Shown piece after piece: positions 1 to 64,000 of a DNA stretch of 64,000 bases. Made by a program: the position numbers and the translations under genes. Source of the DNA: Pseudomonas sp. p1(2021b) (GTDB lineage Bacteria; Pseudomonadota; Gammaproteobacteria; Pseudomonadales; Pseudomonadaceae); NCBI RefSeq assembly GCF_020151015.1, contig NZ_CP083746.1, positions 1,065,001-1,129,000 of the forward strand, given 5' to 3'. The notes under the pieces were generated by a model. The model worked only from the letters and a program-made list of their open reading frames with translations, was not told the origin of the DNA and did no database searches. Position 1 is the stretch's first letter. Each line of letters opens with the position of its first letter.

Positions 1-1
1 C

Positions 2-340
2 GGCACCCAGGCCTTCATGCAGCCCGGTGGCAAGATCGATGCTGGTGAGTCGCCCCAAGCGGCGTTGGTGCGTGAGCTGCATGAGGAGCTGGGGCTGCGG
101 CTGGACCCCACGCAAGCGGTCTATCTTGGTCAGTTCAGCGCACCGGCCGCCAATGAGCCAGGCTTTGAAGTCCAGGCCGAGCTGTTCCGGGTCGACAGCG
201 CCGAGGACGTCGCCCCGGCAGCAGAGATCGAAGAAGTGATCTGGCTGGCCGCTGATCAGGCCCCGGACCTTGAGCTGGCGCCCCTGACCCGCGACCTGAT
301 CCTGCCGCTCTATCGCCAGGCGCTCAACGCACCGCGCTGA
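2..340 (+). CDS. NUDIX hydrolase, 5'-truncated by window edge
   Basis: C-terminal 112 codons of a NUDIX-family phosphohydrolase; the true start lies before the window because the open frame runs to base 2. The NUDIX box is complete near the visible N-terminus: GGKIDAGES, then a helix with RELHEELGL, fitting GX5EX7REUXEEXGU, which binds the divalent metal needed to cleave nucleoside-diphosphate-linked substrates. The substrate cannot be told from this fragment; small one-domain NUDIX proteins cover dNTP, ADP-ribose and CoA pyrophosphatases. Its 3' end overlaps the 3' end of the convergent metR gene by 17 bp. Confidence 0.85.
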   Translation, partial: GTQAFMQPGGKIDAGESPQAALVRELHEELGLRLDPTQAVYLGQFSAPAANEPGFEVQAELFRVDSAEDVAPAAEIEEVIWLAADQAPDLELAPLTRDLILPLYRQALNAPR

Positions 341-1241
341 CGCCGTCGAGGGTCGAGAACGAGGTGTCCTTGGCCGTCAGCAGGAAGTCGCGCATGTACG
401 GCGCATCGAGCATATCGGTGCGCACCGCGGCGTGGAGCGTGGCGAACAGGCCCTTTTCACCCAGCCGCTTGCCCTTGACGTAACCCCGCGAGCTGTACTC
501 GTGCAACGCCCAATGAGGAATGCCGCATACGCCACGGCCGCTGGCCACCAGTTGCATCATCATCACGGTCAGTTCCGAAGTGCGCACCGCAGCCGGCTCG
601 ATATCGGCCGGTTCCAGGAAGCGGGTGAAGATGTCCAGGCGGTCGCGCTCCACCGGGTAGGTGATCAGGGTCTGGTCCAGCAGGTCCTGGGGCACGATAT
701 AGGGCTTGCCGGCCAATGGGTGCTGGTTGGCCACGGCGAGCATCGCCTCGTAGGTGAACAGTGGCACATAGGTGATGCCGGGCAGGTCCACCGGGTCGGA
801 GGTCACCACCAGGTCCAGGTCGCCGCGGGCCAGGGCCGGCAGTGGGGCGAAGGCGAAGCCTGAGGCCAAGTCCAGCTCCACTTCCGGCCAGGCGTCGCGG
901 AACTGGTCGATGGTAGGCATCAGCCACTGGAAGCAACTATGGCATTCGATGGCCATATGCAGACGACCTGCAGTGCCGCCTGCCAGACGTGCGATGTCGC
1001 GTTCCGCACCACGCAGCAGGGGCAGGGTGGCGTCGGCCAGTTGCAGCAGGCGCAGGCCGGCGCTGGTGAAGCGGATCGGCTTGGACTTGCGCACGAACAG
1101 GGTCATGCCCAGGCGCTCTTCCAGTTCCTTGAACTGGTGCGACAGGGCCGACTGGGTCAGGTGCAGGCGTTCGGCGGCTTCCACCAGGCTGTCGGCCTCG
1201 CGCAAGGCATGAAGGGTTTTCAGGTGGCGGATTTCCAGCAC
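324..1241 (-). CDS. metR: LysR-family transcriptional regulator MetR
   Basis: A 305-residue LysR-type regulator. The N-terminal winged helix-turn-helix (HLKTLHALREADSLVEAAE, then LTQSALSHQFKELE) matches MetR, which in Enterobacteria and Pseudomonas activates methionine-synthesis genes such as metE with homocysteine as co-effector. The substrate-binding-like C-terminal domain follows, including IECHSCFQWLMP. I place the start at a GTG (1241) because GGAG lies six bases upstream and VLEIRHLKTL is where MetR proteins begin; an in-frame extension to 1319 would add 26 residues without homology. No methionine genes are adjacent apart from metG 30 kb away. Confidence 0.85.
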   Translation of the reverse strand: MLEIRHLKTLHALREADSLVEAAERLHLTQSALSHQFKELEERLGMTLFVRKSKPIRFTSAGLRLLQLADATLPLLRGAERDIARLAGGTAGRLHMAIECHSCFQWLMPTIDQFRDAWPEVELDLASGFAFAPLPALARGDLDLVVTSDPVDLPGITYVPLFTYEAMLAVANQHPLAGKPYIVPQDLLDQTLITYPVERDRLDIFTRFLEPADIEPAAVRTSELTVMMMQLVASGRGVCGIPHWALHEYSSRGYVKGKRLGEKGLFATLHAAVRTDMLDAPYMRDFLLTAKDTSFSTLDGVSAVR

Positions 1242-1436
1242 AGACGACTCCGGGGGTAACACTGGGTAATGGATGCAGATGCTTGAGTTTCTCTCATGTT
1301 GTGCGTTGCTGTCGAGCACGGTGCAGACGACCGCTCGGCAGCCTTAATCAAACTGTCATGGTTTTGTGGCAGCGCGCTCGAAGGGATTTCATCAGACTCG
1401 CGCTCTACTGGGGATCTGCATTCTGGTGTTTCTTTC
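1242..1436. promoter_or_regulatory. Divergent intergenic region between metR and the alpha/beta hydrolase
   Basis: This 195-bp gap must hold the promoters of metR (leftward) and the hydrolase gene (rightward). LysR regulators often act on divergent neighbours, so a MetR site here is possible, but I could not single out a convincing operator or -35/-10 pair. Confidence 0.35.
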
Positions 1437-2435
1437 ATGCGGGCTTTATTGGTCTTTTTATTCTTGTTGATCAGCGTGCCGGCCGCTGCAACGGCGCAGC
1501 GCTGCGACGCCCAGGTGCCGGTGCAACGGGCCGAGCTGGGCGAGCTGAGCGTGGTCTACCAAAGCGTCGGTGCGCCGTCGGACCCTGTATTGCTGCTGGT
1601 CATGGGCTTGGGGGGGCAGTTGATCCATTGGCCCGACGATGTGGTCGAGGCTTTGTGCCGACAGGGTTTTCGCGTCATCCGTTACGACAATCGCGATGTC
1701 GGCCTGTCGCGCTGGAATCAAACGCCGGCCTCGGCCAACCTGACCGTCGAATTGCTGCGCTACAAGCTGGGGCTGCCGGTGGCCGCGCCCTACACCTTGA
1801 CCGACATGGCCAGCGACGGCTTGCGGCTCATGGATGTGCTGCACGTCGAGCAGTTCCATGTACTGGGGGTCAGCATGGGTGGCATGATCGCCCAGCACCT
1901 GGCGGCCATGGCCCCGGAGCGTGTACGCAGTTTGACGCTGATGATGTCCAGTTCCGGCGATGAGGGCTTGCCGGCGCCCAGCCCGGCGCTGGTGCAACTA
2001 TTGGCGCGTCGCGATGCGCCCAACCGGGCTATCGCCATCGAGCACCAGGCCGACCTGCTGGCCGCCTTGGGCAGCCCCGATATCGCCGACGAGCGCGCAG
2101 CGTTGCTGCAACAGGCTGCGGATGCCTATGACCGGGCCTTCAACCCGGACGGCGTCAAGCGCCAGATCATGGCGATCCTCGCCGAGCCGAGCCGGGTGGC
2201 GCTGCTCAACCAACTGCGCGTGCCGACGTTGGTGGTGCACGGCACGGCCGATCCGCTGTTGCCGGTGATGCATGGGGTGCACCTGGCGGCGCATATCCAG
2301 GGCAGCCAATTGAGATTGATTCCGGGCCTGGCCCATCGCTTCCAAGAGCCGTTCAAGGGGCCGTTGCTGGCGGCGGTACTGCCGTATCTGCAATCCCATC
2401 GCGAAGCGCCGAGGCATGTGGCAGGGCTTCTGTAA
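1437..2435 (+). CDS. Secreted alpha/beta-fold hydrolase
   Basis: A 332-residue alpha/beta hydrolase with a probable Sec signal peptide ([20 protein letters not shown], cleaved near residue 20), so probably periplasmic or exported. The nucleophile elbow is GVSMGG, the oxyanion segment LLVMGLGGQ, and the remaining triad candidates are Asp in HGTADPLLP and His in PGLAHRF. The family covers lipases, esterases and C-C hydrolases; the substrate is not predictable. The ATG at 1437 is preferred over an in-frame codon at 1296 because it places the signal peptide at the N-terminus. A REP pair follows the stop codon. Confidence 0.8.
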
Positions 2436-2453
2436 CCGGACCGTCACAGACCC

Positions 2454-2550
2454 TGTAGGAGCGGGCTTGTCCCGCGATTAGGCCGGGCCTGATATCACCG
2501 TCGCCTGGCAAGGGCTTCGCCCTTGATCGCGGGACAAGCCCGCTCCTACA
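2454..2550. repeat. Inverted REP pair
   Basis: Two opposed Pseudomonas REP units: TGTAGGAGCGGGCTTG...CCCGCGAT at 2454-2478 and its reverse complement at 2526-2550, with an inner inverted repeat around CAAGGGCTTCGCCCTTG. It sits between two converging 3' ends, the classic REP location, and may act as a 3' border or mRNA stabiliser. Confidence 0.9.
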
Positions 2551-2594
2551 AGTGGCTTGTGCCACGATTGGGCCGCAGCGCGGCCCGAGGTGTT

Positions 2595-2930
2595 TCAGTG
2601 AAAGCGCATCCACAAAGTGACCAACACCGTCGCAGCCACCAGCCAGGCCACTGTGGCCAGGGCCAGCGAGGCCTCCAGGCGCATTCTGTCGACCAGCACG
2701 TACAATGCCGCCAGGTAGATGAAATAGGGAATGATCGACCACATGCCGAACAGGATGGTGGTCTTCAGGTCCGCCAATGACCGGCCTTTACCGACGATGT
2801 AATGCGCGATCAGGGCGAAGGTCGGAAACAGCGGTACCAACCCGGCGATGTAGTAGTTGCGCGTCTTGGAAAGAATGGCCAGGAGCACCACGACGGCGGC
2901 GCCCAGGCTGGCCTTGAGTATCAGGTCCAT
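2595..2930 (-). CDS. glpM: Inner-membrane protein GlpM
   Basis: A 111-residue protein that is almost entirely hydrophobic, with about four membrane segments (residues 3-20, 27-45, 58-80, 88-107) joined by short charged loops such as KTRNYY and GKGRSLADLK. Length and sequence fit GlpM, a small Pseudomonas inner-membrane protein first linked to alginate production; its biochemical role is unknown. It lies 14 bp downstream of aauR on the same strand, so it may be read through from aauSR, and about 7 kb from the glp genes. Confidence 0.75.
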   Translation of the reverse strand: MDLILKASLGAAVVVLLAILSKTRNYYIAGLVPLFPTFALIAHYIVGKGRSLADLKTTILFGMWSIIPYFIYLAALYVLVDRMRLEASLALATVAWLVAATVLVTLWMRFH

Positions 2931-2944
2931 TGGCGTTCCTTGGT

Positions 2945-4270
2945 TCAGCTCAGGCCGTATTTCTTCACTTTGTCGAACAGCGTGGTCTTGGCCATGCCCA
3001 ACTCCTGGCTGGCCTGGCTGAGGTTGCCGCCGGTGCGTTGCAGGGCGTCACTGAGCAGGTTGCGCTCGAAGGCTTCCACTGCCTCGGCGAACCCCAGCCC
3101 TTGGCTGGCGCCGCCCGCGCTTTTCTTGAAGGCCGGCAGGCCAAGGGCATGGCGCTCGGCGACGTTGCGCAGCTCACGCACATTACCTGGCCAGTCGTGG
3201 GCCATCAGCCGCGACACGGTCTGGCTGTCGAGCTCCGGCACTTCGCGGTCGAAGCGCAAGGCCGACTGCTGGAGGAAGTGCTCGAACAGTTGCAGGATGT
3301 CTTCGCGGCGCTCGCGCAAGGGCGGCAGTTCCAGGGTGACCACGTTCAGGCGGTAGTACAGGTCGCTGCGGAACTGGCCGGTCTGGCCCATGGCGTCCAG
3401 GTCCGATTTGGTGGCGGCGATCACCCGGCAGTCCACCGGGATGCTCTGGTTCGAGCCCAGGCGTTCCAGGGTACGCTCTTGCAGCACGCGCAACAGCTTG
3501 ATCTGCAGGTTGATCGGCATGCTCTCCACTTCATCGAGGAACAGCGTGCCGCCATTGGCATGCTCGATCTTGCCGATACGCCGCTTGCCGGCACCGGTGA
3601 AGGCGTTGGCTTCATGGCCGAAGATCTCGCTTTCGAACAGGTTCTCCGGCAGGCCACCGCAATTGAGCGCAACGAAGGGCTGGCCCTGGCGCCGGCTGAA
3701 ATCGTGCAGGCAGCGGGCGACCAGTTCCTTGCCGGTACCGGTTTCGCCTTCGATGAGCACGTTGGCCGAGGTATCGGCGACATTGGCGATCAGTTCGCGC
3801 AGATTCTGCATGGCCGCAGAGCGGCCGATGATGCGGCCCTCGAGGGTGCTCTGGCCAGCCAGCTGGCGCCGCAGGGCATGCACTTCACGAGACAGGCCGC
3901 GTTGCTCCAGGGCGCGGCGCACCACCTCCACCAGGCGCTCCGGGGAGAACGGTTTCTCCATGAAGTCGTAGGCGCCGTTGCGCATGGCACCGACGGCCAT
4001 GTCGATATCGCCGTGGCCGGTGATCAGCACCACGGGCAGGCTGCGATCGCGCGCCTTGAGGCGGCCGAGCAGTTCCAGGCCATCCATGCCTGGCAGGCGG
4101 ATGTCGCTGACGACGATACCGGCGAAATCGTCGCCGATGCGTTCCAACGCCTGTTCGGCGCTGCCCACGCCTTCGCAGGCGATGTCCTCCAGTGCCAGTG
4201 CCTGCTGGCAACCCAGCAGCACGTGGGGGTCGTCTTCGACGATCAGGACGGTCAAGGGTGCTTGGTTCAT
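2945..4270 (-). CDS. aauR: Sigma-54-dependent response regulator AauR (DctD/NtrC type)
   Basis: A 441-residue NtrC-class activator. Receiver domain at residues 7-120, with acidic pocket VEDD and phospho-acceptor Asp56 in [15 protein letters not shown]+ domain with Walker A GETGTGKE and Walker [13 protein letters not shown]-terminal Fis-type helix-turn-helix ([26 protein letters not shown]). Its position beside the acidic amino-acid transporter identifies it as AauR, which with AauS activates Glu/Asp/Gln/Asn uptake in P. putida. DctD is a close paralogue and automated tools may use that name. The sigma-54 contact loop reads NAFTGA rather than GAFTGA. Thirteen bases separate it from the kinase gene, so they form one operon. 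Confidence 0.88.
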
Positions 4271-4283
4271 GGGGACCCTTTAT

Positions 4284-6188
4284 TCATAGTGGTTCAGCCG
4301 ATGTGCCGGTGGGCGTGACCAGGGGCAGGGCGAGGACGAAGGCGGTACCGCCGCTGGCGGGATGCTCGACGCCCAGGGACCCCTTGGCGGCGGCGGCAAG
4401 GCTCGCCGACAGGGTCAGGCCCAGGCCCAGGCCATGCTCGCCGGGTTTGGTGGTGAAGAAGGGTTCGAACAGGTGCTTGCGAGCCTCGGCATCGATGCCA
4501 TGGCCATTGTCGCGCACCCGCAGGCGGTATTTGTCGCCTTGTATTTCGCCTTCCAGCCAGAGCTGTGGTTGGGGCTGGCTGGCCATGGCGTCCAGGGCAT
4601 TGCCGATCAGGTTGACCAGGATCTGCTCCAGGCGAGTCTGGTCGATGGCCAGTAGCTGGTCGTCGAACTGGCGATGCAATTGCAGGTTGCAGCGGGCGAT
4701 GCGGTTGCCCAGCACCTGCAGGCTGGCCTCCACGGCCTTGTGGAGCGAGGCCTGGCCGCTGTCGTCGCCGCGCCGGGCGAAAGAGCGCAGGCTGGCGGTG
4801 ATACGCCCCATGCGGTCGATCAGGTCGTTCATGGTGCGCAGGTTGGTACTGGCGGTTTCCAGGGCGCCGCGTTCGAGGAAGCGCACGGTGTTGCCCGACA
4901 ATGTCCGCAGGGCGGCCAGCGGCTGGTTGAGCTCGTGGGCGATGCTGGTGGACATCTGCCCGATGGCCGCCAGCTTGCCGGCCTGGACCAGTTCGTCCTG
5001 GGCGTGACGCAAGGTCTGTTCGGCATGTCGCCGCTCGCGTATCTGCCCCTTCAGGCGTTCGTTGCTGGCGCGCAGGTCGGCGGTGCGCTCGGCGATGCGC
5101 CGCTCCAGCTGGCTGTTGGCTTCTTCCAGGGCTTCGCGGGCGGCCAGGCGGGTGGCGATTACCTTGCGCCGTTCGTTCCAGGCGATGGCCAGGATCGTCA
5201 GCAGGGCGAAGGCCACGCCCACCAGGATGCCCTGTACCATGGATTCGCGGTGCAGGTCCTGCAGCGGCGTGAGCAGGGTGAAATGCCAGGGGGTATCGAC
5301 CAGGCGCCGGGTCTGGGCCAGGTAGGCCATGTTCTGGGGTTTGCCCTGGCCGCTTTCGCTGTTGGCCGGGAAGGTGAGCTTTTCTATGCCGTCGGCCAGG
5401 GTTTCGCGGGCCAAGGGTTGCAACTCGTTCAGCGGCCACCAGTAGTATTGCAGGCTGCGCGCCAGGCGCTCCTTGATCTGCGGGGTGAGCGGGCGTACCG
5501 ACTTGAGCCGGCGGGCCGGGTCGCTGGAGAGGATGATGATGCCGTTCTCGTCACTGACGAACGCCTCCAGGCGTGCCCGTTGCCAGCGCTCCTCGAGGGT
5601 GTCCAGGCGCACCTTGATCACCGCCACGCCGATGATCTTGCCGTGCTCCTCCAGCCCGTGGGCGAGGTAGTAGCCGGCTTCGCCGGTGGTGCTGCCGATG
5701 CCATAGAAGCGGCCAGGCTCGCCGCGCACGGCGTCCTGGAAATAGGCGCGGAACGACAGGTCCTCGCCCAGGAAGGAGTCGGCGTCGCGCCAGTTGCTGG
5801 TGGCTTGGACCCGGCCGCTGGTGTCGAGTACGAAGATGGCCCGGCTGCGGCTGCGGCGGTTCAGGCCTTCGAGGTATTCATTGACGGTCTGGCGATAACC
5901 TCCGTCGGGGTCGGTGAGCAGGCGCGAGACGCTGTCTTCGAGCTCCAGCAAGCTCGGCAGGTAGGTGTACTTGCTGATTTCGCTCTCGACCGTGCGTGCA
6001 TGCAGCTCGAGCTGGCGCTCGCCGTTTTCGCTCAGGGTGCGGATGCCGTTGCTCTCGCTGATCAGGTAGCCGGCCAGGCCCAGGCCGACCATCAACAGGA
6101 TGATCAGCGGCGGCAGCAGCAATTGGCGAATCAGGCGGGATTTCACGACAGGTTGGGCAGGGCGAAGGAGCGAGGGGTCGCATTTCAT
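4284..6188 (-). CDS. aauS: Sensor histidine kinase AauS (DctB type)
   Basis: A 634-residue membrane kinase. A membrane segment at about 19-39 (LLLPPLIILLMVGLGLAGYL) is followed by a periplasmic double-Cache ligand domain (about 45-310), a second membrane segment near 320-340, a coiled coil (EEANSQLERRIAERTADLRA), HisKA with phospho-acceptor His in SIAHELNQPLAAL, and an HATPase domain with NLIGNALDA, DNGHGID and GLGLGLTLS. Cache kinases of this type sense dicarboxylates or acidic amino acids; partner and neighbours point to glutamate/aspartate. I chose ATG 6188, since an upstream in-frame extension would add 36 low-complexity residues. It is 64 bp from the end of aatP. Confidence 0.86.
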   Translation of the reverse strand: MKCDPSLLRPAQPVVKSRLIRQLLLPPLIILLMVGLGLAGYLISESNGIRTLSENGERQLELHARTVESEISKYTYLPSLLELEDSVSRLLTDPDGGYRQTVNEYLEGLNRRSRSRAIFVLDTSGRVQATSNWRDADSFLGEDLSFRAYFQDAVRGEPGRFYGIGSTTGEAGYYLAHGLEEHGKIIGVAVIKVRLDTLEERWQRARLEAFVSDENGIIILSSDPARRLKSVRPLTPQIKERLARSLQYYWWPLNELQPLARETLADGIEKLTFPANSESGQGKPQNMAYLAQTRRLVDTPWHFTLLTPLQDLHRESMVQGILVGVAFALLTILAIAWNERRKVIATRLAAREALEEANSQLERRIAERTADLRASNERLKGQIRERRHAEQTLRHAQDELVQAGKLAAIGQMSTSIAHELNQPLAALRTLSGNTVRFLERGALETASTNLRTMNDLIDRMGRITASLRSFARRGDDSGQASLHKAVEASLQVLGNRIARCNLQLHRQFDDQLLAIDQTRLEQILVNLIGNALDAMASQPQPQLWLEGEIQGDKYRLRVRDNGHGIDAEARKHLFEPFFTTKPGEHGLGLGLTLSASLAAAAKGSLGVEHPASGGTAFVLALPLVTPTGTSAEPL

Positions 6189-6252
6189 CACAGTGGCCTT
6201 GTCACGACCAGCGTCCGCTGCCCGGATGCACCGGGCAGCGGCGCGAGCCGAC

Positions 6253-6983
<731 letters not shown>

Positions 6984-6987
<4 letters not shown>

Positions 6988-7655
6988 ACGGCGATCCTTT
7001 TTTGCAGGCGCTTGACCAGCCACGAAGCGGAGAAGCTGATGAGGAAGTAGACGACACCGGCGAAGATCAGGAACTCATGGGAGCGCCCGATGATGTCGCC
7101 GTTGGAGCGGGCCGAGTTGAGGAAGTCCACCAGGCCTACGGTGTAGACCAGCGAGGTGTCCTGGAACAGGATGATGCTCTGTTGCAGCAGCAGCGGCGTC
7201 ATCTTGCGGAAGGCCTGGGGCAGGATGATCAGGCGCATGGTCTGGCCATAGGTCATGCCCAGTGCCTGCGCGGCACCCATCTGGCCCTTGGAGATCGACT
7301 GCACGCCGGCACGCACGATTTCGCAGAAGTACGCGGCTTCGAACATCATGAACGCCACCACGCAGGAGGTGAACGCGCCCACCGGAGTGTCTTCGCCGGT
7401 GATCCAGCGCAGCACGAACGGTACCGCCAGGTAGAACCAGGTGATCACCAGCAGCAGCGGGATGGAGCGGAAATAGTTGACGTAGGCGCCGGCCAGGTTC
7501 GACAGCAGCTTGCTCGACGACAGGCGCATCAGTGCCAGGATAGTGCCCAGCACGATGCCGCCGACCACGCCCATGACCATCAGTTGCAGGGTCATTACCA
7601 TGCCTTCCCAGAGGGCGGGCAGGGCGGGGATGATTTCGCTGAAATCCATGTCCAT
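6984..7655 (-). CDS. aatM: Glutamate/aspartate ABC transporter permease AatM
   Basis: A 223-residue inner-membrane permease of the His/Glu/Gln/Arg family (GltK type) with about five membrane spans. The EAA loop that docks the ATPase is [30 protein letters not shown]. The gene abuts aatQ with no gap and overlaps aatP by four bases. Confidence 0.92.
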
Positions 7656-8402
7656 TTACTTGCCCCCCACGGAAATCAGGCCCGGTACCGAGACTTTCTT
7701 CTCGATCAGGCGCATGAACAGCATCAGGCCCATGTTCAGGGTGAAGTAGATCAGCGTGGCCAGGGTGAAGGCCTCGAACAGGTTGGCCGAAAACTCGGCG
7801 GTCTGCTTGGTTTGCGCCAGCAACTCCATCAGGCCGATCAGCGAGGCCACCGAGGAGTTCTTGAACACGTTCAAAAACTCCGAAGTGAGCGGTGGGATGA
7901 TGATCCGATAGGCCTGGGGCAGCAGCACGTTCATGTAGATCTGCGGCAGGCTGAAGCCCAGCGCCCGGCCGGCCGACTCCTGCCCACGGGGCAGGGCCTG
8001 GATACCGGTGCGCACCTGTTCGCAGACCCGCGCGGCGGTGAACAGGCCCAGGCAGATGACCACGCTGATCAAGGCCGAAGTGGTCGGGTTCAGGTCCTGC
8101 TTGAACCATTCCTGCAGGCCTTCGGGCAGCAGGTCGGGTACCAGGAAGTACCAGATGAACAGCTGCACCAGCAGCGGTACGTTGCGGAACAGCTCCACAT
8201 AGGCGGTGGCGATGCCTGATACCAGGCGGTTCGGCACGGTGCGCATCACACCGAGCAGCGAGCCCAGCAACAAGGCGATGATCCAGGCGGAGATGGCGAT
8301 GGCGATGGTCCAGCCCAGACCGGCGATGTACCAGTCCAGGTAGGTTTCGCTACCCACGCCGGTGGACTTGAAGAACACGCCCCAGTCCCAGTTGTAATTC
8401 AT
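7656..8402 (-). CDS. aatQ: Glutamate/aspartate ABC transporter permease AatQ
   Basis: A 248-residue permease of the GltJ type. It has an N-terminal periplasmic or amphipathic segment (NYNWDWGVFFKSTG) typical of GltJ proteins, then about five membrane helices and an EAA loop (LPRGQESAGRALGFSLPQIY). It pairs with AatM as the heterodimeric channel. It lies 145 bp after aatJ, the gap holding a strong hairpin. Confidence 0.92.
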   Translation of the reverse strand: MNYNWDWGVFFKSTGVGSETYLDWYIAGLGWTIAIAISAWIIALLLGSLLGVMRTVPNRLVSGIATAYVELFRNVPLLVQLFIWYFLVPDLLPEGLQEWFKQDLNPTTSALISVVICLGLFTAARVCEQVRTGIQALPRGQESAGRALGFSLPQIYMNVLLPQAYRIIIPPLTSEFLNVFKNSSVASLIGLMELLAQTKQTAEFSANLFEAFTLATLIYFTLNMGLMLFMRLIEKKVSVPGLISVGGK

Positions 8403-8444
8403 CGGGATTTCCCCTCAGACGGTTGTTTCACGGGCACCTTCGAG

Positions 8445-8473
8445 CAACCGAGGGCGGCGAGCGCCCTCGGTTG
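8445..8473 (-). terminator. Intra-operon hairpin between aatJ and aatQ
   Basis: Perfect 11-bp inverted repeat CAACCGAGGGC / GCCCTCGGTTG with a short loop and no long T-run. Such hairpins after binding-protein genes commonly give partial termination or 3' mRNA protection, so that more binding protein than permease is made. Confidence 0.65.
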
Positions 8474-8547
8474 AAAGGTTAGACACTAATGAGTGGCCTG
8501 TCGGGTTGATTACGGCTCGGCTCGAGCCCCCGGCCACTGGCTGAGGT

Positions 8548-9468
8548 TCAGGACTTCTTCTCGTCCGCTGCCTTGTCGGTCGGCTCGGCGATCAGTTTTT
8601 TCAGCTCTTCGCTCATCGGGAAGTTCAGGTTCAGGCCTTTTGGCGGGATCGGCTGCTGGAACCACTTCTCGTAGCTCTTGTTGACTTCGCCCGACTTGAA
8701 ATAGGCGATGATGGCGTCATCGACCGCTTTCTTGAACGCCTCGTCACCCTTGCGCACCATGCAGCCGTAGATCTCGTAGGACTGCGGCGTGCCGGTGATG
8801 ACCCAGTCGGCAGGCTTGCGTGCCTTGGCCATTTCGCCGGCCAGCAGGGCGTCGTCCATCATGAAGGCCACGGCGCGGCCGCTTTCGAGCATGTTGAAGG
8901 CTTCACCGTGGTCTTTTGCGGAGATCACGTTCATCTTCATCTGCTTGTCGGCGTTCATCGCCTTGAGGATGCGCTCGGACGTGGTGCCGGCGGTGGTCAC
9001 CACGTTCTTGCCGGCCAGGTCCGGGAAGTCCTTGTAGGCCGGTTGACCGTCCTTGACCTTGGTCAGCAGGCGGGTACCGACTTCGAAGATGCCCACCGAG
9101 AAGCCGACCTGTTGCTGGCGCTCGACGTTGTTGGTGGTGGAGCCGCACTCCAGGTCCACGGTGCCGTTCTGCACCAGCGGGATGCGGGTCTGGGAGGTGA
9201 CGAGGTTGTAGCGCACCTTCAGGTCAGGCACGTTGAGCTGTTTCTTCAGCGCTTCGACGACGGCCAGCTGGATGTCGTGGGAGTAGCCCACGGGCTGTGG
9301 CTTGCCTGCCAGGTAGGAAAACGGAATGGAGGAGTCGCGGTGGCCCAGGGTGATGGTGCCCGAATCCTTGATCTTCTTCAGGGTGCCGGTCAGCTCTTCG
9401 GCCATGGCCGGCGAAGCGATGACCGCAGCCGCGATGGCGGCGCCCAACAGTTGACGAACGATACGCAT
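8548..9468 (-). CDS. aatJ: Glutamate/aspartate periplasmic binding protein AatJ
   Basis: A 306-residue solute-binding protein of family 3. Signal peptide MRIVRQLLGAAIAAAVIASPAMA (cleavage near residue 23), then two lobes with typical motifs HRDSSIPFSY, NGTVDLECGSTTNNVERQQQV and FNMLESGRAVAFMMDD. It delivers acidic amino acids and probably their amides to AatQM. The start is ATG 9468 with GAGG a few bases upstream. It is the first gene of aatJQMP, downstream of a sigma-54 promoter and probable AauR sites. Confidence 0.93.
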   Translation of the reverse strand: MRIVRQLLGAAIAAAVIASPAMAEELTGTLKKIKDSGTITLGHRDSSIPFSYLAGKPQPVGYSHDIQLAVVEALKKQLNVPDLKVRYNLVTSQTRIPLVQNGTVDLECGSTTNNVERQQQVGFSVGIFEVGTRLLTKVKDGQPAYKDFPDLAGKNVVTTAGTTSERILKAMNADKQMKMNVISAKDHGEAFNMLESGRAVAFMMDDALLAGEMAKARKPADWVITGTPQSYEIYGCMVRKGDEAFKKAVDDAIIAYFKSGEVNKSYEKWFQQPIPPKGLNLNFPMSEELKKLIAEPTDKAADEKKS

Positions 9469-9565
9469 CAAATTTTCCTCGACGTTGTTTTTTTTATGGA
9501 GCCGTTGGCGGACTCTTCGTTCTACGAATACAACAGAAGCGGGTGCATTCGGCTACTGAGTGTAG

Positions 9566-9581
9566 AGCATGAGTCGTGCCA
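9566..9581 (-). promoter_or_regulatory. Sigma-54 (-24/-12) promoter of aatJQMP
   Basis: On the minus strand the sequence reads TGGCACG-ACTC-ATGC, matching the RpoN consensus TGGCACG-N4-TTGCW at all but one position, with correct GG/GC spacing. It lies about 98 bp before the aatJ start codon. AauR, a sigma-54 activator, is encoded in the same cluster, which supports function. Confidence 0.82.
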
Positions 9582-9658
9582 AGCTCTGAGATTGATAGTA
9601 AAGGCCCGAAATGTCAGGGGATGAATCTTTTTTGACGTTTGCGCGCGGGTGTGATGCG

Positions 9659-9703
9659 TACGGTTTTCCGAATAGCGTCGATGACGCCGTTCGGAAAACC
9701 GAA
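9659..9703. promoter_or_regulatory. Tandem AauR-type upstream activator sites
   Basis: Two palindromes: TACGGTTTTCCGAA (9659-9672) and TTCGGAAAACCGAA (9690-9703), the second a perfect TTCGG-N4-CCGAA. I recall this motif as the published AauR recognition sequence. They are 31 bp apart centre to centre (about three helical turns) and 80-120 bp upstream of the -24/-12 promoter, the normal place for an NtrC-type enhancer. From 9704 to the glpD stop at 9828 I see no further feature. Confidence 0.78.
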
Positions 9704-9827
9704 CGATAGGGCTGCTGGTGGTATTAACGCGATCGCCCAGCAGGCGCTCATCGAACCACAGGACAGACTGCTCTCCAGGGCCGTTGTGCTTTATCCGACA
9801 GCTTCGAGCGGCCCCACCAGCTTGCTG

Positions 9828-11357
9828 TCAGGCTGCCTGTTGCCTGGCCTGGGCCTGGTGCAGGTAGTCGCGCAATGCCTGACGCTCGGCTTCGCTGGTG
9901 AACAGCCCCAGTTTAGTGCGGCGCCAGAGAATGTCGTCGGCCTCGAGGGCCCATTCCTGCTTGCACAAGTAGTCCACTTCGCGTGTGAACAGGCCTCCGC
10001 CAATCGACTGGCCAAGGTCTTCGGGCCCTTGTACACCCTCGAGCAATTGCCATACACGGCTGCCGTAGGTCACTGCCCAGCGTTTGGCGATGTCCATCGG
10101 CAGCCAGCCGTGGCGTGCCAACAGGGCATCCACCAGTGCCCGGACGGTGGTCATGTTTTCACCGCCAGGCAGCGGCGCGGTGGCGGTCCAGCTGTCGCGC
10201 ATCTGGGTGAAGAATGGCTTGAGTTCGACCATCGCCGACTCGGCCAGCTTGCGGTAGGTGGTCAGCTTGCCACCGAAGACCGACAGCAATGGAGCCTGGC
10301 CTTCGCTGGCGGCCAGCGCCAGGGTGTAGTCGCGGGTGACGGCCGAAGGGTTGTCCGACTCGTCGTTGCACAGCGGGCGCACGCCAGAGTAGGTATGCAG
10401 GATGTCAGCGCGGCTGAGCTGGTGGTTGAAGTGCTCGTTGACCACCTTGAGCAGGTAGTCGGTTTCCGCGTCGGTGATCGCCACCTGCGCCGGGTCGCCG
10501 CTGTATTCCCGGTCGGTGGTGCCGATCAGGGTGAAGCGCTCCAGGTAGGGAATGGCGAACACGATGCGCTGGTCTTCGTTCTGCAGGATGTAGGCGTGTT
10601 CGCCCTCGTACAAGCGCGGGACGATGATGTGGCTGCCCTGGATCAGGCGGATGCCGTAGGGCGCTTCCAGCTTGAGGTCGTCCTTGATGAAGCTGGCCAC
10701 CCAGGGCCCGGCGGCATTGACCAGCGCGCGGGCGCGGATGCTCTGCTGGCGGCCATCGGCATGCAGCAGCTCGACTTCCCACACGCCGCCGACGCGCTCG
10801 GCGCGCAGGCAGCGGGTGTGGGTATGGATATGCGCGCCTTTCTCACGGGCGGCCATGGCGTTGAGCACCACCAGGCGGGCGTCGTCCACTGCGCAGTCTG
10901 CGTATTCGAAGCCGCGGGTGATGGCTGGCTTGAGCGGGTTCCCAGGGCCGAAGCGCAGGCTGCGCGAGGCACCCAGGCGCTTGCGTTTGCCCAGGTGGTC
11001 GTAGAGGAACAGGCCGGCGCGGATCATCCAGGCCGGGCGCAGGTGCGGGCGATGGGGCAGGACGAAGCGCATCGGCTTGACGATGTGTGGTGCCTTGGCC
11101 AGCAAGACTTCGCGCTCGGCCAGCGCCTCGCGAACCAGGCGGAACTCGTAATGCTCCAGGTAGCGCAGGCCACCGTGGATCAACTTGCTGCTGGCCGAGG
11201 AGGTGTGGCTTGCCAGGTCGTCCTTTTCGCACAGAAATACCTTCAGGCCGCGACCGGCCGCGTCGGCGGCAATGCCCACGCCATTGATGCCGCCGCCGAT
11301 CACGGCGAGGTCGTAGCAATCGGCGAGCGGGGGCAGGGACGGAGCGGAGTGGGTCAC
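9828..11357 (-). CDS. glpD: Aerobic glycerol-3-phosphate dehydrogenase GlpD
   Basis: A 509-residue membrane-associated FAD enzyme oxidising glycerol-3-phosphate to dihydroxyacetone phosphate and passing electrons to quinone. The dinucleotide fold DLAVIGGGINGVGIAADAA is N-terminal; SSASSKLIHGGLRYLEHYEF and GTTDREYSGDP are DAO-family hallmarks, and the C-terminal helical domain (TYGSRVWQLLEG) is present. I place the start at GTG 11357 because AGGAGG lies eight bases upstream and proteins of this family begin near PPLADCYDLA; an upstream ATG at 11399 would add 14 residues and run into the probable operator. Confidence 0.93.
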   Translation of the reverse strand: MTHSAPSLPPLADCYDLAVIGGGINGVGIAADAAGRGLKVFLCEKDDLASHTSSASSKLIHGGLRYLEHYEFRLVREALAEREVLLAKAPHIVKPMRFVLPHRPHLRPAWMIRAGLFLYDHLGKRKRLGASRSLRFGPGNPLKPAITRGFEYADCAVDDARLVVLNAMAAREKGAHIHTHTRCLRAERVGGVWEVELLHADGRQQSIRARALVNAAGPWVASFIKDDLKLEAPYGIRLIQGSHIIVPRLYEGEHAYILQNEDQRIVFAIPYLERFTLIGTTDREYSGDPAQVAITDAETDYLLKVVNEHFNHQLSRADILHTYSGVRPLCNDESDNPSAVTRDYTLALAASEGQAPLLSVFGGKLTTYRKLAESAMVELKPFFTQMRDSWTATAPLPGGENMTTVRALVDALLARHGWLPMDIAKRWAVTYGSRVWQLLEGVQGPEDLGQSIGGGLFTREVDYLCKQEWALEADDILWRRTKLGLFTSEAERQALRDYLHQAQARQQAA

Positions 11358-11385
11358 GGCAAGGGCCTCCTGGGCGCGGTTCACA

Positions 11386-11416
11386 TCGAAAGTGAACATT
11401 GATGTTCGTTTTCGAA
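11386..11416. promoter_or_regulatory. Probable GlpR operator region of glpD
   Basis: TCGAAAGTGAAC (11386-11397) is followed by TGTTCGTTTTCGAAAA, giving TTCG/CGAA inverted elements. The same 12-mer recurs once upstream of glpF at 15048-15059. Two glp promoters sharing a word, with the regulator gene glpR between them, suggests a GlpR site; the exact operator is inference. Confidence 0.5.
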
Positions 11417-11558
11417 AATACTAGCGCAACGAAAAGGCGTCCGCCAGTCAGTCTCTATAGAAAAAACTGATCTGATGACAAAGAAATGAACAATACCGAA
11501 CATCTGCGCCGGACCTGGCAGCCCAATCGCGGTCCGGCTAGTCCCGCGATTGGCCCTT

Positions 11559-12314
11559 TCAGACCACTTCGAGGCGAATCTTGTGCTGGTTCAACAGTTG
11601 GGTCAGGGCAGGGGTGGGCTGCTGGTCCGTCACCAGGCAATCGACCAGGCTGATCGAGCCCAGGCGAACCATGGCGTTACGGCCGAATTTGCTCGAGTCC
11701 GCGGCCAGGATCACCTGGCGGGCGTTGGTGATGATCGCCTGAGAGACCCGCACTTCCTGGTAGTCGAAGTCCAGCAGGCTGCCATCCTCGTCGATGCCGC
11801 TGATGCCGACCACGGCGAAGTCGACCTTGAACTGGTTGATGAAGTCGACGCTGGCCTGGCCGACCACACCGCCGTCGCGCCGTACCGTGCCGCCGGCCAC
11901 CAGCACCTCGAAGTCGTCCTTGGCGCCCAGGATCGCGGCCACGTGCAGGTTGTTGGTGATGACCTTCAGGTGGCTGTGGTTGAGCAGTGCACGGGCAATG
12001 GATTCGGTGGTGGTGCCGATGTTGATAAACAACGAAGCATGGTCGGGAATTTGCTGGGCCACGGCTTCGGCGATGCGCTGCTTCTCGTCGCGCATCTGGT
12101 CGGCGCGCATGGCATAGGCGGTGTTCTCGATGCTCGAGTCGTATGCCGCGCCGCCGTGGTAACGCCGCAGCAAGTTCACTTCGGCGAGCTGGTTGATATC
12201 GCGACGGATGGTTTGGGGGGTGACGACGAACAGCTGCGCCATTTCTTCGATACTGACGTAACCACGCTCGCGCACCAGTTCGAGGATTTGTTGTTGGCGG
12301 GGAGGCAGATTCAT
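11559..12314 (-). CDS. glpR: DeoR-family glycerol-3-phosphate regulon repressor GlpR
   Basis: A 251-residue DeoR-family repressor: N-terminal helix-turn-helix ([24 protein letters not shown], then [15 protein letters not shown]) and a C-terminal sugar-phosphate sensor domain with [11 protein letters not shown] and [16 protein letters not shown]. It binds glycerol-3-phosphate and controls the glp genes. The start MNLPPRQQQ at 12314 is preferred over an upstream in-frame codon. It lies between glpD and glpK on the same strand, with 156 bp to glpK and about 200 bp to glpD, so glpD probably has its own promoter. Confidence 0.92.
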
Positions 12315-12419
12315 GGGCGGTCCTTGGGGGCAGCCGGACAAATTCTGCAATGATGCCGTAGGAAGAGGATGACGGCCAGCCTGCTACCTCAGGTTCGGCG
12401 TATTGCCTGCCTTGGCCCT

Positions 12420-12439
12420 ATCGCCGGCTTGTCGGCGAT
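12420..12439. repeat. Short palindrome between glpK and glpR
   Basis: ATCGCCG / CGGCGAT around a six-base loop, inside a wider inverted region with GCCTGCC...GGCCAGGC. It resembles a degenerate REP core and could modulate readthrough from glpK into glpR. Confidence 0.4.
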
Positions 12440-12470
12440 CGGTCGGGCCAGGCAGACGAGATCTGCAGGC

Positions 12471-14000
<1,530 letters not shown>

Positions 14001-14035
14001 TCAGGGGGGCCGGGTGTCTTGCCGGCGCGCCGACC

Positions 14036-14887
14036 TCAGGAAGCCTGGGTGTCGCCCTGTGGGTTGTTGTCTGTTTGCGGGTTCGCGGTTTGCGCCATCG
14101 GCAGGTTGCGGGCGATCAGGCCTCGGTACAGGGCTGCCCCCAGGCATGCGCCGAGGATCGGTGCGAACACCGGAACCAGGAAATAGGGAATGGGGCGCCC
14201 GCCGGTAAAGGCCATCTCGCCCCAGCCGGCCAGGAATGTCATCAGTTTAGGCCCGAAATCGCGTGCCGGGTTCATCGCAAAGCCGGTCAGAGGCCCCATG
14301 GCGCTGCCGATCACCGCGATCAGCAGGCCGATCAAAAGCGGCGCCATGGCGCCTCGGGGCAGGCCGTTGTTGTCGTCGGTCAGGGCCATGATCACGGCCA
14401 TGAGGATGGCGGTGATCACCACTTCGACGAGAAAAGCCTGGGCGATGGACAGGGCCGGGTGTGGGTAGGTGGAAAACACCGACGCCAGTTCCAGGCTGGC
14501 TTCGCTGCCGCGGACCATGGCATGGGCCTGTTCGAAATCGAAGAACAGGTTGCTGTACAACCCATAGACCAGCGCGGCGGCGCAGAAGGCGCCGCAGATT
14601 TGGGCGAGGATGTAGAACGGCAGTTTGCGCTTGTCGAAGCCGGCGAACAGGCACAGGGCAATGCTCACGGCCGGGTTCAGGTGCGCGCCGGAAATGCCGG
14701 CGGTGAGGTAGATCGCCATGCTCACGCCGACCCCCCAGATGATGCTGATTTCCCAGAGCCCGAAGCTGGCACCGGCGACCTTGAGCGCGGCGACACAGCC
14801 GGTGCCGAAGAAGATGAGCAGCGCGGTGCCGAGAAATTCGGCCATGCATTGACCGGACAGGGTCGGTTGTCGTAGAGCAGTCGTCAT
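14036..14887 (-). CDS. glpF: Glycerol uptake facilitator GlpF (aquaglyceroporin)
   Basis: A 283-residue MIP-family channel for glycerol with six membrane helices and two NPA boxes: GAHLNPAVSIAL and, in the second half, GFAMNPARDFGPK. The Asp after the second box (NPARD) is characteristic of glycerol facilitators over strict aquaporins. The start MTTALRQPTL at 14887 has GAGG six bases upstream; an upstream in-frame extension would add 32 unlikely residues. It is the first gene of glpFK and diverges from ybaK. Confidence 0.93.
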   Translation of the reverse strand: MTTALRQPTLSGQCMAEFLGTALLIFFGTGCVAALKVAGASFGLWEISIIWGVGVSMAIYLTAGISGAHLNPAVSIALCLFAGFDKRKLPFYILAQICGAFCAAALVYGLYSNLFFDFEQAHAMVRGSEASLELASVFSTYPHPALSIAQAFLVEVVITAILMAVIMALTDDNNGLPRGAMAPLLIGLLIAVIGSAMGPLTGFAMNPARDFGPKLMTFLAGWGEMAFTGGRPIPYFLVPVFAPILGACLGAALYRGLIARNLPMAQTANPQTDNNPQGDTQAS

Positions 14888-15189
14888 GTATGACCTCGTT
14901 TCTTGTTGTTGTGAGGCACTGGGCGCTCGACAGCAAGGTCCGGTGTCTATCCCCGTTGACGCCGGACACGTGTAGGAATGCACCTTTAAAAAGGTGTCAT
15001 TTATTCAGAAACGAAAAAATATAGACAAGAAACGCTGATGTCAAAGGTCGAAAGTGAACGTTCGGTCACATTCTGGATGCGTATCTCGGTCGTAACTCCC
15101 GGGCCAGACCGGCGCGTTGGCGCTACGCTGGTCGGGTTGTAGGAATTGGCCTAAAGTAGCCGCCGACTTGTCACCGATTGGAGCCGTAC
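14888..15189. promoter_or_regulatory. Divergent glpF/ybaK intergenic region with probable GlpR site
   Basis: These 302 bp carry the promoters of glpF (leftward) and ybaK (rightward). The A-rich segment 14995-15040 and the 12-mer TCGAAAGTGAAC at 15048-15059, shared with the glpD upstream region, mark the likely GlpR-controlled part. No ORF or RNA is evident. Confidence 0.45.
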
Positions 15190-15660
15190 ATGACCCCCGC
15201 CCTCGATCTTTTGAAGAAGGTGCGTGCCGAACATCGCGTGCACAGCTATGAACATGATCCGAAATCTTCGTCCTATGGCCTTGAGGCGGCAGAGAAACTG
15301 GGGCTTGATCCGCAGCGTGTGTTCAAGACCCTGTTGGCCAGCAGTGAGAAGGGGGAATTGCTGGTGGCGGTGGTACCGGTAGGTGGCACGCTCGACCTCA
15401 AGGCGCTGGCGCAGGCAGCGGGAGTCAAGAAGTGCGAAATGGCGGACCCGGCGGTAGCACAGCGTTCAACCGGCTACCTGGTGGGCGGGATCAGCCCGCT
15501 GGGGCAGAAGAAGCGCCTGCGCACGTTCATCGATGCATCGGCAAAGCAATTTGACAGCATCCATGTGAGCGCCGGGCGGCGTGGGTTGGAGGTAGAACTG
15601 GCCGCAACGGTGCTGGCCGAGCATACCCAAGGGGCGTTCGCCGAGATCGGCCGGGGCTGA
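15190..15660 (+). CDS. ybaK: Cys-tRNA(Pro)/Cys-tRNA(Cys) deacylase YbaK
   Basis: A 156-residue YbaK/EbsC-family trans-editing protein that hydrolyses cysteine mischarged onto tRNA(Pro). It covers the full domain: HSYEHDPKSSSYGLEAAEKLGL, the lysine segment RVFKTLL, and GGISPLGQKKRLRTFIDASA. ATG 15190 has GGAG six bases upstream; a TTG at 15178 lies across that ribosome binding site. It stands alone between glpF and an IS110 element. Confidence 0.9.
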   Translation: MTPALDLLKKVRAEHRVHSYEHDPKSSSYGLEAAEKLGLDPQRVFKTLLASSEKGELLVAVVPVGGTLDLKALAQAAGVKKCEMADPAVAQRSTGYLVGGISPLGQKKRLRTFIDASAKQFDSIHVSAGRRGLEVELAATVLAEHTQGAFAEIGRG

Positions 15661-15772
15661 AGGCTTCAGCCACAGCGCTCACCCTCTGTAGGAGCCAACT
15701 GTCTTTCACTTCCACCCGACCAATGCACGTATCAGCGGTAGGCAGACACCAGTCTGCCTACCCGATGTGCCT

Positions 15773-16701
15773 TCAGACAGGCTGATCACGCCATGGCGTT
15801 CCATCACGCACCATGGCATTGAGCCTCACCAGCAGCACGCGCATGCATGCCACCAGCGCTACTTTTGCTGGCTTACCGCTCGCGCGCAGCCGGGCCCATC
15901 GCGCTTTAAAATCTGGATTCACGCGTGCCATCACCAAGGTGCACATGTAGGCCGCACGACGCAGTTTCGCCCGGCCGCCGTAGACATGGCGCTTTCCGTT
16001 TTTGGTCCCACTGTCGTTGTTGTAGGGCGCCACACCCGCCAGGGCAGCTACTTGCGCACGGTTCAGATCACCCAGTTCCGGCAGATAGCAGAACAGACTG
16101 GCAATGGTGACGTTGCCCACACCCTTGATCTCGCTCAAGCGTTCGAATAGGTCTGCATCGACACGGCGACTCTGCTCAGCGATCTGTTCATCGCATGCCT
16201 TGATCAAGACGCGTAATGTCGATTCGAGCGTTTTATAGTGCTCCAGCACAACAGGCAGCGAGGCCTGCTTGATGCGGCGACGATTGTCATCGCGTTGCTG
16301 GACCAGCTATCGCGCTGATTGACCAGTTCGGTCAGGTGCTCGCGAGCCTCGTCAGGTACAACGAAATGCTTGTCCTCCAAGGCGGAGGCAAATAAGGCTA
16401 GCATCCGTGCATCGATAGGGTCAGTCTTGGCTCGCTTGCCCATGGCTAGGGCGAATTGACGTGCCCGGGCAGGATTGATTCGCTGCACTTTCAAACCGGC
16501 CTTGGCCAGCAACCGGATCGACAGCTTTTCGTAACCGCCGGTAGCTTCGACCAGCACACGCTCGACCGCATGGGCTTTGAAATGTTGGGCGATAACTTCG
16601 AGCCCTGCAGCATCATTGGTCACGCAAAGCTCGGAGGCCTCGGGATACAGGGCCACTTGCAAGGTATTTTTGGAAACATCGATTCCGGCATAGGCAGACA
16701 T
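15773..16701 (-). pseudogene. IS110 transposase, frameshifted by a one-base deletion
   Basis: The N-terminal frame (from ATG 16701) has the DEDD RuvC-like domain: GIDVSKNTL, VLVEATGGYEK and KTDPIDARMLA. The C-terminal frame has the Tnp_IS116/IS110/IS902 helix-hairpin-helix segment (LSEIKGVGNVTIASLF), AGVAPYNNDSGTKNGKRHVYGG with the probable catalytic Ser, and RRAAYMCTL. Reading frames change near 16308/16309: after LVNQRD, one extra base would continue as QLVQQRDDNRRRIKQ into the second half. The repaired gene would have 310 codons, a normal length for the family. Either a real inactivating deletion or a sequencing error; it is not a known programmed-frameshift family. Confidence 0.88.
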
Positions 16702-16704
16702 GAG

Positions 16705-16880
16705 TAAAGCCTCTAGTCTTGAAGATGAGAGGTCGCTCTGGCCTGGCTCACGCTTGTTGTTCGAGGTCGGACTCAGTCAACTGTTCGAGCTTGAGCCAGA
16801 GCGAGAAGAGTGGACGGCAGCTCGGCTCCTACCCGTGCTCATGGCACCGCGAGCTAGCAGCTTGCCGTCCACCCCTCTCA
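16705..16880 (-). ncRNA. Candidate bridge RNA of the IS110 element
   Basis: The non-coding end upstream of the transposase folds into two strong stem-loops on the minus strand. The first stem pairs 16859-16872 with 16810-16822 (GTGGACGGCA...TGCCGTCCAC); the second pairs 16795-16804 with 16733-16742 (GCCAGAGCGA with TCGCTCTGGC). The first loop contains GTAGGAG (minus strand of 16826-16832), complementary to CTCCTAC of the REP target including the CT core, plus CTGCT (16856-16860), matching the left target side CCGCT with one wobble. The second loop contains ACAGTTG (16778-16784), identical to the element end ACAGTTGGCT, and ACAAG (16753-16757), complementary to the other end CTTGT. This is the layout of an IS110 bridge RNA with target- and donor-binding loops; transcription is inferred. 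Confidence 0.72.
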
Positions 16881-17062
16881 CCTAACACCTTACCTCTTGC
16901 GAAGACACAAGCGGGCTTGCCCCGCGATCGGGCGCGCAGCGGCCGTGAAATCAGCTACTTCGATTCATCAGCCAGACCGAGTTGGCTGGTTTGCGGCCGC
17001 TGCGCGCCCGATCGAGGGGCAAGCCCGCTCTTACATGGGGCGTAGCGGCGCCAAGGTGGTGA

Positions 17063-18172
17063 TCAGGTCGCCGAGCTGTAGCGGCGCACGCCGTTTTCCT
17101 GCCGCGGCAGTTGCGCCGCGACACTGCCTGGTACCGGGAACAGCACCAGGTGGTCAGCGGCCACGTTGATGCCGATCTCCTGGCCGACCTGATGGTCGAC
17201 GTGACTCGGGAAGATCGCTTCCAACTGGCTGCCGGTGGGCAGTTGCAGCCGGTACAGGGTCGAGGCCCCGAGGAAGCTCTTGCCGACGATATTCGCCCGC
17301 AGGTCGCTGTCCGGCGCGTGGATGATGTCGTCCGGACGCAGCAGCACGTCCACCGAACTACCCGGCGCCATGGTGTAGGCACGGTTGCCGCGCAGTTCGC
17401 CCACCTCGGTCTTGACCGCCTCATGGCTGCTCATCTGGCCACGGATGAAGTAGCCCTGGCCGATGAAGCTGGCGACGAATGGCGTCTGCGGTTCGTGATA
17501 GAGGTTGTAGGGCGTGTCCCATTGCTCCAGGCGGCCTTCCCTGAATACCCCGACCTGGTCGCTGACGGCAAAGGCTTCTTCCTGGTCATGGGTGACCAGG
17601 ATGGCGCTGGTGCCTCGGCTCTTGAGGATATCGCGTACCTCATGGCTCAAGCGTCGGCGCAGTTCCACGTCCAGGTTGGAGAAGGGCTCGTCGAGCAACA
17701 GCAACTGCGGCTCCGGTGCCAGGGCGCGGGCCAGGGCCACCCGTTGCTGCTGGCCGCCGGACAGCTCGTGGGGGTAGCGCCCGCCCAGGCCGCCGAGCTT
17801 GACCAGGTCGAGCATTTCCTCGACCACCTCGTTCGGGCGTGGATGCTTGCCAAGGCCAAAGGCGATGTTCTGCGCCACGGTCAGGTGGGGGAACAAGGCG
17901 TAGTCCTGGAACACCATGCCGATCCGGCGCTTCTCCGGTGCCAGGGTGAACCCTGCGCGGGAGATGACTTCGCCGGCCAGCTGGATCTCGCCTTCATGCA
18001 CGGGCTCGAAGCCAGCGATCGCGCGCAGGGTGGTGGTCTTGCCGCAACCTGAGGAGCCCAGCAGGCAACCGATGTCGCCTGCGTTCAGGTGCAGATTGAG
18101 GTTCTGGACGATGCGCTGGTCGCCATAGCCACAGGCCAGGTCGCGCAGGTTGAGCAATAGCGGTTGACTCAT
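17063..18172 (-). CDS. ABC transporter ATP-binding protein (iron/polyamine type)
   Basis: A 369-residue ABC ATPase of the FbpC/PotA class. ATPase domain at residues 1-240: Walker [10 protein letters not shown], signature [15 protein letters not shown], Walker [13 protein letters not shown], switch [13 protein letters not shown]-terminal TOBE/OB-like region follows ([18 protein letters not shown]). No permease or binding-protein gene is adjacent, so it is an orphan subunit here; ferric iron, polyamine or thiosulfate import are possible. Its start codon overlaps the argF stop by four bases (18169-18172), suggesting co-transcription with argF, an odd pairing also present in other pseudomonads as I recall. 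Confidence 0.85.
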
Positions 18173-19089
18173 GCGTGGTGGTAAGCCGGTTCTACAAGGA
18201 ATTCCAGGAGGGCCTTCTGTGCATGCAGGCGGTTTTCAGCCTGGTCCCAGGCGACCGAACGAGGGTCGTCGAGCAGGTCCTGGCTGATTTCCTCGCCACG
18301 GTGGGCGGGCAGGCAGTGCATGAACAGGGCGTCGGGTGCCGCCAGGTCGAGCAGTTCGCGGGTGACCTGGTAAGGCGCGAAATGCGCCAGGCGCCGTGCA
18401 GTTTCCTCCTCCTGGCCCATGGAAGTCCAGACATCCGTGGTCACCAGGTGGGCACCTTGCACGGCTTGCTTGGGGTCACGAATGACCTGCACGCGATCAC
18501 CGCCCAGGGCGAGGAAGCGTGGATCGGGCTCGTAGCCTTCCGGGCAGGCGATGCGCAGCTGGAAATCGAACTGCAGGGCTGCCTCGATGTAGGAATTGCA
18601 CATGTTGAAGCCGTCGCCGATCCAGGCCACGGTCTTGCCCTGGATCGAACCGCGGTGTTCGAGGAAGGTCTGCATGTCGGCCAGCAACTGGCAGGGGTGC
18701 GATTCGTCGGACAGGCCGTTGATCACTGGCACCCGCGAGTTGGCGGCGAACTCGGTGAGGGTACTGTGGGCATGGGTGCGGATCATCACCGCATCGAGCA
18801 TGCTCGACAGCACGATGGCGCTGTCGGCGATCGGCTCGCCACGGCCCAGCTGGGTATCGCGGGGCGAGAGGAAGATGGCCTGGCCGCCGAGCTGGATCAT
18901 GCCGGCTTCGAACGACACCCGGGTACGGGTGGAGGACTTCTCGAAGATCATCCCCAACACGCGGTTCTTCAGTGGCTCGAACAGCACGCCTCGCTTGCGC
19001 AGGTCCTTCAGCTCGATGCCTCGACGGATCACGCCGAGCAGTTCGTCAGCGGTGAAATCCATCAGGGAGAGAAAGTGCCTAGCGCTCAT
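18169..19089 (-). CDS. argF: Anabolic ornithine carbamoyltransferase ArgF
   Basis: A 306-residue transferase making citrulline from ornithine and carbamoyl phosphate in arginine biosynthesis. Carbamoyl-phosphate motif [10 protein letters not shown] near residue 52, HPCQLLADM, ornithine-binding [11 protein letters not shown], and catalytic [12 protein letters not shown]. The length fits anabolic ArgF (about 305), not catabolic ArcB (about 335). An ARG-box-like sequence overlaps its promoter. It overlaps the following ABC ATPase gene by four bases. Confidence 0.94.
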
Positions 19090-19203
19090 GATTGACTACC
19101 TTATCTGCAACGGTTTGCAGGTCGACCGTATGGTTTTGTTGACAACGGGAGCGACCTGCGGCGTAAGCCGCACGGGGCGGACGGAATAGGGGGAAGGCGC
19201 AAT

Positions 19204-19231
19204 ACTATAATTAAATGTCGCCTGAAACCAA
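19204..19231 (-). promoter_or_regulatory. argF promoter with overlapping ArgR operator
   Basis: On the minus strand a -35-like TTGGTT (19231-19226) and -10-like TATAGT (19209-19204) are 16 bp apart. On the plus strand TGTCGC-N8-AA (19216-19231) fits the Pseudomonas ARG-box half-site and covers the -35/spacer, the expected place for arginine-dependent repression. Confidence 0.68.
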
Positions 19232-19528
19232 GAGGGGGCACAGCAGCTCTGTTGCAAGGAATGTCGTAAGCCCTTGTGAGCGTACTGTTTTTTATTTTCC
19301 ACAGGTGGGTTGTACACGGCTTGTCCGCCCTTTGGCAAACCCTGCGTCGCGAATCATGCCGCTGGTGTCGTGGAGTCCGAAGCGCCCAGCCTCCATAAAT
19401 ACCACGCGACGCCCCTGTGCATGCGCAGGCCGCAACGGGGCTGGCAAGGCCGAGCATGCAGCTCGGCTTTCCGTTACAATGCGTCACCGTGCCGACGATC
19501 GCGTCGGAAAGTTCAGCCGAGGTGCTTC
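19232..19528. other. Intergenic region between argF and grxD
   Basis: About 300 bp separate the argF promoter from the grxD start. A -10-like TACAAT at 19475-19480 precedes grxD by about 50 bp, but I see no clear -35. Open frames crossing this interval have unusual composition and no family resemblance; I consider it non-coding. Confidence 0.4.
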
Positions 19529-19864
19529 ATGGATATCATCGAAACAATCAAAGAGCAGATCGCCAACAACACCATTCTGCTTTACATGAAAGGCTCGCCG
19601 AATGCCCCACAGTGCGGCTTCTCGGCGCGTGCCGCGCAGGCCGTTATGGGTTGTGGCGAGAAGTTCGCCTACGTCGACATCCTGCAGAACCCGGAAATCC
19701 GCGCCAACCTGCCCAAGTACGCCAACTGGCCGACCTTCCCGCAACTGTGGGTCGGTGGCGAGCTGGTCGGCGGCAGCGACATCATGCTGGAGATGTTCGA
19801 AAAGGGTGAGCTGCAGACCCTGATCAAGGAAGCCGCCGCCAAGGCCAAGGCCTCCGAAGCCTGA
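19529..19864 (+). CDS. grxD: Monothiol glutaredoxin GrxD (Grx4 family)
   Basis: A 111-residue CGFS-type glutaredoxin, a carrier of [2Fe-2S] clusters using glutathione, linked to iron-sulfur biogenesis and iron sensing. Motifs: LYMKGSPNAPQCGFSARA with CGFS near residue 30, the TFPQLWVGGELVGGSDI cis-Pro/glutathione segment, and a short Ala/Lys C-terminal tail. ATG 19529 is chosen because MDIIETIKEQI is the family N-terminus; an upstream open frame to 19310 is spurious. It converges with bacterioferritin across a shared terminator, consistent with iron physiology. Confidence 0.93.
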   Translation: MDIIETIKEQIANNTILLYMKGSPNAPQCGFSARAAQAVMGCGEKFAYVDILQNPEIRANLPKYANWPTFPQLWVGGELVGGSDIMLEMFEKGELQTLIKEAAAKAKASEA

Positions 19865-19886
19865 TCCGGCTTTTGTCGCAGGCATG

Positions 19887-19914
19887 AAAAAGCCCCGCCT
19901 AGGCGGGGCTTTTT
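19887..19914. terminator. Bidirectional rho-independent terminator (grxD / bfr)
   Basis: AAAAAGCCCCGCCTAGGCGGGGCTTTTT: an 8-bp GC stem flanked by A- and T-runs, between convergent grxD and bfr, so it serves both. Confidence 0.9.
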
Positions 19915-19950
19915 CATGGAGCAGGGAACGCGTTGCCTGCCCGCCTAGGC

Positions 19951-20424
19951 TTATTCCTCACCCATCTGCGATTGCAGGTAGTTCTCGATACCCACCTTGT
20001 CGATCAGGCCCAGCTGGGTCTCCAGCCAGTCGATGTGCTCTTCCTCGGACTCGAGGATGTCTTCGAGCAGTTCGCGGGAGCCGAAATCACCGGCGGTCTC
20101 ACAATGGGCGATGGCCGCCTTGAGGTCGACCAGGCCTTTCTGTTCGATCTTCAGGTCGCACTCGAGCATTTCCTTGGTGTGTTCGCCGATCAGCAACTTG
20201 CCCAGGTCCTGCACGTTGGGGATGCCTTCGAGGAAAAGAATACGCTTGATCAATTTGTCAGCGTGCTTCATCTCGTCGATGGATTCCTTGTACTCGTGCT
20301 TGCCGAGTTTGTTCAGGCCCCAGTCCTCGTACATCCGCGCGTGCAGGAAGTACTGGTTGATCGCGACCAGCTCGTTTCCGAGGATCTTGTTGAGATGCTG
20401 GATGACGCTTACGTCGCCTTTCAT
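19951..20424 (-). CDS. bfr: Bacterioferritin
   Basis: A 157-residue four-helix ferritin-like protein storing iron in a 24-mer shell. Ferroxidase ligands are visible as Glu in [12 protein letters not shown], Glu/His in [10 protein letters not shown], and Glu/His in [11 protein letters not shown]; the haem-ligand Met of bacterioferritin (EMKHAD, near residue 52) is present, so it is a haem-binding Bfr. The product is the natural partner of the ferredoxin Bfd encoded just upstream, which releases the iron. The 200-bp gap to bfd contains a terminator, so the two are separately transcribed. Confidence 0.93.
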
Positions 20425-20581
20425 GTCGGGTTCCTGCCCTGTTGAAGTGTGCCAATACAGGAAGTCTGAGCCCGACCAGGGTCTCTGTCAAACCTAAGTT
20501 ATTGAATAGTAAGTGAAAATTAATAGGAATAAGAATGTTTGTGAACCGCGTTCGAACGCTAACTTATTGAATTGAAGGCAT

Positions 20582-20609
20582 AAAAAAACCGGACACTGGG
20601 TCCGGTTCT
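20582..20609 (-). terminator. Terminator after bfd
   Basis: On the minus strand AACCGGAC / GTCCGGTT stem followed by a seven-base T-run. It ends bfd transcription before bfr. The remaining 20425-20581 is AT-rich and should hold the bfr promoter. Confidence 0.82.
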
Positions 20610-20623
20610 TCGAATTCGATGGT

Positions 20624-20845
20624 TCAAGCCACGTTAAACTCAACGGGGTAGGGCAGGGCCGCCTGCTGACTGACCTGGAGTTCGGTCAGTGTCTCGCGGA
20701 CCACCTGCTTGGCCAGGCATGCGCACTTGCCACATTGGCTGCCGACATTGGTGGCGGCCCGGACTTCCTTGTAGCTGCAGCATCCTTCATAGATCGCATC
20801 GCGAATCTGTCCGTCGGTAACGCCGACACAAAGACACACATACAT
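20624..20845 (-). CDS. bfd: Bacterioferritin-associated ferredoxin Bfd
   Basis: A 73-residue [2Fe-2S] protein that binds BfrB and reduces the stored Fe(III) for release. The four ligands are Cys4 and Cys6 (MYVCLCVGVTD) and the pair in SQCGKCACLAK, the Bfd-type CXC...CXXC pattern. The C-terminal tail (TELQVSQQAALPYPV) is short and variable. It is normally induced under iron starvation, and a Fur-box-like sequence overlaps its promoter. Confidence 0.93.
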   Translation of the reverse strand: MYVCLCVGVTDGQIRDAIYEGCCSYKEVRAATNVGSQCGKCACLAKQVVRETLTELQVSQQAALPYPVEFNVA

Positions 20846-20882
20846 AAGGTCAGACCATCATGGTTGAGGCTCGATGGGGTGG

Positions 20883-20911
20883 AGCTTAATGGTAATGAGA
20901 ATGCGTGTCAA
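20883..20911 (-). promoter_or_regulatory. bfd promoter with Fur-box-like spacer
   Basis: On the minus strand TTGACA (20911-20906), a 17-bp spacer and TAAGCT (20888-20883) form a sigma-70-type promoter about 38 bp before the start codon. The spacer reads GCATTCTCATTACC, resembling Fur boxes (GATAATGATWATCATTATC), consistent with iron-repressed bfd. Binding is inference. Confidence 0.6.
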
Positions 20912-21060
20912 AGAACTTTCCTCCGGCCTTGTGTCGGTGCGACCGGCGGTTGGATTCGGCCTGTCACCAGAAGCCGTGTATGATGGGCAACCTTTGCTGG
21001 ATACCGGGGCAGGTCGACCCTCCCGGGTATCTGATTTCACCACCATCAAGGAGATAACGA

Positions 21061-21663
21061 ATGAGCGTACTCGTTGGTAAACAAGCCCCCGACTTCACCG
21101 TTCCGGCCGTACTGGCCAACGGCGAGATCGTCGACAGCTTCAACCTGGCTTCGGCCATCAAGGGCAAATACGGCCTGGTGTTCTTCTACCCACTGGACTT
21201 CACCTTCGTCTGCCCATCCGAGCTGATCGCTCTGGACCATCGCATCCCTGACTTCCAGGCACGCGGCGTGGAAGTGATCGGCGTGTCGATCGACTCGCAC
21301 TTCACCCACAACGCCTGGCGTAACACCCCCGTCAACAACGGCGGTATCGGCCCGGTCAAGTACACCCTGGCTGCAGACATCTCCCACGACATCTGCAAGG
21401 CCTACGACGTTGAGTCCGAAGGCGGCGTAGCCTTCCGTGGCGCTTTCCTGATCGACAAGAACGGCGTTGTCCGTTCGCAGATCGTCAACGACCTGCCGCT
21501 GGGCCGCAACATGGAAGAACTGCTGCGCCTGGTCGACGCCCTGCAATTCCACGAAGAGCACGGCGAAGTCTGCCCTGCCAACTGGAAGAAAGGCGACAAG
21601 GGCATGACCGCTTCGCCGGAAGGCGTTGCTGCCTACCTGAGCGAGAACGCTGGCAAGCTGTAA
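21061..21663 (+). CDS. Typical 2-Cys peroxiredoxin (AhpC/TSA family)
   Basis: A 200-residue thiol peroxidase. Peroxidatic Cys51 is in FYPLDFTFVCPSE and the resolving Cys in EEHGEVCPANW near residue 170; the C-terminal tail shows the Prx1/AhpC layout. It reduces H2O2, organic peroxides and probably peroxynitrite. No ahpF follows, so it probably uses thioredoxin. It diverges from bfd (215-bp gap), which fits a shared iron/oxidative-stress neighbourhood. A purine-rich AAGGAGATAACG precedes the ATG. Confidence 0.9.
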   Translation: MSVLVGKQAPDFTVPAVLANGEIVDSFNLASAIKGKYGLVFFYPLDFTFVCPSELIALDHRIPDFQARGVEVIGVSIDSHFTHNAWRNTPVNNGGIGPVKYTLAADISHDICKAYDVESEGGVAFRGAFLIDKNGVVRSQIVNDLPLGRNMEELLRLVDALQFHEEHGEVCPANWKKGDKGMTASPEGVAAYLSENAGKL

Positions 21664-21681
21664 TTGCCACGCGAATAAAAG

Positions 21682-21707
21682 AACCGGCCATCATGGCCGG
21701 TTTTTTT
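21682..21707 (+). terminator. Rho-independent terminator after the peroxiredoxin gene
   Basis: AACCGGCCATCATGGCCGG followed by seven T residues: an 8-bp GC stem with a short loop. It lies 19 bp after the stop codon. Confidence 0.9.
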
Positions 21708-21740
21708 ATGCCTGTAGCGGCCCAAGGGTTCAGTAGCAGG

Positions 21741-22412
21741 TCAGTCGTTGAAGTCGCGCCAGCCGCCCATTTCCTTCCAGCGGTTGACGATGCCGCAGAA
21801 CAGCTCGGCGGTCTTCTCGGTGTCGTAGCGTGCCGAGTGGGCTTCACGCCCATCGAAATCGATGTCGGCGCTTTGGCAGGCGCGGGCCAGTACGGTCTGG
21901 CCATAGGCCAGGCCAGCCAGGGTGGCCGTGTCGAAGCTGGAGAAAGGATGGAACGGGTTGCGCTTGAGGTCGTTGCGCGCCACGGCGGCATTGAGGAAGC
22001 CCAGGTCGAAACTGCTGTTGTGGCCGACCAGGATGGCCCGCTTGCAACCATTGGCCTTCAATGCCTTGCGCACCCCACGGAAGATGTCGGTGAGCGCCGT
22101 TTCCTCGCTCACCGCCATGCGCAGCGGGTGGTCCAGCTTGATACCGGTGAACTCCAGGGCCGCCGGCTCGATGTTGGCCCCCTCGAAAGGCTCGACCCGG
22201 TAGAAGTAGGTGTGCTCCGGGAACAGGAAACCTTTCTCATCCATGCCGATGGTGACGGCAGCGATTTCGAGTAGCGCGTCAGTGGCGCTGTTGAAACCGC
22301 CGGTTTCCACATCCACCACCACGGGCAGGTAACCGCGGAAGCGCTCGGCCATCGGGTGGCGAACGCTGCTGCCTTGACCTTCCTGGTCGTCTTCGTAGAA
22401 CGCTTCGCTCAC
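21741..22412 (-). CDS. rnt: Ribonuclease T
   Basis: A 223-residue DEDDh 3'-5' exoribonuclease that trims tRNA CCA ends and matures 5S and 23S rRNA. Exo[11 protein letters not shown] (Asp, Glu), Exo[13 protein letters not shown], and ExoIII with His and Asp in [13 protein letters not shown]. The length fits RNase T (about 215-225). It overlaps the pyrC stop by four bases (ATGA), so it is translationally coupled downstream of pyrC. Confidence 0.93.
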
Positions 22413-23455
22413 GCCTTCTCCTCCAGCAGACGCCAGCGCAGTTTTTCACCGGCGCGCAGCGGAACCACGGTGTTGTCACCGAATGGCAGGCTGTCGGGAG
22501 CGGTCCACTCGTCGCGAACCAGGGTAATGGTGTCGGTGTTCGCCGGCAGGCCATAGAACGCCGGGCCGTGCAGGCTGGCGAAACCTTCGAGCTTGTCCAG
22601 CGCATTGCGCTGTTCGAAGGCCTCGGCATACAGCTCGATGGCAGCGTAGGCCGTATAGCAGCCGGCGCAGCCGCAGGCGGCTTCCTTGGCATGACGGGCA
22701 TGGGGTGCCGAATCGGTGCCGAGGAAGAACTTGCTGTTGCCGCTGGTGGCCGCGTCCAGCAGCGCCACCTGGTGGGTGTTGCGCTTGAGGATCGGCAGGC
22801 AATAGAAGTGCGGGCGGATACCGCCGACCAGCATGTGGTTGCGGTTGTACAAGAGGTGCTGTGCGGTGATGGTCGCGCCGACGTTGGCCGGGGCCTGCAG
22901 GACGAACTGCGCGGCATCGGCGGTGGTGATGTGCTCGAACACCACTTTCAGCGTGGGGAAGCGCTCGACCACGCGGGCCAGGTGCTCGTCGATGAAGCGC
23001 TTCTCGCGGTCGAACACATCGACCTCGGCACGGGTCACTTCGCCGTGCACCAGCAGCGGCATGCCGGTTTCGGCCAAGGCCTCGAGCGCCGGCGTGATGT
23101 TGTCGATGCTGGTCACGCCCGAGTCGGAGTTGGTGGTGGCGCCGGCCGGATACATCTTGGCGGCGTACACGAAACCGCTGGCCTTGGCCGCGCGGATGTC
23201 CTCGGCGCTGGTACGGTCGGTGAGGTACAGCACCATCAGCGGCTCGAAGCGGCTGCCTGCCGGGCGTGCGGCCAGGATGCGGTCGCGATAGGCGCCGGCC
23301 TCGACGGCGTTGCGTACCGGCGGGACCAGGTTGGGCATGATGATGGCGCGGGCGAAGGTACGCGCCACGTCGCCAACGGTATGGGGCAGGACGGCACCAT
23401 CGCGCAGATGGATGTGCCAGTCGTCGGGACGCAGGAGGGTCAGGCGATCGGACAT
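22409..23455 (-). CDS. pyrC: Dihydroorotase PyrC (type II)
   Basis: A 348-residue amidohydrolase converting carbamoyl aspartate to dihydroorotate in pyrimidine synthesis. Metal and catalytic motifs: HIHLRDG, the carboxylated Lys in [41 protein letters not shown] and GTDSAPH. The class (about 345 residues, E. coli PyrC-like) is distinct from PyrC-prime/PyrX proteins that associate with PyrB. Start [13 protein letters not shown] at 23455; an upstream extension adds nine residues. Confidence 0.94.
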
Positions 23456-23585
23456 TGGAGATTCCAGGCGGGTCGAACTCAAGGGCCAATGCTACCGGAA
23501 AACCCCGGTAGGAGCACGGCTATCAAGTTTTCCCGGTGGCGTCCGATAGCCTGCAGGTAAGCCGTCAGAATCTGTGGAGCCACCT

Positions 23586-24551
23586 GTGCGCCAGCGTTAC
23601 CTAGCCCTTCTTACCCTGTTTGCCAGCCTGCCGGCCGGGGCATTGACCTTCCAGACGCGCGTGGAGAACGTCGCCTGGAACGTCGAGGGTGACCAGTTCG
23701 AATGCCGGCTGTCCCAGCCGATCGACGGTTTCGGCAGCGGTGAGTTCGTGCGCCGTGCCGGCGAGCAGGCGGTCTTCCAGTTGCGATCGGACAGCAATGC
23801 GCTGGGGGTGGGCAGTGCGACCTTGCTGGCCGCGGCAGCACCTTGGCAACCTGGCCGGGGCGACATCAATCTCGGGGGCGTGCGCATGGGGCGCAGCGGG
23901 GTGTTGTTCACCTCGTCCCAGGGGCAGGCCAGCCGGCTGATCAACGGCCTGCTCGACGGGCGCAGCACGGTGGTGCGCAACCATGCCGGCGAGGGCGGCA
24001 GGCCCATGGAGGTGCATGTACTGCCGGTCAGCTTCGCCAAGGCCTATGGTGACTACCAGGCATGTGCCGCCAAGCTGCTGCCGATGAATTTCGACCAGAT
24101 CCGCCAGACCCAGGTCGGATTCCCACGCGGTATCGAGCTGGACAGCGCGGCGCGGGCACGCCTGGACGTGATCCTCGATTACCTCAAGGCCGACCCGTCG
24201 GTGAACCACATCGAGCTCGATGGCCATGCCGACAACAGCGGCAGCCGCCTGACCAACCGCGACACCTCACGCCGTCGGGCCCTGGCGGTCGCCGACTACC
24301 TCAAGGCCCATGGTGTGCCGCAGGAGCAGATCACCGTGCGCTTCCATGGCGAACGTTACCCCTTGGCCCGGAACAACAGTGCCGCCAACCGGGCGCGCAA
24401 CCGCCGGGTGAACATCCAGTTGGAGCGTGTCGCCCCGGTCGAGAAGCCGGTGGAAAAACCCTCGGTAGAGGCCACCCCGGCTCCCGCTGCCGCAGCTCCA
24501 GCGACGCCTGGCCCCGCGCCGGCGCCGGCACCGGCAGAAAAAAAATCCTGA
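23586..24551 (+). CDS. motY: MotY-like OmpA-family protein (sodium-type flagellar T-ring component)
   Basis: A 321-residue exported protein: signal peptide [20 protein letters not shown], an N-terminal MotY domain (residues about 20-150), then an OmpA peptidoglycan-binding domain with [29 protein letters not shown] and [13 protein letters not shown]. The tail is Pro/Ala-rich ([21 protein letters not shown]). The pyrC-motY-argG neighbourhood matches P. aeruginosa PA3525-PA3527 as I remember it, where the OmpA gene is motY, needed for flagellar rotation. The start is GTG 23586, with TGGAG six bases upstream. Confidence 0.82.
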
Positions 24552-24678
24552 CCGCGACAAGGGTCGCGCTCTTGACTGTTCCTGTCGCTTTGTCATCACA
24601 AGCTGTCGCCCCATTGTAAATATTTCAATGGGGCCGGTAGAATCAACCGCTTTCCGTACAACCCCGTGGAGTGATGGC

Positions 24679-25896
24679 ATGGCGGACGTAAAAAAGGTCG
24701 TACTGGCGTATTCCGGCGGCCTTGATACTTCGGTGATTCTCAAGTGGCTGCAGGATACCTACAACTGCGAAGTGGTGACCTTCACCGCTGACCTGGGTCA
24801 GGGCGAGGAGGTCGAGCCGGCCCGCGCCAAAGCACAGGCAATGGGCGTCAAAGAGATCTACATCGATGACCTGCGCGAAGAGTTCGTGCGTGACTTCGTG
24901 TTCCCGATGTTCCGCGCCAACACCGTCTATGAAGGCGAGTACCTGCTGGGTACTTCCATTGCCCGTCCGCTGATCGCCAAGCGCCTGATCGAGATCGCCA
25001 ACGAAACCGGGGCCGACGCCATTTCCCATGGCGCTACCGGCAAGGGCAACGACCAGGTGCGTTTCGAGCTGGGCGCCTATGCACTCAAGCCGGGCGTCAA
25101 GGTCATCGCACCATGGCGCGAGTGGGACCTGCTGTCCCGCGAGAAGCTGATGGACTACGCCGAGAAGCACGGCATCCCGATCGAGCGCCACGGCAAGAAG
25201 AAGTCGCCGTACTCGATGGACGCCAACCTGCTGCACATTTCCTATGAAGGCGGTGTCCTGGAAGATACCTGGACCGAGCACGAAGAAGACATGTGGCGCT
25301 GGAGCGTCTCTCCGGAGAACGCCCCGGACCAGGCTACCTACATCGAGCTCACCTACCGCAACGGTGACATCGTCGCCATCGACGGCGTCGAGAAGACCCC
25401 GGCCACTGTGCTCGCCGATCTGAACCGCATCGGCGGCGCCAACGGTATCGGTCGTCTGGACATCGTCGAGAACCGCTATGTCGGCATGAAGTCCCGTGGC
25501 TGCTACGAAACCCCTGGTGGCACCATCATGCTCAAGGCCCACCGCGCCATCGAGTCGATCACCCTGGACCGCGAAGTCGCTCACCTGAAGGATGAGCTGA
25601 TGCCCAAGTACGCCAGCCTGATCTACACCGGCTACTGGTGGAGCCCGGAGCGTCTGATGCTGCAGCAGATGATCGACGCCTCGCAGGTCAACGTGAACGG
25701 TGTGGTCCGCCTGAAGCTGTACAAGGGCAACGTCACCGTGGTCGGGCGCAAGTCGGATGATTCGCTGTTCGATGCCAACATCGCGACCTTCGAGGAAGAC
25801 GGCGGCGCCTACAACCAGGCCGATGCCGCGGGCTTCATCAAGCTCAATGCCCTGCGCATGCGCATTGCCGCCAACAAGGGCCGTTCGCTGCTCTGA
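24679..25896 (+). CDS. argG: Argininosuccinate synthase ArgG
   Basis: A 405-residue enzyme joining citrulline and aspartate with ATP in arginine synthesis, acting one step after ArgF. The ATP pyrophosphatase loop [15 protein letters not shown] is N-terminal (near residue 10); [37 protein letters not shown] and [14 protein letters not shown] are family signatures. ATG 24679 (MADVKKVV) is the usual N-terminus; an in-frame ATG at 24628 adds 17 residues. A terminator follows. Confidence 0.96.
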
Positions 25897-25918
25897 TCTA
25901 GGCCTGCGCTACCCTGAG

Positions 25919-25944
25919 AACCCGGCCTTGTGCCGGGTTTTTTC
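25919..25944 (+). terminator. Terminator after argG
   Basis: AACCCGGC / GCCGGGTT stem with a short TTG-containing loop, followed by a T-rich run. It lies 22 bp after the argG stop and also faces the convergent gene at 25956. Confidence 0.88.
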
Positions 25945-25955
25945 TTTTCCATGCC

Positions 25956-26405
25956 CTATTTTTTCTCGGTTTCCGACAGCGCCCCGATCGACAGGTGGAT
26001 ACGGGTACGGGTATCGAGGTTCTCGAGTACCCAGCGGCGCGTGCGGGGCTGTGGGCGTGTGAGGGTACGTAGGATATGGTGTTCGATTATCTTGCGAGTC
26101 TCCGGCCCTGAGAGCGTGATGATCATCGTCGAGGCGTTCGGGCTTTCCATTGGCGGGGCGCTGGGGGCGGCATCGATCTTGTTCCGGCCCGCAGATTTGT
26201 TGGGTTGGTACAGAGAGTGATAATTGAAGTTCAAGGTCAGGAAGAACAGCATGGTCAGGAAGAACGGAAAACCCACCAGGAACCAGGTGTAGGTCTTCTG
26301 GCTGTTCTCGCTGAGGAAGGGCAATGAAGCCAAGGCGGAGGCTTCGATGATGCCTGCGAATATAGCGATGATCGCCAAGGGACTGATGGAATCGGTCTGC
26401 TGCAT
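25956..26405 (-). CDS. Conserved hypothetical membrane protein
   Basis: A 149-residue protein I do not recognise. Two membrane segments are visible: SPLAIIAIFAGIIEASALASLPFL (about 8-31) and TYTWFLVGFPFFLTMLFFLTLNF (about 38-60), followed by a soluble tail of about 90 residues rich in Pro, Arg and Thr with RKIIEHHILRTLTRP. No catalytic motif is seen. The start is uncertain: ATG 26405 gives a compact protein; a GTG at 26513 would add 36 residues. It converges with argG and diverges, across an AT-rich gap, from a response regulator. Confidence 0.6.
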   Translation of the reverse strand: MQQTDSISPLAIIAIFAGIIEASALASLPFLSENSQKTYTWFLVGFPFFLTMLFFLTLNFNYHSLYQPNKSAGRNKIDAAPSAPPMESPNASTMIITLSGPETRKIIEHHILRTLTRPQPRTRRWVLENLDTRTRIHLSIGALSETEKK

Positions 26406-26513
26406 GATGCTTCTTGCCTGCAAGTGTTTGCCTATCTCTCGCCTGTTTTCGGTATAGGCTGCAGAGAGAGCTATTTCCCTGTAAACCAAAGCATCAAGGC
26501 TTACAGCCAGCAC

Positions 26514-26766
26514 TTCATTTAATTACCCCCAGACTCGGACTGTTCGTATAGGTCAAAAGTGCATACGAGCTGGGAATAATCTCGTCAATTTTTGTAGCGT
26601 GTTTACATAACTGGAAACTTTATAAAGTGTACGCCTGTAGGAAAATTCCTTTAGTAATGTAGGTTTCTTCTCTGTTTGATCATATGCCGCAATCCGCTGC
26701 GCCATGGAGGGGGCTGCTCGGTTATGGTGTGCCTCGGAGCAATAATAATGAATCAATGGATATCGC
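26514..26766. promoter_or_regulatory. AT-rich regulatory region upstream of the BvgA-like regulator
   Basis: About 250 bp that are conspicuously AT-rich for this genome. It contains CTTTATAAAG (26618-26627) and the palindrome AGGAAAATTCCT (26639-26650). The latter reads as opposed TTTCCTA-type heptads, resembling BvgA sites, so autoregulation by the downstream gene is plausible. Confidence 0.45.
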
Positions 26767-27399
26767 ATGAATAAAGTGCTTATCGTGGATGATCATCCGG
26801 TTATTCGCCTGGCTGTACGCATGTTGATGGAGCGACATGGGTATGACGTCGTGGCGGAAACCGATAACGGCGTGGATGCTTTGCAATTGATCCGGGACTA
26901 CCAACCCGACATCGTGGTATTGGATATTGGCATTCCAAAACTGGATGGGCTCGAGGTAATTGGTCGGTTATCCTCCATCAGCCCGGAGAGCAAGGTGCTG
27001 GTCCTGACATCACAGGCAGCGGGGCATTTCTCCATGCGCTGCATGCAGGCTGGCGCTGCAGGTTATGTCTGCAAGCAACAGGACCTGACCGAGCTGCTCA
27101 GCGCGATCAAGGCGGTTCTGTCCGGGTACAGCTATTTCCCTAACCAGGCCCTGCACAAGACGCGTGGTTGTGCCAAAGGTGGCACCGAGGAGGAGATGGT
27201 CCAGCGTCTTTCCGGCAGGGAGGTCATGGTGTTGAAGGAGCTGGCCAGCGGCAAGAGCAACAAGGAAATCGCCAACAGCATGTTCCTTAGCAACAAGACG
27301 GTCAGTACCTACAAGACGCGTCTGCTGCTCAAGCTCAATGCCCGATCGCTGGTCGACCTCATCGAGCTCGCCCAGCGCCATGGCTTGTCGCGCCCCTGA
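26767..27399 (+). CDS. BvgA/EvgA-like orphan response regulator (LuxR-type output)
   Basis: A 210-residue NarL/FixJ-class regulator. Receiver domain with acidic pair in VLIVDDHPVIR, phospho-acceptor Asp53 in IVVLDIGIPKLDG, Thr in VLVLTSQA and Lys in GYVCKQQD; then a LuxR helix-turn-helix (LSGREVMVLKELASGKSNKEIA, FLSNKTVSTYKTRLLLKLN). Resemblance to Bordetella BvgA is strong over the whole length, for example LDIGIPKLDGLEVIGRL and MFLSNKTVSTYKTRLL. No kinase gene is next to it, so its partner is elsewhere. A function in virulence should not be inferred from the name. Confidence 0.85.
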   Translation: MNKVLIVDDHPVIRLAVRMLMERHGYDVVAETDNGVDALQLIRDYQPDIVVLDIGIPKLDGLEVIGRLSSISPESKVLVLTSQAAGHFSMRCMQAGAAGYVCKQQDLTELLSAIKAVLSGYSYFPNQALHKTRGCAKGGTEEEMVQRLSGREVMVLKELASGKSNKEIANSMFLSNKTVSTYKTRLLLKLNARSLVDLIELAQRHGLSRP

Positions 27400-27406
27400 A
27401 AACAGG

Positions 27407-27429
27407 AAAGCCTCCGCAAGGGAGGCTTT
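27407..27429. terminator. Bidirectional terminator-like hairpin
   Basis: AAAGCCTCC-GCAA-GGGAGGCTTT, between the 3' ends of the response regulator and the small gene at 27446. The flanking A and T runs are short (three bases). Confidence 0.72.
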
Positions 27430-27445
27430 CAAGGTGATCGGCGGG

Positions 27446-27622
27446 CTACAGGTCGTAGTCGAAGTCGGCGAGTTGTTTCTGTAGACGCCGCTCCTCGAGG
27501 AGGTTATCGATGGTGCGGCGTTTGCTCAGGTTGGTCTTTGCCGTTTCCACCTGGGGCTCTATATCGTCTTCCGAGGTGGGAAATTCATCGTCGATCGACA
27601 GCTCGTCTTTATCGGTGCTCAT
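27446..27622 (-). CDS. PA3496-family small protein
   Basis: A 58-residue acidic/basic protein: MSTDKDELSIDDEFPTSEDD, then KRRTIDNLLEERRLQKQL and a terminal ADFDYDL. The acidic N-terminus followed by a charged helix and its place just upstream of nth match the P. aeruginosa PA3496 family, a small conserved Pseudomonas protein without a known function. TAACTCATG context gives the start; the gene is shorter than many ORF callers accept. Its stop is 17 bp from the preceding terminator. Confidence 0.75.
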   Translation of the reverse strand: MSTDKDELSIDDEFPTSEDDIEPQVETAKTNLSKRRTIDNLLEERRLQKQLADFDYDL

Positions 27623-27726
27623 GAGTTACTCCAAGCCAAGGGGCCATTGGCCGTCCTTATAGCGAGAAACCCGATTCCGGTAAAAAAGATTTTTTCAATC
27701 GTATACAACCATTTCCTTCTATTGTC

Positions 27727-28365
27727 TCAATCGTCAGAGGTCTTCTGTTTGTACTCGCACAGGTCCTCGATACGGCAGGCCCCACAACGTGGCTTGCGCG
27801 CCTGGCATACATAGCGCCCATGCAGGATCAGCCAATGGTGGGCATCGAGCAGGTAATCCTTGGGTACGAACTTGAGCAGCTTCTTTTCCACTTCCAGTAC
27901 CGTCTTGCCGGGCGCGATACCGGTCCGGTTGCTGACCCGGAAGATGTGCGTGTCGACGGCCATGGTAGGCTGACGAAATGCTGTATTGAGCACGACGTTC
28001 GCGGTCTTGCGGCCAACGCCTGGCAGCGCTTCGAGGGCCTCGCGGGTCTGAGGCACTTCGCCGCCATGGCGTTCGATCAGCAGGCGGCAGGTCTCGATGA
28101 CATTCTTGGCCTTGCTGTTGTAGAGGCCGATGGTCCTGATGTATTCGCTCAGCCCTTCGACGCCCAGGGCATGGATGGCCTGCGGCGTGTTGGCGACCGG
28201 GAACAACCGCGCGGTGGCCTTGTTGACACCCACATCCGTCGCCTGGGCGGATAGGATGACGGCAATGAGCAACTCGAAAGGGGTGGTGTAGGCCAGTTCG
28301 GTCTTTGGGTCGGGGTTGTCTTCGTGCAGCCTGCGAAAGATCTCCAGGCGTTTGGCGGCATTCAT
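27727..28365 (-). CDS. nth: Endonuclease III (Nth) DNA glycosylase/AP lyase
   Basis: A 212-residue base-excision repair enzyme for oxidised pyrimidines. Helix-hairpin-helix with catalytic Lys in LPGVGRKTANVVLN, catalytic Asp in MAVDTHIFRVSNR, and the [4Fe-4S] ligands at the C-terminus in CQARKPRCGACRIEDLC (C-X6-C-X2-C-X5-C). The length is normal. It is four bases from the end of rnfE, so it ends the rnf operon, as in other Pseudomonas. Confidence 0.95.
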   Translation of the reverse strand: MNAAKRLEIFRRLHEDNPDPKTELAYTTPFELLIAVILSAQATDVGVNKATARLFPVANTPQAIHALGVEGLSEYIRTIGLYNSKAKNVIETCRLLIERHGGEVPQTREALEALPGVGRKTANVVLNTAFRQPTMAVDTHIFRVSNRTGIAPGKTVLEVEKKLLKFVPKDYLLDAHHWLILHGRYVCQARKPRCGACRIEDLCEYKQKTSDD

Positions 28366-28369
28366 GGGC

Positions 28370-28894
28370 TCAAAGGCTTCCTTGACGACGTGAGGGGGCT
28401 GGCCCCGGACGCAGGCGATTGTACAGGGCCAGCAAGCCGCCGAGCAGCATCAACCCGCCCGGTGCCAGGCTTGCCAAATGCATGCCGACCCCGGTCGCCA
28501 ACCATTGACGGCAGGCACCGAGCAGTATGCACAGCATCAGCAGGCTGCCCAGCAAAAGGCCTAGGCGTCGCCAGCCAAGCCCGTCCGGCCATAACTGGTC
28601 CGCCATCAGGCATTGTATGCAGAGCAGGGCTGGATAGTGGCCAAGTGAATGGGCCAGCGGCAGGGCCCAGGTCTGCAGGCCCAGTTGCAGGCTGCTGGCA
28701 AGCGCTGCGAGCAGCAACAGGCTGGCCAGCAAACGCCAGGGCCCAGCGAGCCAGCGGCGCAGTGGTATCAGCAACGCCTGGTGCAGGCTCAGGAGCAGCA
28801 CGCTACACAACCCGATGGCAGTGGCCTGTGCCAAGGTCGACGTCGCACCAGCCAAGGCAAGTACGCTGATGCCGGGCAGCCAGAATCTATTCAT
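28370..28894 (-). CDS. rnfE: RnfE-like electron-transport membrane subunit (divergent, short)
   Basis: A 174-residue membrane protein with about five hydrophobic segments, placed last in the rnf cluster, hence RnfE. RnfE proteins of other bacteria are about 195-230 residues. The N-terminal Cys motif (LGLCPLLA type) is missing: the region reads WLPGISVLALAGATSTLAQ. A later pair of cysteines (CIQC, near residue 95) is present in the second conserved Cys area. It overlaps rnfG by eight bases (28887-28894). Function as a cluster-binding redox subunit is therefore doubtful. Confidence 0.65.
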   Translation of the reverse strand: MNRFWLPGISVLALAGATSTLAQATAIGLCSVLLLSLHQALLIPLRRWLAGPWRLLASLLLLAALASSLQLGLQTWALPLAHSLGHYPALLCIQCLMADQLWPDGLGWRRLGLLLGSLLMLCILLGACRQWLATGVGMHLASLAPGGLMLLGGLLALYNRLRPGPAPSRRQGSL

Positions 28895-29489
28895 CGGTAT
28901 GTGCCTCCAGCAGGATCGCGCGGTGAGCATCGAAATAGCGCAGGGCATCCTGCAGGGCGTCGATCACCGCGCGGGAGGTGACCGTGGCACCGGCCAGTTG
29001 GTCATAGTCGCCGTGGTCGCGCTTGATGGCCCAGGCGCCTTTCTGGGTGCGGCCTGTGAACTGGTCCAACCAGTGGATGCGTGGATCGACCAACTGGTCC
29101 CCGAGGCCTGGGCTTTCCTGTTGTTCAAGGACGTGAATGCCGACCAGGCGTCCGGCTGGGTCTATGGCGATCGCCAAGGTGATCGGCCCCGCATACCCCT
29201 GTGCCTGGCTGTGCAGCAGCACAGCGCTCGGCTTGCCGTCCAGGGTTGCCCGGTAGCCCGCCAGCAAGCGGCTGTGGGGCAGGTGTATGTCGCCCAAGGC
29301 CACGGGGGCTTGCAGGGGTTGGTTGTCGAAGCTACCTGCAGGCAGTGCCTGCAACCAGCGCAGGTTATGCAATTGTCGCTCGGCCTCCAGGCGGGTTGGC
29401 GCCGTCCAATGTCGCCAGGCCAGGGTACTGCCCAGCGAAAAGATGCCGATCAGCACCAGCAGTACGGCACTGCGCGCCGAAGGGTTCAT
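28887..29489 (-). CDS. rnfG: RnfG-like FMN-binding subunit
   Basis: A 200-residue protein with one N-terminal membrane anchor (SAVLLVLIGIFSLGSTLAW) and a periplasmic FMN-binding domain. The flavinylation motif reads LAGATVTSRAVIDAL, agreeing with S(T)GA-T-X-T/S, so covalent FMN on the second Thr is possible. QGYAGPITLAIAIDPAGRLVGI and HVLEQQESPGLGD are typical RnfG segments. The start ATG 29489 overlaps rnfD by four bases. Unlike its neighbours this subunit retains its cofactor motif. Confidence 0.82.
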   Translation of the reverse strand: MNPSARSAVLLVLIGIFSLGSTLAWRHWTAPTRLEAERQLHNLRWLQALPAGSFDNQPLQAPVALGDIHLPHSRLLAGYRATLDGKPSAVLLHSQAQGYAGPITLAIAIDPAGRLVGIHVLEQQESPGLGDQLVDPRIHWLDQFTGRTQKGAWAIKRDHGDYDQLAGATVTSRAVIDALQDALRYFDAHRAILLEAHTDE

Positions 29490-30457
29490 GGGCTGGCCTG
29501 TGAATGGCGTGCGGCCTGGCGCTCCAGGGCCGGTACGGCGAGGTTCATCAGGAGGATGGCGAACGCCGTGCCGTCGGGATAGCTGCCCCAGGTGCGGATC
29601 AGGTAGATCAGCAGGCCCGCGCCGAAGCCGAACACCAGGCGCGCCAAGGCGCTGCGGGGCCCGGATACCGGTTCGGTGGCGATGAAGAACGCCGCCAGCA
29701 TGGTCGAGCCGGAGAACAGGTGCAGCAGCGGTGAGCCATTGGAATCGGAGCCCGAGCCGTTCCAGCACAGCAGACTGAACAGGAATATACCGGCCAGCAG
29801 GCCTGCAGGGGCATGCCAGGCGATGACCTTGCGTTGCCAGAGGAGCAGCCCGCCGACCAGGAACGTGAGGTTCACCCATTCGCTGCCGCGCCCGCCGATC
29901 GTGCCAAAGCCTGGGTGTTGGGCGAACAGTTCCTCGAGGGTCAGGCTGCGATTGTGGCGCAGCCCGTCCAGCGCCGTCGGAGTGGCCCAGGCATCGACGT
30001 GCGCCGGCGCGCCGAACAGATGCTGCACCGCCTCCATAAAACCTGCCGGCTGGCCTGGCCATTGGTTCATCTGCAGGGGGAAACTCAGCAGGACGAAGGC
30101 ATAGCCGAGCATCGCCGGGTTGAACAGGTTGCGCCCGACACCGCCGAAGGCTTGCTTGCCAATACCGATCGCCACGCTCGTGGCGATGACCGGCAACCAC
30201 CACGGTGCCAGGCTGGGCAGGGCTGCGGCCAACAGCACGGCGCTGACCAGCGCGCTGCCATCAGCCAATGCAGGCAGCGGCGATTGGCCGCGCAGGGCCA
30301 ACAGCAAGGCTTCGCAGCCCAAGGCGGTGCCGGCACAGAGCAGCAGGTTGAACAACACGCCCCAGCCGTGCAGCCAGAACAGGGCCAGTAAGCCGGGCGC
30401 ACAGGCCAGCAGCACCAGGCCCATGGCCCTGCGCAGCCGCGGGTCAGGCGCTGGCAT
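29486..30457 (-). CDS. rnfD: RnfD-like membrane subunit
   Basis: A 323-residue NqrB/RnfD-family protein with about nine membrane segments. [24 protein letters not shown] is the family signature, and the segment [13 protein letters not shown] lies where RnfD carries FMN on Thr (ATPL motif); the motif is slightly altered. It overlaps rnfB upstream by 14 bases and rnfG downstream by four. No rnfC gene lies between rnfB and rnfD, where it stands in other gammaproteobacteria. Confidence 0.85.
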
Positions 30458-31289
30458 GGCCCGGCCCGGCCTGCAGGGCGTCGAGGTGTCGTTGAGCCTG
30501 CTCGGCCGCCTCCTCCAGGGTGCGTAACTGGTCGAGCTGGGCTTCGCTCGGCGAGTTGCCGAATGCACTGCGGGCCTTGCTCAGCTGGGCGCGGCTCATG
30601 GCGGCGGCGATCTTCGCCTGCTTCAAGGCAGCGTCACTGCTGGCGGCTTTTTGCGCCTTGACCCGTTCAATGGCCGCTTTGATCGGATCCGGCGCGGCGT
30701 CGCTGTTACCTGCCGTAGGGGCGGCCGGCCGTGGGTTGCGCGCCAATCGCTCGGCCTGGCGACGTGCTTCATCGCGTTGCAGCCGGGCGTTGCGTTGTTC
30801 ATGGCGCCGTCGCGCGTGGTCGCGGCGCTGGGTGCGCGCAGCCTGTTGGTGTGGCGTCTGGGCCAGCCCGCCAACGATCGGGATGATGGTGTCCGGCAGA
30901 GGCAGCAGGTCGATGCAGTCGACCGGGCAGGGCGCCAGGCACAGGTCGCAGCCTGTGCATTCGTTGGCGATGACCGTGTGCATCAGCTTCGCGGCACCGA
31001 CGATGGCGTCCACTGGGCAGGCCTGGATGCACTTGGTGCAGCCGATGCATTCGGCCTCGCGGATATAGGCCACCTGGGGCGGTGCGCTGCCTCGACCCGG
31101 GTCTAGGTCGATGACCGGGGTATCGAGCAGGTGAGCCAGGGCGGCAATGGTTTCTGCACCGCCCGGCGGGCATTTGTTGATCGCTTCGCCAGCGGCCAGC
31201 CCTTCGGCATAGGGCCGGCAACCGGCGTGGCCGCATTTGCCGCACTGGGTTTGTGGAAGCAGGGCGTCGATGCGTTGAATCAGACTCAT
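30444..31289 (-). CDS. rnfB: RnfB-like iron-sulfur protein
   Basis: A 281-residue protein with three iron-sulfur modules: an RnfB-type 4Fe-4S motif [15 protein letters not shown]...CPPGG at the N-terminus, then two ferredoxin motifs [12 protein letters not shown] and [12 protein letters not shown]. It lacks the hydrophobic N-terminal membrane segment of E. coli RsxB, starting directly with [15 protein letters not shown]. The C-terminal 130 residues are a charged, Ala-rich probable coiled coil ([20 protein letters not shown]...). The start overlaps rnfA by four bases. Confidence 0.85.
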
Positions 31290-31828
31290 TGTGTGAATAA
31301 TCCGTTGAAACCGGAGAACGCCATGACCATCACGCCTGCGCCGATCAGTTCGATGGGCAGGCCGCGCAGGGCAATGGGCATGTCGTCGTGATCCGTGCGT
31401 TGGCGCAGGTCATCGAACAGGACCAGGGCAAGCCAGAACCCAAGCCCCCCGGCCAGGCCCCAGCCGAGTGACGGGAGCCATTGGCCAAGCGTGCCCAGTT
31501 GCAATAGCAAGCCTAGCACCAGGGTGTTGCCCAGCAGCAGGGACGGCAGGTTGTCCACCCGCCAAGCGGGCCGCAACTGCCCGAGCAGTTTGGGCAGGCC
31601 TAAGGCCTGCAATGCCAGCAAGGGCAGCAACAGGAACAACTGCAGGTCCTGCCATTGCAGGATAAATATCAGGTCCTGCAGCAGTTGCCCAACGATCAAG
31701 CCCAACATCACCGCCAGGGCGCTGCAGGCACCCACTACGTGAAGCTGCGGGCGGGAAACCGGCGACCGCTGCAGGATCAGGTGGTTGACCAGCGCAGCGC
31801 TGACCAGTACCAGGACGTAGTCGCTCAT
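31286..31828 (-). CDS. rnfA: RnfA-like membrane subunit (lacks cluster cysteines)
   Basis: A 180-residue hydrophobic protein with about six membrane segments, first of the rnf cluster and 4 bp overlapping rnfB, hence RnfA. The RnfA N-terminal motif that supplies a Cys ligand to the membrane [2Fe-2S] cluster (GICPFLG type) is replaced by [15 protein letters not shown], and the second Cys region (TTNCAVLG type) reads [15 protein letters not shown]. The C-terminal FSGFNGLF matches the family. ATG 31828 is taken as start. It appears to be a degenerate or repurposed subunit. Confidence 0.65.
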
Positions 31829-31885
31829 GGGAAGGCCGATGGCTGGGAGGTGCCGACAGTATGGCACGCGCCCGCAGATGGAAAT

Positions 31886-31906
31886 GCCCCGGCCGAAGGC
31901 CGGGGC
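31886..31906 (-). terminator. Hairpin between metG and rnfA
   Basis: GCCCCGGCC-GAA-GGCCGGGGC, a perfect 9-bp GC stem 13 bp after the metG stop, followed on the minus strand by only ATTTCC. Probably a weak or factor-assisted terminator separating metG from rnf. Confidence 0.6.
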
Positions 31907-31918
31907 AAGACGCGCTGC

Positions 31919-33958
31919 TTATTTGATGCGCTGACCTGGCTTGGCGCCGCTGTCGGGGCTCAGCAGGTAGATTTCTTCACCGCCAGGGCCGGCCGCCATG
32001 ACCATGCCTTCGGACACGCCGAAGCGCATCTTCCGTGGCTTGAGGTTGGCCACCATCATGGTCAGGCGGCCTTCGAGCTTGGCGGGGTCGGGGTAGGCCG
32101 ACTTGATGCCGGAGAACACGTTGCGGCGTTCGTCACCGATGTCCAGGGTCAGGCGCAGCAGCTTGTCGGCGCCCTCGACTGCCTCGGCCTTGACGATGAG
32201 TGCCACGCGCAGGTCGACGGCGGCGAAGGTATCGAACTCGACTTCCGGCGACAGCGGGTCCTTGGCCAGTTCACCGTTGCCGGCGGGAGCTGCGGCTTCG
32301 GCAGCGGCAAGGTCTTCCTTGCTGGCGGCGACCATGGCTTCGATCTTGGCCGGCTCGATACGGCTCATCAGGGCCTTGAACGGGTTGAGCGTGTGGTTTT
32401 CCAGGCGCGACAGGTGGTCGTTCCAGGTCAGCGGCGCGACATTGAGGAAGGCCTCGGCGTCGGCAGCCAGGACGGGCAGTACCGGCTTGAGGAAGATCAC
32501 CAGTTGGCGGAACAGGTTGATGCCCTGGGCGCAGATGGCCTGGACCTCGTCCTGCTTGCCTTCCTGCTTGGCCAGCGACCACGGCGCCTTGTCGGCGATC
32601 CAGGCGTTGGCCCGGTCGGCCAGGGCCATGATTTCACGCATGGCACGGGCGAAGTCACGGTTTTCGTAGGCTTCGGCGATGGACGGGGCGGCGGCCAGGA
32701 AGGCTTCGCTCAGCTCGGGGGCGGCATCGCCGGCGACCAGAACGCCTGCATTGCCCTTGTGGATGAACCCTGCGCAGCGGCTGGCGATGTTGACCACCTT
32801 GCCGACCAGGTCGGAGTTGACCTTCTGCACGAAGTCGTCGAGGTTCAGGTCCAGGTCATCGACGCCACGGCCCAGCTTGGAGGCGTAGTAGTAGCGCAGG
32901 TATTCCGGCTGCAGGTGGTCCAGGTAGGTGCGCGCCTTGATGAAGGTCCCGCGCGACTTGGACATCTTGGCGCCGTTGACCGTCAGGTAGCCGTGCACGT
33001 TGATGGCGGTCGGCTTGCGGAAGCCTGCGCCTTCGAGCATGGCCGGCCAGAACAGGGCATGGAAGTTGACGATGTCCTTGCCGATGAAGTGGTACAGCTC
33101 GGCCTTGGAGTCTTCTTTCCAGAACGTGTCGAAGTCCAGCTCCGGGCGGCGTGCGCACAGGTTCTTGAAGCTGGCCATGTAGCCGATCGGTGCGTCCAGC
33201 CAGACGTAGAAGTACTTGCCCGGCTCGCCTGGGATCTCGAAGCCGAAGTACGGCGCGTCGCGGGAGATGTCCCACTCCTGCAGGCCCGAGTCCAGCCACT
33301 CGGCCAGCTTGTTGGCGACGGCGTCCTGCAGGGTGCCGCTGCGGGTCCACTGCTGCAGCATCGCCTGGAAGTCAGGCAGCTTGAAGAAGAAGTGCTGGGA
33401 GTCGCGCAGCTCCGGCGTGGCACCGGAAATGGCCGACTTGGGGTTCTTCAGCTCGGTGGGCGCGTAGGTGGCACCGCATTTCTCGCAGTTGTCGCCGTAC
33501 TGGTCTTCGGCCGCGCACTTGGGGCAGGTGCCCTTGATGAAGCGGTCGGCCAGGAACATGCCCTTCTCGGGGTCGTAGTACTGGGTGACCGAACGGGTGG
33601 CGATGTGCCCTGCTTCACGCAGGCGGGTGTAGATCAGGCTCGACAGCTCGCGGTTCTCTTCGCAGTGGGTCGAGTGGAAGTTGTCGAAATCGACCAGGAA
33701 ATCGGCGAAGTCACTGCTGTGCTCGGCCTGGACGTTGGCGATCAATTGCTCGGGGGTGATGCCTTCCTTCTCGGCACGCAGCATGATGGCCGAACCGTGG
33801 GCGTCGTCGGCGCAGACATAGATGCACTGATTGCCGCGCAGCTTCTGGAAGCGAACCCACATGTCCGTCTGGATGTACTCGAGCATATGGCCAAGGTGGA
33901 TGGAACCATTGGCATAGGGCAGGGCGCTGGTGACGAGAATCTGGCGTGGCTCGGACAT
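31919..33958 (-). CDS. metG: Methionyl-tRNA synthetase MetG
   Basis: A 679-residue class I aminoacyl-tRNA synthetase. HIGH motif as [12 protein letters not shown] near residue 21, zinc knuckle [21 protein letters not shown] (about 145-165), KMSKS as [10 protein letters not shown], anticodon domain, and a C-terminal EMAP-type tRNA-binding domain ([23 protein letters not shown] to the end). Length is that of the long dimeric form. It diverges from apbC with a 158-bp gap. Confidence 0.96.
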
Positions 33959-34116
33959 GGTGGCTTGGCTACTTGATCTGGCAACGGGATGGAAAATGAA
34001 GAAGATCGGCCACTATAAAGGGCTGGCGAATATATTTCACCCCAAGGACGCATCTGCTGACGATTGACGGTTAGCATAGGCGCCTGTTCCATATTCGTTT
34101 GCCATTGGGAGTGTCC

Positions 34117-35211
34117 ATGAGTGCCGTCACACATGCCGCCGTCGAAGGCGTGCTTCGCCAGTACACCGACCCCTACCTGAACCAGGACCCGGTCAGCGCC
34201 GGTTGCGTGCGCGCCATCGACATCCAGGGCGGGCAGGTCAACGTACGCTTGCAGCTGGGCTATGCCGCCGGTTTGTTCAAGAACGGCTGGGCGCAGGTGC
34301 TGGGCACCGCCATCGAAAACCTCGACGGCGTGAGCGCGGCCACGGTTTCGATCGATTGCGTGGTCGGCACCCACAAGGGCCAGGCCCAGGTGCCGGCCAT
34401 GGCCAACGTCAAGAACATCATCGCCGTGGCCTCGGGCAAGGGCGGGGTCGGCAAGTCGACCACCGCTGCCAACCTGGCCCTGGCCCTGGCCCGCGAGGGT
34501 GCCCGGGTGGGCATCCTCGATGCCGATATCTACGGCCCGAGCCAGGGCGTGATGTTCGGCATCGCCGAAGGTACCCGGCCAGAGGTGCGCGAACAGAAGT
34601 GGTTCGTGCCGATCAAGGCCCACGGCGTGGAAGTCATGTCCATGGCGTTTCTCACCGATGACAACACGCCGATGGTCTGGCGCGGCCCGATGGTCTCCGG
34701 GGCGTTGCTGCAACTGGTGACCCAGACCGCCTGGGATGACCTCGACTACCTGGTGATCGACATGCCACCCGGCACCGGCGACATCCAGCTGACCCTGGCG
34801 CAAAAGGTACCCGTCGCCGGTTCGGTGATCGTCACCACCCCGCAGGACCTGGCGCTGCTGGATGCGAAGAAGGGCGTGGAGATGTTCCGCAAGGTCAACA
34901 TCCCAGTGTTGGGCGTGGTCGAGAACATGGCCGTGCACATTTGCTCGAACTGCGGCCATGCCGAGCACCTGTTCGGCGAAGGTGGTGGCCAGAAGCTCGC
35001 GGCCCAGTATGGCGTCGAACTGCTGGCCTCCCTGCCGCTGTCGATGTTGATCCGCGAGCAGGCCGATAACGGCAAGCCTACGGCCATCGCCGAGCCGGAA
35101 AGCCAGATCGCCATGATCTATCAGGAACTGGCTCGACAAGTGGGGGCGCGGATCGTGCTGCAGGAAGCGGCGGCGCCGGCGATGCCGAACATCACCATCA
35201 GCGAGGACTGA
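34117..35211 (+). CDS. apbC: Iron-sulfur cluster carrier ApbC (Mrp/NBP35 family)
   Basis: A 364-residue P-loop ATPase that binds and transfers [4Fe-4S] clusters. An N-terminal MIP18/DUF59-like domain (residues 1-90, DPYLNQDPVSAGCVRAI) precedes the deviant Walker A ASGKGGVGKSTTA, Walker B DYLVIDMPPGTGD, and the CXXC cluster site CSNCGHAEHLFG. ATG 34117 with GGGAG upstream is preferred over an in-frame codon at 34099. Its partner direction is opposite to metG, an arrangement common in gammaproteobacteria. Confidence 0.94.
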   Translation: MSAVTHAAVEGVLRQYTDPYLNQDPVSAGCVRAIDIQGGQVNVRLQLGYAAGLFKNGWAQVLGTAIENLDGVSAATVSIDCVVGTHKGQAQVPAMANVKNIIAVASGKGGVGKSTTAANLALALAREGARVGILDADIYGPSQGVMFGIAEGTRPEVREQKWFVPIKAHGVEVMSMAFLTDDNTPMVWRGPMVSGALLQLVTQTAWDDLDYLVIDMPPGTGDIQLTLAQKVPVAGSVIVTTPQDLALLDAKKGVEMFRKVNIPVLGVVENMAVHICSNCGHAEHLFGEGGGQKLAAQYGVELLASLPLSMLIREQADNGKPTAIAEPESQIAMIYQELARQVGARIVLQEAAAPAMPNITISED

Positions 35212-35231
35212 CCCGCAAGGGCGAGTCGTCT

Positions 35232-35312
35232 GCTTCGCAGGTAACCGCTCCCACAAGGCCGGCACGCACCGATAGTGCGCGCCCACGGTGGGAGCGGGTT
35301 TACCTGCGAAGG
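35232..35312. repeat. Inverted palindromic repeat (second REP-like family)
   Basis: CTTCGCAGGTAACCGCTCCCACA (35233-35255) and its near reverse complement TGGGAGCGGGTTTACCTGCGAAGG (35288-35312). The unit is the same family as those at 58474-58507 and 58754-58787, distinct from the CCCGCGAT-type REP. Confidence 0.75.
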
Positions 35313-35343
35313 CGCCAGCACCGATTTATCGATCGGCCAGGCA

Positions 35344-35373
35344 TAAAAAAACCCGCCAGAGGCGGGTTCTTTT
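35344..35373. terminator. Terminator between apbC and the cold-shock gene
   Basis: AAAAAAACCCGCC-AGA-GGCGGGTTCTTTT, a 7-bp stem with an A-run on one side and T-rich on the other; it can act for both convergent genes, best for the cold-shock gene on the minus strand. Confidence 0.85.
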
Positions 35374-35395
35374 GAAAGCGAGGAAGCAAATCGAC

Positions 35396-35605
35396 TTAGG
35401 CGATTTGAACTTCTTCAGCCTGCATGCCTTTCTGGCCGCGGGTAGCGACGAAAGTAACAGCCTGGCCTTCTTTCAGGGTTTTGAAGCCGTCAGCCTGGAT
35501 GGCTTTGAAGTGTACGAACAGGTCGTCACCCGACTGAGGGGTGATGAAGCCGTAGCCCTTCTCATCGTTGAACCACTTGACAACACCGGATTGGCGATTG
35601 GACAT
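35396..35605 (-). CDS. Cold-shock-domain protein (CspA family)
   Basis: A 69-residue single cold-shock domain, an RNA/ssDNA-binding beta-barrel. RNP1 KGYGFITP and RNP2 DLFVHFKAI are intact; [14 protein letters not shown] is the family signature. ATG 35605 is preceded by AAGGAGACAGAAAC. The track of open sequence continuing upstream to 35746 is untranslated leader, consistent with the long structured 5' UTR typical of csp mRNAs. A CspA/CapB-like RNA chaperone rather than CspD (which is longer in E. coli), though names vary in Pseudomonas. Confidence 0.93.
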
Positions 35606-35934
35606 GTTTCTGTCTCCTTGGACAAAGTAGATTTCGGCACAGGAAACGCCCTGGCCGGGACTGAGCGCAAAGAGAGCAGAAAATTCAGCGATGGGCCGAT
35701 AGGAATCGTGCATCAAACTAGAGATTCTCGGTGTCACGTGCAGCACAGTGGCGCCACCTTAACCCACTTTCCCCGACCTGCCAATGGTCAATGACGGCTT
35801 TGTCGAAATTCGGATCGACGGCGGCTACAGCTCCCGTCCGGCGCGGGATTGCAGGATGGAACTTTGCCGCGGGCGCCGGGACCGGTAAGATGCGCGTCTC
35901 GTTTTTCACCTTGCACTCTCAGGACACTCCCGCC

Positions 35935-36501
35935 ATGAGCATCAAATCGGACAAGTGGATTCGCCGCATGGCGCAGGAACACGGCATGATCGAACCGTTC
36001 GTCGAGCGCCAGGTGCGCGGCGGCGAAGACAGCCGGGTCATTTCCTTCGGCGTCTCCAGCTACGGCTATGACGTGCGCTGCGCCGACGAATTCAAGGTGT
36101 TCACCAACATCAACTCGGCCACCGTCGACCCGAAGAACTTCGATGCCGGCAGCTTCGTCGACGTCAAGAGCGACGTATGCATCATCCCGCCGAACTCCTT
36201 CGCCCTGGCCCGCACCGTCGAATACTTCCGCATCCCGCGCAACGTATTGACCATCTGCCTGGGCAAGAGCACCTATGCCCGCTGCGGCATCATCGTCAAC
36301 GTCACCCCGCTGGAGCCGGAGTGGGAAGGCCACGTGACCCTGGAGTTCTCCAATACCACCACGCTGCCGGCCAAGATCTACGCCAACGAAGGCGTGGCGC
36401 AGATGCTCTTCCTCGAATCCGATGAAGAATGTGAAGTGTCCTACAAGGATCGTGGCGGCAAGTACCAGGGCCAGCGCGGCGTCACTCTGCCACGCACCTG
36501 A
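35935..36501 (+). CDS. dcd: dCTP deaminase Dcd
   Basis: A 188-residue trimeric enzyme converting dCTP to dUTP for thymidylate synthesis. Typical segments: [40 protein letters not shown], catalytic Glu region [19 protein letters not shown], and C-terminal [12 protein letters not shown]. The length is exactly that of Dcd. Start ATG 35935; open sequence upstream to 35731 is the region shared with the divergent cold-shock gene. Confidence 0.95.
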
Positions 36502-36598
36502 GGCGACGAGCGCGGGGAATTCCTCGCGCGCCAGGCACTCCAACGGTTAGAACGGTCCGGTGCGCATGACGCGTGCCGGCTATCGCCAGGAGCAGCCA

Positions 36599-36829
36599 AT
36601 GAAACTCCATCCCGCTATCAGCGCGAAGCTGGCCGTCCTCCAGCCCAACCAGATCGGGTTGCTGGCATGGTCCCTGCTGGCGCATCCGCCCACGCCGGTG
36701 CAGGCCGGTGGCGTGCCCCACCAGCCCGACCCCGATACCCCGCAACCAGCCGAACCAGGCGAATCGCCACCCATGGAGCCGGGCGAACCCACCTTGCCGG
36801 ACGAACCGCCTCCCTCGCCGGTGGCTTGA
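36599..36829 (+). CDS. Small proline-rich hypothetical protein
   Basis: A 76-residue protein not recognised. The N-terminal half (KLHPAISAKLAVLQPNQIGLLAWSLLAHP) is moderately hydrophobic and helical; the C-terminal half is dominated by Pro, Glu and Gly (GGVPHQPDPDTPQPAEPGESPPMEPGEP...). A good ribosome site, AGGAG, lies seven bases before ATG 36599, and the frame is on the coding strand between dcd and a convergent gene. No domain is visible. Confidence 0.6.
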   Translation: MKLHPAISAKLAVLQPNQIGLLAWSLLAHPPTPVQAGGVPHQPDPDTPQPAEPGESPPMEPGEPTLPDEPPPSPVA

Positions 36830-36842
36830 GCCTCAAACAGCC

Positions 36843-37958
36843 TCAGTTGGCCAGCAGGTAGCCGCTGCGGCAGACCTGCTCGCCCGCCACATGCGCAATG
36901 ACCATGCCTGCCGTGGCCATGCGTCTTACGCTGCGCGCATAGAGCAAGCCGGCCTGGACATTGCGCACGGCAGTCACCCGGTCGCTGAGCGGATCGATGA
37001 CTTCGGCGATCAACTGGCCAGCTTCCAGGTATTGCCCGGGTTTGGCATGGAATACCAGCAAACCGCCCAACGGTGCCACCACCGGTTCGACGGCCGCCAG
37101 AGGCGTTGCCGGGTAGGCCAGGGGCGGCAATGCCTTGGCCTGCCCCTCGATGACCCCGGCATGGGTCAGGAAATCCAGGATGCCCTGGCAATCCTTGGCT
37201 GCCAGGTCGTGGCAGACATCGCCCTGGCCGCGCAGCTCTACCGTCACCGAGAAACTGCCCAGGGGGATCGGGAACTGCTTGCCGAAGCGCTGCTGCAACT
37301 GCCACCACACCAGGCTGAAGCACTCGTCGAACGATTGGCCCCCTGAGTCGGTGGCCAGCAGGCTGGCCTGGACGCCCAGGTAGCGGGCCAGTGGCTCGAC
37401 CTGGGGCCAGGCTTCAGGTGTGGTGTACAGGTGTTCCACCGCCTCGAAGTCGCAGTGCAGGTCGAGCACGATGTCGGCATCACAGGCCAGGCGCTGCAAG
37501 GTCAGGCGCTGGGATTGCAACGGGGTGCGCGCCGGGTGGGCGTCCAACCCGCGGCGCAGGTATTCGCGGATCAACGCCCGGTTGTGTTCCGGGTCCTGGG
37601 TCAGGTGGCCTTCGATCTGGTCACCGATGCTGTCCGACAGGTCGACGAAGTTGCGGTTGAAGTTTTCCCCGCTTTGCAATTCGAAACGCCCCAGGGGCGC
37701 ATCCAGCAACACCTGCTCCAGGCCCACCGGGTTGGCCACGGGAACCAGGATCACCTCTTGGTTCAGCCGACCTTGCTGTTCCAGCTCGACCAGACGGCGC
37801 TTGAGGTGCCAGGCCACCAGCATGCCGGGCAATTCGTCGGCGTGCAGCGAGGCCTGGATATAGACCTTGCCGCCACCGCGCGGGCCGAAGTGGAAGCTAT
37901 GGAGCTGGCGGGCGATGCCCGGCACGGGAGACAGCAGGTCGTGGGTCGAATGATGCAT
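36843..37958 (-). CDS. Succinylglutamate desuccinylase/aspartoacylase-family protein
   Basis: A 371-residue zinc-carboxypeptidase-like (AstE/ASPA, M14-type) protein. The zinc-binding motif HXXE is YIQASLHADELPGM near residue 42, the later ligand His in DIVLDLHCDFEAVEHLY, and the catalytic Glu region SFSVTVELRGQGD. The C-terminal 80 residues form a barrel-like domain (HAKPGQYLEAGQLIAEVIDP). Substrate unknown; deacylation of an N-acyl amino acid is likely. No ast genes are close. ATG 37958 is chosen; an extension to 38006 adds 16 residues. Confidence 0.8.
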   Translation of the reverse strand: MHHSTHDLLSPVPGIARQLHSFHFGPRGGGKVYIQASLHADELPGMLVAWHLKRRLVELEQQGRLNQEVILVPVANPVGLEQVLLDAPLGRFELQSGENFNRNFVDLSDSIGDQIEGHLTQDPEHNRALIREYLRRGLDAHPARTPLQSQRLTLQRLACDADIVLDLHCDFEAVEHLYTTPEAWPQVEPLARYLGVQASLLATDSGGQSFDECFSLVWWQLQQRFGKQFPIPLGSFSVTVELRGQGDVCHDLAAKDCQGILDFLTHAGVIEGQAKALPPLAYPATPLAAVEPVVAPLGGLLVFHAKPGQYLEAGQLIAEVIDPLSDRVTAVRNVQAGLLYARSVRRMATAGMVIAHVAGEQVCRSGYLLAN

Positions 37959-38117
37959 GGTGGTCCTGGCTGAGTGGCGAAAACGGTCTGCGATAACAGT
38001 CGGCACACAGATAGAAGCATAACTTCGGCTGTTGCGCAGCTTCTCTTGGCCAGGCCCTGGGAAGGGACGTGCGAAGGGAACTCCGGGCAGCCCACGCTGG
38101 GGCGCCCGGAGGCGATA

Positions 38118-38459
38118 TCAGGAAAGGGCGATCTTCCAACCGTCGCGCTTGGCTTCGTCGATGCTGACTTTGACCGTTCTGGCGATGTTCAGGCGCTTGC
38201 CGTCATGCATCAGGTAAGGCGCGGTGTGGAAGTGGCCCCAGGTGGCGGTGCTGTCATCCGGCACCAGAGCCTGCGGGTCGTAGGCGATTTCCAGGACGGC
38301 TGGCGACGAGCTGGCCGGGACCGAGACATCGCCGTCCGATAGCATTCGATAGAACGAAATTTCGTTACCGACCCAAAGCTGGACGTTCGCAGTCGCCCCC
38401 GCTGGAACGTGCAGCGACTCGGGCCAGGAAATTTCTATCTGCAATGTTTCAGTGCTCAT
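38118..38459 (-). CDS. Hypothetical protein, possible YbaY-like beta-sandwich
   Basis: A 113-residue soluble protein without signal peptide or membrane segment. It opens STETLQIEISWPESLHVPAGATANVQLWV and contains VLEIAYDPQALVPDDSTATWGHFHTAPYLM, alternating hydrophobic residues as in beta strands, with a faint likeness to YbaY-type domains (FELAYDP...). The assignment is weak. It stands alone between a metallopeptidase-like gene and the penicillin-acylase gene. Confidence 0.6.
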   Translation of the reverse strand: MSTETLQIEISWPESLHVPAGATANVQLWVGNEISFYRMLSDGDVSVPASSSPAVLEIAYDPQALVPDDSTATWGHFHTAPYLMHDGKRLNIARTVKVSIDEAKRDGWKIALS

Positions 38460-38570
38460 GATGGCATCCTTCTCGAATGGGTGGGCCGCGGACGTCCACA
38501 GTGGACGTCGCGGTCGAGGGGGATGCTACGAGCGTTGGCAGGTGGCGATCAGAGGGAAAGGCGCCCGACC

Positions 38571-41012
38571 TCAGCGACCCGGCACCAGGGTAAGGCGTTG
38601 GCTGCCATAGGCGTGGGAGAAGTTCTGCTGTTGCAGGGGCAGGCTCATGAAGCGGCCCTTGAACCAGGCGTCCAGGCCATCGCTGAAGTGGCGGCTGACC
38701 GGGTTGCCGGACTGGCCGTTGCTGGTCAGCACCTGCAGCGGTTCGGCCTGGCCGAAGTCGACGATCATGCGCGCCGAGGCCGGCAGGTTGGTGTCGAAGC
38801 TGCTGCCCCAGGCATAAGGCGTCAGGGCCAGGGTACTGAAATCACCGCCGGCGGCCAGGGGCGCTCGGCTGACGGCATCGCCCAGGCCATGATAGGCCGG
38901 TGCCGGCCAGCGGTACTGGTGCAGCCGGCCCCATTGCCAGGCGCGACGGTCGGCGCCCAGTTGCGCGACGCCAGCTTCCATCGCCGCCGCGAGGCTGCGG
39001 GCGAGGATGGTGGGCTTGTCTTCTGTTTGCGCCGTGCTGCGATCGTCCCAGAACGGGCTGTCTTCGCGCCCGAGCAGATGGTCGGCCTGGGCCGAGTAGG
39101 ACAGGCGCGCATTGCCGACGAACGCTTGCCAGGCCGGGCTGGACTCCGGGCCGAGTTCATCGAGGAAGGTCTGGCGCGCCACGGCCTGGAGGAACCATTG
39201 GTACAGCGCGGCATCGGCCGAGACCGGGCTCAGGCGGCCATCGAATGCCTTGAGCGTCGCCAAGGCCTCGCGGGCCTGGGTACGCTGGGCGGCGGGCAAC
39301 GCATCGATGGCCTGGGCCAGGGACTGGGCCATGCCCGGCGCGTCGAACATCTGCTTGAGCTTGTCCGCCAGCAGGGTGACCTGGTCATTCTGCAAGGCCA
39401 TCAGGCTGCGGCTGTCATGACGACCGTTGCCCGCCAGCTGGGCCAGGCGCTCGGCGCGCTCGGGGTAGTACCAGGTGTTGGACAACTGCATGCCGTAGCC
39501 ACGGGGCAGGCTGCGCTGGTTGGCGTGGACGATCCAGCCGGCGGTAGGGTCCTGGTCGTAGGGGTGGAGCATCGGGTCGGCATAGCCGTCCCAGTCGTAG
39601 CGCCCGTCCCAGCCTGGCGAGGGCAGCAGGCCTTGGCCTTCGCGGCGGTTGGGGTAGCGGCCGCTGACCTGCCAGCCGATGTGCTGGGGGTCGGCGAAAA
39701 CGAAGTTCAGCGCCGCGGCACCGACTTCGCGGGTGGTGTCGAAGGCGCGCTCCACAGACGGCGCGCGGGTCAGGTTGAACAAGGCATCCAGGCTGGCGTC
39801 ACCCTTGAGCTGCGGCAGGTTCAGGGCAAGCCCCAGGCCGGCGTTGGCCGGCTGGCTGAGCAGGGTGCCGTGGCGGGTGTCGTACATCACTTCGCGCTGC
39901 GGGCGCTGGCCACGTATGAAGAAGGTCTCGCTGCGTGCCCGCGCCGGTTGCCACTTGCCATCGGCCAGGTAGCTCATCTGGTTGCCTTGGCGGCGCAGTT
40001 GTTCCAGGTACAGGTCCTGATTGTCGGCCATGACCGCGCTGCTGCTCCAGGCCAGCTTGCCGTTATAGCCGGCCAGCACGATGGGCAGGCCTGGCAGCGA
40101 CAGGCCGGCGACCTGGTACTTGCTGGTATGGATCTGCACGGGGGCCAGGGCCCAGTTGGCGCGACTGTCGCTGGCCAACAGGCTCTTGCCGCTGCGACTG
40201 CGCTGTGGGCCCAGGGCCAGGTTGGCCGAACCCGGGGTGCCGAGCAGGCCCAGGTCGGCGAGTTGCTGGCTTGCACTGGCCAGGTCATCCAGGCCCGGCA
40301 GCTGGCTCGCCAGGTTCAGGCCCTTGAGTTTGTCCAGTTCGGCTTCGGCCAGCGGTTCGTCCGGGGCACCTGGCAGCAGCCAGGCCAGCTTGTCGGTGCC
40401 GACCTTTTGCGCCAGGGCCAGGGCCGTGAGCTCTTCCTGGAGGTTCACCGATTGGCTGAAGGCATAGAGGCTGAACACCAGCGCCGAGTCCTCGGGCTTC
40501 CAGTATTCCGGGCGGTAGCCGCTGCGGGCGAGCTGTGCTGGCAGCCGGTCGCGGTAGCGGAACAGGTAGGCGTTGACCCCGCGGGCATAGACCTCGAAGA
40601 AGCGCTTCAGACGCGGCGAGGCATCGGCATACAGCTGCCCGGCGCTTTGCTTGAGGTTGGCGGCGCGCATCAGGCGGTCGATGTCCAGCGCTTCGGGGCC
40701 TGCCAGCTCGGCCAGGCGGCCTTGGGCCAGTAGGCGCATGGCGACCATCTGTTCGATGCGGTCACCGGCATGGATATAGCCCAGGCTGAACAGCGCGTCA
40801 TGGAAGCTGCTGCTTTCGATCAGTGGCGCACCCATGGCGTTGCGGCGCACCGAGACGTTCTGTGCCAGGCCCTTGAGCGGTTGCACGCCCGTGCTCGGAG
40901 GCAGGCTGTCCTGGTAGCCGCCCGTCTGGCAGCCGGCAAGGCCGAGCATGCCGAACAACGCGGCGGCAGTACCGAACCGAGGGCGGAAGGGAGGAAGGGC
41001 GGCGGCGGCCAT
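38571..41012 (-). CDS. Penicillin-acylase-family (Ntn-hydrolase) lipoprotein
   Basis: An 813-residue family S45 protein. A lipoprotein signal ends in [10 protein letters not shown], so it is probably membrane-anchored in the periplasm. The alpha part (about 30-260) is followed by the autoprocessing site [15 protein letters not shown] with candidate nucleophile Ser262; [18 protein letters not shown] is the region after the beta-chain N-terminus. S45 enzymes hydrolyse amides such as acyl-homoserine lactones (QuiP/PvdQ) or beta-lactam side chains; here the residue after the Ser is Ala instead of the usual Asn, and substrate is unpredictable. Confidence 0.85.
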
Positions 41013-41197
41013 GACGAGGCTCCTGCTAGGCGTGGCGGGGGTTCAAAGGCGCTACGTTAGTGAGCGCGCAGTCGCCATGCAAGGTGCCTGAAGGCTTTAT
41101 TTTCGGGGGGCTGCCCAGTGGCCGAAGTCTGCAGGAACAAGTGCTATGGCTATCGCCGGGCCGGCCTGCTCCCCCACGCGTCTGCAACGCCTGGACG

Positions 41198-41245
41198 GTG
41201 TGGGAGCGGGCTTGTCCCGCGATGGCCGCGAAGCGGCCCGCAGGG
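41198..41245. repeat. REP unit
   Basis: TGTGGGAGCGGGCTTGTCCCGCGATGG followed by CCGCGAAGCGGCCC, a single REP in the 3' region upstream of the SEC-C gene end and the penicillin-acylase start. Confidence 0.8.
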
Positions 41246-41259
41246 CATGTCTGCTGGCG

Positions 41260-41454
41260 TCAGGCCCCGTGACACTTCTTGAATTTCTTCTGGCTACCGC
41301 ACGGGCACGGGTCGTTGCGGCCGACATCCTTCAGGGCGTTGCGCACCGGCTCCTGGTGGCCGTGGTTGCAGTGCGGGCCGTGCACATGGCCGTGGTCGTG
41401 GTGGTCGTGACCGTGGTTGCAGTCGGGGCCATGGACATGGGGTTGCTGGGTCAT
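41260..41454 (-). CDS. His-rich SEC-C motif small protein
   Basis: A 64-residue protein with a His/Cys-rich first half ([20 protein letters not shown]...) and a C-terminal SEC-C zinc motif [18 protein letters not shown], as on SecA. The His-rich part could bind Zn, Ni or Co. It is the smallest of two SEC-C proteins in this interval. No enzyme function is visible; a metal-binding or ribosome/SecB-associated role is speculation. Confidence 0.85.
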
Positions 41455-41461
41455 TGCGGGG

Positions 41462-41938
41462 TTACTCCGGTTGAAGATCGCCGGGGATTATCTCACCACT
41501 GCGCGACAAGTGCAGGTCCCGGTGGACGATCAGCCCGGTGTTCAGCTCACCCTGCAGGCGGTAATGCAGGGGGCGTTCGCTCTTGAGCAGTTTGGCCAGC
41601 GGCTTGAGGTGCTGCCACAGGTTGGTCCGCGCGGTGATCTTGAAGGTGCGCGTGGCATGGCCGCCGACACTGCGCCAGAGGCTGGCCTCGTCCTGGGCCA
41701 GCAGCAGTTCGTTGAGTTTCACCGAGTAGGCCAGGTTGCGAATGAACAGGCGGCTGTCGTTGGGGTTGTCCACCCGCAGGTGGAGCACGAACTCCTGCTG
41801 ATGCAGGCGAGCCTTGACGGTCTCGACCTTGACCAGGCGGATCTGCGGCTGGCGCCAGTTGTCGCCGCCCCAGCCGGCACAGCCCGCCAGCAGTGCCAAT
41901 GAAAGGGTGAGGAGGAGCAGGCGGGCCGAGGCGATCAT
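41462..41938 (-). CDS. LEA type 2 (WHy domain) lipoprotein
   Basis: A 158-residue putative lipoprotein: signal [21 protein letters not shown] with lipobox LAGC, then a LEA_2/WHy beta-sandwich ([33 protein letters not shown]). WHy proteins are linked to desiccation and stress tolerance in plants and bacteria. It lies three bases after the upstream yhcJ-type gene at 41941 and seven bases from the SEC-C gene, so the three form one operon. Confidence 0.85.
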
Positions 41939-41940
41939 GG

Positions 41941-42417
41941 TCAGCTACCGATGTAACTGGCGCAGCATTTCTTGAATTTCTGCCCGCTGGCGCAGGGGCA
42001 GGGGTCGTTGCGGCCGGCCTTCAGGCCTACGGTCGGGTCGATGAAGTACCAGCGGCCGTCGTGCTGGACGAAGGCGGAGCGTTCATGGTGCTGGTGGTCG
42101 CCTTGCTGGTCGTGCCAACGGGCGGTGAAGCTGACGAAGGCATGCTCGGGCTGGCCGCCGAGCACCTCGGCGTGCTCGACCTCCAGGCCCAGCCAGGTAC
42201 TCTGGGCGCTCCACGCAGCAATGGCCGCGCGATCCAGGCCTGCCTGCTGGGCGGGCAGGGTGGTCGCCACCAGGTAGTCCACCAGGCCCAGCACATAGGC
42301 GCTGTAGCGCGAGCGCATCAGCGTCTGGGCGTCGGGTGCCGGGGTGCCGGCGTGATAACGCCCGCAGCACGCGTCGAGCAGGTTGCCGCTGCCGCAAGGG
42401 CAGACCGAGACACTCAT
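41941..42417 (-). CDS. ychJ: YchJ-family SEC-C protein
   Basis: A 158-residue YchJ (UPF0225) protein with SEC-C zinc motifs at both ends: [18 protein letters not shown] at the start and [17 protein letters not shown] at the end, around a NTF2-like middle domain ([22 protein letters not shown]). Function unknown. ATG 42417 is preferred; an upstream in-frame extension to 42510 would overlap the next gene. Confidence 0.9.
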
Positions 42418-42421
42418 TGCA

Positions 42422-42916
42422 TCACCACCAATACTTGCCGAAGTTTTCAGGGTTGGCCCAGAACTTGGCGTTGAGCCAGTCCGGGACCTGCTTGTAGTCA
42501 TGTAGATCATAGGTGAACAGGCTCAGCACCTGGTCGTCGCGGCGGAATTTCTCGCTGGCCGACAGCGCCAGGGCGAAGAAGTCGGTGTCGTGCCAGCCGC
42601 AGGCCTGCAGGTCCGCCAGCACGGCGACCCGGCTGGCATTGAGGTTGCGGATGCCGCCGAGCAGCTCCAGGCCGGTGCGCTTGGGCAGGTGTTCGAGGCA
42701 GTCCACCAGGACCGCGAGGTCGAAACGCTGGGCGGCGGCCTGGGGCGGCAGCGGGCCTGGTGCGACCGTTTCGATGTGCACCTCGGGGTGGGCCTGGGCA
42801 AATGCCTCCAGGGCCGGAAAACGCGTGCCTACCAACAACAGGCGCTGGGGCGTGAAGCGCTCGAGCAGGGCGGCCAGGGCCTGCTGCGGAGTGCGCTGGG
42901 AGAAACCGTCGGTCAT
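42422..42916 (-). CDS. DUF6231-family hypothetical protein
   Basis: A 164-residue protein with a Rossmann-like beginning ([17 protein letters not shown], then [29 protein letters not shown]) that resembles degenerate class I methyltransferases, and a tail with [19 protein letters not shown] remember such sequences as DUF6231 in Pseudomonas; no SAM-binding glycine loop is intact. It is four bases upstream of ychJ, first gene of the 42.9-41.2 kb operon. Start ATG 42916 with GAGG eight bases upstream. Confidence 0.7.
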
Positions 42917-43063
42917 TGCCAATCCTCGTTCAGGTAGGCCCTAGACTAGCGGGCCCGGGGCGGTCGGCAAAGAGGCATGGCTTATTGCTGGCAGAGAGGG
43001 AATGCGCGGTCTTTACTCCGAAGGATCGGTCTTATGCCGATTCCCCCTAGGAGAAGCAACAAG

Positions 43064-43756
43064 ATGAGCATAGTACGCACAGCGATACCCCTGGTCCTGC
43101 TCACCAGTGTGTTGACTGGATGTGCAGGTTTGCAAAAAACCGACTGGCCGAAGTGTGCTGCCGTCGGGGGTGTGGGCGGCGCTGCCCTGGGCGCCATCGA
43201 GAGCTCCAGCTGGGCTGGGTGGGGCGCGCTGCTGGGCGGTGGCCTGGCGGCGGGCTACTGCTGGGCCCATGGCGATGGCGACGAGGATGGCGACGGCGTG
43301 CCGGACAGCCGCGACAAGTGCCCGGGTACCCCGCCCGGGGTGCAGGTCGACGCCAATGGCTGCCCGCCGGAGCCGGCCCCGGTGGTCGAGGAAGTGGTGG
43401 TGCAGAAGGAAGAAGTCATCGTCATCCGTGACGTGCACTTCGAATTCGACTCCGCACGTCTGACCGCAGCCGACAAGGAGCGCCTGAACACCATCGCCAC
43501 GCGCCTGAAACAGGAAGCGCCGAGCGCCCGCCTGAGCGTGACTGGGCATACCGACAGCGTTGGCTCCGACAGCTACAACCAGAAACTGTCCGAGCGCCGC
43601 GCCCATTCGGTGACCGACTACCTGGTCGAAAGCGGCGTACCGCGCAGCAGCTTCGTCTCGGTGGTCGGTGCTGGCGAAACCCAGCCGGTAGCTGACAATG
43701 CGACCGCCGATGGCCGTGCCATGAACCGTCGTACCGAGATCAAGATCCAGCGCTGA
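43064..43756 (+). CDS. OmpA-family lipoprotein with TSP3 calcium repeat (copy 1)
   Basis: A 230-residue outer-membrane lipoprotein: lipobox LTGCAGLQ, a Gly-rich zipper (GGVGGAALGAIESSSWAGWGALLGGG), an Asp-rich TSP3-type segment DGDEDGDGVPDSRDKCPGTPPG that may bind calcium, and a C-terminal OmpA domain (VTGHTDSVGSDSYNQKLSERRAHSV, MNRRTEIKIQ) anchoring to peptidoglycan. ATG 43064 has GGAGAAGC upstream. It is followed by a paralogue with the same order of parts. Confidence 0.9.
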   Translation: MSIVRTAIPLVLLTSVLTGCAGLQKTDWPKCAAVGGVGGAALGAIESSSWAGWGALLGGGLAAGYCWAHGDGDEDGDGVPDSRDKCPGTPPGVQVDANGCPPEPAPVVEEVVVQKEEVIVIRDVHFEFDSARLTAADKERLNTIATRLKQEAPSARLSVTGHTDSVGSDSYNQKLSERRAHSVTDYLVESGVPRSSFVSVVGAGETQPVADNATADGRAMNRRTEIKIQR

Positions 43757-43842
43757 CGGCCTGCGCCCATGCCTTGAGCAGTGGCATGGGCGCGTCCCAA
43801 TTCGAGTGACCGGCCGCGGCCGGTGACACAGGAGCATTCATC

Positions 43843-44559
43843 ATGGGTGTCATGTCGAAGGCGGCATTGCCGCTGCTGGTGGCCACGAGCTTGCTGGGCG
43901 GGTGTGCCACCCACAGCGATGGCAGCGCGCCCCTCAATCAACGAACGTGGCCGCTGTGCAGCCTGCTGGGCGGGTTGGTCGGCGGTGGCCTGGGCGCCAT
44001 CGAGAGTTCCGCCTGGGCGGCTGGAGCCGGCGCTGCCGGTGCGATCGCCGGTGGCTTGATCTGCTATGCCCAGGACGGCGACGAGGATGGTGATGGTGTG
44101 TTCGACCGCCGCGACCGTTGCCCGGACACGCCGGCCGGTACCCAGGTCGACCATATGGGGTGTCCATTGCCGCAATATCCGCCCGCCAAGGCCGAGGCAC
44201 CAGCGCCGGCGCCCGAGGTGATCACCCTCGACGACCAGGGGCAGGTCCTGTTCGCCTTCGACTCCGCCGAGCTGACCGCTGGCGCCCAGCAGCGCCTGCA
44301 AAGCCTGTTGCCCAAGCTCAACGACCCGTCTGTGATCAGCGTCAAGGTCATCGGCCACACCGACAGCGTCGGCTCGGACAGCTACAACCAGGCGCTGTCC
44401 GAGCGCCGTGCCAGCAGCGTTGCCGAATACCTGATCAGCCAGGGCCTGGCCCCGGCCAAGGTGACCAGCGAAGGGCGTGGGGAAGCGGAGCCTGTGGCCG
44501 ACAACGACACCGACGAAGGCCAGGCGCGCAACCGGCGGGTGGAGCTGCACCTGAACTGA
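43843..44559 (+). CDS. OmpA-family lipoprotein with TSP3 calcium repeat (copy 2)
   Basis: A 238-residue paralogue of the preceding gene: lipobox LLGGCATHS, glycine zipper, DGDEDGDGVFDRRDRCPDTPAG, then OmpA domain IGHTDSVGSDSYNQALSERRASSVAEYL and ARNRRVELHLN. The two are clearly a tandem duplication with divergence in signal peptide and linker. It may tether the outer membrane to peptidoglycan. Start ATG 43843 (AGGAG upstream); an in-frame ATG nine bases later is an alternative. Confidence 0.9.
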   Translation: MGVMSKAALPLLVATSLLGGCATHSDGSAPLNQRTWPLCSLLGGLVGGGLGAIESSAWAAGAGAAGAIAGGLICYAQDGDEDGDGVFDRRDRCPDTPAGTQVDHMGCPLPQYPPAKAEAPAPAPEVITLDDQGQVLFAFDSAELTAGAQQRLQSLLPKLNDPSVISVKVIGHTDSVGSDSYNQALSERRASSVAEYLISQGLAPAKVTSEGRGEAEPVADNDTDEGQARNRRVELHLN

Positions 44560-44652
44560 CACCTCTGGCGCCTATCCTGGCTTGGGTTTACTGTTGGCCA
44601 GCGGCCTGTCCGAACGGGCCGCAGCCATAACAACAAGACAGGGGGCGGGGGC

Positions 44653-44928
44653 ATGAAATTCATCCTGGGCCTGGGCAAGGCCCTGACGGTGGTGTTCTGG
44701 TGGGTGGTGCTGGTGAATCTGTTCATGCCCCAGCCACTGCCGTTCAATTTGCTGATCAACGCTGCGGGCATCGTCCTGCTCGGGCTGCATTGCCTGGAGG
44801 TGTTGTTTTTCAACGGCAGCCTGCGCGGGCGCAGCCATCGCTGGTTCGATCGCTTGCAGATCCTGCTGACCGGCATTTTCCATGTGATGTCCATTCCCAA
44901 GCCCCTGGAGGCGCCCCGCCATGCGTAA
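44653..44928 (+). CDS. DUF1145-family membrane protein
   Basis: A 91-residue protein with two or three hydrophobic segments (ALTVVFWWVVLVNLF, LLINAAGIVLLGLHCLEVLFF, RLQILLTGIFHVMSI). It fits DUF1145, a small conserved inner-membrane family in gammaproteobacteria with no known function. It overlaps the next gene by eight bases, so the two are likely co-translated. Confidence 0.8.
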   Translation: MKFILGLGKALTVVFWWVVLVNLFMPQPLPFNLLINAAGIVLLGLHCLEVLFFNGSLRGRSHRWFDRLQILLTGIFHVMSIPKPLEAPRHA

Positions 44929-45679
44929 GTTGATGCTTTGGCTGGCGCTGGCCAGCCCCCTGGCCCAGGCCCAGAGCCTGGAAGTTGCCGCCCACTCGGT
45001 GCTGCGCCTGCCGAACAAGGCTGGCAGCGTGCACCTGGAACGGCTGCAGGTGGCGGACTCGGCGACCTTGCTGTTACCGGCGACACTGACCGAATTGAAA
45101 GTCGACCACCTGGTGCTGGGGCGCGATGCGCGGATTGCCGTCACCCCCGCCGAGAAGCCCTTGCGGATCGAGACCGGCACCGCCGTGCTGGGGCAGGGAA
45201 GCGAAATCACTGCCACCGGAGCGCCGGGTACCTACGAACGGGCCGCCCGGCCGGGGCGTGACCTGGACCTGCGCCTGAACGGCCTGCAGGCCGAGCGGTT
45301 GTCCATCGACGCCCGAGGCGGGGCCGGGGCGCCGGGCTATGTCGGGCTCGATGGCGCCAATGGCAAGGCCGGTGGTTGCACTTGGGGCCAGGCGGGCCGT
45401 GGCGCGGATGGCGACGATGGGGGCAACGGGCACGATGGTGCCTCGGGCGGCCGGATCCGCCTGGCTGTGCCGGCAGGGTTCTCGCAGGAACGTATCGAAG
45501 TTCGCCTGGATGGCGGCGCGCCCGGCAAGCCGGGGGCCGCTGGCAAGGCCGGGCTGGGTGGTAGCAGCAAAGGGTGCCTGGTCTACCGCACCGAGGCAGG
45601 GGCCAATGGACGGCCCGGCGTGGCTGGGCAGCCGGGGTTGGCCGGGGCTGCCGGAGAGCTGATTCTGCAGCGGTTGTAA
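44921..45679 (+). CDS. Secreted collagen-like (Gly-rich) protein
   Basis: A 252-residue exported protein: signal RKLMLWLALASPLAQAQS, a beta-rich region about 20-125 (HLERLQVADSATLLLPATLTELKV), then stretches with Gly every third residue (GAGAPGYVGLDGANGKAGG; GAPGKPGAAGKAGLGG; GRPGVAGQPGLAGAAG) split by ILRLAVPAGFSQERIEV-type strands. Collagen-like repeats are uncommon in this genus. Cys residues are present (GGCTWG, KGCLVY). Function unknown; a surface or matrix structural role is possible. Coupled to the DUF1145 gene. Confidence 0.72.
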   Translation: MRKLMLWLALASPLAQAQSLEVAAHSVLRLPNKAGSVHLERLQVADSATLLLPATLTELKVDHLVLGRDARIAVTPAEKPLRIETGTAVLGQGSEITATGAPGTYERAARPGRDLDLRLNGLQAERLSIDARGGAGAPGYVGLDGANGKAGGCTWGQAGRGADGDDGGNGHDGASGGRIRLAVPAGFSQERIEVRLDGGAPGKPGAAGKAGLGGSSKGCLVYRTEAGANGRPGVAGQPGLAGAAGELILQRL

Positions 45680-45691
45680 GCAGGTGTGGAC

Positions 45692-45720
45692 GCCATCGCG
45701 GGCTTGTCCCGCGATAGGGC
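45692..45720. repeat. REP unit
   Basis: CATCGCGGGCTTGTCCCGCGATAGGG, one short REP 13 bp after the collagen-like gene. Confidence 0.75.
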
Positions 45721-45759
45721 CTGGGCAGTCATTCCATCACCATGATCCTGCCGACTCCC

Positions 45760-46224
45760 TCAAACCAGAATCCGAGAACTTGCCACTGCCACGACCAACA
45801 TTCCCACCAACAGGTTGATCCCGACCATCCGTCGAATCCGCCCCAGCACCGACGCTCCCGCTGCCCAGTCCTGGGCCTGCACCGCCGCCCGCAGTTCCGG
45901 CAGCAAGAGCGCCTGGACCCGCATGAACAACGCAAACATGACGATCGCCCCGCCGATCATCACCTGGATATAGCGGGGCGCCGTCTCGAAGCCGTTGAAC
46001 CGCATGTGCAACATCCCGATACCACTTATCGCCAGGACTGCCACTGCCAGCCAGACCCATCCGAAGAAGCGTCGGAAAACTTCCACCCACAGCTGCAGCC
46101 GCGCTGGCCCCTCCAGCGCTGCAACCGTTGCCGGGCGCAGCACCAGCCAGGCGAAGAACATGCCGCCGACCCAGACCAGGGCTGCCAGGACGTGCAGTGT
46201 GTAGGGCAGGGCAAAGGCAAGCAT
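45760..46224 (-). CDS. CopD-family integral membrane protein
   Basis: A 154-residue protein with four or five membrane helices, including HVLAALVWVGGMFFAWLVLRP, FFGWVWLAVAVLAISGIGML and YIQVMIGGAIVMFALFMRV. His and Met positions (LHVLAALVWVGG, MLHMRF) match the CopD-like family; copper transport is not proven. I choose ATG 46224 because GGAG lies six bases before it; an upstream in-frame ATG at 46236 is a poorer start. It diverges from dinG. Confidence 0.75.
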   Translation of the reverse strand: MLAFALPYTLHVLAALVWVGGMFFAWLVLRPATVAALEGPARLQLWVEVFRRFFGWVWLAVAVLAISGIGMLHMRFNGFETAPRYIQVMIGGAIVMFALFMRVQALLLPELRAAVQAQDWAAGASVLGRIRRMVGINLLVGMLVVAVASSRILV

Positions 46225-46322
46225 AGGGTTCTCCATGGGGCATAAAGGTCGATAGCGGGGTATGATAGCCGGCCCATGCGAAACACTGAAAATTCATCCA
46301 GCCCTTCGGGCGCCTGCAGACC

Positions 46323-48467
46323 ATGATCAGCAACGAACTCAAAGCCACTATCCAGGGCGCCTATTCGCGTTTTCTCGAAGCCAAGAGCCTCAAGCCCCGC
46401 TACGGCCAGCGCCTGATGATCGCCGAAGTGGCCAAGGTCCTCGGCGACATCGCCTGTGACGACGAAGGGCGCCGTGCCGGTGAGCCCGCCGTGGTCGCGG
46501 TGGAGGCCGGTACCGGTACCGGCAAGACGGTCGCCTACAGCCTGGCCGCCATCCCGGCCGCCAAGGCAGCCGGCAAGCGCCTGGTGATCGCCACCGCCAC
46601 TGTCGCCCTGCAGGAGCAGATCGTCTTCAAGGACCTGCCCGACCTCATGCGCAGCAGCGGCCTGAACTTCAGCTTCGCCCTGGCCAAGGGCCGCGGACGC
46701 TACCTGTGCCTGTCCAAGCTCGACATCTTGCTGCAGGAAGGCCACGCCCAGTCGGCCACCGCCCAGCTCTTCGAGGAAGAGGGCTTTCGCATCGAGGTCG
46801 ATGAAAAGAGCCAGAAGCTGTTCAACAGCATGATCGAGAAGCTCGCCGGCAACCGCTGGGACGGCGACCGTGACAGCTGGCCCGAGGCGCTGGAGGACCA
46901 GGACTGGGCGCGCCTGACCACCGACCACAGCCAGTGCACCGGCCGCCATTGCCCGAACTTCCAGCAGTGCGTGTTCTACAAGGCCCGCGAGGGCATGGGC
47001 AAGGTCGACGTCATCGTCACCAACCACGACATGGTCCTGGCAGACCTGGCGCTGGGCGGCGGGGCTGTGTTGCCCGACCCGCGCGACACCCTGTACGTCT
47101 TCGACGAAGGCCACCACCTGCCCGACAAGGCCATCGGCCACTTCGCCCACTATTCGCGCCTGCGTTCCACTGCGGACTGGCTGGAGCAGACGGCCAAGAA
47201 CCTGACCAAGCTGCTGGCCCAGCACCCGTTGCCGGGCGACCTGGGCAAGCTGATCGAACAGGTGCCGGAGCTGGCGCGGGAAGTGCGCACCCAGCAGCAG
47301 TTCATGTTCACCCTGTGCGAGCAGGTGGCGGACTTCCGCCCCGGCGAGGACATGGAGGGCCGCGATCGCCCTCGCTACCGCTTCGAAGGCGGCGTGGTGC
47401 CGGAGCAGATCCGTGAAGTCGGCATCGAGCTTAAAAAAGGCTTCGCCCGCCTCAACGACCTGTTCACCCGTTTGGCCGACCTGCTCAAGGAAGGCATGGA
47501 TGGCGAGGTCAACATCGGCATCGCCAGCCACCAGGCCGAAGAATGGTACCCGCTGTTCGGCAGCCTGGTGACCCGTGCCCAGGGCAACTGGGAGCTGTGG
47601 ACCGCTTTCACCGCCGAAGATCCGGAAGACAGCCCGCCCATGGCCCGTTGGCTCACCCTGGCCGAAAGCGGTGCGCTGTTCGATATCGAAGTCAATGCCA
47701 GCCCCATCCTGGCGGCCGAGATGCTCCGGCGCAGCTTGTGGAACGTGGCCCATGGCGCCTTGGTGACCTCCGCGACCCTGACCGCGCTGGGCAAGTTCGA
47801 CCGCTTCCGCATGCGCTCGGGGCTGCCCCGCGACGCGGTCACCTGTGTGGTGCCCAGCCCCTTCGTGCATGGCGACGCTGGGCTGCTGCGGGTCCCTGAC
47901 CTGGGGGCCGACCCACGGGATGTGCCGGGCCACACCGCGGCGATCATTCGCGAACTGCCGAAGATGCTCGAGGAGGCCCGCGGTGCGTTGGTACTGTTCT
48001 CTTCGCGCAAGCAGATGCAGGACGTCTTCGACGGCCTGGACCGGGACTGGCGCAAGCTGGTGCTGATTCAGGGCAACCTGTCCAAGCAGGAAACCTTGAA
48101 CAAACACAAGGCGCGGGTGGACGATGGCCAGCACAGCGTGCTGTTCGGCCTGGCGAGCTTCGCCGAAGGGGTCGACCTGCCGGGTGCCTATTGCGAACAC
48201 GTGGTGATCGCCAAGATCCCGTTCGCCGTACCGGACGACCCGGTCGAAGCAGCACTGGCCGAGTGGATCGAGGCCCGTGGCGGCAACCCGTTCATGGAGA
48301 TCGCCGTGCCCGACGCCTCGCTGCGCCTGATCCAGGCCTGCGGTCGCTTGCTGCGGACCGAGCAGGATCGCGGCGTCATCACCTTGCTTGACCGCCGCCT
48401 GGTCACCCAGCGCTACGGCAAGGCTATCCTCAATGCGCTGCCGCCGTTCCGGCGAGAGATTTCCTGA
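46323..48467 (+). CDS. dinG: ATP-dependent DNA helicase DinG
   Basis: A 714-residue superfamily 2, XPD-like 5'-3' helicase resolving R-loops and G-quadruplexes. Walker A EAGTGTGKTVAY near residue 65, Fe-S ligands at RYLCLSK and CTGRHCPNFQQC (four Cys), DEAH box FDEGHHLPD, and motif VI region QACGRLLRTEQDRGVITLLDRR. Length is that of the long DinG of E. coli. ATG 46323 (MISNELKATIQ) is the family start. It diverges from the CopD gene. Confidence 0.95.
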   Translation: MISNELKATIQGAYSRFLEAKSLKPRYGQRLMIAEVAKVLGDIACDDEGRRAGEPAVVAVEAGTGTGKTVAYSLAAIPAAKAAGKRLVIATATVALQEQIVFKDLPDLMRSSGLNFSFALAKGRGRYLCLSKLDILLQEGHAQSATAQLFEEEGFRIEVDEKSQKLFNSMIEKLAGNRWDGDRDSWPEALEDQDWARLTTDHSQCTGRHCPNFQQCVFYKAREGMGKVDVIVTNHDMVLADLALGGGAVLPDPRDTLYVFDEGHHLPDKAIGHFAHYSRLRSTADWLEQTAKNLTKLLAQHPLPGDLGKLIEQVPELAREVRTQQQFMFTLCEQVADFRPGEDMEGRDRPRYRFEGGVVPEQIREVGIELKKGFARLNDLFTRLADLLKEGMDGEVNIGIASHQAEEWYPLFGSLVTRAQGNWELWTAFTAEDPEDSPPMARWLTLAESGALFDIEVNASPILAAEMLRRSLWNVAHGALVTSATLTALGKFDRFRMRSGLPRDAVTCVVPSPFVHGDAGLLRVPDLGADPRDVPGHTAAIIRELPKMLEEARGALVLFSSRKQMQDVFDGLDRDWRKLVLIQGNLSKQETLNKHKARVDDGQHSVLFGLASFAEGVDLPGAYCEHVVIAKIPFAVPDDPVEAALAEWIEARGGNPFMEIAVPDASLRLIQACGRLLRTEQDRGVITLLDRRLVTQRYGKAILNALPPFRREIS

Positions 48468-48546
48468 CGGGCGGAGCACGAAGCTCCGCCCCCGTTGTCT
48501 ATGACCTGTCGCGGGCCCCAGTGCCCTGAAGGAGAGCTGCAACCCT

Positions 48547-50793
48547 ATGATCCGCCGTACCCTGCCTGCCGTGTTTGCCCTGTTGCTCAGCCCGCCCTTG
48601 CTGGCTGGGCAGCAGACGTTGTTCAGCTTCGTGCGCCCGGCCTCCGTGGTCAACGTGACCACCGTCGATGCCCGTATGCCGCAGTACAACGCCGAGCAGA
48701 CCGCCGAGGGCGAGGTGCTGCGGCGCGTGGTGTTCGACCCCGTGCAACGGCCGACCTTGCGTCTGAGCCCGCAAAGTGGCGCCTGGGACTGGTCGGCTGG
48801 CCAAGCACTGACCTTGCGCCTGCAAAGCGCCATGGACTGGGCCTTGACGGTGGATGTCACGGTACAGAGCAGCGACGGGCGCACCCTGACCAGCCGGGTC
48901 GACCTGCCCGCGGGGCCTGCGCAGACGGTGATGGTGCCGCTGCAGGCGCGCTCGCCGTTGAGCCAGGGCATGCGCGCAGGGCCGCCCATGCCATGGGTAT
49001 ACGAAGGGCAGCGCCTGTTGCTGGCCAGCAGCGCCGGGGACATTGACCTCAAGCAGGTAGTTGCCGTCAGCCTGAGCATTCCCAACCCCAAGGTCGCCCA
49101 GAGCCTGCTCATCGAGAAGGTCGGCATCCAGGATGACGACCAGGCGTTCAAGGCCGCCTACGAAGGCTTGCTCGATGCCTATGGCCAGTCGACGCGAGGG
49201 CGCTGGCCGGAAAAAATCACCCGCGACGAACAGCTCAAGGCTGCCGACAGCCGTGAGCAACAACAGCTCAAGGGCTGGCTCGCCGAGCGTGGCAAATTCA
49301 AGCTGGATGCCTATGGCGGCCTGCTGGCCGGGCCTGCATTCGAAGCCAAGGGCTTCTTCCGCACCGAGAAGCGCGACGGTCGCTGGTACCTGGTCACCCC
49401 GGATGGCCATCCTTTCTATTCGCTGGGTGTCAATGCCGTGGCCGTCGACGGCGGGCGAACCTATGTGCAAGGCCGCGAGGGGATGTTCAAGGCCTTGCCG
49501 AGCGAGGGCGAGCCGCTGGCTGCCTTCTACGGCCAGGGCAACAACGACGATGGCAATGCTTCGTCCCAGGGGCGCAACTTCAAGCAGGGCCGCTGGTTCG
49601 ACTTCTATGCCGCGAACCTGCAACGCACCTACGGCCAGCCGTGCCCGGCAAGCCCCCAGGGCCAGCCGGCGCCCGCCTGCCCGCCAGCGACGCTGGATGC
49701 CCCCCGGTGGCAGGGGCATGCCCTGGATCGCCTGCAGGCCTGGGGTTTCAATACCCTGGGCAACTGGAGCGACCCGGCCCTGGGGCAGGCCCGGCGGGTG
49801 CCCTACACCTTGCCGCTGTCGATCGTCGGCGACTACACCAGCATCAGCACCGGCATGGACTGGTGGGGACGCATGCCCGACCCGTTCGATCCGCGTTTCG
49901 CCATGGCCACCGAGCGCGCCGTGGCCATCGCCGCCCGTGACCACCGTGACGACCCCTGGCTGATCGGCTACTTCGCCGACAACGAACTGGCCTGGGCCGC
50001 GCCCGGTGATGACCCCAAGGCCCGCTACGGCCTGGCCTACGGCACCCTGCGCCTGACCACCGACGTACCTGCCAAACGCGCCTTCCTCAAGCAGTTGCGC
50101 GACAAGTACCGCAACCAGCAAGGGCTGTCCAAGGCCTGGGGGATCGACCTGCAGGCCTGGGAACTGATGGAGGACCCGGGCTTCGAAGCGCCATTGCCCA
50201 GTCCCGAGCACCCTGAAATCGAGCGTGACTATCAGCATTTCCAGCAGGTGTTCGCCGAGACCTACTTCAAGACCATTTCCGATGCCTTGAAATGGCACGC
50301 CCCCAACCACCTGCTGCTGGGTGGTCGTTACGCGGTCAGCACGCCGGAGGCGGTCAAGGCCTGCGCCGAGTTCTGTGACGTGCTGAGCTTCAATTTCTAC
50401 ACCCTCAAGCCTGAAGACGGTTACGACTTCGCTCGTCTGGCCGAGCTGGACAAGCCGGTGCTGGTGTCGGAGTTCCAGTTCGGTTCCCGTGACCGTGGGC
50501 CGTTCTGGCCAGGGCCGCTGGAAGTCGCCCGCGAAGAGGACCGTGGGCCTGCCTACGGCAACTTCCTCAAAGCGGCCCTGGCCCAGCCGATGATCGTCGG
50601 GGCGCACTGGTTCCAATACCTCGACCAGCCGGCCACCGGCCGTCTGCTGGACGGCGAGAATGGGCACCTGGGCCTGGTGGCCATCACCGATGTCCCCTAT
50701 GCCGGATTCGTGGAGGCGGTGCGCAAGAGCAACCTGCAGGCCATGGACCAGCTGCGCAAGGCGCTGGAGCAACAGCAGCCGGCGCAACGCTGA
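48547..50793 (+). CDS. Secreted GH50-type (agarase-like) glycoside hydrolase
   Basis: A 748-residue exported enzyme (signal IRRTLPAVFALLLSPPLLAG). An N-terminal jelly-roll of about 250 residues is followed by a (beta/alpha)8 barrel with FYSLGVNAVAV, WGFNTLGNWSDPAL, acid/base Glu480 in YFADNELAWAAPG, and candidate nucleophile Glu642 in VLVSEFQFGS. These fit GH50 beta-agarases. The substrate in this soil-type bacterium is unlikely to be agar; a different galactan or its own exopolysaccharide is possible. It stands alone, no carbohydrate-transport genes near. Confidence 0.8.
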   Translation: MIRRTLPAVFALLLSPPLLAGQQTLFSFVRPASVVNVTTVDARMPQYNAEQTAEGEVLRRVVFDPVQRPTLRLSPQSGAWDWSAGQALTLRLQSAMDWALTVDVTVQSSDGRTLTSRVDLPAGPAQTVMVPLQARSPLSQGMRAGPPMPWVYEGQRLLLASSAGDIDLKQVVAVSLSIPNPKVAQSLLIEKVGIQDDDQAFKAAYEGLLDAYGQSTRGRWPEKITRDEQLKAADSREQQQLKGWLAERGKFKLDAYGGLLAGPAFEAKGFFRTEKRDGRWYLVTPDGHPFYSLGVNAVAVDGGRTYVQGREGMFKALPSEGEPLAAFYGQGNNDDGNASSQGRNFKQGRWFDFYAANLQRTYGQPCPASPQGQPAPACPPATLDAPRWQGHALDRLQAWGFNTLGNWSDPALGQARRVPYTLPLSIVGDYTSISTGMDWWGRMPDPFDPRFAMATERAVAIAARDHRDDPWLIGYFADNELAWAAPGDDPKARYGLAYGTLRLTTDVPAKRAFLKQLRDKYRNQQGLSKAWGIDLQAWELMEDPGFEAPLPSPEHPEIERDYQHFQQVFAETYFKTISDALKWHAPNHLLLGGRYAVSTPEAVKACAEFCDVLSFNFYTLKPEDGYDFARLAELDKPVLVSEFQFGSRDRGPFWPGPLEVAREEDRGPAYGNFLKAALAQPMIVGAHWFQYLDQPATGRLLDGENGHLGLVAITDVPYAGFVEAVRKSNLQAMDQLRKALEQQQPAQR

Positions 50794-50805
50794 ACACGGC
50801 GCAGC

Positions 50806-50836
50806 CCCTTGTAGGAGGGGCTTGCTCCGCAATAAG
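50806..50836. repeat. Degenerate REP half
   Basis: CCCCTTGTAGGAGGGGCTTGCTCCGCAATAAGGGC: a REP-like half after the GH50 gene, with altered core (AGGAGGGGCTTGCTCC). Confidence 0.55.
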
Positions 50837-50952
50837 GGCAGACACTGGCCTGCCATCACGCACGACCATCCGGCCACATTCAGTTTGCAAATCGGCCAAC
50901 TACTGGAACAATGCACGACTTTGTTGAGAAAAGTCGTACGGAGAGCGGTCGG

Positions 50953-52098
50953 GTGCAGATTCAGGGTCACTATGAGCTGAAGTTCGAGGCGGTGCGCGAG
51001 GCCTTCGCCGCGTTGTTCGACGATGCCCAGGAACGGGGTGCGGCGTTGTGCATCCAGGTCGGCGGCGAAACCGTGGTCGACCTGTGGGCCGGTAGCGCCG
51101 ACAAGGACGGACGGGAAGCCTGGCACAGCGACACCATTGCCAACCTGTTCTCCTGCACCAAGACCTTCACCGCCGTGACGGCCTTGCAACTGGTGGGCGA
51201 GGGCAAGCTGGCCCTGGACGCCCCCGTGGCCCGCTACTGGCCTGAATTCGCCCAGGCCGGAAAAGAGGCCGTGACCCTGCGCCAACTGCTCAGCCACCGT
51301 GCCGGCCTGCCGGCTATCCGTGAGCTGCTGCCGGCCGAGGCGCTGTACGACTGGCAGGCCATGGTCGATGCCCTGGCGGCCGAGGCGCCCTGGTGGGAGC
51401 CCGGTACCGAGCATGGCTATGCCGCCATCACCTACGGCTGGCTGATCGGCGAGCTGATCCGCCGCGCCGATGGACGCGGCCCGGGCGAATCCATCGTGGC
51501 GCGTACCGCCCGGCCCTTGGGCCTGGACTTCCATGTGGGTCTGGCCGACGAAGAGTTCCACCGCGTGGCACACATCGCCCGTGGCAAGGGCAACCCCGGC
51601 GATGCTGCCGCCCAGCGCTTGCTGCAGGTCACCCTGCGCGAGCCCGAGGCCCTGTCGACCCGGGCGTTCACCAACCCGCCGGCCATCCTCACCAGCACCA
51701 ACAAGCCCGAATGGCGGCGCATGCAGCAACCGGCGGCCAATGGCCATGGCAATGCCCGTAGCCTGGCGGGCTTCTATGCCGGCCTGCTCGATGGCAGCTT
51801 GCTGGAGTCGGAGCTGCTCGATGAATTGACGCGTGAACACAGCCTTGGCCAGGACCGCACCCTGTTGACCCAGACCCGCTTCGGCCTGGGCTGCATGCTC
51901 GACCAGCCCGACGTGGCCAATGCCACCTTCGGCCTGGGGCCGCGTGCCTTCGGTCACCCGGGAGCCGGTGGTTCGGTCGGGTTCGCCGACCCGGAGCACG
52001 ACGTGGCCTTCGGTTTCGTCACCAATACCCTTGGCCCCTATGTATTGATGGACCCTCGGGCCCAGAAACTGGTACGCGTCCTTGCCAGTTGCCTTTGA
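50953..52098 (+). CDS. Beta-lactamase-fold serine hydrolase (EstB-like esterase)
   Basis: A 381-residue class C beta-lactamase-family protein without signal peptide, so cytoplasmic. The SXXK motif is FSCTKTF (Ser67, Lys70), the YXN-like Tyr in GYAAITYGWLIGEL, and GHPGAGGSVGFADP replaces the KTG box. The family includes esterases such as EstB and DAP-type peptidases; a true beta-lactamase would be exported. Start: GTG 50953, with GGAG nine bases before; an in-frame ATG at 50911 adds 14 residues without family likeness. Confidence 0.83.
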   Translation: MQIQGHYELKFEAVREAFAALFDDAQERGAALCIQVGGETVVDLWAGSADKDGREAWHSDTIANLFSCTKTFTAVTALQLVGEGKLALDAPVARYWPEFAQAGKEAVTLRQLLSHRAGLPAIRELLPAEALYDWQAMVDALAAEAPWWEPGTEHGYAAITYGWLIGELIRRADGRGPGESIVARTARPLGLDFHVGLADEEFHRVAHIARGKGNPGDAAAQRLLQVTLREPEALSTRAFTNPPAILTSTNKPEWRRMQQPAANGHGNARSLAGFYAGLLDGSLLESELLDELTREHSLGQDRTLLTQTRFGLGCMLDQPDVANATFGLGPRAFGHPGAGGSVGFADPEHDVAFGFVTNTLGPYVLMDPRAQKLVRVLASCL

Positions 52099-52197
52099 TC
52101 GGGTAATGCGGGTATTGCCCGGACCCTTTGACTATCCTCAATGCCAACGCCTGGTGTGTGTGGGCAAAATCTCTTTCTAATTCATGGTGTATCGCTG

Positions 52198-53160
52198 ATG
52201 TCTTCACATAAAACCTTAGCACTCGCCCTGTGCCTGGCCGCGACCGGTTGCGCCCAGCACTCGCAGAACGCGTCGAGCGACGCGGGCCTCAACTGGTGGC
52301 CCTTCGGCTCGGACAAAGTCGCCGAGCAGGAAGTGAAGGAGGCCGTGACCGAGAAGGTGGCCAAGGCCGACGCCAAGTCCGAAAGCTCCAGCCGCTGGTG
52401 GTGGCCGTTCGGCGGTGACGATAAGCAGGCCAAGGGCCCGGTGGTGCCGAAGATCGACCAGAAGGCCACCCAGGCTTGGCTGGACGAGTACGAGCCCAAG
52501 GTGCGCGAAGCGATCAAGGGCAGCAAGTTCGAGCTCGAACGCCGTGACAACGTGTTGGCGGTGACCATCCCGGTGGATGGTTCGTACAACCCGGACCGCC
52601 CGAACATGCTGCTGCCGATGACCCTGGGCCCGATCACCCGCGTGGCCAAGACCGTCGAAACGGACCCAAAGACCGCCGTGCTGGTGCTGGGCCATGCCGA
52701 CACCAGCGGCGCCGCCGCTGCCAACCAGAAGCTCAGCCTCGAGCGCGCCGCCTCGGTGTCGGCGATCTTCCGCCTCAGCGGCCTGCAGCGTGACCGCCTG
52801 ACCCTCAAGGGCATGGGCTCGGTTATGCCTCGTGCCGCCAACGACAGCGCTGAAGGTCGCGCCCTTAACCGCCGCGTGGAAATGTTGCTGACCCCGCAGA
52901 ACACCATGGTTGCGCTGCTGGCCAAGTACCAGCAGGCTGCCCCGGCCCCGGCCCCGGCGCCGGCCTCGATGGTCGCAGTCCAGGACAAGGCACCTGCTGC
53001 CAAGCCAGCAGCGAAGGCTGCGGCCAAGCCAGCGGCGAAAAAAGCCACCGCCAAGGCCAAGGCGCCGGCCAAGACCACTGCGAAGAAGAAGGCCACGGCA
53101 AAACCGGCAGCCAAGAAGGCCACCACCGAGAAGAAAGTGGCTTCTGCCAAGACCAACTGA
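52198..53160 (+). CDS. OmpA-family lipoprotein with Lys/Ala-rich histone-like tail
   Basis: A 320-residue protein: lipobox ATGCAQHS near residue 18, two tryptophan-rich repeats (NWWPFGSDKVAEQEV and RWWWPFGGDDKQAKG), an OmpA domain (VLVLGHADTSGAAAANQKLSLERAASV, LNRRVEMLLT), and a C-terminal 70-residue tail of PAA/KKA repeats (KPAAKAAAKPAAKKATAKAKAP...) like AlgP or histone H1. A lipoprotein bearing a strongly basic low-complexity tail is unusual; it may bind teichuronic-like polyanions, LPS or DNA. Start ATG 52198. Confidence 0.85.
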   Translation: MSSHKTLALALCLAATGCAQHSQNASSDAGLNWWPFGSDKVAEQEVKEAVTEKVAKADAKSESSSRWWWPFGGDDKQAKGPVVPKIDQKATQAWLDEYEPKVREAIKGSKFELERRDNVLAVTIPVDGSYNPDRPNMLLPMTLGPITRVAKTVETDPKTAVLVLGHADTSGAAAANQKLSLERAASVSAIFRLSGLQRDRLTLKGMGSVMPRAANDSAEGRALNRRVEMLLTPQNTMVALLAKYQQAAPAPAPAPASMVAVQDKAPAAKPAAKAAAKPAAKKATAKAKAPAKTTAKKKATAKPAAKKATTEKKVASAKTN

Positions 53161-53179
53161 CCGTTAAGGATACGCTGTC

Positions 53180-53827
53180 ATGACCCAGTCCCTGGCCGAT
53201 ATGCGCCGCGACTACACCCGCGATGGCCTGACCGAAGACCAGGCCCCGGGAGAGCCGTTCGCCCTGTTCCACCAATGGTTCGGCGAGGCAGTGAAGACCG
53301 AGCAGGCGCCGGTGGAGGCCAATGCCATGACGCTCGCCACCGTCGATGGCGAAGGTCGCCCGCATTGCCGGGTGCTGCTGCTCAAGGGGCTCGACGAGCG
53401 TGGTTTCACCTTCTTCACCAATTACGACAGCGCCAAGGGCCAGCATCTGCTGGCCAACCCTTTTGCCGCCATGACGTTCTTCTGGCCGGCACTGGAGCGC
53501 CAGGTGCGGATCGAAGGGCGGGTGGAAAAGGTCACGGCCAAGGAGTCCGACGACTATTACCAGGTACGCCCGCTGGGCAGCCGCCTGGGGGCCTGGGCCT
53601 CGCCCCAGAGCCGGGTCATCGCCGGTCGTGAGGAGCTCGAAGGGCTGGTCAAGGCCACCGAGGCGCGCTTCTCCGATAGCCAACCCCATTGCCCCGAGCA
53701 TTGGGGCGGGTACCGCCTGCTGCCTGAGCGCATCGAGTTCTGGCAAGGGCGCGCCAGCCGGCTACACGACCGCCTGAACTACCGCAAGCTGGACGGCCAG
53801 TGGCTGCGTGAGCGCCTGGCGCCTTAA
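53180..53827 (+). CDS. pdxH: Pyridoxamine/pyridoxine 5'-phosphate oxidase PdxH
   Basis: A 215-residue FMN enzyme forming pyridoxal 5'-phosphate in vitamin B6 salvage and synthesis. Signatures: [49 protein letters not shown], and the C-terminal PLP-oxidase segment [24 protein letters not shown]. The length is normal. Twenty bases separate it from the OmpA gene, so it may be read through from it. Confidence 0.95.
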
Positions 53828-53937
53828 CGTTGGTAAGCTGTATCAACGCTGAATAAACACAGTTTTATAACGTATGTGTCGTGACAGTCGTCAACGCACG
53901 GGGTCTAATGGACACCTGACTTATGGAGAGTTTTCCC

Positions 53938-54402
53938 ATGCGTAAATCCGTTTTGCTGGTGGCCAGCTTCACCACCCTGTCGCTGTTGCTCGGCGGTTGT
54001 GCGTCGAACCTGTCCGGTGACAGCTATTCCCGAGACGAGGCCCGCCGTGTACAGACCGTGCGCATGGGCACCATCGAATCCCTGCGCCCTGTGAAGATCG
54101 AGGGCACCAAGACCCCGATCGGCGGCGGTGCAGGTGCCGTGGTCGGTGGTGTGGCCGGTAGCGCCATCGGTGGCGGTCGCGGCAGCATCGTTGCCGCGGT
54201 GATCGGCGCTGTTGCTGGCGGCCTGGCAGGTTCCGCTGCCGAGGAAGGCCTGACCCGTACCCAGGGCGTGGAGATCACCGTACGTGAAGACGATGGCAGC
54301 ATGCGCGCCTATGTGCAGCAAGTGCAGCAGAACGAGATCTTCCGTGTCGGCGAGCGTGTTCGCATCCTGACGGTCGATGGCACCAGCCGCGTCACCCACT
54401 GA
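53938..54402 (+). CDS. slyB: SlyB-like glycine-zipper outer-membrane lipoprotein
   Basis: A 154-residue lipoprotein: lipobox LLGGCAS, a glycine zipper (GGGAGAVVGGVAGSAIGGGRGSIVAA) and a C-terminal beta domain ending GERVRILTVDGTSRVTH, matching SlyB/PcpY, a PhoP-regulated, divalent-cation-stress protein in Enterobacteria and Pseudomonas. ATG 53938 has GGAG upstream. A terminator follows at 54416. Confidence 0.88.
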   Translation: MRKSVLLVASFTTLSLLLGGCASNLSGDSYSRDEARRVQTVRMGTIESLRPVKIEGTKTPIGGGAGAVVGGVAGSAIGGGRGSIVAAVIGAVAGGLAGSAAEEGLTRTQGVEITVREDDGSMRAYVQQVQQNEIFRVGERVRILTVDGTSRVTH

Positions 54403-54415
54403 TCGGCGCAGGCAA

Positions 54416-54455
54416 CAAAAACCCCGACACGGCCCAGGCCGGTCGGGGTTTTTTG
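54416..54455. terminator. Terminator between slyB and nhaA
   Basis: AAAAACCCCGAC...GTCGGGGTTTTTT around a 13-base loop containing GGCC: a 7-bp stem flanked by A- and T-runs; used by both convergent genes. Confidence 0.85.
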
Positions 54456-54467
54456 TTGCCTGGGCGG

Positions 54468-55661
54468 TCAGTTGCCCGGCGACTTGCGACTGGCCATCGC
54501 GGTGATCCCATAGCCAATCAGCGCGGCGAACAGCGAGCCGGTGAGAATGCCCATGCGGTCCATGCCGGCGAAGTCGCTGGCGCCGGGCACGAAGGCCAGG
54601 GAGCCGACGAACAGGCTCATGGTGAAGCCGATGCCGCAAAGAACGGCCACGCCCAGCACCTGCCCCCAGTTCGCACCCGTGGGCAGTGCGGCCAGGCGCA
54701 GCTTGACGGCGATCCAGGTCAGGCCGAACACACCGACCGTCTTGCCCAGCAGCAGGCCGATGGCGATGCCCATGGGCACCGGGTGGGTGAAGCTGTCCAC
54801 GGTCATGCCAGCCAGGGATACACCGGCGTTGGCGAAGGCGAACAAGGGCAGGATGGCATAGGCGACCCAGGGGTGCAGGGCGTGTTCGAGGCGCAGCAGG
54901 GGCGACGGCTCGGCATGCTGGGTGCGCAGAGGAATGCACAGCGCCAGGGCGACACCCGCCAGGGTCGCATGCACACCGCTCTTGAGCACGCAGACCCACA
55001 GCACAAGGCCCACCAGCAGGTAGGGCGCCAGCTTCACCACGCCGAGCCGGTTCATGGCCAGCAGCGCCAGCAGGCACGCCCCGGCCAGCATCAACGACAG
55101 GCTCGACAGGCTGCCGGAGTAGAACAGGGCGATGATGACGATGGCGCCCAGGTCATCGATGATCGCCAGGGTCATCAGGAACAGCTTCAATGACACCGGC
55201 ACCCGCTTGCCGAGCAGTGCCAGCACGCCCAGGGCGAAGGCGATATCGGTGGCGGTGGGAATGGCCCAGCCGGCGATGGCGGCGGGGTTGTCGCGGTTGA
55301 TGTACCAATAGATCAATGCCGGCACCAGCATGCCGCCGATAGCGGCGGTGGCAGGCAGCACCACCTGCGACGGCTTGGACAGGTGGCCTTCGACGATCTC
55401 ACGCTTGACCTCCAGCCCGATCAGCAGGAAGAACAGCGCCATCAGGCCATCGTTGATCCACAACAGCAGTGGCTTGGCGATCTGCAAGGTGCCGACCTGG
55501 ACCGCGACCGGCACATCGAGCAGCCCGCCATAGAGGTAGGCAAGCGGGGAGTTGTTGATGATCAACGCAAGTACGGCAGCGGCGATCAGCAACAGGCCTC
55601 CGGCGGCTTCCAGCTGGAGGAAACGGGAAATAAGGTTACGCACGGCCAAACGGGTCTCCAT
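54468..55661 (-). CDS. nhaA: Na+/H+ antiporter NhaA
   Basis: A 397-residue electrogenic antiporter with about twelve membrane segments. The conserved pair of ion-binding Asps is in [16 protein letters not shown], preceded by the [16 protein letters not shown] segment, and the C-terminal Lys300 region equivalent [10 protein letters not shown] follows. Length is usual. It confers sodium and alkaline-pH tolerance. A 337-bp gap with a REP pair separates it from the flavoprotein gene. Confidence 0.94.
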
Positions 55662-55819
55662 GAGCAGGTTTGGTGTTGAAAAAGATAAACCCTAGCGCAC
55701 CGGCTTTGAAATCCAGATGCCCAGCGCTTTTGTCATAGGTTTTTACTGCCCGGCTCGCGAAGCCTAGAGAACTCTGGGACAGGTGATGAGGGGGATTTTC
55801 TGATTTCTTGCGTGGTTTT

Positions 55820-55928
55820 GTAGGAACGGGCTTGCCTCGCGATCAAGGCGAAGCCCTTGCCAGGCCACAGTGATATCGGGCCGGGCCTAATAGCGGGACA
55901 AGTCGGACCGCCGCACCGCCGCTCCTAT
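55820..55928. repeat. REP pair with a TCGGACCGCCGCACCGCC variant arm
   Basis: Left unit TGTAGGAACGGGCTTGCCTCGCGATC (55820-55845). The right arm at 55891-55928 reads AGCGGGACAAGTCGGACCGCCGCACCGCCGCTCCTATA, which carries an insertion of about 18 bases between the CAAG and CTCCTA parts of the normal REP. The same variant occurs at 58612-58651. No gene is present in 55662-55998. Confidence 0.75.
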
Positions 55929-55998
55929 AGAGGCCGCAACACCAAATAGTTATGCGTTGTTCCATGAGGAGCGGGTTGCATGTTCGATGGCCAGGTAT

Positions 55999-57612
55999 TC
56001 AGCCATCGAGTCCCAGCATGTCACGGGCCACGGCTTCAGCGATGCGGATGCCATCGACGCCAGCGGACAGAATGCCGCCCGCATAACCAGCACCTTCACC
56101 GGCCGGGTACAGGCCTTTGAGGTTCAGGCTCTGGTAGTCCGCGCCACGGGTGATGCGTACCGGCGATGAGGTGCGCGTCTCGATGCCGGTCAGCACTGCG
56201 TCGTGCAGGTTGTAGCCTTTGATCTGGCGGTCGAACGCCGGCAGGGCCTCGCGGATGGCTTCGATGGCGAAGTCCGGCAGGCTGGGTGCCAGGTCGCCCA
56301 GGGTGACCCCTGGCTTGTAGGAGGGCTCGACGCTGCCCAGTTCGGTGGAGGCACGGCCTGCGACGAAATCGCCGACCAGCTGTGCCGGTGCCTGGTAGTT
56401 GCTGCCGCCCATGACATAGGCATGGGCTTCCAGGCGTTCCTGCAGCTCGATACCGGCCAGCGGGCCGCCCGGGTAGTCGCGCTCCGGGTCGATGCCGACG
56501 ACGATGCCGGAGTTGGCGTTGCGCTCGTTCCGCGAATACTGGCTCATGCCGTTGGTGACGACCCGGCCTGGCTCGCTGGTGGCCGCTACCACGGTGCCGC
56601 CCGGGCACATGCAGAAGCTGTACACCGAGCGACCGTTCTTGGCGTGGTACACCAGCTTGTAGTCGGCAGCGCCCAGTTTAGGGTGGCCGGCGTACTTGCC
56701 CAGGCGCGCCTTGTCGATCAGCGTCTGAGGGTGTTCGATGCGGAAACCGACCGAGAACGGCTTGGCTTCCATGTACACACCCTTGGCATGCAGCATGCGG
56801 AAGGTGTCGCGGGCACTGTGACCCAAGGCCAGGACCACGTGGCGCGAGTGCAGTTGCTCACCACTCTCCAATACCACCCCGGTCAGCTGGCCATCTTCGA
56901 CCAGCAGGTCGGTGACCTTCTGCTGGAAGCGCACTTCGGCGCCCAGGGCGATCATGTCCTGGCGCATCTGCTCGACCATGCCGGTCAGGCGGAAGGTACC
57001 GATGTGCGGCTTGTTGATGTAGAGGATTTCCTCTGGCGCACCGGCCTTGACGAATTCTTCCAGGACCTTGCGCCCATGATGGTTCGGGTCCTTGATCTGG
57101 CTGTACAGCTTGCCGTCGGAGAACGTCCCGGCGCCGCCTTCGCCGAACTGCACGTTGGACTCGGGGTTGAGCACGCTCTTGCGCCACAAACCCCAGGTAT
57201 CCTTGGTGCGCTGGCGCACTTCCTTGCCGCGCTCGAGGATGATCGGCCTGAAACCCATTTGCGCCAGCAACAGGCCTGCGAAGATGCCGCACGGGCCGAA
57301 GCCGACCACGATCGGACGCTCCTGCAGGTCGGCCGGGGCCTGGCCGACGAACTTGTAGGTCACGTCCGGGGCTGGGCCAATGTTGCGATCATCGGCGAAC
57401 TTGCGCAGCAGCTCGGCTTCGTTGCTCGCTTCCAGGTCGATGGTATAGATGAACAGCAGTTCGCTGTTCTTCTTGCGCGCGTCGTAGCTGCGCTTGAACA
57501 GGGTGAAGCCGAGCAGCTGCTCATCGGTGATGCCCAGGCGTTGCACGATGGCCTCGCGCAGCGCTTCGTCGGTGTGATCCAGGGGCAGCTTCAGTTCGGT
57601 GATTCGTAGCAT
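55999..57612 (-). CDS. NAD(P)/FAD-dependent oxidoreductase
   Basis: A 537-residue flavoprotein. An N-terminal domain of about 105 residues precedes the dinucleotide fold PIVVGFGPCGIFAGLLLA (about 108-125), then NVQFGEGGAGTFSDGKLYSQI, and a C-terminal LKGLYPAGEGAGYAGGILSAGVDG segment typical of the FAD-dependent dehydrogenase family (COG2509). Substrate unknown. ATG 57612 is preferred to an in-frame codon at 57636 because MLRITELKLPL is where the family begins. Confidence 0.85.
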   Translation of the reverse strand: MLRITELKLPLDHTDEALREAIVQRLGITDEQLLGFTLFKRSYDARKKNSELLFIYTIDLEASNEAELLRKFADDRNIGPAPDVTYKFVGQAPADLQERPIVVGFGPCGIFAGLLLAQMGFRPIILERGKEVRQRTKDTWGLWRKSVLNPESNVQFGEGGAGTFSDGKLYSQIKDPNHHGRKVLEEFVKAGAPEEILYINKPHIGTFRLTGMVEQMRQDMIALGAEVRFQQKVTDLLVEDGQLTGVVLESGEQLHSRHVVLALGHSARDTFRMLHAKGVYMEAKPFSVGFRIEHPQTLIDKARLGKYAGHPKLGAADYKLVYHAKNGRSVYSFCMCPGGTVVAATSEPGRVVTNGMSQYSRNERNANSGIVVGIDPERDYPGGPLAGIELQERLEAHAYVMGGSNYQAPAQLVGDFVAGRASTELGSVEPSYKPGVTLGDLAPSLPDFAIEAIREALPAFDRQIKGYNLHDAVLTGIETRTSSPVRITRGADYQSLNLKGLYPAGEGAGYAGGILSAGVDGIRIAEAVARDMLGLDG

Positions 57613-57715
57613 GGCAGGGTCCAGTATCCCGGCCATGGGCGGCCGGCGGCTTTACACAAACCGCCAAGTATAAGCTGTTAGCTGCCTCGACTGGAGGATA
57701 AAAGCACCCAGGCGA

Positions 57716-58390
57716 TCAGTTGTCGCGGGCACCGCCGTAGTAGCCGCAGCCATGCAGGGTCTGGCCGTCGATGCGCAGCTCGGCGCGCAGGTGGCGCACG
57801 GCGCCGCTCATGCTGTCGACGCAGCGTTGCGGCGCGACCCACAGCTCCACGTGCTGGCCGTTGGCTTCGCTGCTCAGGGTCAGGCCGCCGCCGGGCACTT
57901 CTTCTTCGAGGTAAGGCAGGGGCAGCGGGTCTTTGCCGGGGCGTTCGATGATCATGCCCTTGCCGCTGGCCTTCACCGACCAGAACGGTTCCTGGCCATC
58001 GGCGCGCAGGGTCAGCTGCTTGAAGTTGGGGTCTTCGCAGGCGCGGGTGGAGGGTTCCAGGCGATACAGGCGTTGCACGTCGAGGCGGCCATCATTGTCG
58101 GCCTGCCTGCTGCCGGCCAGGCGCCCGCGCACATCCGCGAAAAGTTTGTCGCCTGCGTCGTCGGCCAGGGTGGCGGCCTCCTGCAACAGGCCTGTGGCAC
58201 CGACGTCGTTGACCACGAAACGACGGGCTTCGGTGCACGGCTTGAACAGCAGCTTGCCACCCCCGGCGCTCAGCTCGCCCTGCATGCGCAGGGTGCCGAT
58301 GTTCGGGTCGGCAGGCTTGTCCGCCAGCAACTGACAGCCCGCGAACAGCGGCAGCAGGGTGGCGAGCAGCAGGGGAGGGGTGAGGCGCAT
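57716..58390 (-). CDS. COG3650-type lipoprotein
   Basis: A 224-residue lipoprotein: signal LTPPLLLATLLPLFAGCQLL with lipobox FAGC, then a domain with GTLRMQGELSAGGGKLLFKPCTEAR and LRADGQEPFWSVKASGKGM, and a C-terminal ELWVAPQRCVDSMSGAVRHLRAELRIDGQTLHGCGYYGG. The repeated EPFWSVK and CVDSMSG motifs characterise COG3650, an uncharacterised family. Conserved Cys residues may form a disulphide in the periplasm. Confidence 0.82.
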   Translation of the reverse strand: MRLTPPLLLATLLPLFAGCQLLADKPADPNIGTLRMQGELSAGGGKLLFKPCTEARRFVVNDVGATGLLQEAATLADDAGDKLFADVRGRLAGSRQADNDGRLDVQRLYRLEPSTRACEDPNFKQLTLRADGQEPFWSVKASGKGMIIERPGKDPLPLPYLEEEVPGGGLTLSSEANGQHVELWVAPQRCVDSMSGAVRHLRAELRIDGQTLHGCGYYGGARDN

Positions 58391-58473
58391 GGGGTGGACT
58401 CCGGGGGATCTTTGCCAAGGAGCTGGCCACGTTACTCAGGCTTTGCCGGGATCACAAGTTTTCGGTCAACCGT

Positions 58474-58787
58474 GCTGGCCTCTTCGCGGGTAAACCCGCT
58501 CTCATAGAACAACGCATAACTCATTGATTTGACAAGGCCTGTAGGAGCGGGCTTGTCCCGCGATCAAGGGCGAAGCCCTTGCCATACAGCCGCGGCGGCT
58601 GGGCCGGCCCAATCGCGGGACAAGTCGGACCGCCGCACCGCCACTCCTACAGAAGAAGGCGGCGCTAGCCGCTTGTTCTCTGCGCGACAGCGCAGCCCGA
58701 AGGGCTGGGTGATCTCCCACAGAGACATGCAAGGCTTGAATGGGGCGCCGTAGCTATGGGAGCGGGTTTACCCGCGAAGAGGCCAGC
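58474..58787. repeat. Nested inverted repeats (two palindrome families)
   Basis: An outer inverted pair, GCTGGCCTCTTCGCGGGTAAACCCGCTC (58474-58507) and its reverse complement (58754-58787), encloses an inner REP pair: TGTAGGAGCGGGCTTGTCCCGCGATC (58540-58565) and the variant arm at 58612-58651. The 452-bp gap 58391-58842 has no ORF. Confidence 0.82.
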
Positions 58788-58812
58788 ATGGGCGATACAA
58801 AACCGGCAGGCA

Positions 58813-58839
58813 GAAAAAAGGGCCCGAAGGCCCTTTTTC
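58813..58839 (-). terminator. Terminator after braG
   Basis: AAAAAGGGCC-CGAA-GGCCCTTTTTC: a 10-bp stem with terminal T-run on the minus strand, 4 bp after the braG stop. Confidence 0.88.
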
Positions 58840-58842
58840 CGG

Positions 58843-59544
<702 letters not shown>

Positions 59545-60312
59545 TTACGCCTCCCCCAGGTAGGCCTTGATCACATCAGGGTTGCCGCGAATCTCTTCCG
59601 GCGTGCCGTCGGCCAGGGGCGTGCCCTGGTTGATCACCACGATGTGGTCGGAAATGCTCATCACCAGCTTCATGTCGTGCTCGATCAGCAGCACGGTCAC
59701 GTTGTGGGATTCGCGCAGGTAGGCGATCAGGGCCTTGAGGTCCTCGGTCTCCTTGGGGTTCAGGCCGGCGGCTGGCTCGTCGAGCATGATGATCCGGGGC
59801 TGGGTCATCATGCAGCGAGCGATTTCCAGGCGGCGCTGTTGGCCGTAGGCCAGGGTGCCGGCGGTACGGTTGGCGAACTCGGTCAGGTTGACCTTCTCCA
59901 GCCAGTACTGCGCGCGCTCCATGGCCTCTTTCTCGCTGCGGCGGAAGCTCGGCGTCTTGAACAGGCCGGCGAAGAAGTTGGTATTCAGGTGGCGATGCTG
60001 GGCGATCAGCAGGTTCTCCAGCGCGGTCATCTCCTTGAACAGGCGCACGTTCTGGAAGGTTCGCACCACGCCCTTGCGCGCGATCTGGTGCCCGGCCAGG
60101 CCCTGGATCGGCTGGCCATCGAGCAGGATGGTGCCGCCGCTGGGCTTGTAGAAACCGGTCAGGCAGTTGAACACGGTAGTCTTGCCGGCACCGTTGGGGC
60201 CGATCAATGCCACCACCTGTTTTTCCTTGACGGTCAGGCCCACGCCATTCACCGCCAACAAGCCGCCGAAGCGCATGCTCAGGCCGCTGACTTGCAGAAT
60301 TTCGCGGCTCAT
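59545..60312 (-). CDS. braF: Branched-chain amino-acid ABC ATPase LivG/BraF
   Basis: A 255-residue ABC ATPase: Walker [10 protein letters not shown], signature [15 protein letters not shown], Walker [14 protein letters not shown], and the LivG-specific insertion ([27 protein letters not shown]). It overlaps braE by four bases (60309-60312). It energises import with BraG. Confidence 0.94.
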
Positions 60313-61561
60313 CGACGCAGCTCCATATGGGGGCGTTGCATGGGCAGCAGGCCCTGCGGACGCCAGATCATCATCAATACCATCAGCGCACCGAACATCA
60401 GCATGCGGTACTCGCTGAACTCACGCATCAGCTCCGGCAGCAGGATCATCACGATGGCCGCGAGGATCACGCCCAGCTGAGAGCCCATGCCGCCGAGCAC
60501 GACGATGGCGAGGATGATCGCCGACTCGATAAAGGTGAACGACTCCGGCGTCACCAACCCTTGGCGGGCAGCGAAGAAGCTGCCGGCGAAACCGGCGAAG
60601 CAGGCGCCCAGGGTGAAGGCCGACAGCTTGATCACGGTCGGGTTCAGGCCCAATGCACGGCAGGCGATCTCGTCCTCGCGCAGCGCTTCCCAGGCGCGGC
60701 CGATCGGCATGCGCAGCAGGCGGTTGATCACGAACAGCGCCAGCAACGCCAGCAACAGGGCGACCAGGTAGAGGAAGATGACCTTGTTGATCGAGTTGTA
60801 CTGCAGGCCGAAGAACTCGTGGAAGGTCTGCATCCCTTCGGCGGCGCGACGTTCGAAGGTCAGGCCGAAGAAGGTTGGCTTCTCGATGTTGCTGATGCCG
60901 TTGGGGCCACCGGTCAGGCCGGTGAGGTTACGCAGGAACAGGCGGATGATCTCGCCAAAGCCCAGGGTCACGATCGCCAGGTAGTCACCGCGCAGGCGCA
61001 GCACCGGGAAGCCGAGCAGGAAGCCGAAGGTCGCGGCCATCAGGCCGGCGATCGGCAGGCAGATCCAGAAGCTCAGGCCGAAGTAGTGCGACAGCAGGGC
61101 GTAGCTGTAGGCGCCGACGGCGTAGAAGCCGACGTAGCCCAGGTCCAGCAGGCCCGCCAGCCCCACCACGATGTTCAGGCCAAGGCCCAGCAACACGTAG
61201 ATGAGGATCAGCGTGGCGATGTCGACCGCGCCCCGCGAACCGAAGAACGGCCAGACCAGTGCCACTACGATCAGACCCATGATGACCCAGCGCTGGGTCT
61301 TGGGCAGGGTCAGGTAGTTGGTGACCGACGCGGGGATCAGCTTGCGCTCCGAGCGGCCGCGCATCGCTGCGCTCCACTGTTTGTCGAACAGCACGCGCAG
61401 GAACATCAACACCGAGCAGATGGCGATGATCGAGAGGGTGAACGGCCCCTGGCTGTGAACCACCAGGTTGATGCCGTCGATGCTGAGTTTCAGGCCAAGC
61501 ACCGGGAACGCCACGGCCCAGACCAGGGCGACGCTGAACAGCGCCTGTTTGAGATTTCTGT

Positions 61562-61565
<4 letters not shown>
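60309..61565 (-). CDS. braE: Branched-chain amino-acid permease LivM/BraE
   Basis: A 418-residue permease with about ten membrane segments. An N-terminal region of about 100 residues precedes the common LivM core ([77 protein letters not shown]). The extended N-terminus is normal in gammaproteobacterial BraE. Overlaps both neighbours by four bases. Confidence 0.93.
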
Positions 61566-62485
<920 letters not shown>

Positions 62486-62620
62486 TACAGCGCTCCTAAA
62501 AACCTGATTTGCATTTCACTGGCAGGGGTACGGCCAGGAAACCGCGGGTGACGGTTTTAAGATTTTCAGGTGAACCCGCCCCCGGATCGCGGGGATCAGG
62601 CCCATGAACCTCGTAAAACA

Positions 62621-62646
62621 AAGCCCACTGCTCGCACAGTGGGCTT
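62621..62646 (-). terminator. Intra-operon hairpin between braC and braD
   Basis: AAGCCCACTG-CTCGCA-CAGTGGGCTT, a perfect 10-bp stem 25 bp after the braC stop. As in aatJ-aatQ, this would favour the binding-protein mRNA over permease mRNA. Confidence 0.72.
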
Positions 62647-62670
62647 CTCGGTCAGCTATTAGTCACGCAG

Positions 62671-63789
62671 TTACTGAGGGGAGACTTCGGTCTTCGGCTT
62701 GCCGAAGTGCCATTCGTAGACCACGAACTTGAAGTCTTTGAGGTCGCCCTTGTCATCGAACGACAGGTCGCCGGTCGGGGTCTTGAAGGTGCCCTTGTGG
62801 ATTTCCTCGGCCACTTTCTCGGCGTCGTCGCTGGTGCCGGCGGCCTTGATGCCGTCAGCGATCACCTGGACGGCGGAGTAGGCCGGGAACACGAACGGAC
62901 CGCTCGGGTCCTTGCCGTCGGCCTTGATGGCATCGACGATGGCCTTGTTCGCCGGGTCGGCGTCGAAGGACTTGGGCAGGGTCACCAGCAGGCCTTCGGA
63001 GGCGTTCTGGGCGATCTGCGAGATGGAGTCGTTGCCGACGCCTTCCGGGCCCATGAACTTGGCTTTCAGGCCTTTCTCCTGGGCTTGGCGCAGGATCAGG
63101 CCCAGCTCTGGGTGGTAGCCGCCGTAGTAGACGAAGTCGACGTTGTTCTGCTTGAGCTTCTGGATGATCGAGGAGAAGTCCTTGTCACCGGCGTTCAGGC
63201 CTTCGAAGACCGCGACCTTGACGTTCTTGCCTTCCAGAGTCTGCTTGACCGCGGTGGCGATGCCCTCGCCGTACTGCTGCTTGTCGTGCAGGACCGCGAC
63301 GACCTTCGGCTTGACGTGGTCGGCGATGTAGTTGCCGGCGGCCGGGCCCTGGGCGCTGTCCAGGCCGATGGTGCGGAACACCAGCTTGTAGCCACGAGCG
63401 GTGATTTCCGGGCTGGTGGCGGCCGGGGTGATCATGATCACGCCTTCGTCTTCGTAGATGTCGGACGCAGGCTGGGTGGAGCTGGAGCACAGGTGGCCGA
63501 CCACGAACTTGACGCCATCGTTGACCACTTTGTTGGCGACGGCCACGGCCTGTTTAGGGTCGCACGCGTCGTCATATTCCTTGGCTTCGAGCATCTTGCC
63601 GTCGATGCCGCCCTTGGCGTTGATGTCCTTGATGGCCTGCTTGGCGCCCACGAACTGCATGTCGCCGTACTGGGTGACCGGGCCAGTCTTGGGCCCGGCG
63701 ATACCGATCTTGATGGTATCGGCGGCAAACGAATGGCTGGCAACCCCGGCCAGGACCATTGCGGCGAACAGCTTGGAAATCTTGATCAT
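62671..63789 (-). CDS. braC: Branched-chain amino-acid binding protein BraC
   Basis: A 372-residue periplasmic Leu/Ile/Val/Ala-binding protein of the Peripla_BP_6 class. Signal peptide MIKISKLFAAMVLAGVASHSFA, then DTIKIGIAGPKTGPVTQYGDMQFVGAK, FVVGHLCSSSTQPASDIYEDEGVIMITPAATSPE and FVYYGGYHPELGLILRQAQ. It is first in braCDEFG and supplies the permeases BraDE. Confidence 0.95.
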   Translation of the reverse strand: MIKISKLFAAMVLAGVASHSFAADTIKIGIAGPKTGPVTQYGDMQFVGAKQAIKDINAKGGIDGKMLEAKEYDDACDPKQAVAVANKVVNDGVKFVVGHLCSSSTQPASDIYEDEGVIMITPAATSPEITARGYKLVFRTIGLDSAQGPAAGNYIADHVKPKVVAVLHDKQQYGEGIATAVKQTLEGKNVKVAVFEGLNAGDKDFSSIIQKLKQNNVDFVYYGGYHPELGLILRQAQEKGLKAKFMGPEGVGNDSISQIAQNASEGLLVTLPKSFDADPANKAIVDAIKADGKDPSGPFVFPAYSAVQVIADGIKAAGTSDDAEKVAEEIHKGTFKTPTGDLSFDDKGDLKDFKFVVYEWHFGKPKTEVSPQ

Positions 63790-64000
63790 AGTGCTCCACT
63801 CATTCTGTTGTAATTCTTATAGTCCTGGCGGCCAGGGCTACAGATCGGGCGGTCTCCGGCACGGCTACGCCATGTCGCAAGCCCACCTTCCCCGGAACAT
63901 GTCCCGGAACTGTACCGGTACAGTGTAGAGCGCCCTTCGAGCGCTTGAAAAGCGGGCGAAAAGTGCCAGTTTCCCAGGGTGTCGCCTGATCGAAACAAAG
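63790..64000 (-). promoter_or_regulatory. Upstream region of braC
   Basis: The 211 bp up to the window end should contain the braC promoter, known in Pseudomonas to be activated by an Lrp-type regulator. It includes repeated CTGTACCGGTACAGTG (63910-63925), a nearly perfect palindrome of 14-16 bases that is a good operator candidate. A possible ribosome site lies just before the ATG. The upstream gene is outside the window. Confidence 0.45.

Follow-up and report, generated by a model that had tools for sequence, protein, structure and literature searches.

A REP-targeting IS110-family element of Pseudomonas with a predicted IS621-type bridge RNA

Among the natural RNAs that guide DNA insertion, bridge RNAs are a class described only recently. 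In IS621 of Escherichia coli, which inserts at a CT core in REPs, a target loop is followed by a donor loop, the right donor guide (RDG) is discontiguous and a promoter lies across the joined ends of the element (PMC11208160). Guides for a REP-occupying element are already in print for ISPpu10, a member of the IS110 family from Pseudomonas putida: predicted LTG, RTG, LDG and RDG are given in the legend of Extended Data Fig. 10 of PMC11208160, while PMC1525189 describes the element as a REP occupant with a 2-base repeat and reports that ISPpu9 and ISPpu10 target REP at one position. ISPpu9 is present in seven copies in P. putida KT2440, all in REPs with an AG repeat; it has a long structured tnp leader with an antisense RNA over it, and some copies carry a downstream ssr9 (PMC8450116). 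Elements of the IS1111 group, or seekRNA elements (ISPa11, ISEc11), also combine a DEDD recombinase with a guide RNA, but this RNA usually lies downstream and the ends carry subterminal inverted repeats; ISPa11 targets Pseudomonas REPs, and natural redirection of guides has been reported for ISEc21/ISMch6 and ISEc11/ISXne4 (PMC11187229).

The element described here, found in a window of 64,000 nucleotides of Pseudomonas sp. p1(2021b) (contig NZ_CP083746.1; all coordinates are those of the window), is a further case of this known type. It is an IS110-family insertion sequence of 1217 bp at 15695..16911 with its transposase on the minus strand, and its left end very probably encodes a predicted IS621-type bridge RNA that would guide insertion into REPs. 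As in IS621, the core is CT within a REP and the target loop precedes the donor loop, and both a discontiguous RDG and a joined-end promoter are predicted; unlike in IS621, the REP and the guides are different ones, and the left target guides contain no more than part of the core. By the published description, ISPpu10 resembles it in occupying a REP, in having a 2-base repeat and in having four predicted guides. ISPpu9, also set beside the element by description, resembles it in the REP insertions, the AG repeat and the long structured leader; in contrast to the ssr9-bearing copies of ISPpu9, the genome studied here has no bridge-RNA match beyond six leaders. The DEDD recombinase and predicted guide RNA are common to the IS1111 group and REP targeting to ISPa11, but the RNA here lies upstream, no inverted repeat of at least 10 nt joins the two ends of the element, and the subterminal inverted repeats and downstream non-coding region of the IS1111 group are absent. 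In the proposed mechanism one loop of the bridge RNA would pair with both strands of the REP at the CT core, the second loop would pair with the joined ends of the element itself, and with these two loops the recombinase would insert the circular element at a REP. From homology to IS621 we infer that the RNA is transcribed, that the transposase binds it and that recombination follows these steps.

Six copies of the element with the same ends are present in the genome, all of them inside REPs at one position and with the same CT core, and such insertion at a short core in a specific target fits the IS110 group. Read on the transposase strand, the junctions are AAGCCCG/CT (GAGCCCG/CT in L004) and CT/CCTAC, and the flanks of the six copies differ beyond the REP. 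In the window copy the cores (CT on the minus strand, AG on the plus strand) lie at 16910..16911 at the left-end junction and at 15693..15694 at the right-end junction; as a result of the 2-base core, the exact element end is ambiguous by 2 bases. An earlier note on this DNA had given the element these same bounds and core, had held that its removal restores a REP and had proposed aligning other genomic copies and their junctions. All six copies agree in these junctions, and the joined site AAGCCCGCTCCTAC occurs 283 times exactly in the genome, while the same pattern read backwards does not occur. The element is a real insertion sequence of the IS110 family with REP-targeting. Its layout also fits the IS110 group, with a long non-coding end upstream of tnp (210 nt), a short one downstream (78 nt) and no clear terminal inverted repeats.

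The remainder of the interrupted REP and an inverted partner REP occupy 16912..17029, with arms at 16910-16945 and 16994-17029 that are 97% complementary. The partner REP (16994-17033) reads AAGCCCGCTCTTAC; it is unoccupied and one base off the right guide. Elsewhere in the genome (G000:C1:1653389-1653421, corresponding to L007 1501-1533) the right end of a related element (33 bp, 88% identical) stands alone, directly next to CTCCTACAG. The stretch upstream of it in L007 contains no matching left end; an ORF there (39-1214, minus strand) has by eye the look of an integrase-type transposase. Searched with the element DNA, a plasmid collection gave no match, and no relative of the element was found among viral contigs. 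The left-flanking gene was matched in 26 relatives; at none of the 19 loci compared was there an IS110 transposase match, and as all 19 orthologous loci are too diverged (at most 81%), an exact empty REP was not demonstrable at them.

The predicted bridge RNA extends from outer stem to outer stem over 16725..16881 on the minus strand and comprises stem-loop 1 (16808..16873, minus), the predicted target-binding loop, and stem-loop 2 (16736..16801, minus), the predicted donor-binding loop. The 210-nt leader folds with -98 kcal/mol (z -5.1), and none of 200 shuffles was as stable. Both stem-loops are kept in an alignment of 26 related leaders (A1), where 99.1% of cells are paired in the consensus structure, which was derived from this same alignment; slid controls reached at most 47.4%. 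Both sides have changed in 11 of the 43 pairs, compared with 3.4 in shuffles (0/500 as high), while further pair types, the one of five measures that is not above shuffles, numbered 22 against 23.3. Two stem-loops before the transposase start, as read in the earlier note from a single copy, are hence borne out by fold and conservation, and the loss of stem-loops among relatives, which it had named as an argument against its interpretation, is not what we see: they are conserved with compensatory changes.

We built a covariance model from the leader alignment, a search likewise proposed in the note; in the own genome its matches, at E values up to 0.1, are the six elements alone, so that there is no orphan bridge RNA by this model. 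In the genus, 36 of 398 sampled genomes match, the own genome included, and 24 of these 36 also contain a transposase match at 1e-60. The other 12 hold contig-end pieces, truncated relics or less well matched transposases (e.g. L146), as judged from 20 inspected loci. Hits to the target loop alone were considered as split RNAs, a reading we rejected because most of the 20 loci end at a contig end and are assembly breaks. Target-loop-only loci that lie inside contigs without a good transposase match (L147, L152, L153 and L154) look like truncated relics, and a further one, L155, has a short N-terminal transposase match. L147, L153 and L154 keep a REP junction and the leader and are without a transposase match. 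At L146 (G265:C45:18500-22500) two tandem bridge-RNA regions, 159 bp apart, precede one transposase match, a layout that recalls the tandem ssr9 copies of ISPpu9; this stretch contains Ns and its assembly is uncertain.

In stem-loop 2 the left donor guide ACAGUUGACU (16775..16784, minus) matches the element end ACAGTTGGCT at 9 of 10 positions. With two of its bases bulged, the right donor guide GAACAACAAG (16753..16762, minus) can pair with CTTGTGTC; a discontiguous pattern is described for IS621 (PMC11208160). The motifs ACAGTTG and ACAAG, previously noticed in this loop as matches to the element ends, are located as stated. All of the 75 elements counted start with CTTGTGTCT and end with ACAGTTG or ACAGTTGG; in the left donor guide 75/75 have ACAGTT (5 of them ACAGTTA), and in the right one 74/75 have ACAAG. 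As the end motifs were used in locating the elements, the sameness of the ends is partly built in and covariation of the donor guides is hardly testable. When the ends are joined in a circle, a -10-like hexamer TAAGGT (16887..16892, minus) and TTGGCT (15695-15698 plus the core) would form a predicted promoter with a 17-nt spacer. The TTG of the right end and the TAnnnT of the left end lie 23 nt apart, start to start, in 31/31 distinct junctions (range 18 to 29 searched), a count in which the TTG is again partly built in by the search; between two groups the right end differs by one base, and a one-base shift in the left end compensates for this. This promoter-like pair fits the joined-end promoter of IS621 (PMC11208160). 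In the integrated element region, a promoter scan found none.

The strand opposite the bridge RNA carries a second signal. At gathering cut-offs Rfam gave no hit in the whole window; a permissive scan gave a full-length match (model 1-159) to RF02234 (sX15), a Xanthomonadaceae sRNA, at 16724..16887 on the plus strand, antisense to the bridge-RNA region, with 45.7 bits and E 9.3e-7, below the family cut-off of 55. Among relatives, 11 of 17 loci match at E 0.01, four of them above the cut-off (L019, L088, L018, L010). Seven of eight whole genomes match (all except G308), at 30 places and in two genomes above the cut-off, compared with 0 of 14 control genomes; the 17-locus and 8-genome sets overlap. 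With strands compared by eye, the match is antisense at 30/30 listed genome places and 11/11 matching loci, and there is no sense match among those listed. Rfam describes sX15 only as an sRNA, and its link to IS110 comes from these Pseudomonas-type relatives and one locus of Xanthomonadaceae type. The latter, L203, was the single sX15 match in a class-wide scan of 369 genomes, whose strict filters also lost the weaker hits of the own genome, and at 120 bits it is the best match found. An IS110 transposase fragment on the opposite strand, of Xanthomonadaceae type and 96% identical to one named from Stenotrophomonas, starts ~20 bases from the beginning of this match. The sense model R1 places a bridge RNA opposite sX15 at this locus (E 1.6e-11; a weak plus-strand match has E 0.026). 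In a plasmid collection the DNA of the sX15 locus had no match, and IS110 relatives of the Xanthomonadaceae-type transposase, below 60% identity, were found in 735 records.

Because the sX15 family matches that strand, an antisense RNA is likely made, and the matches suggest a conserved RNA over the bridge-RNA region like Asr9 of ISPpu9. Asr9 is a stable RNA of ~180 nt antisense to the tnp leader, detected by Northern blot, and its promoter has the -10 over the ribosome-binding site and the -35 in the early tnp codons (PMC8450116). In the window a -10-like hexamer TAGTCT (16714..16719, plus) beside the ribosome-binding site is a possible antisense promoter; the -35 (TAGGCA) is weak, and a consensus promoter scan reported none at this site. 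Among 34 distinct elements, 32 have a TAnnnT hexamer at a distance of 7, 12 or 13 nt from the called start codon; the distances 7 and 13 reflect different start calls, the rows are related and L020, L034, L105 and L132 were left out. It is possible, if somewhat doubtful, that the sX15 match is no more than the mirror image of the bridge-RNA stems and says nothing of an antisense transcript. The complement of a stem-loop is a stem-loop again, the window match is under the family cut-off, six of the 17 relative loci and one of the eight genomes are without a match, and the strand assigned to sX15 is that of the Rfam family. The consistent antisense orientation in both overlapping sets argues against such a mirror image, as do the position of the best sX15 match beside an IS110 fragment with the R1 bridge RNA on its other strand, and the Northern blot that detected Asr9 on the antisense strand of ISPpu9 (PMC8450116).

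What a conserved antisense RNA might do is constrained by ISPpu9, where overproduction of Asr9 raised transposition three- to fourfold (PMC8450116). A simple model in which the antisense RNA blocks the guide therefore does not fit, whereas a switch between bridge RNA and mRNA would fit this effect. By pairing with the leader, the antisense RNA would switch the transcript between a bridge RNA, folded and with exposed guides, and a transposase mRNA, unfolded and with a free ribosome site. Ssr9 of ISPpu9 is preceded by a B-AG-A box, and on this view it would be a bridge RNA made from a chromosomally fixed joined-end promoter; this reading relies on the text of PMC8450116 and not on the ISPpu9 sequence, and it is opposed by the report that deletion of ssr9 had little effect on transposition in KT2440 and extra Ssr9 slightly lowered it (PMC8450116). 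As a tentative whole, we propose that the clade has a conserved anti-bridge RNA (sX15 being Asr9, transcribed from the transposase start across the bridge RNA), that pairing in the leader would switch between bridge RNA and mRNA, that Ssr9 would be a bridge RNA from a fixed joined-end promoter, that guides would be rewritten for each host REP and that transposase-dead copies would ride on intact siblings. If true, the link between sX15, Asr9 and the bridge RNA would give an orphan sRNA family a meaning and would point to a layer of control that two main bridge-RNA papers do not mention; neither sX15 nor antisense occurs in PMC11208160 or PMC11187229. In the open-access literature we found nothing that links sX15 or an antisense RNA to bridge RNA, and for sX15 itself a table entry for Herbaspirillum. 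Of the whole finding, the anti-bridge RNA most deserves testing. At one relative locus, L013 869-1354, repeats match Rfam mir-5880 below its cut-off, probably by chance or as a local repeat.

That the transposase belongs to the IS110 family, as assigned earlier, is correct; its broken frame in the window copy had been overlooked. The part in frame with the start (16306..16701, minus) encodes residues 1-132, which match the intact sibling and form the RuvC-like part with D8, E52, D94 and D97. Near 16305 the frame changes and the ORF ends at 165 codons; the remainder of the gene (15773..16305, minus) is out of frame with the start and holds the stretch equivalent to the S231 loop. The frameshifted product would thus be without the domain that holds the catalytic serine. 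Four of the six copies share the frameshift (L001-L004, the window copy included), whereas L005 and L006, in which this stretch is intact, are longer and have an open frame of 309 codons. Apart from this single indel, by which the four are one base shorter than the other two, the six copies are identical. The features of the IS110 group, a DEDD domain, a Transposase_20 domain and the conserved serine, are present in the intact sibling L005 and broken in the window copy: in L005, PF01548 (DEDD_Tnp_IS110) scores 78.9 bits and PF02371 (Transposase_20) 58.8 bits, both above cut-off. By sequence, the closest solved structure is IS621 (E 4.6e-26), the best of two solved relatives and followed by ISCro4. 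Its catalytic residues D11, E60, D102, D105 and S241 (PMC11208158) align by eye with D8, E52, D94, D97 and S231 of the present element. Among complete elements from other genomes, 68/69 have an open frame of at least 290 codons (70/75 with the own six), a count that favours intact frames as the relatives were chosen mostly by protein match.

Since their ends and guides are intact and their transposase is broken, the window copy and its three siblings likely depended on transposase from the intact copies. We consider it unlikely that all six are inert relics among which the frameshift spread by gene conversion and not by transposition with a transposase supplied in trans. Homologous recombination could also yield copies identical outside a single indel. 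Against this, two copies have kept the full frame of 309 codons, identical copies at different sites point to recent copying, and nearly all complete elements from other genomes keep their frame, in the sample that favours intact ones. Much less probable still is an error of sequencing or assembly: the frameshift is a difference in length of a single base, and single-base length errors are a kind made by some long-read data, but a word count for one such error context in the 64-kb window showed no depletion, and two intact copies were read within the same assembly.

The guides of stem-loop 1 were compared with the insertion sites of relatives from 398 genus and 398 family genomes (overlapping sets), from the model search and from a named collection, which contributed P. 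psychrophila, an uncultured Pseudomonas and P. massiliensis. To locate the elements we used two end motifs, CTTGTG and ACAGTTG, together with a motif of the apical stem. An IS110 relative is present at 138 loci, 24 of which contributed no leader to the guide test: 13 are distant (38-42% identity, without end motifs), five have a short left flank and six are truncated. One leader step left out the duplicates L011, L038 and L016 and five contig-edge rows; the guide test began with 95 rows, reduced to 90 by left flanks under 8 bases and to 89 by removal of L095, a false anchor.

For the right target guide, the earlier note had paired GTAGGAG with CTCCTAC of the REP, and this placement is correct. 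The guide GUAGGAGC (16825..16832, minus) is complementary to GCTCCTAC at 8/8 positions, the right-guide signal peaks at the same place (10 classes, z 3.9), and in 73 of 75 elements, the own six included, the guide is an exact complement of the core with the five right-target bases that follow (the first 7). The two exceptions, L047 and L048, have a mutated guide. Both are from G156, share the mutated sequence GTGGGGGAG and yet occupy the usual CTCCCAC site, so that they may have moved on a sibling's RNA.

For the left target guide, in contrast, the earlier position was off by 4-7 nt in the 5' direction. It is TAGCTCGC at 16849-16856 that follows the target, with z 6.1 and 0 of 5000 permutations as good (89 elements in 23 guide classes). 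A scan of all leader offsets against the 7 bases left of the core was strongest at LE 56-62 (z 6.3, 23 guide classes), and the next best offset reached z 3.3. In the window copy the corrected left guide is UAGCUCGC (16849..16856, minus), which against AAGCCCGC has six matches, one wobble and one mismatch over 8 positions. Within the left-guide window, the last five left-target bases pair in 81/89 elements with wobble and in 40 without (own six included); examples where guide equals target are L009 (AAGCCG), L012 (ATTCG) and L139 (AGCCAG). The test failed even with wobble in eight (L029, L030, L034, L067, L073, L074, L136, L150), and at the fixed offset the fit is poor for four of the 23 guide classes (L034, L088, L090, L136). 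The sequence first taken as left guide, CTGCT (16856-16860), gave z -0.42 with 4607 of 5000 permutations at least as good and was rejected; its CTG falls within AAGCTG, a sequence that hardly varies, and among relatives CTGCT does not track the target. In the predicted fold the two target guides can pair with each other (helix 2).

These permutations ignore relatedness. On a tree of 41 transposases, which includes L033, added by hand, but neither the own broken copies nor 16 loci that are short or truncated, the right guide and the right target each change four times; the three independent pairs all change in the same direction, too few for significance (sign test p 0.25), and some branches of the tree are long (L010, L088) and its deep forks weak. 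Guides covary with insertion sites, and sites that do not match the loops, named beforehand as a result that would count against the idea, were not the pattern found. It is hardly credible that the transposase itself recognises the REP, with a leader that serves regulation alone, the role proposed for the 5'-UTR of ISPpu9, and with loop matches that are incidental. In favour of this view, translation in ISPpu9 was shown to be under the control of its leader, and an antisense RNA takes part (PMC8450116); PMC1525189 cites evidence that the transposases of two IS3-family elements choose their REP targets and suggests recognition of this kind more widely. Against it, the loop sequences here vary with the targets, in a single fixed position on either side of the apical stem, pairing of the stems is kept, and IS621 requires its RNA in vitro (PMC11208160). 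Regulation by the leader and function as a bridge RNA can coexist. With its conserved stem-loops, covarying guides and covariance-model matches, the predicted bridge RNA supports the IS621-like logic of target and donor loops first suggested in the note. The clade forms a natural retargeting series, in which similar ends and RNA architecture are combined with guides matched to different REPs; it shows which loop bases are free to change and corrects the location of the left guide.

The targets were counted in five genomes. AAGCCCGCTCCTAC occurs 283 times in the own genome (G000), three times in G308, twice in G262 and not at all in G018 and G161. GAATTCGCTCCCAC occurs 97 times in G018 and in none of the other four (G000, G161, G308 and G262), and the backwards control gave 0 or 1 in each. 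At its length, the 16-base target of L010, found once in its genome G161, is outside a simple abundance rule. The transposases of the own and G018 elements are 74% identical. Each of these two related elements thus matches the REP that is abundant in its own host.
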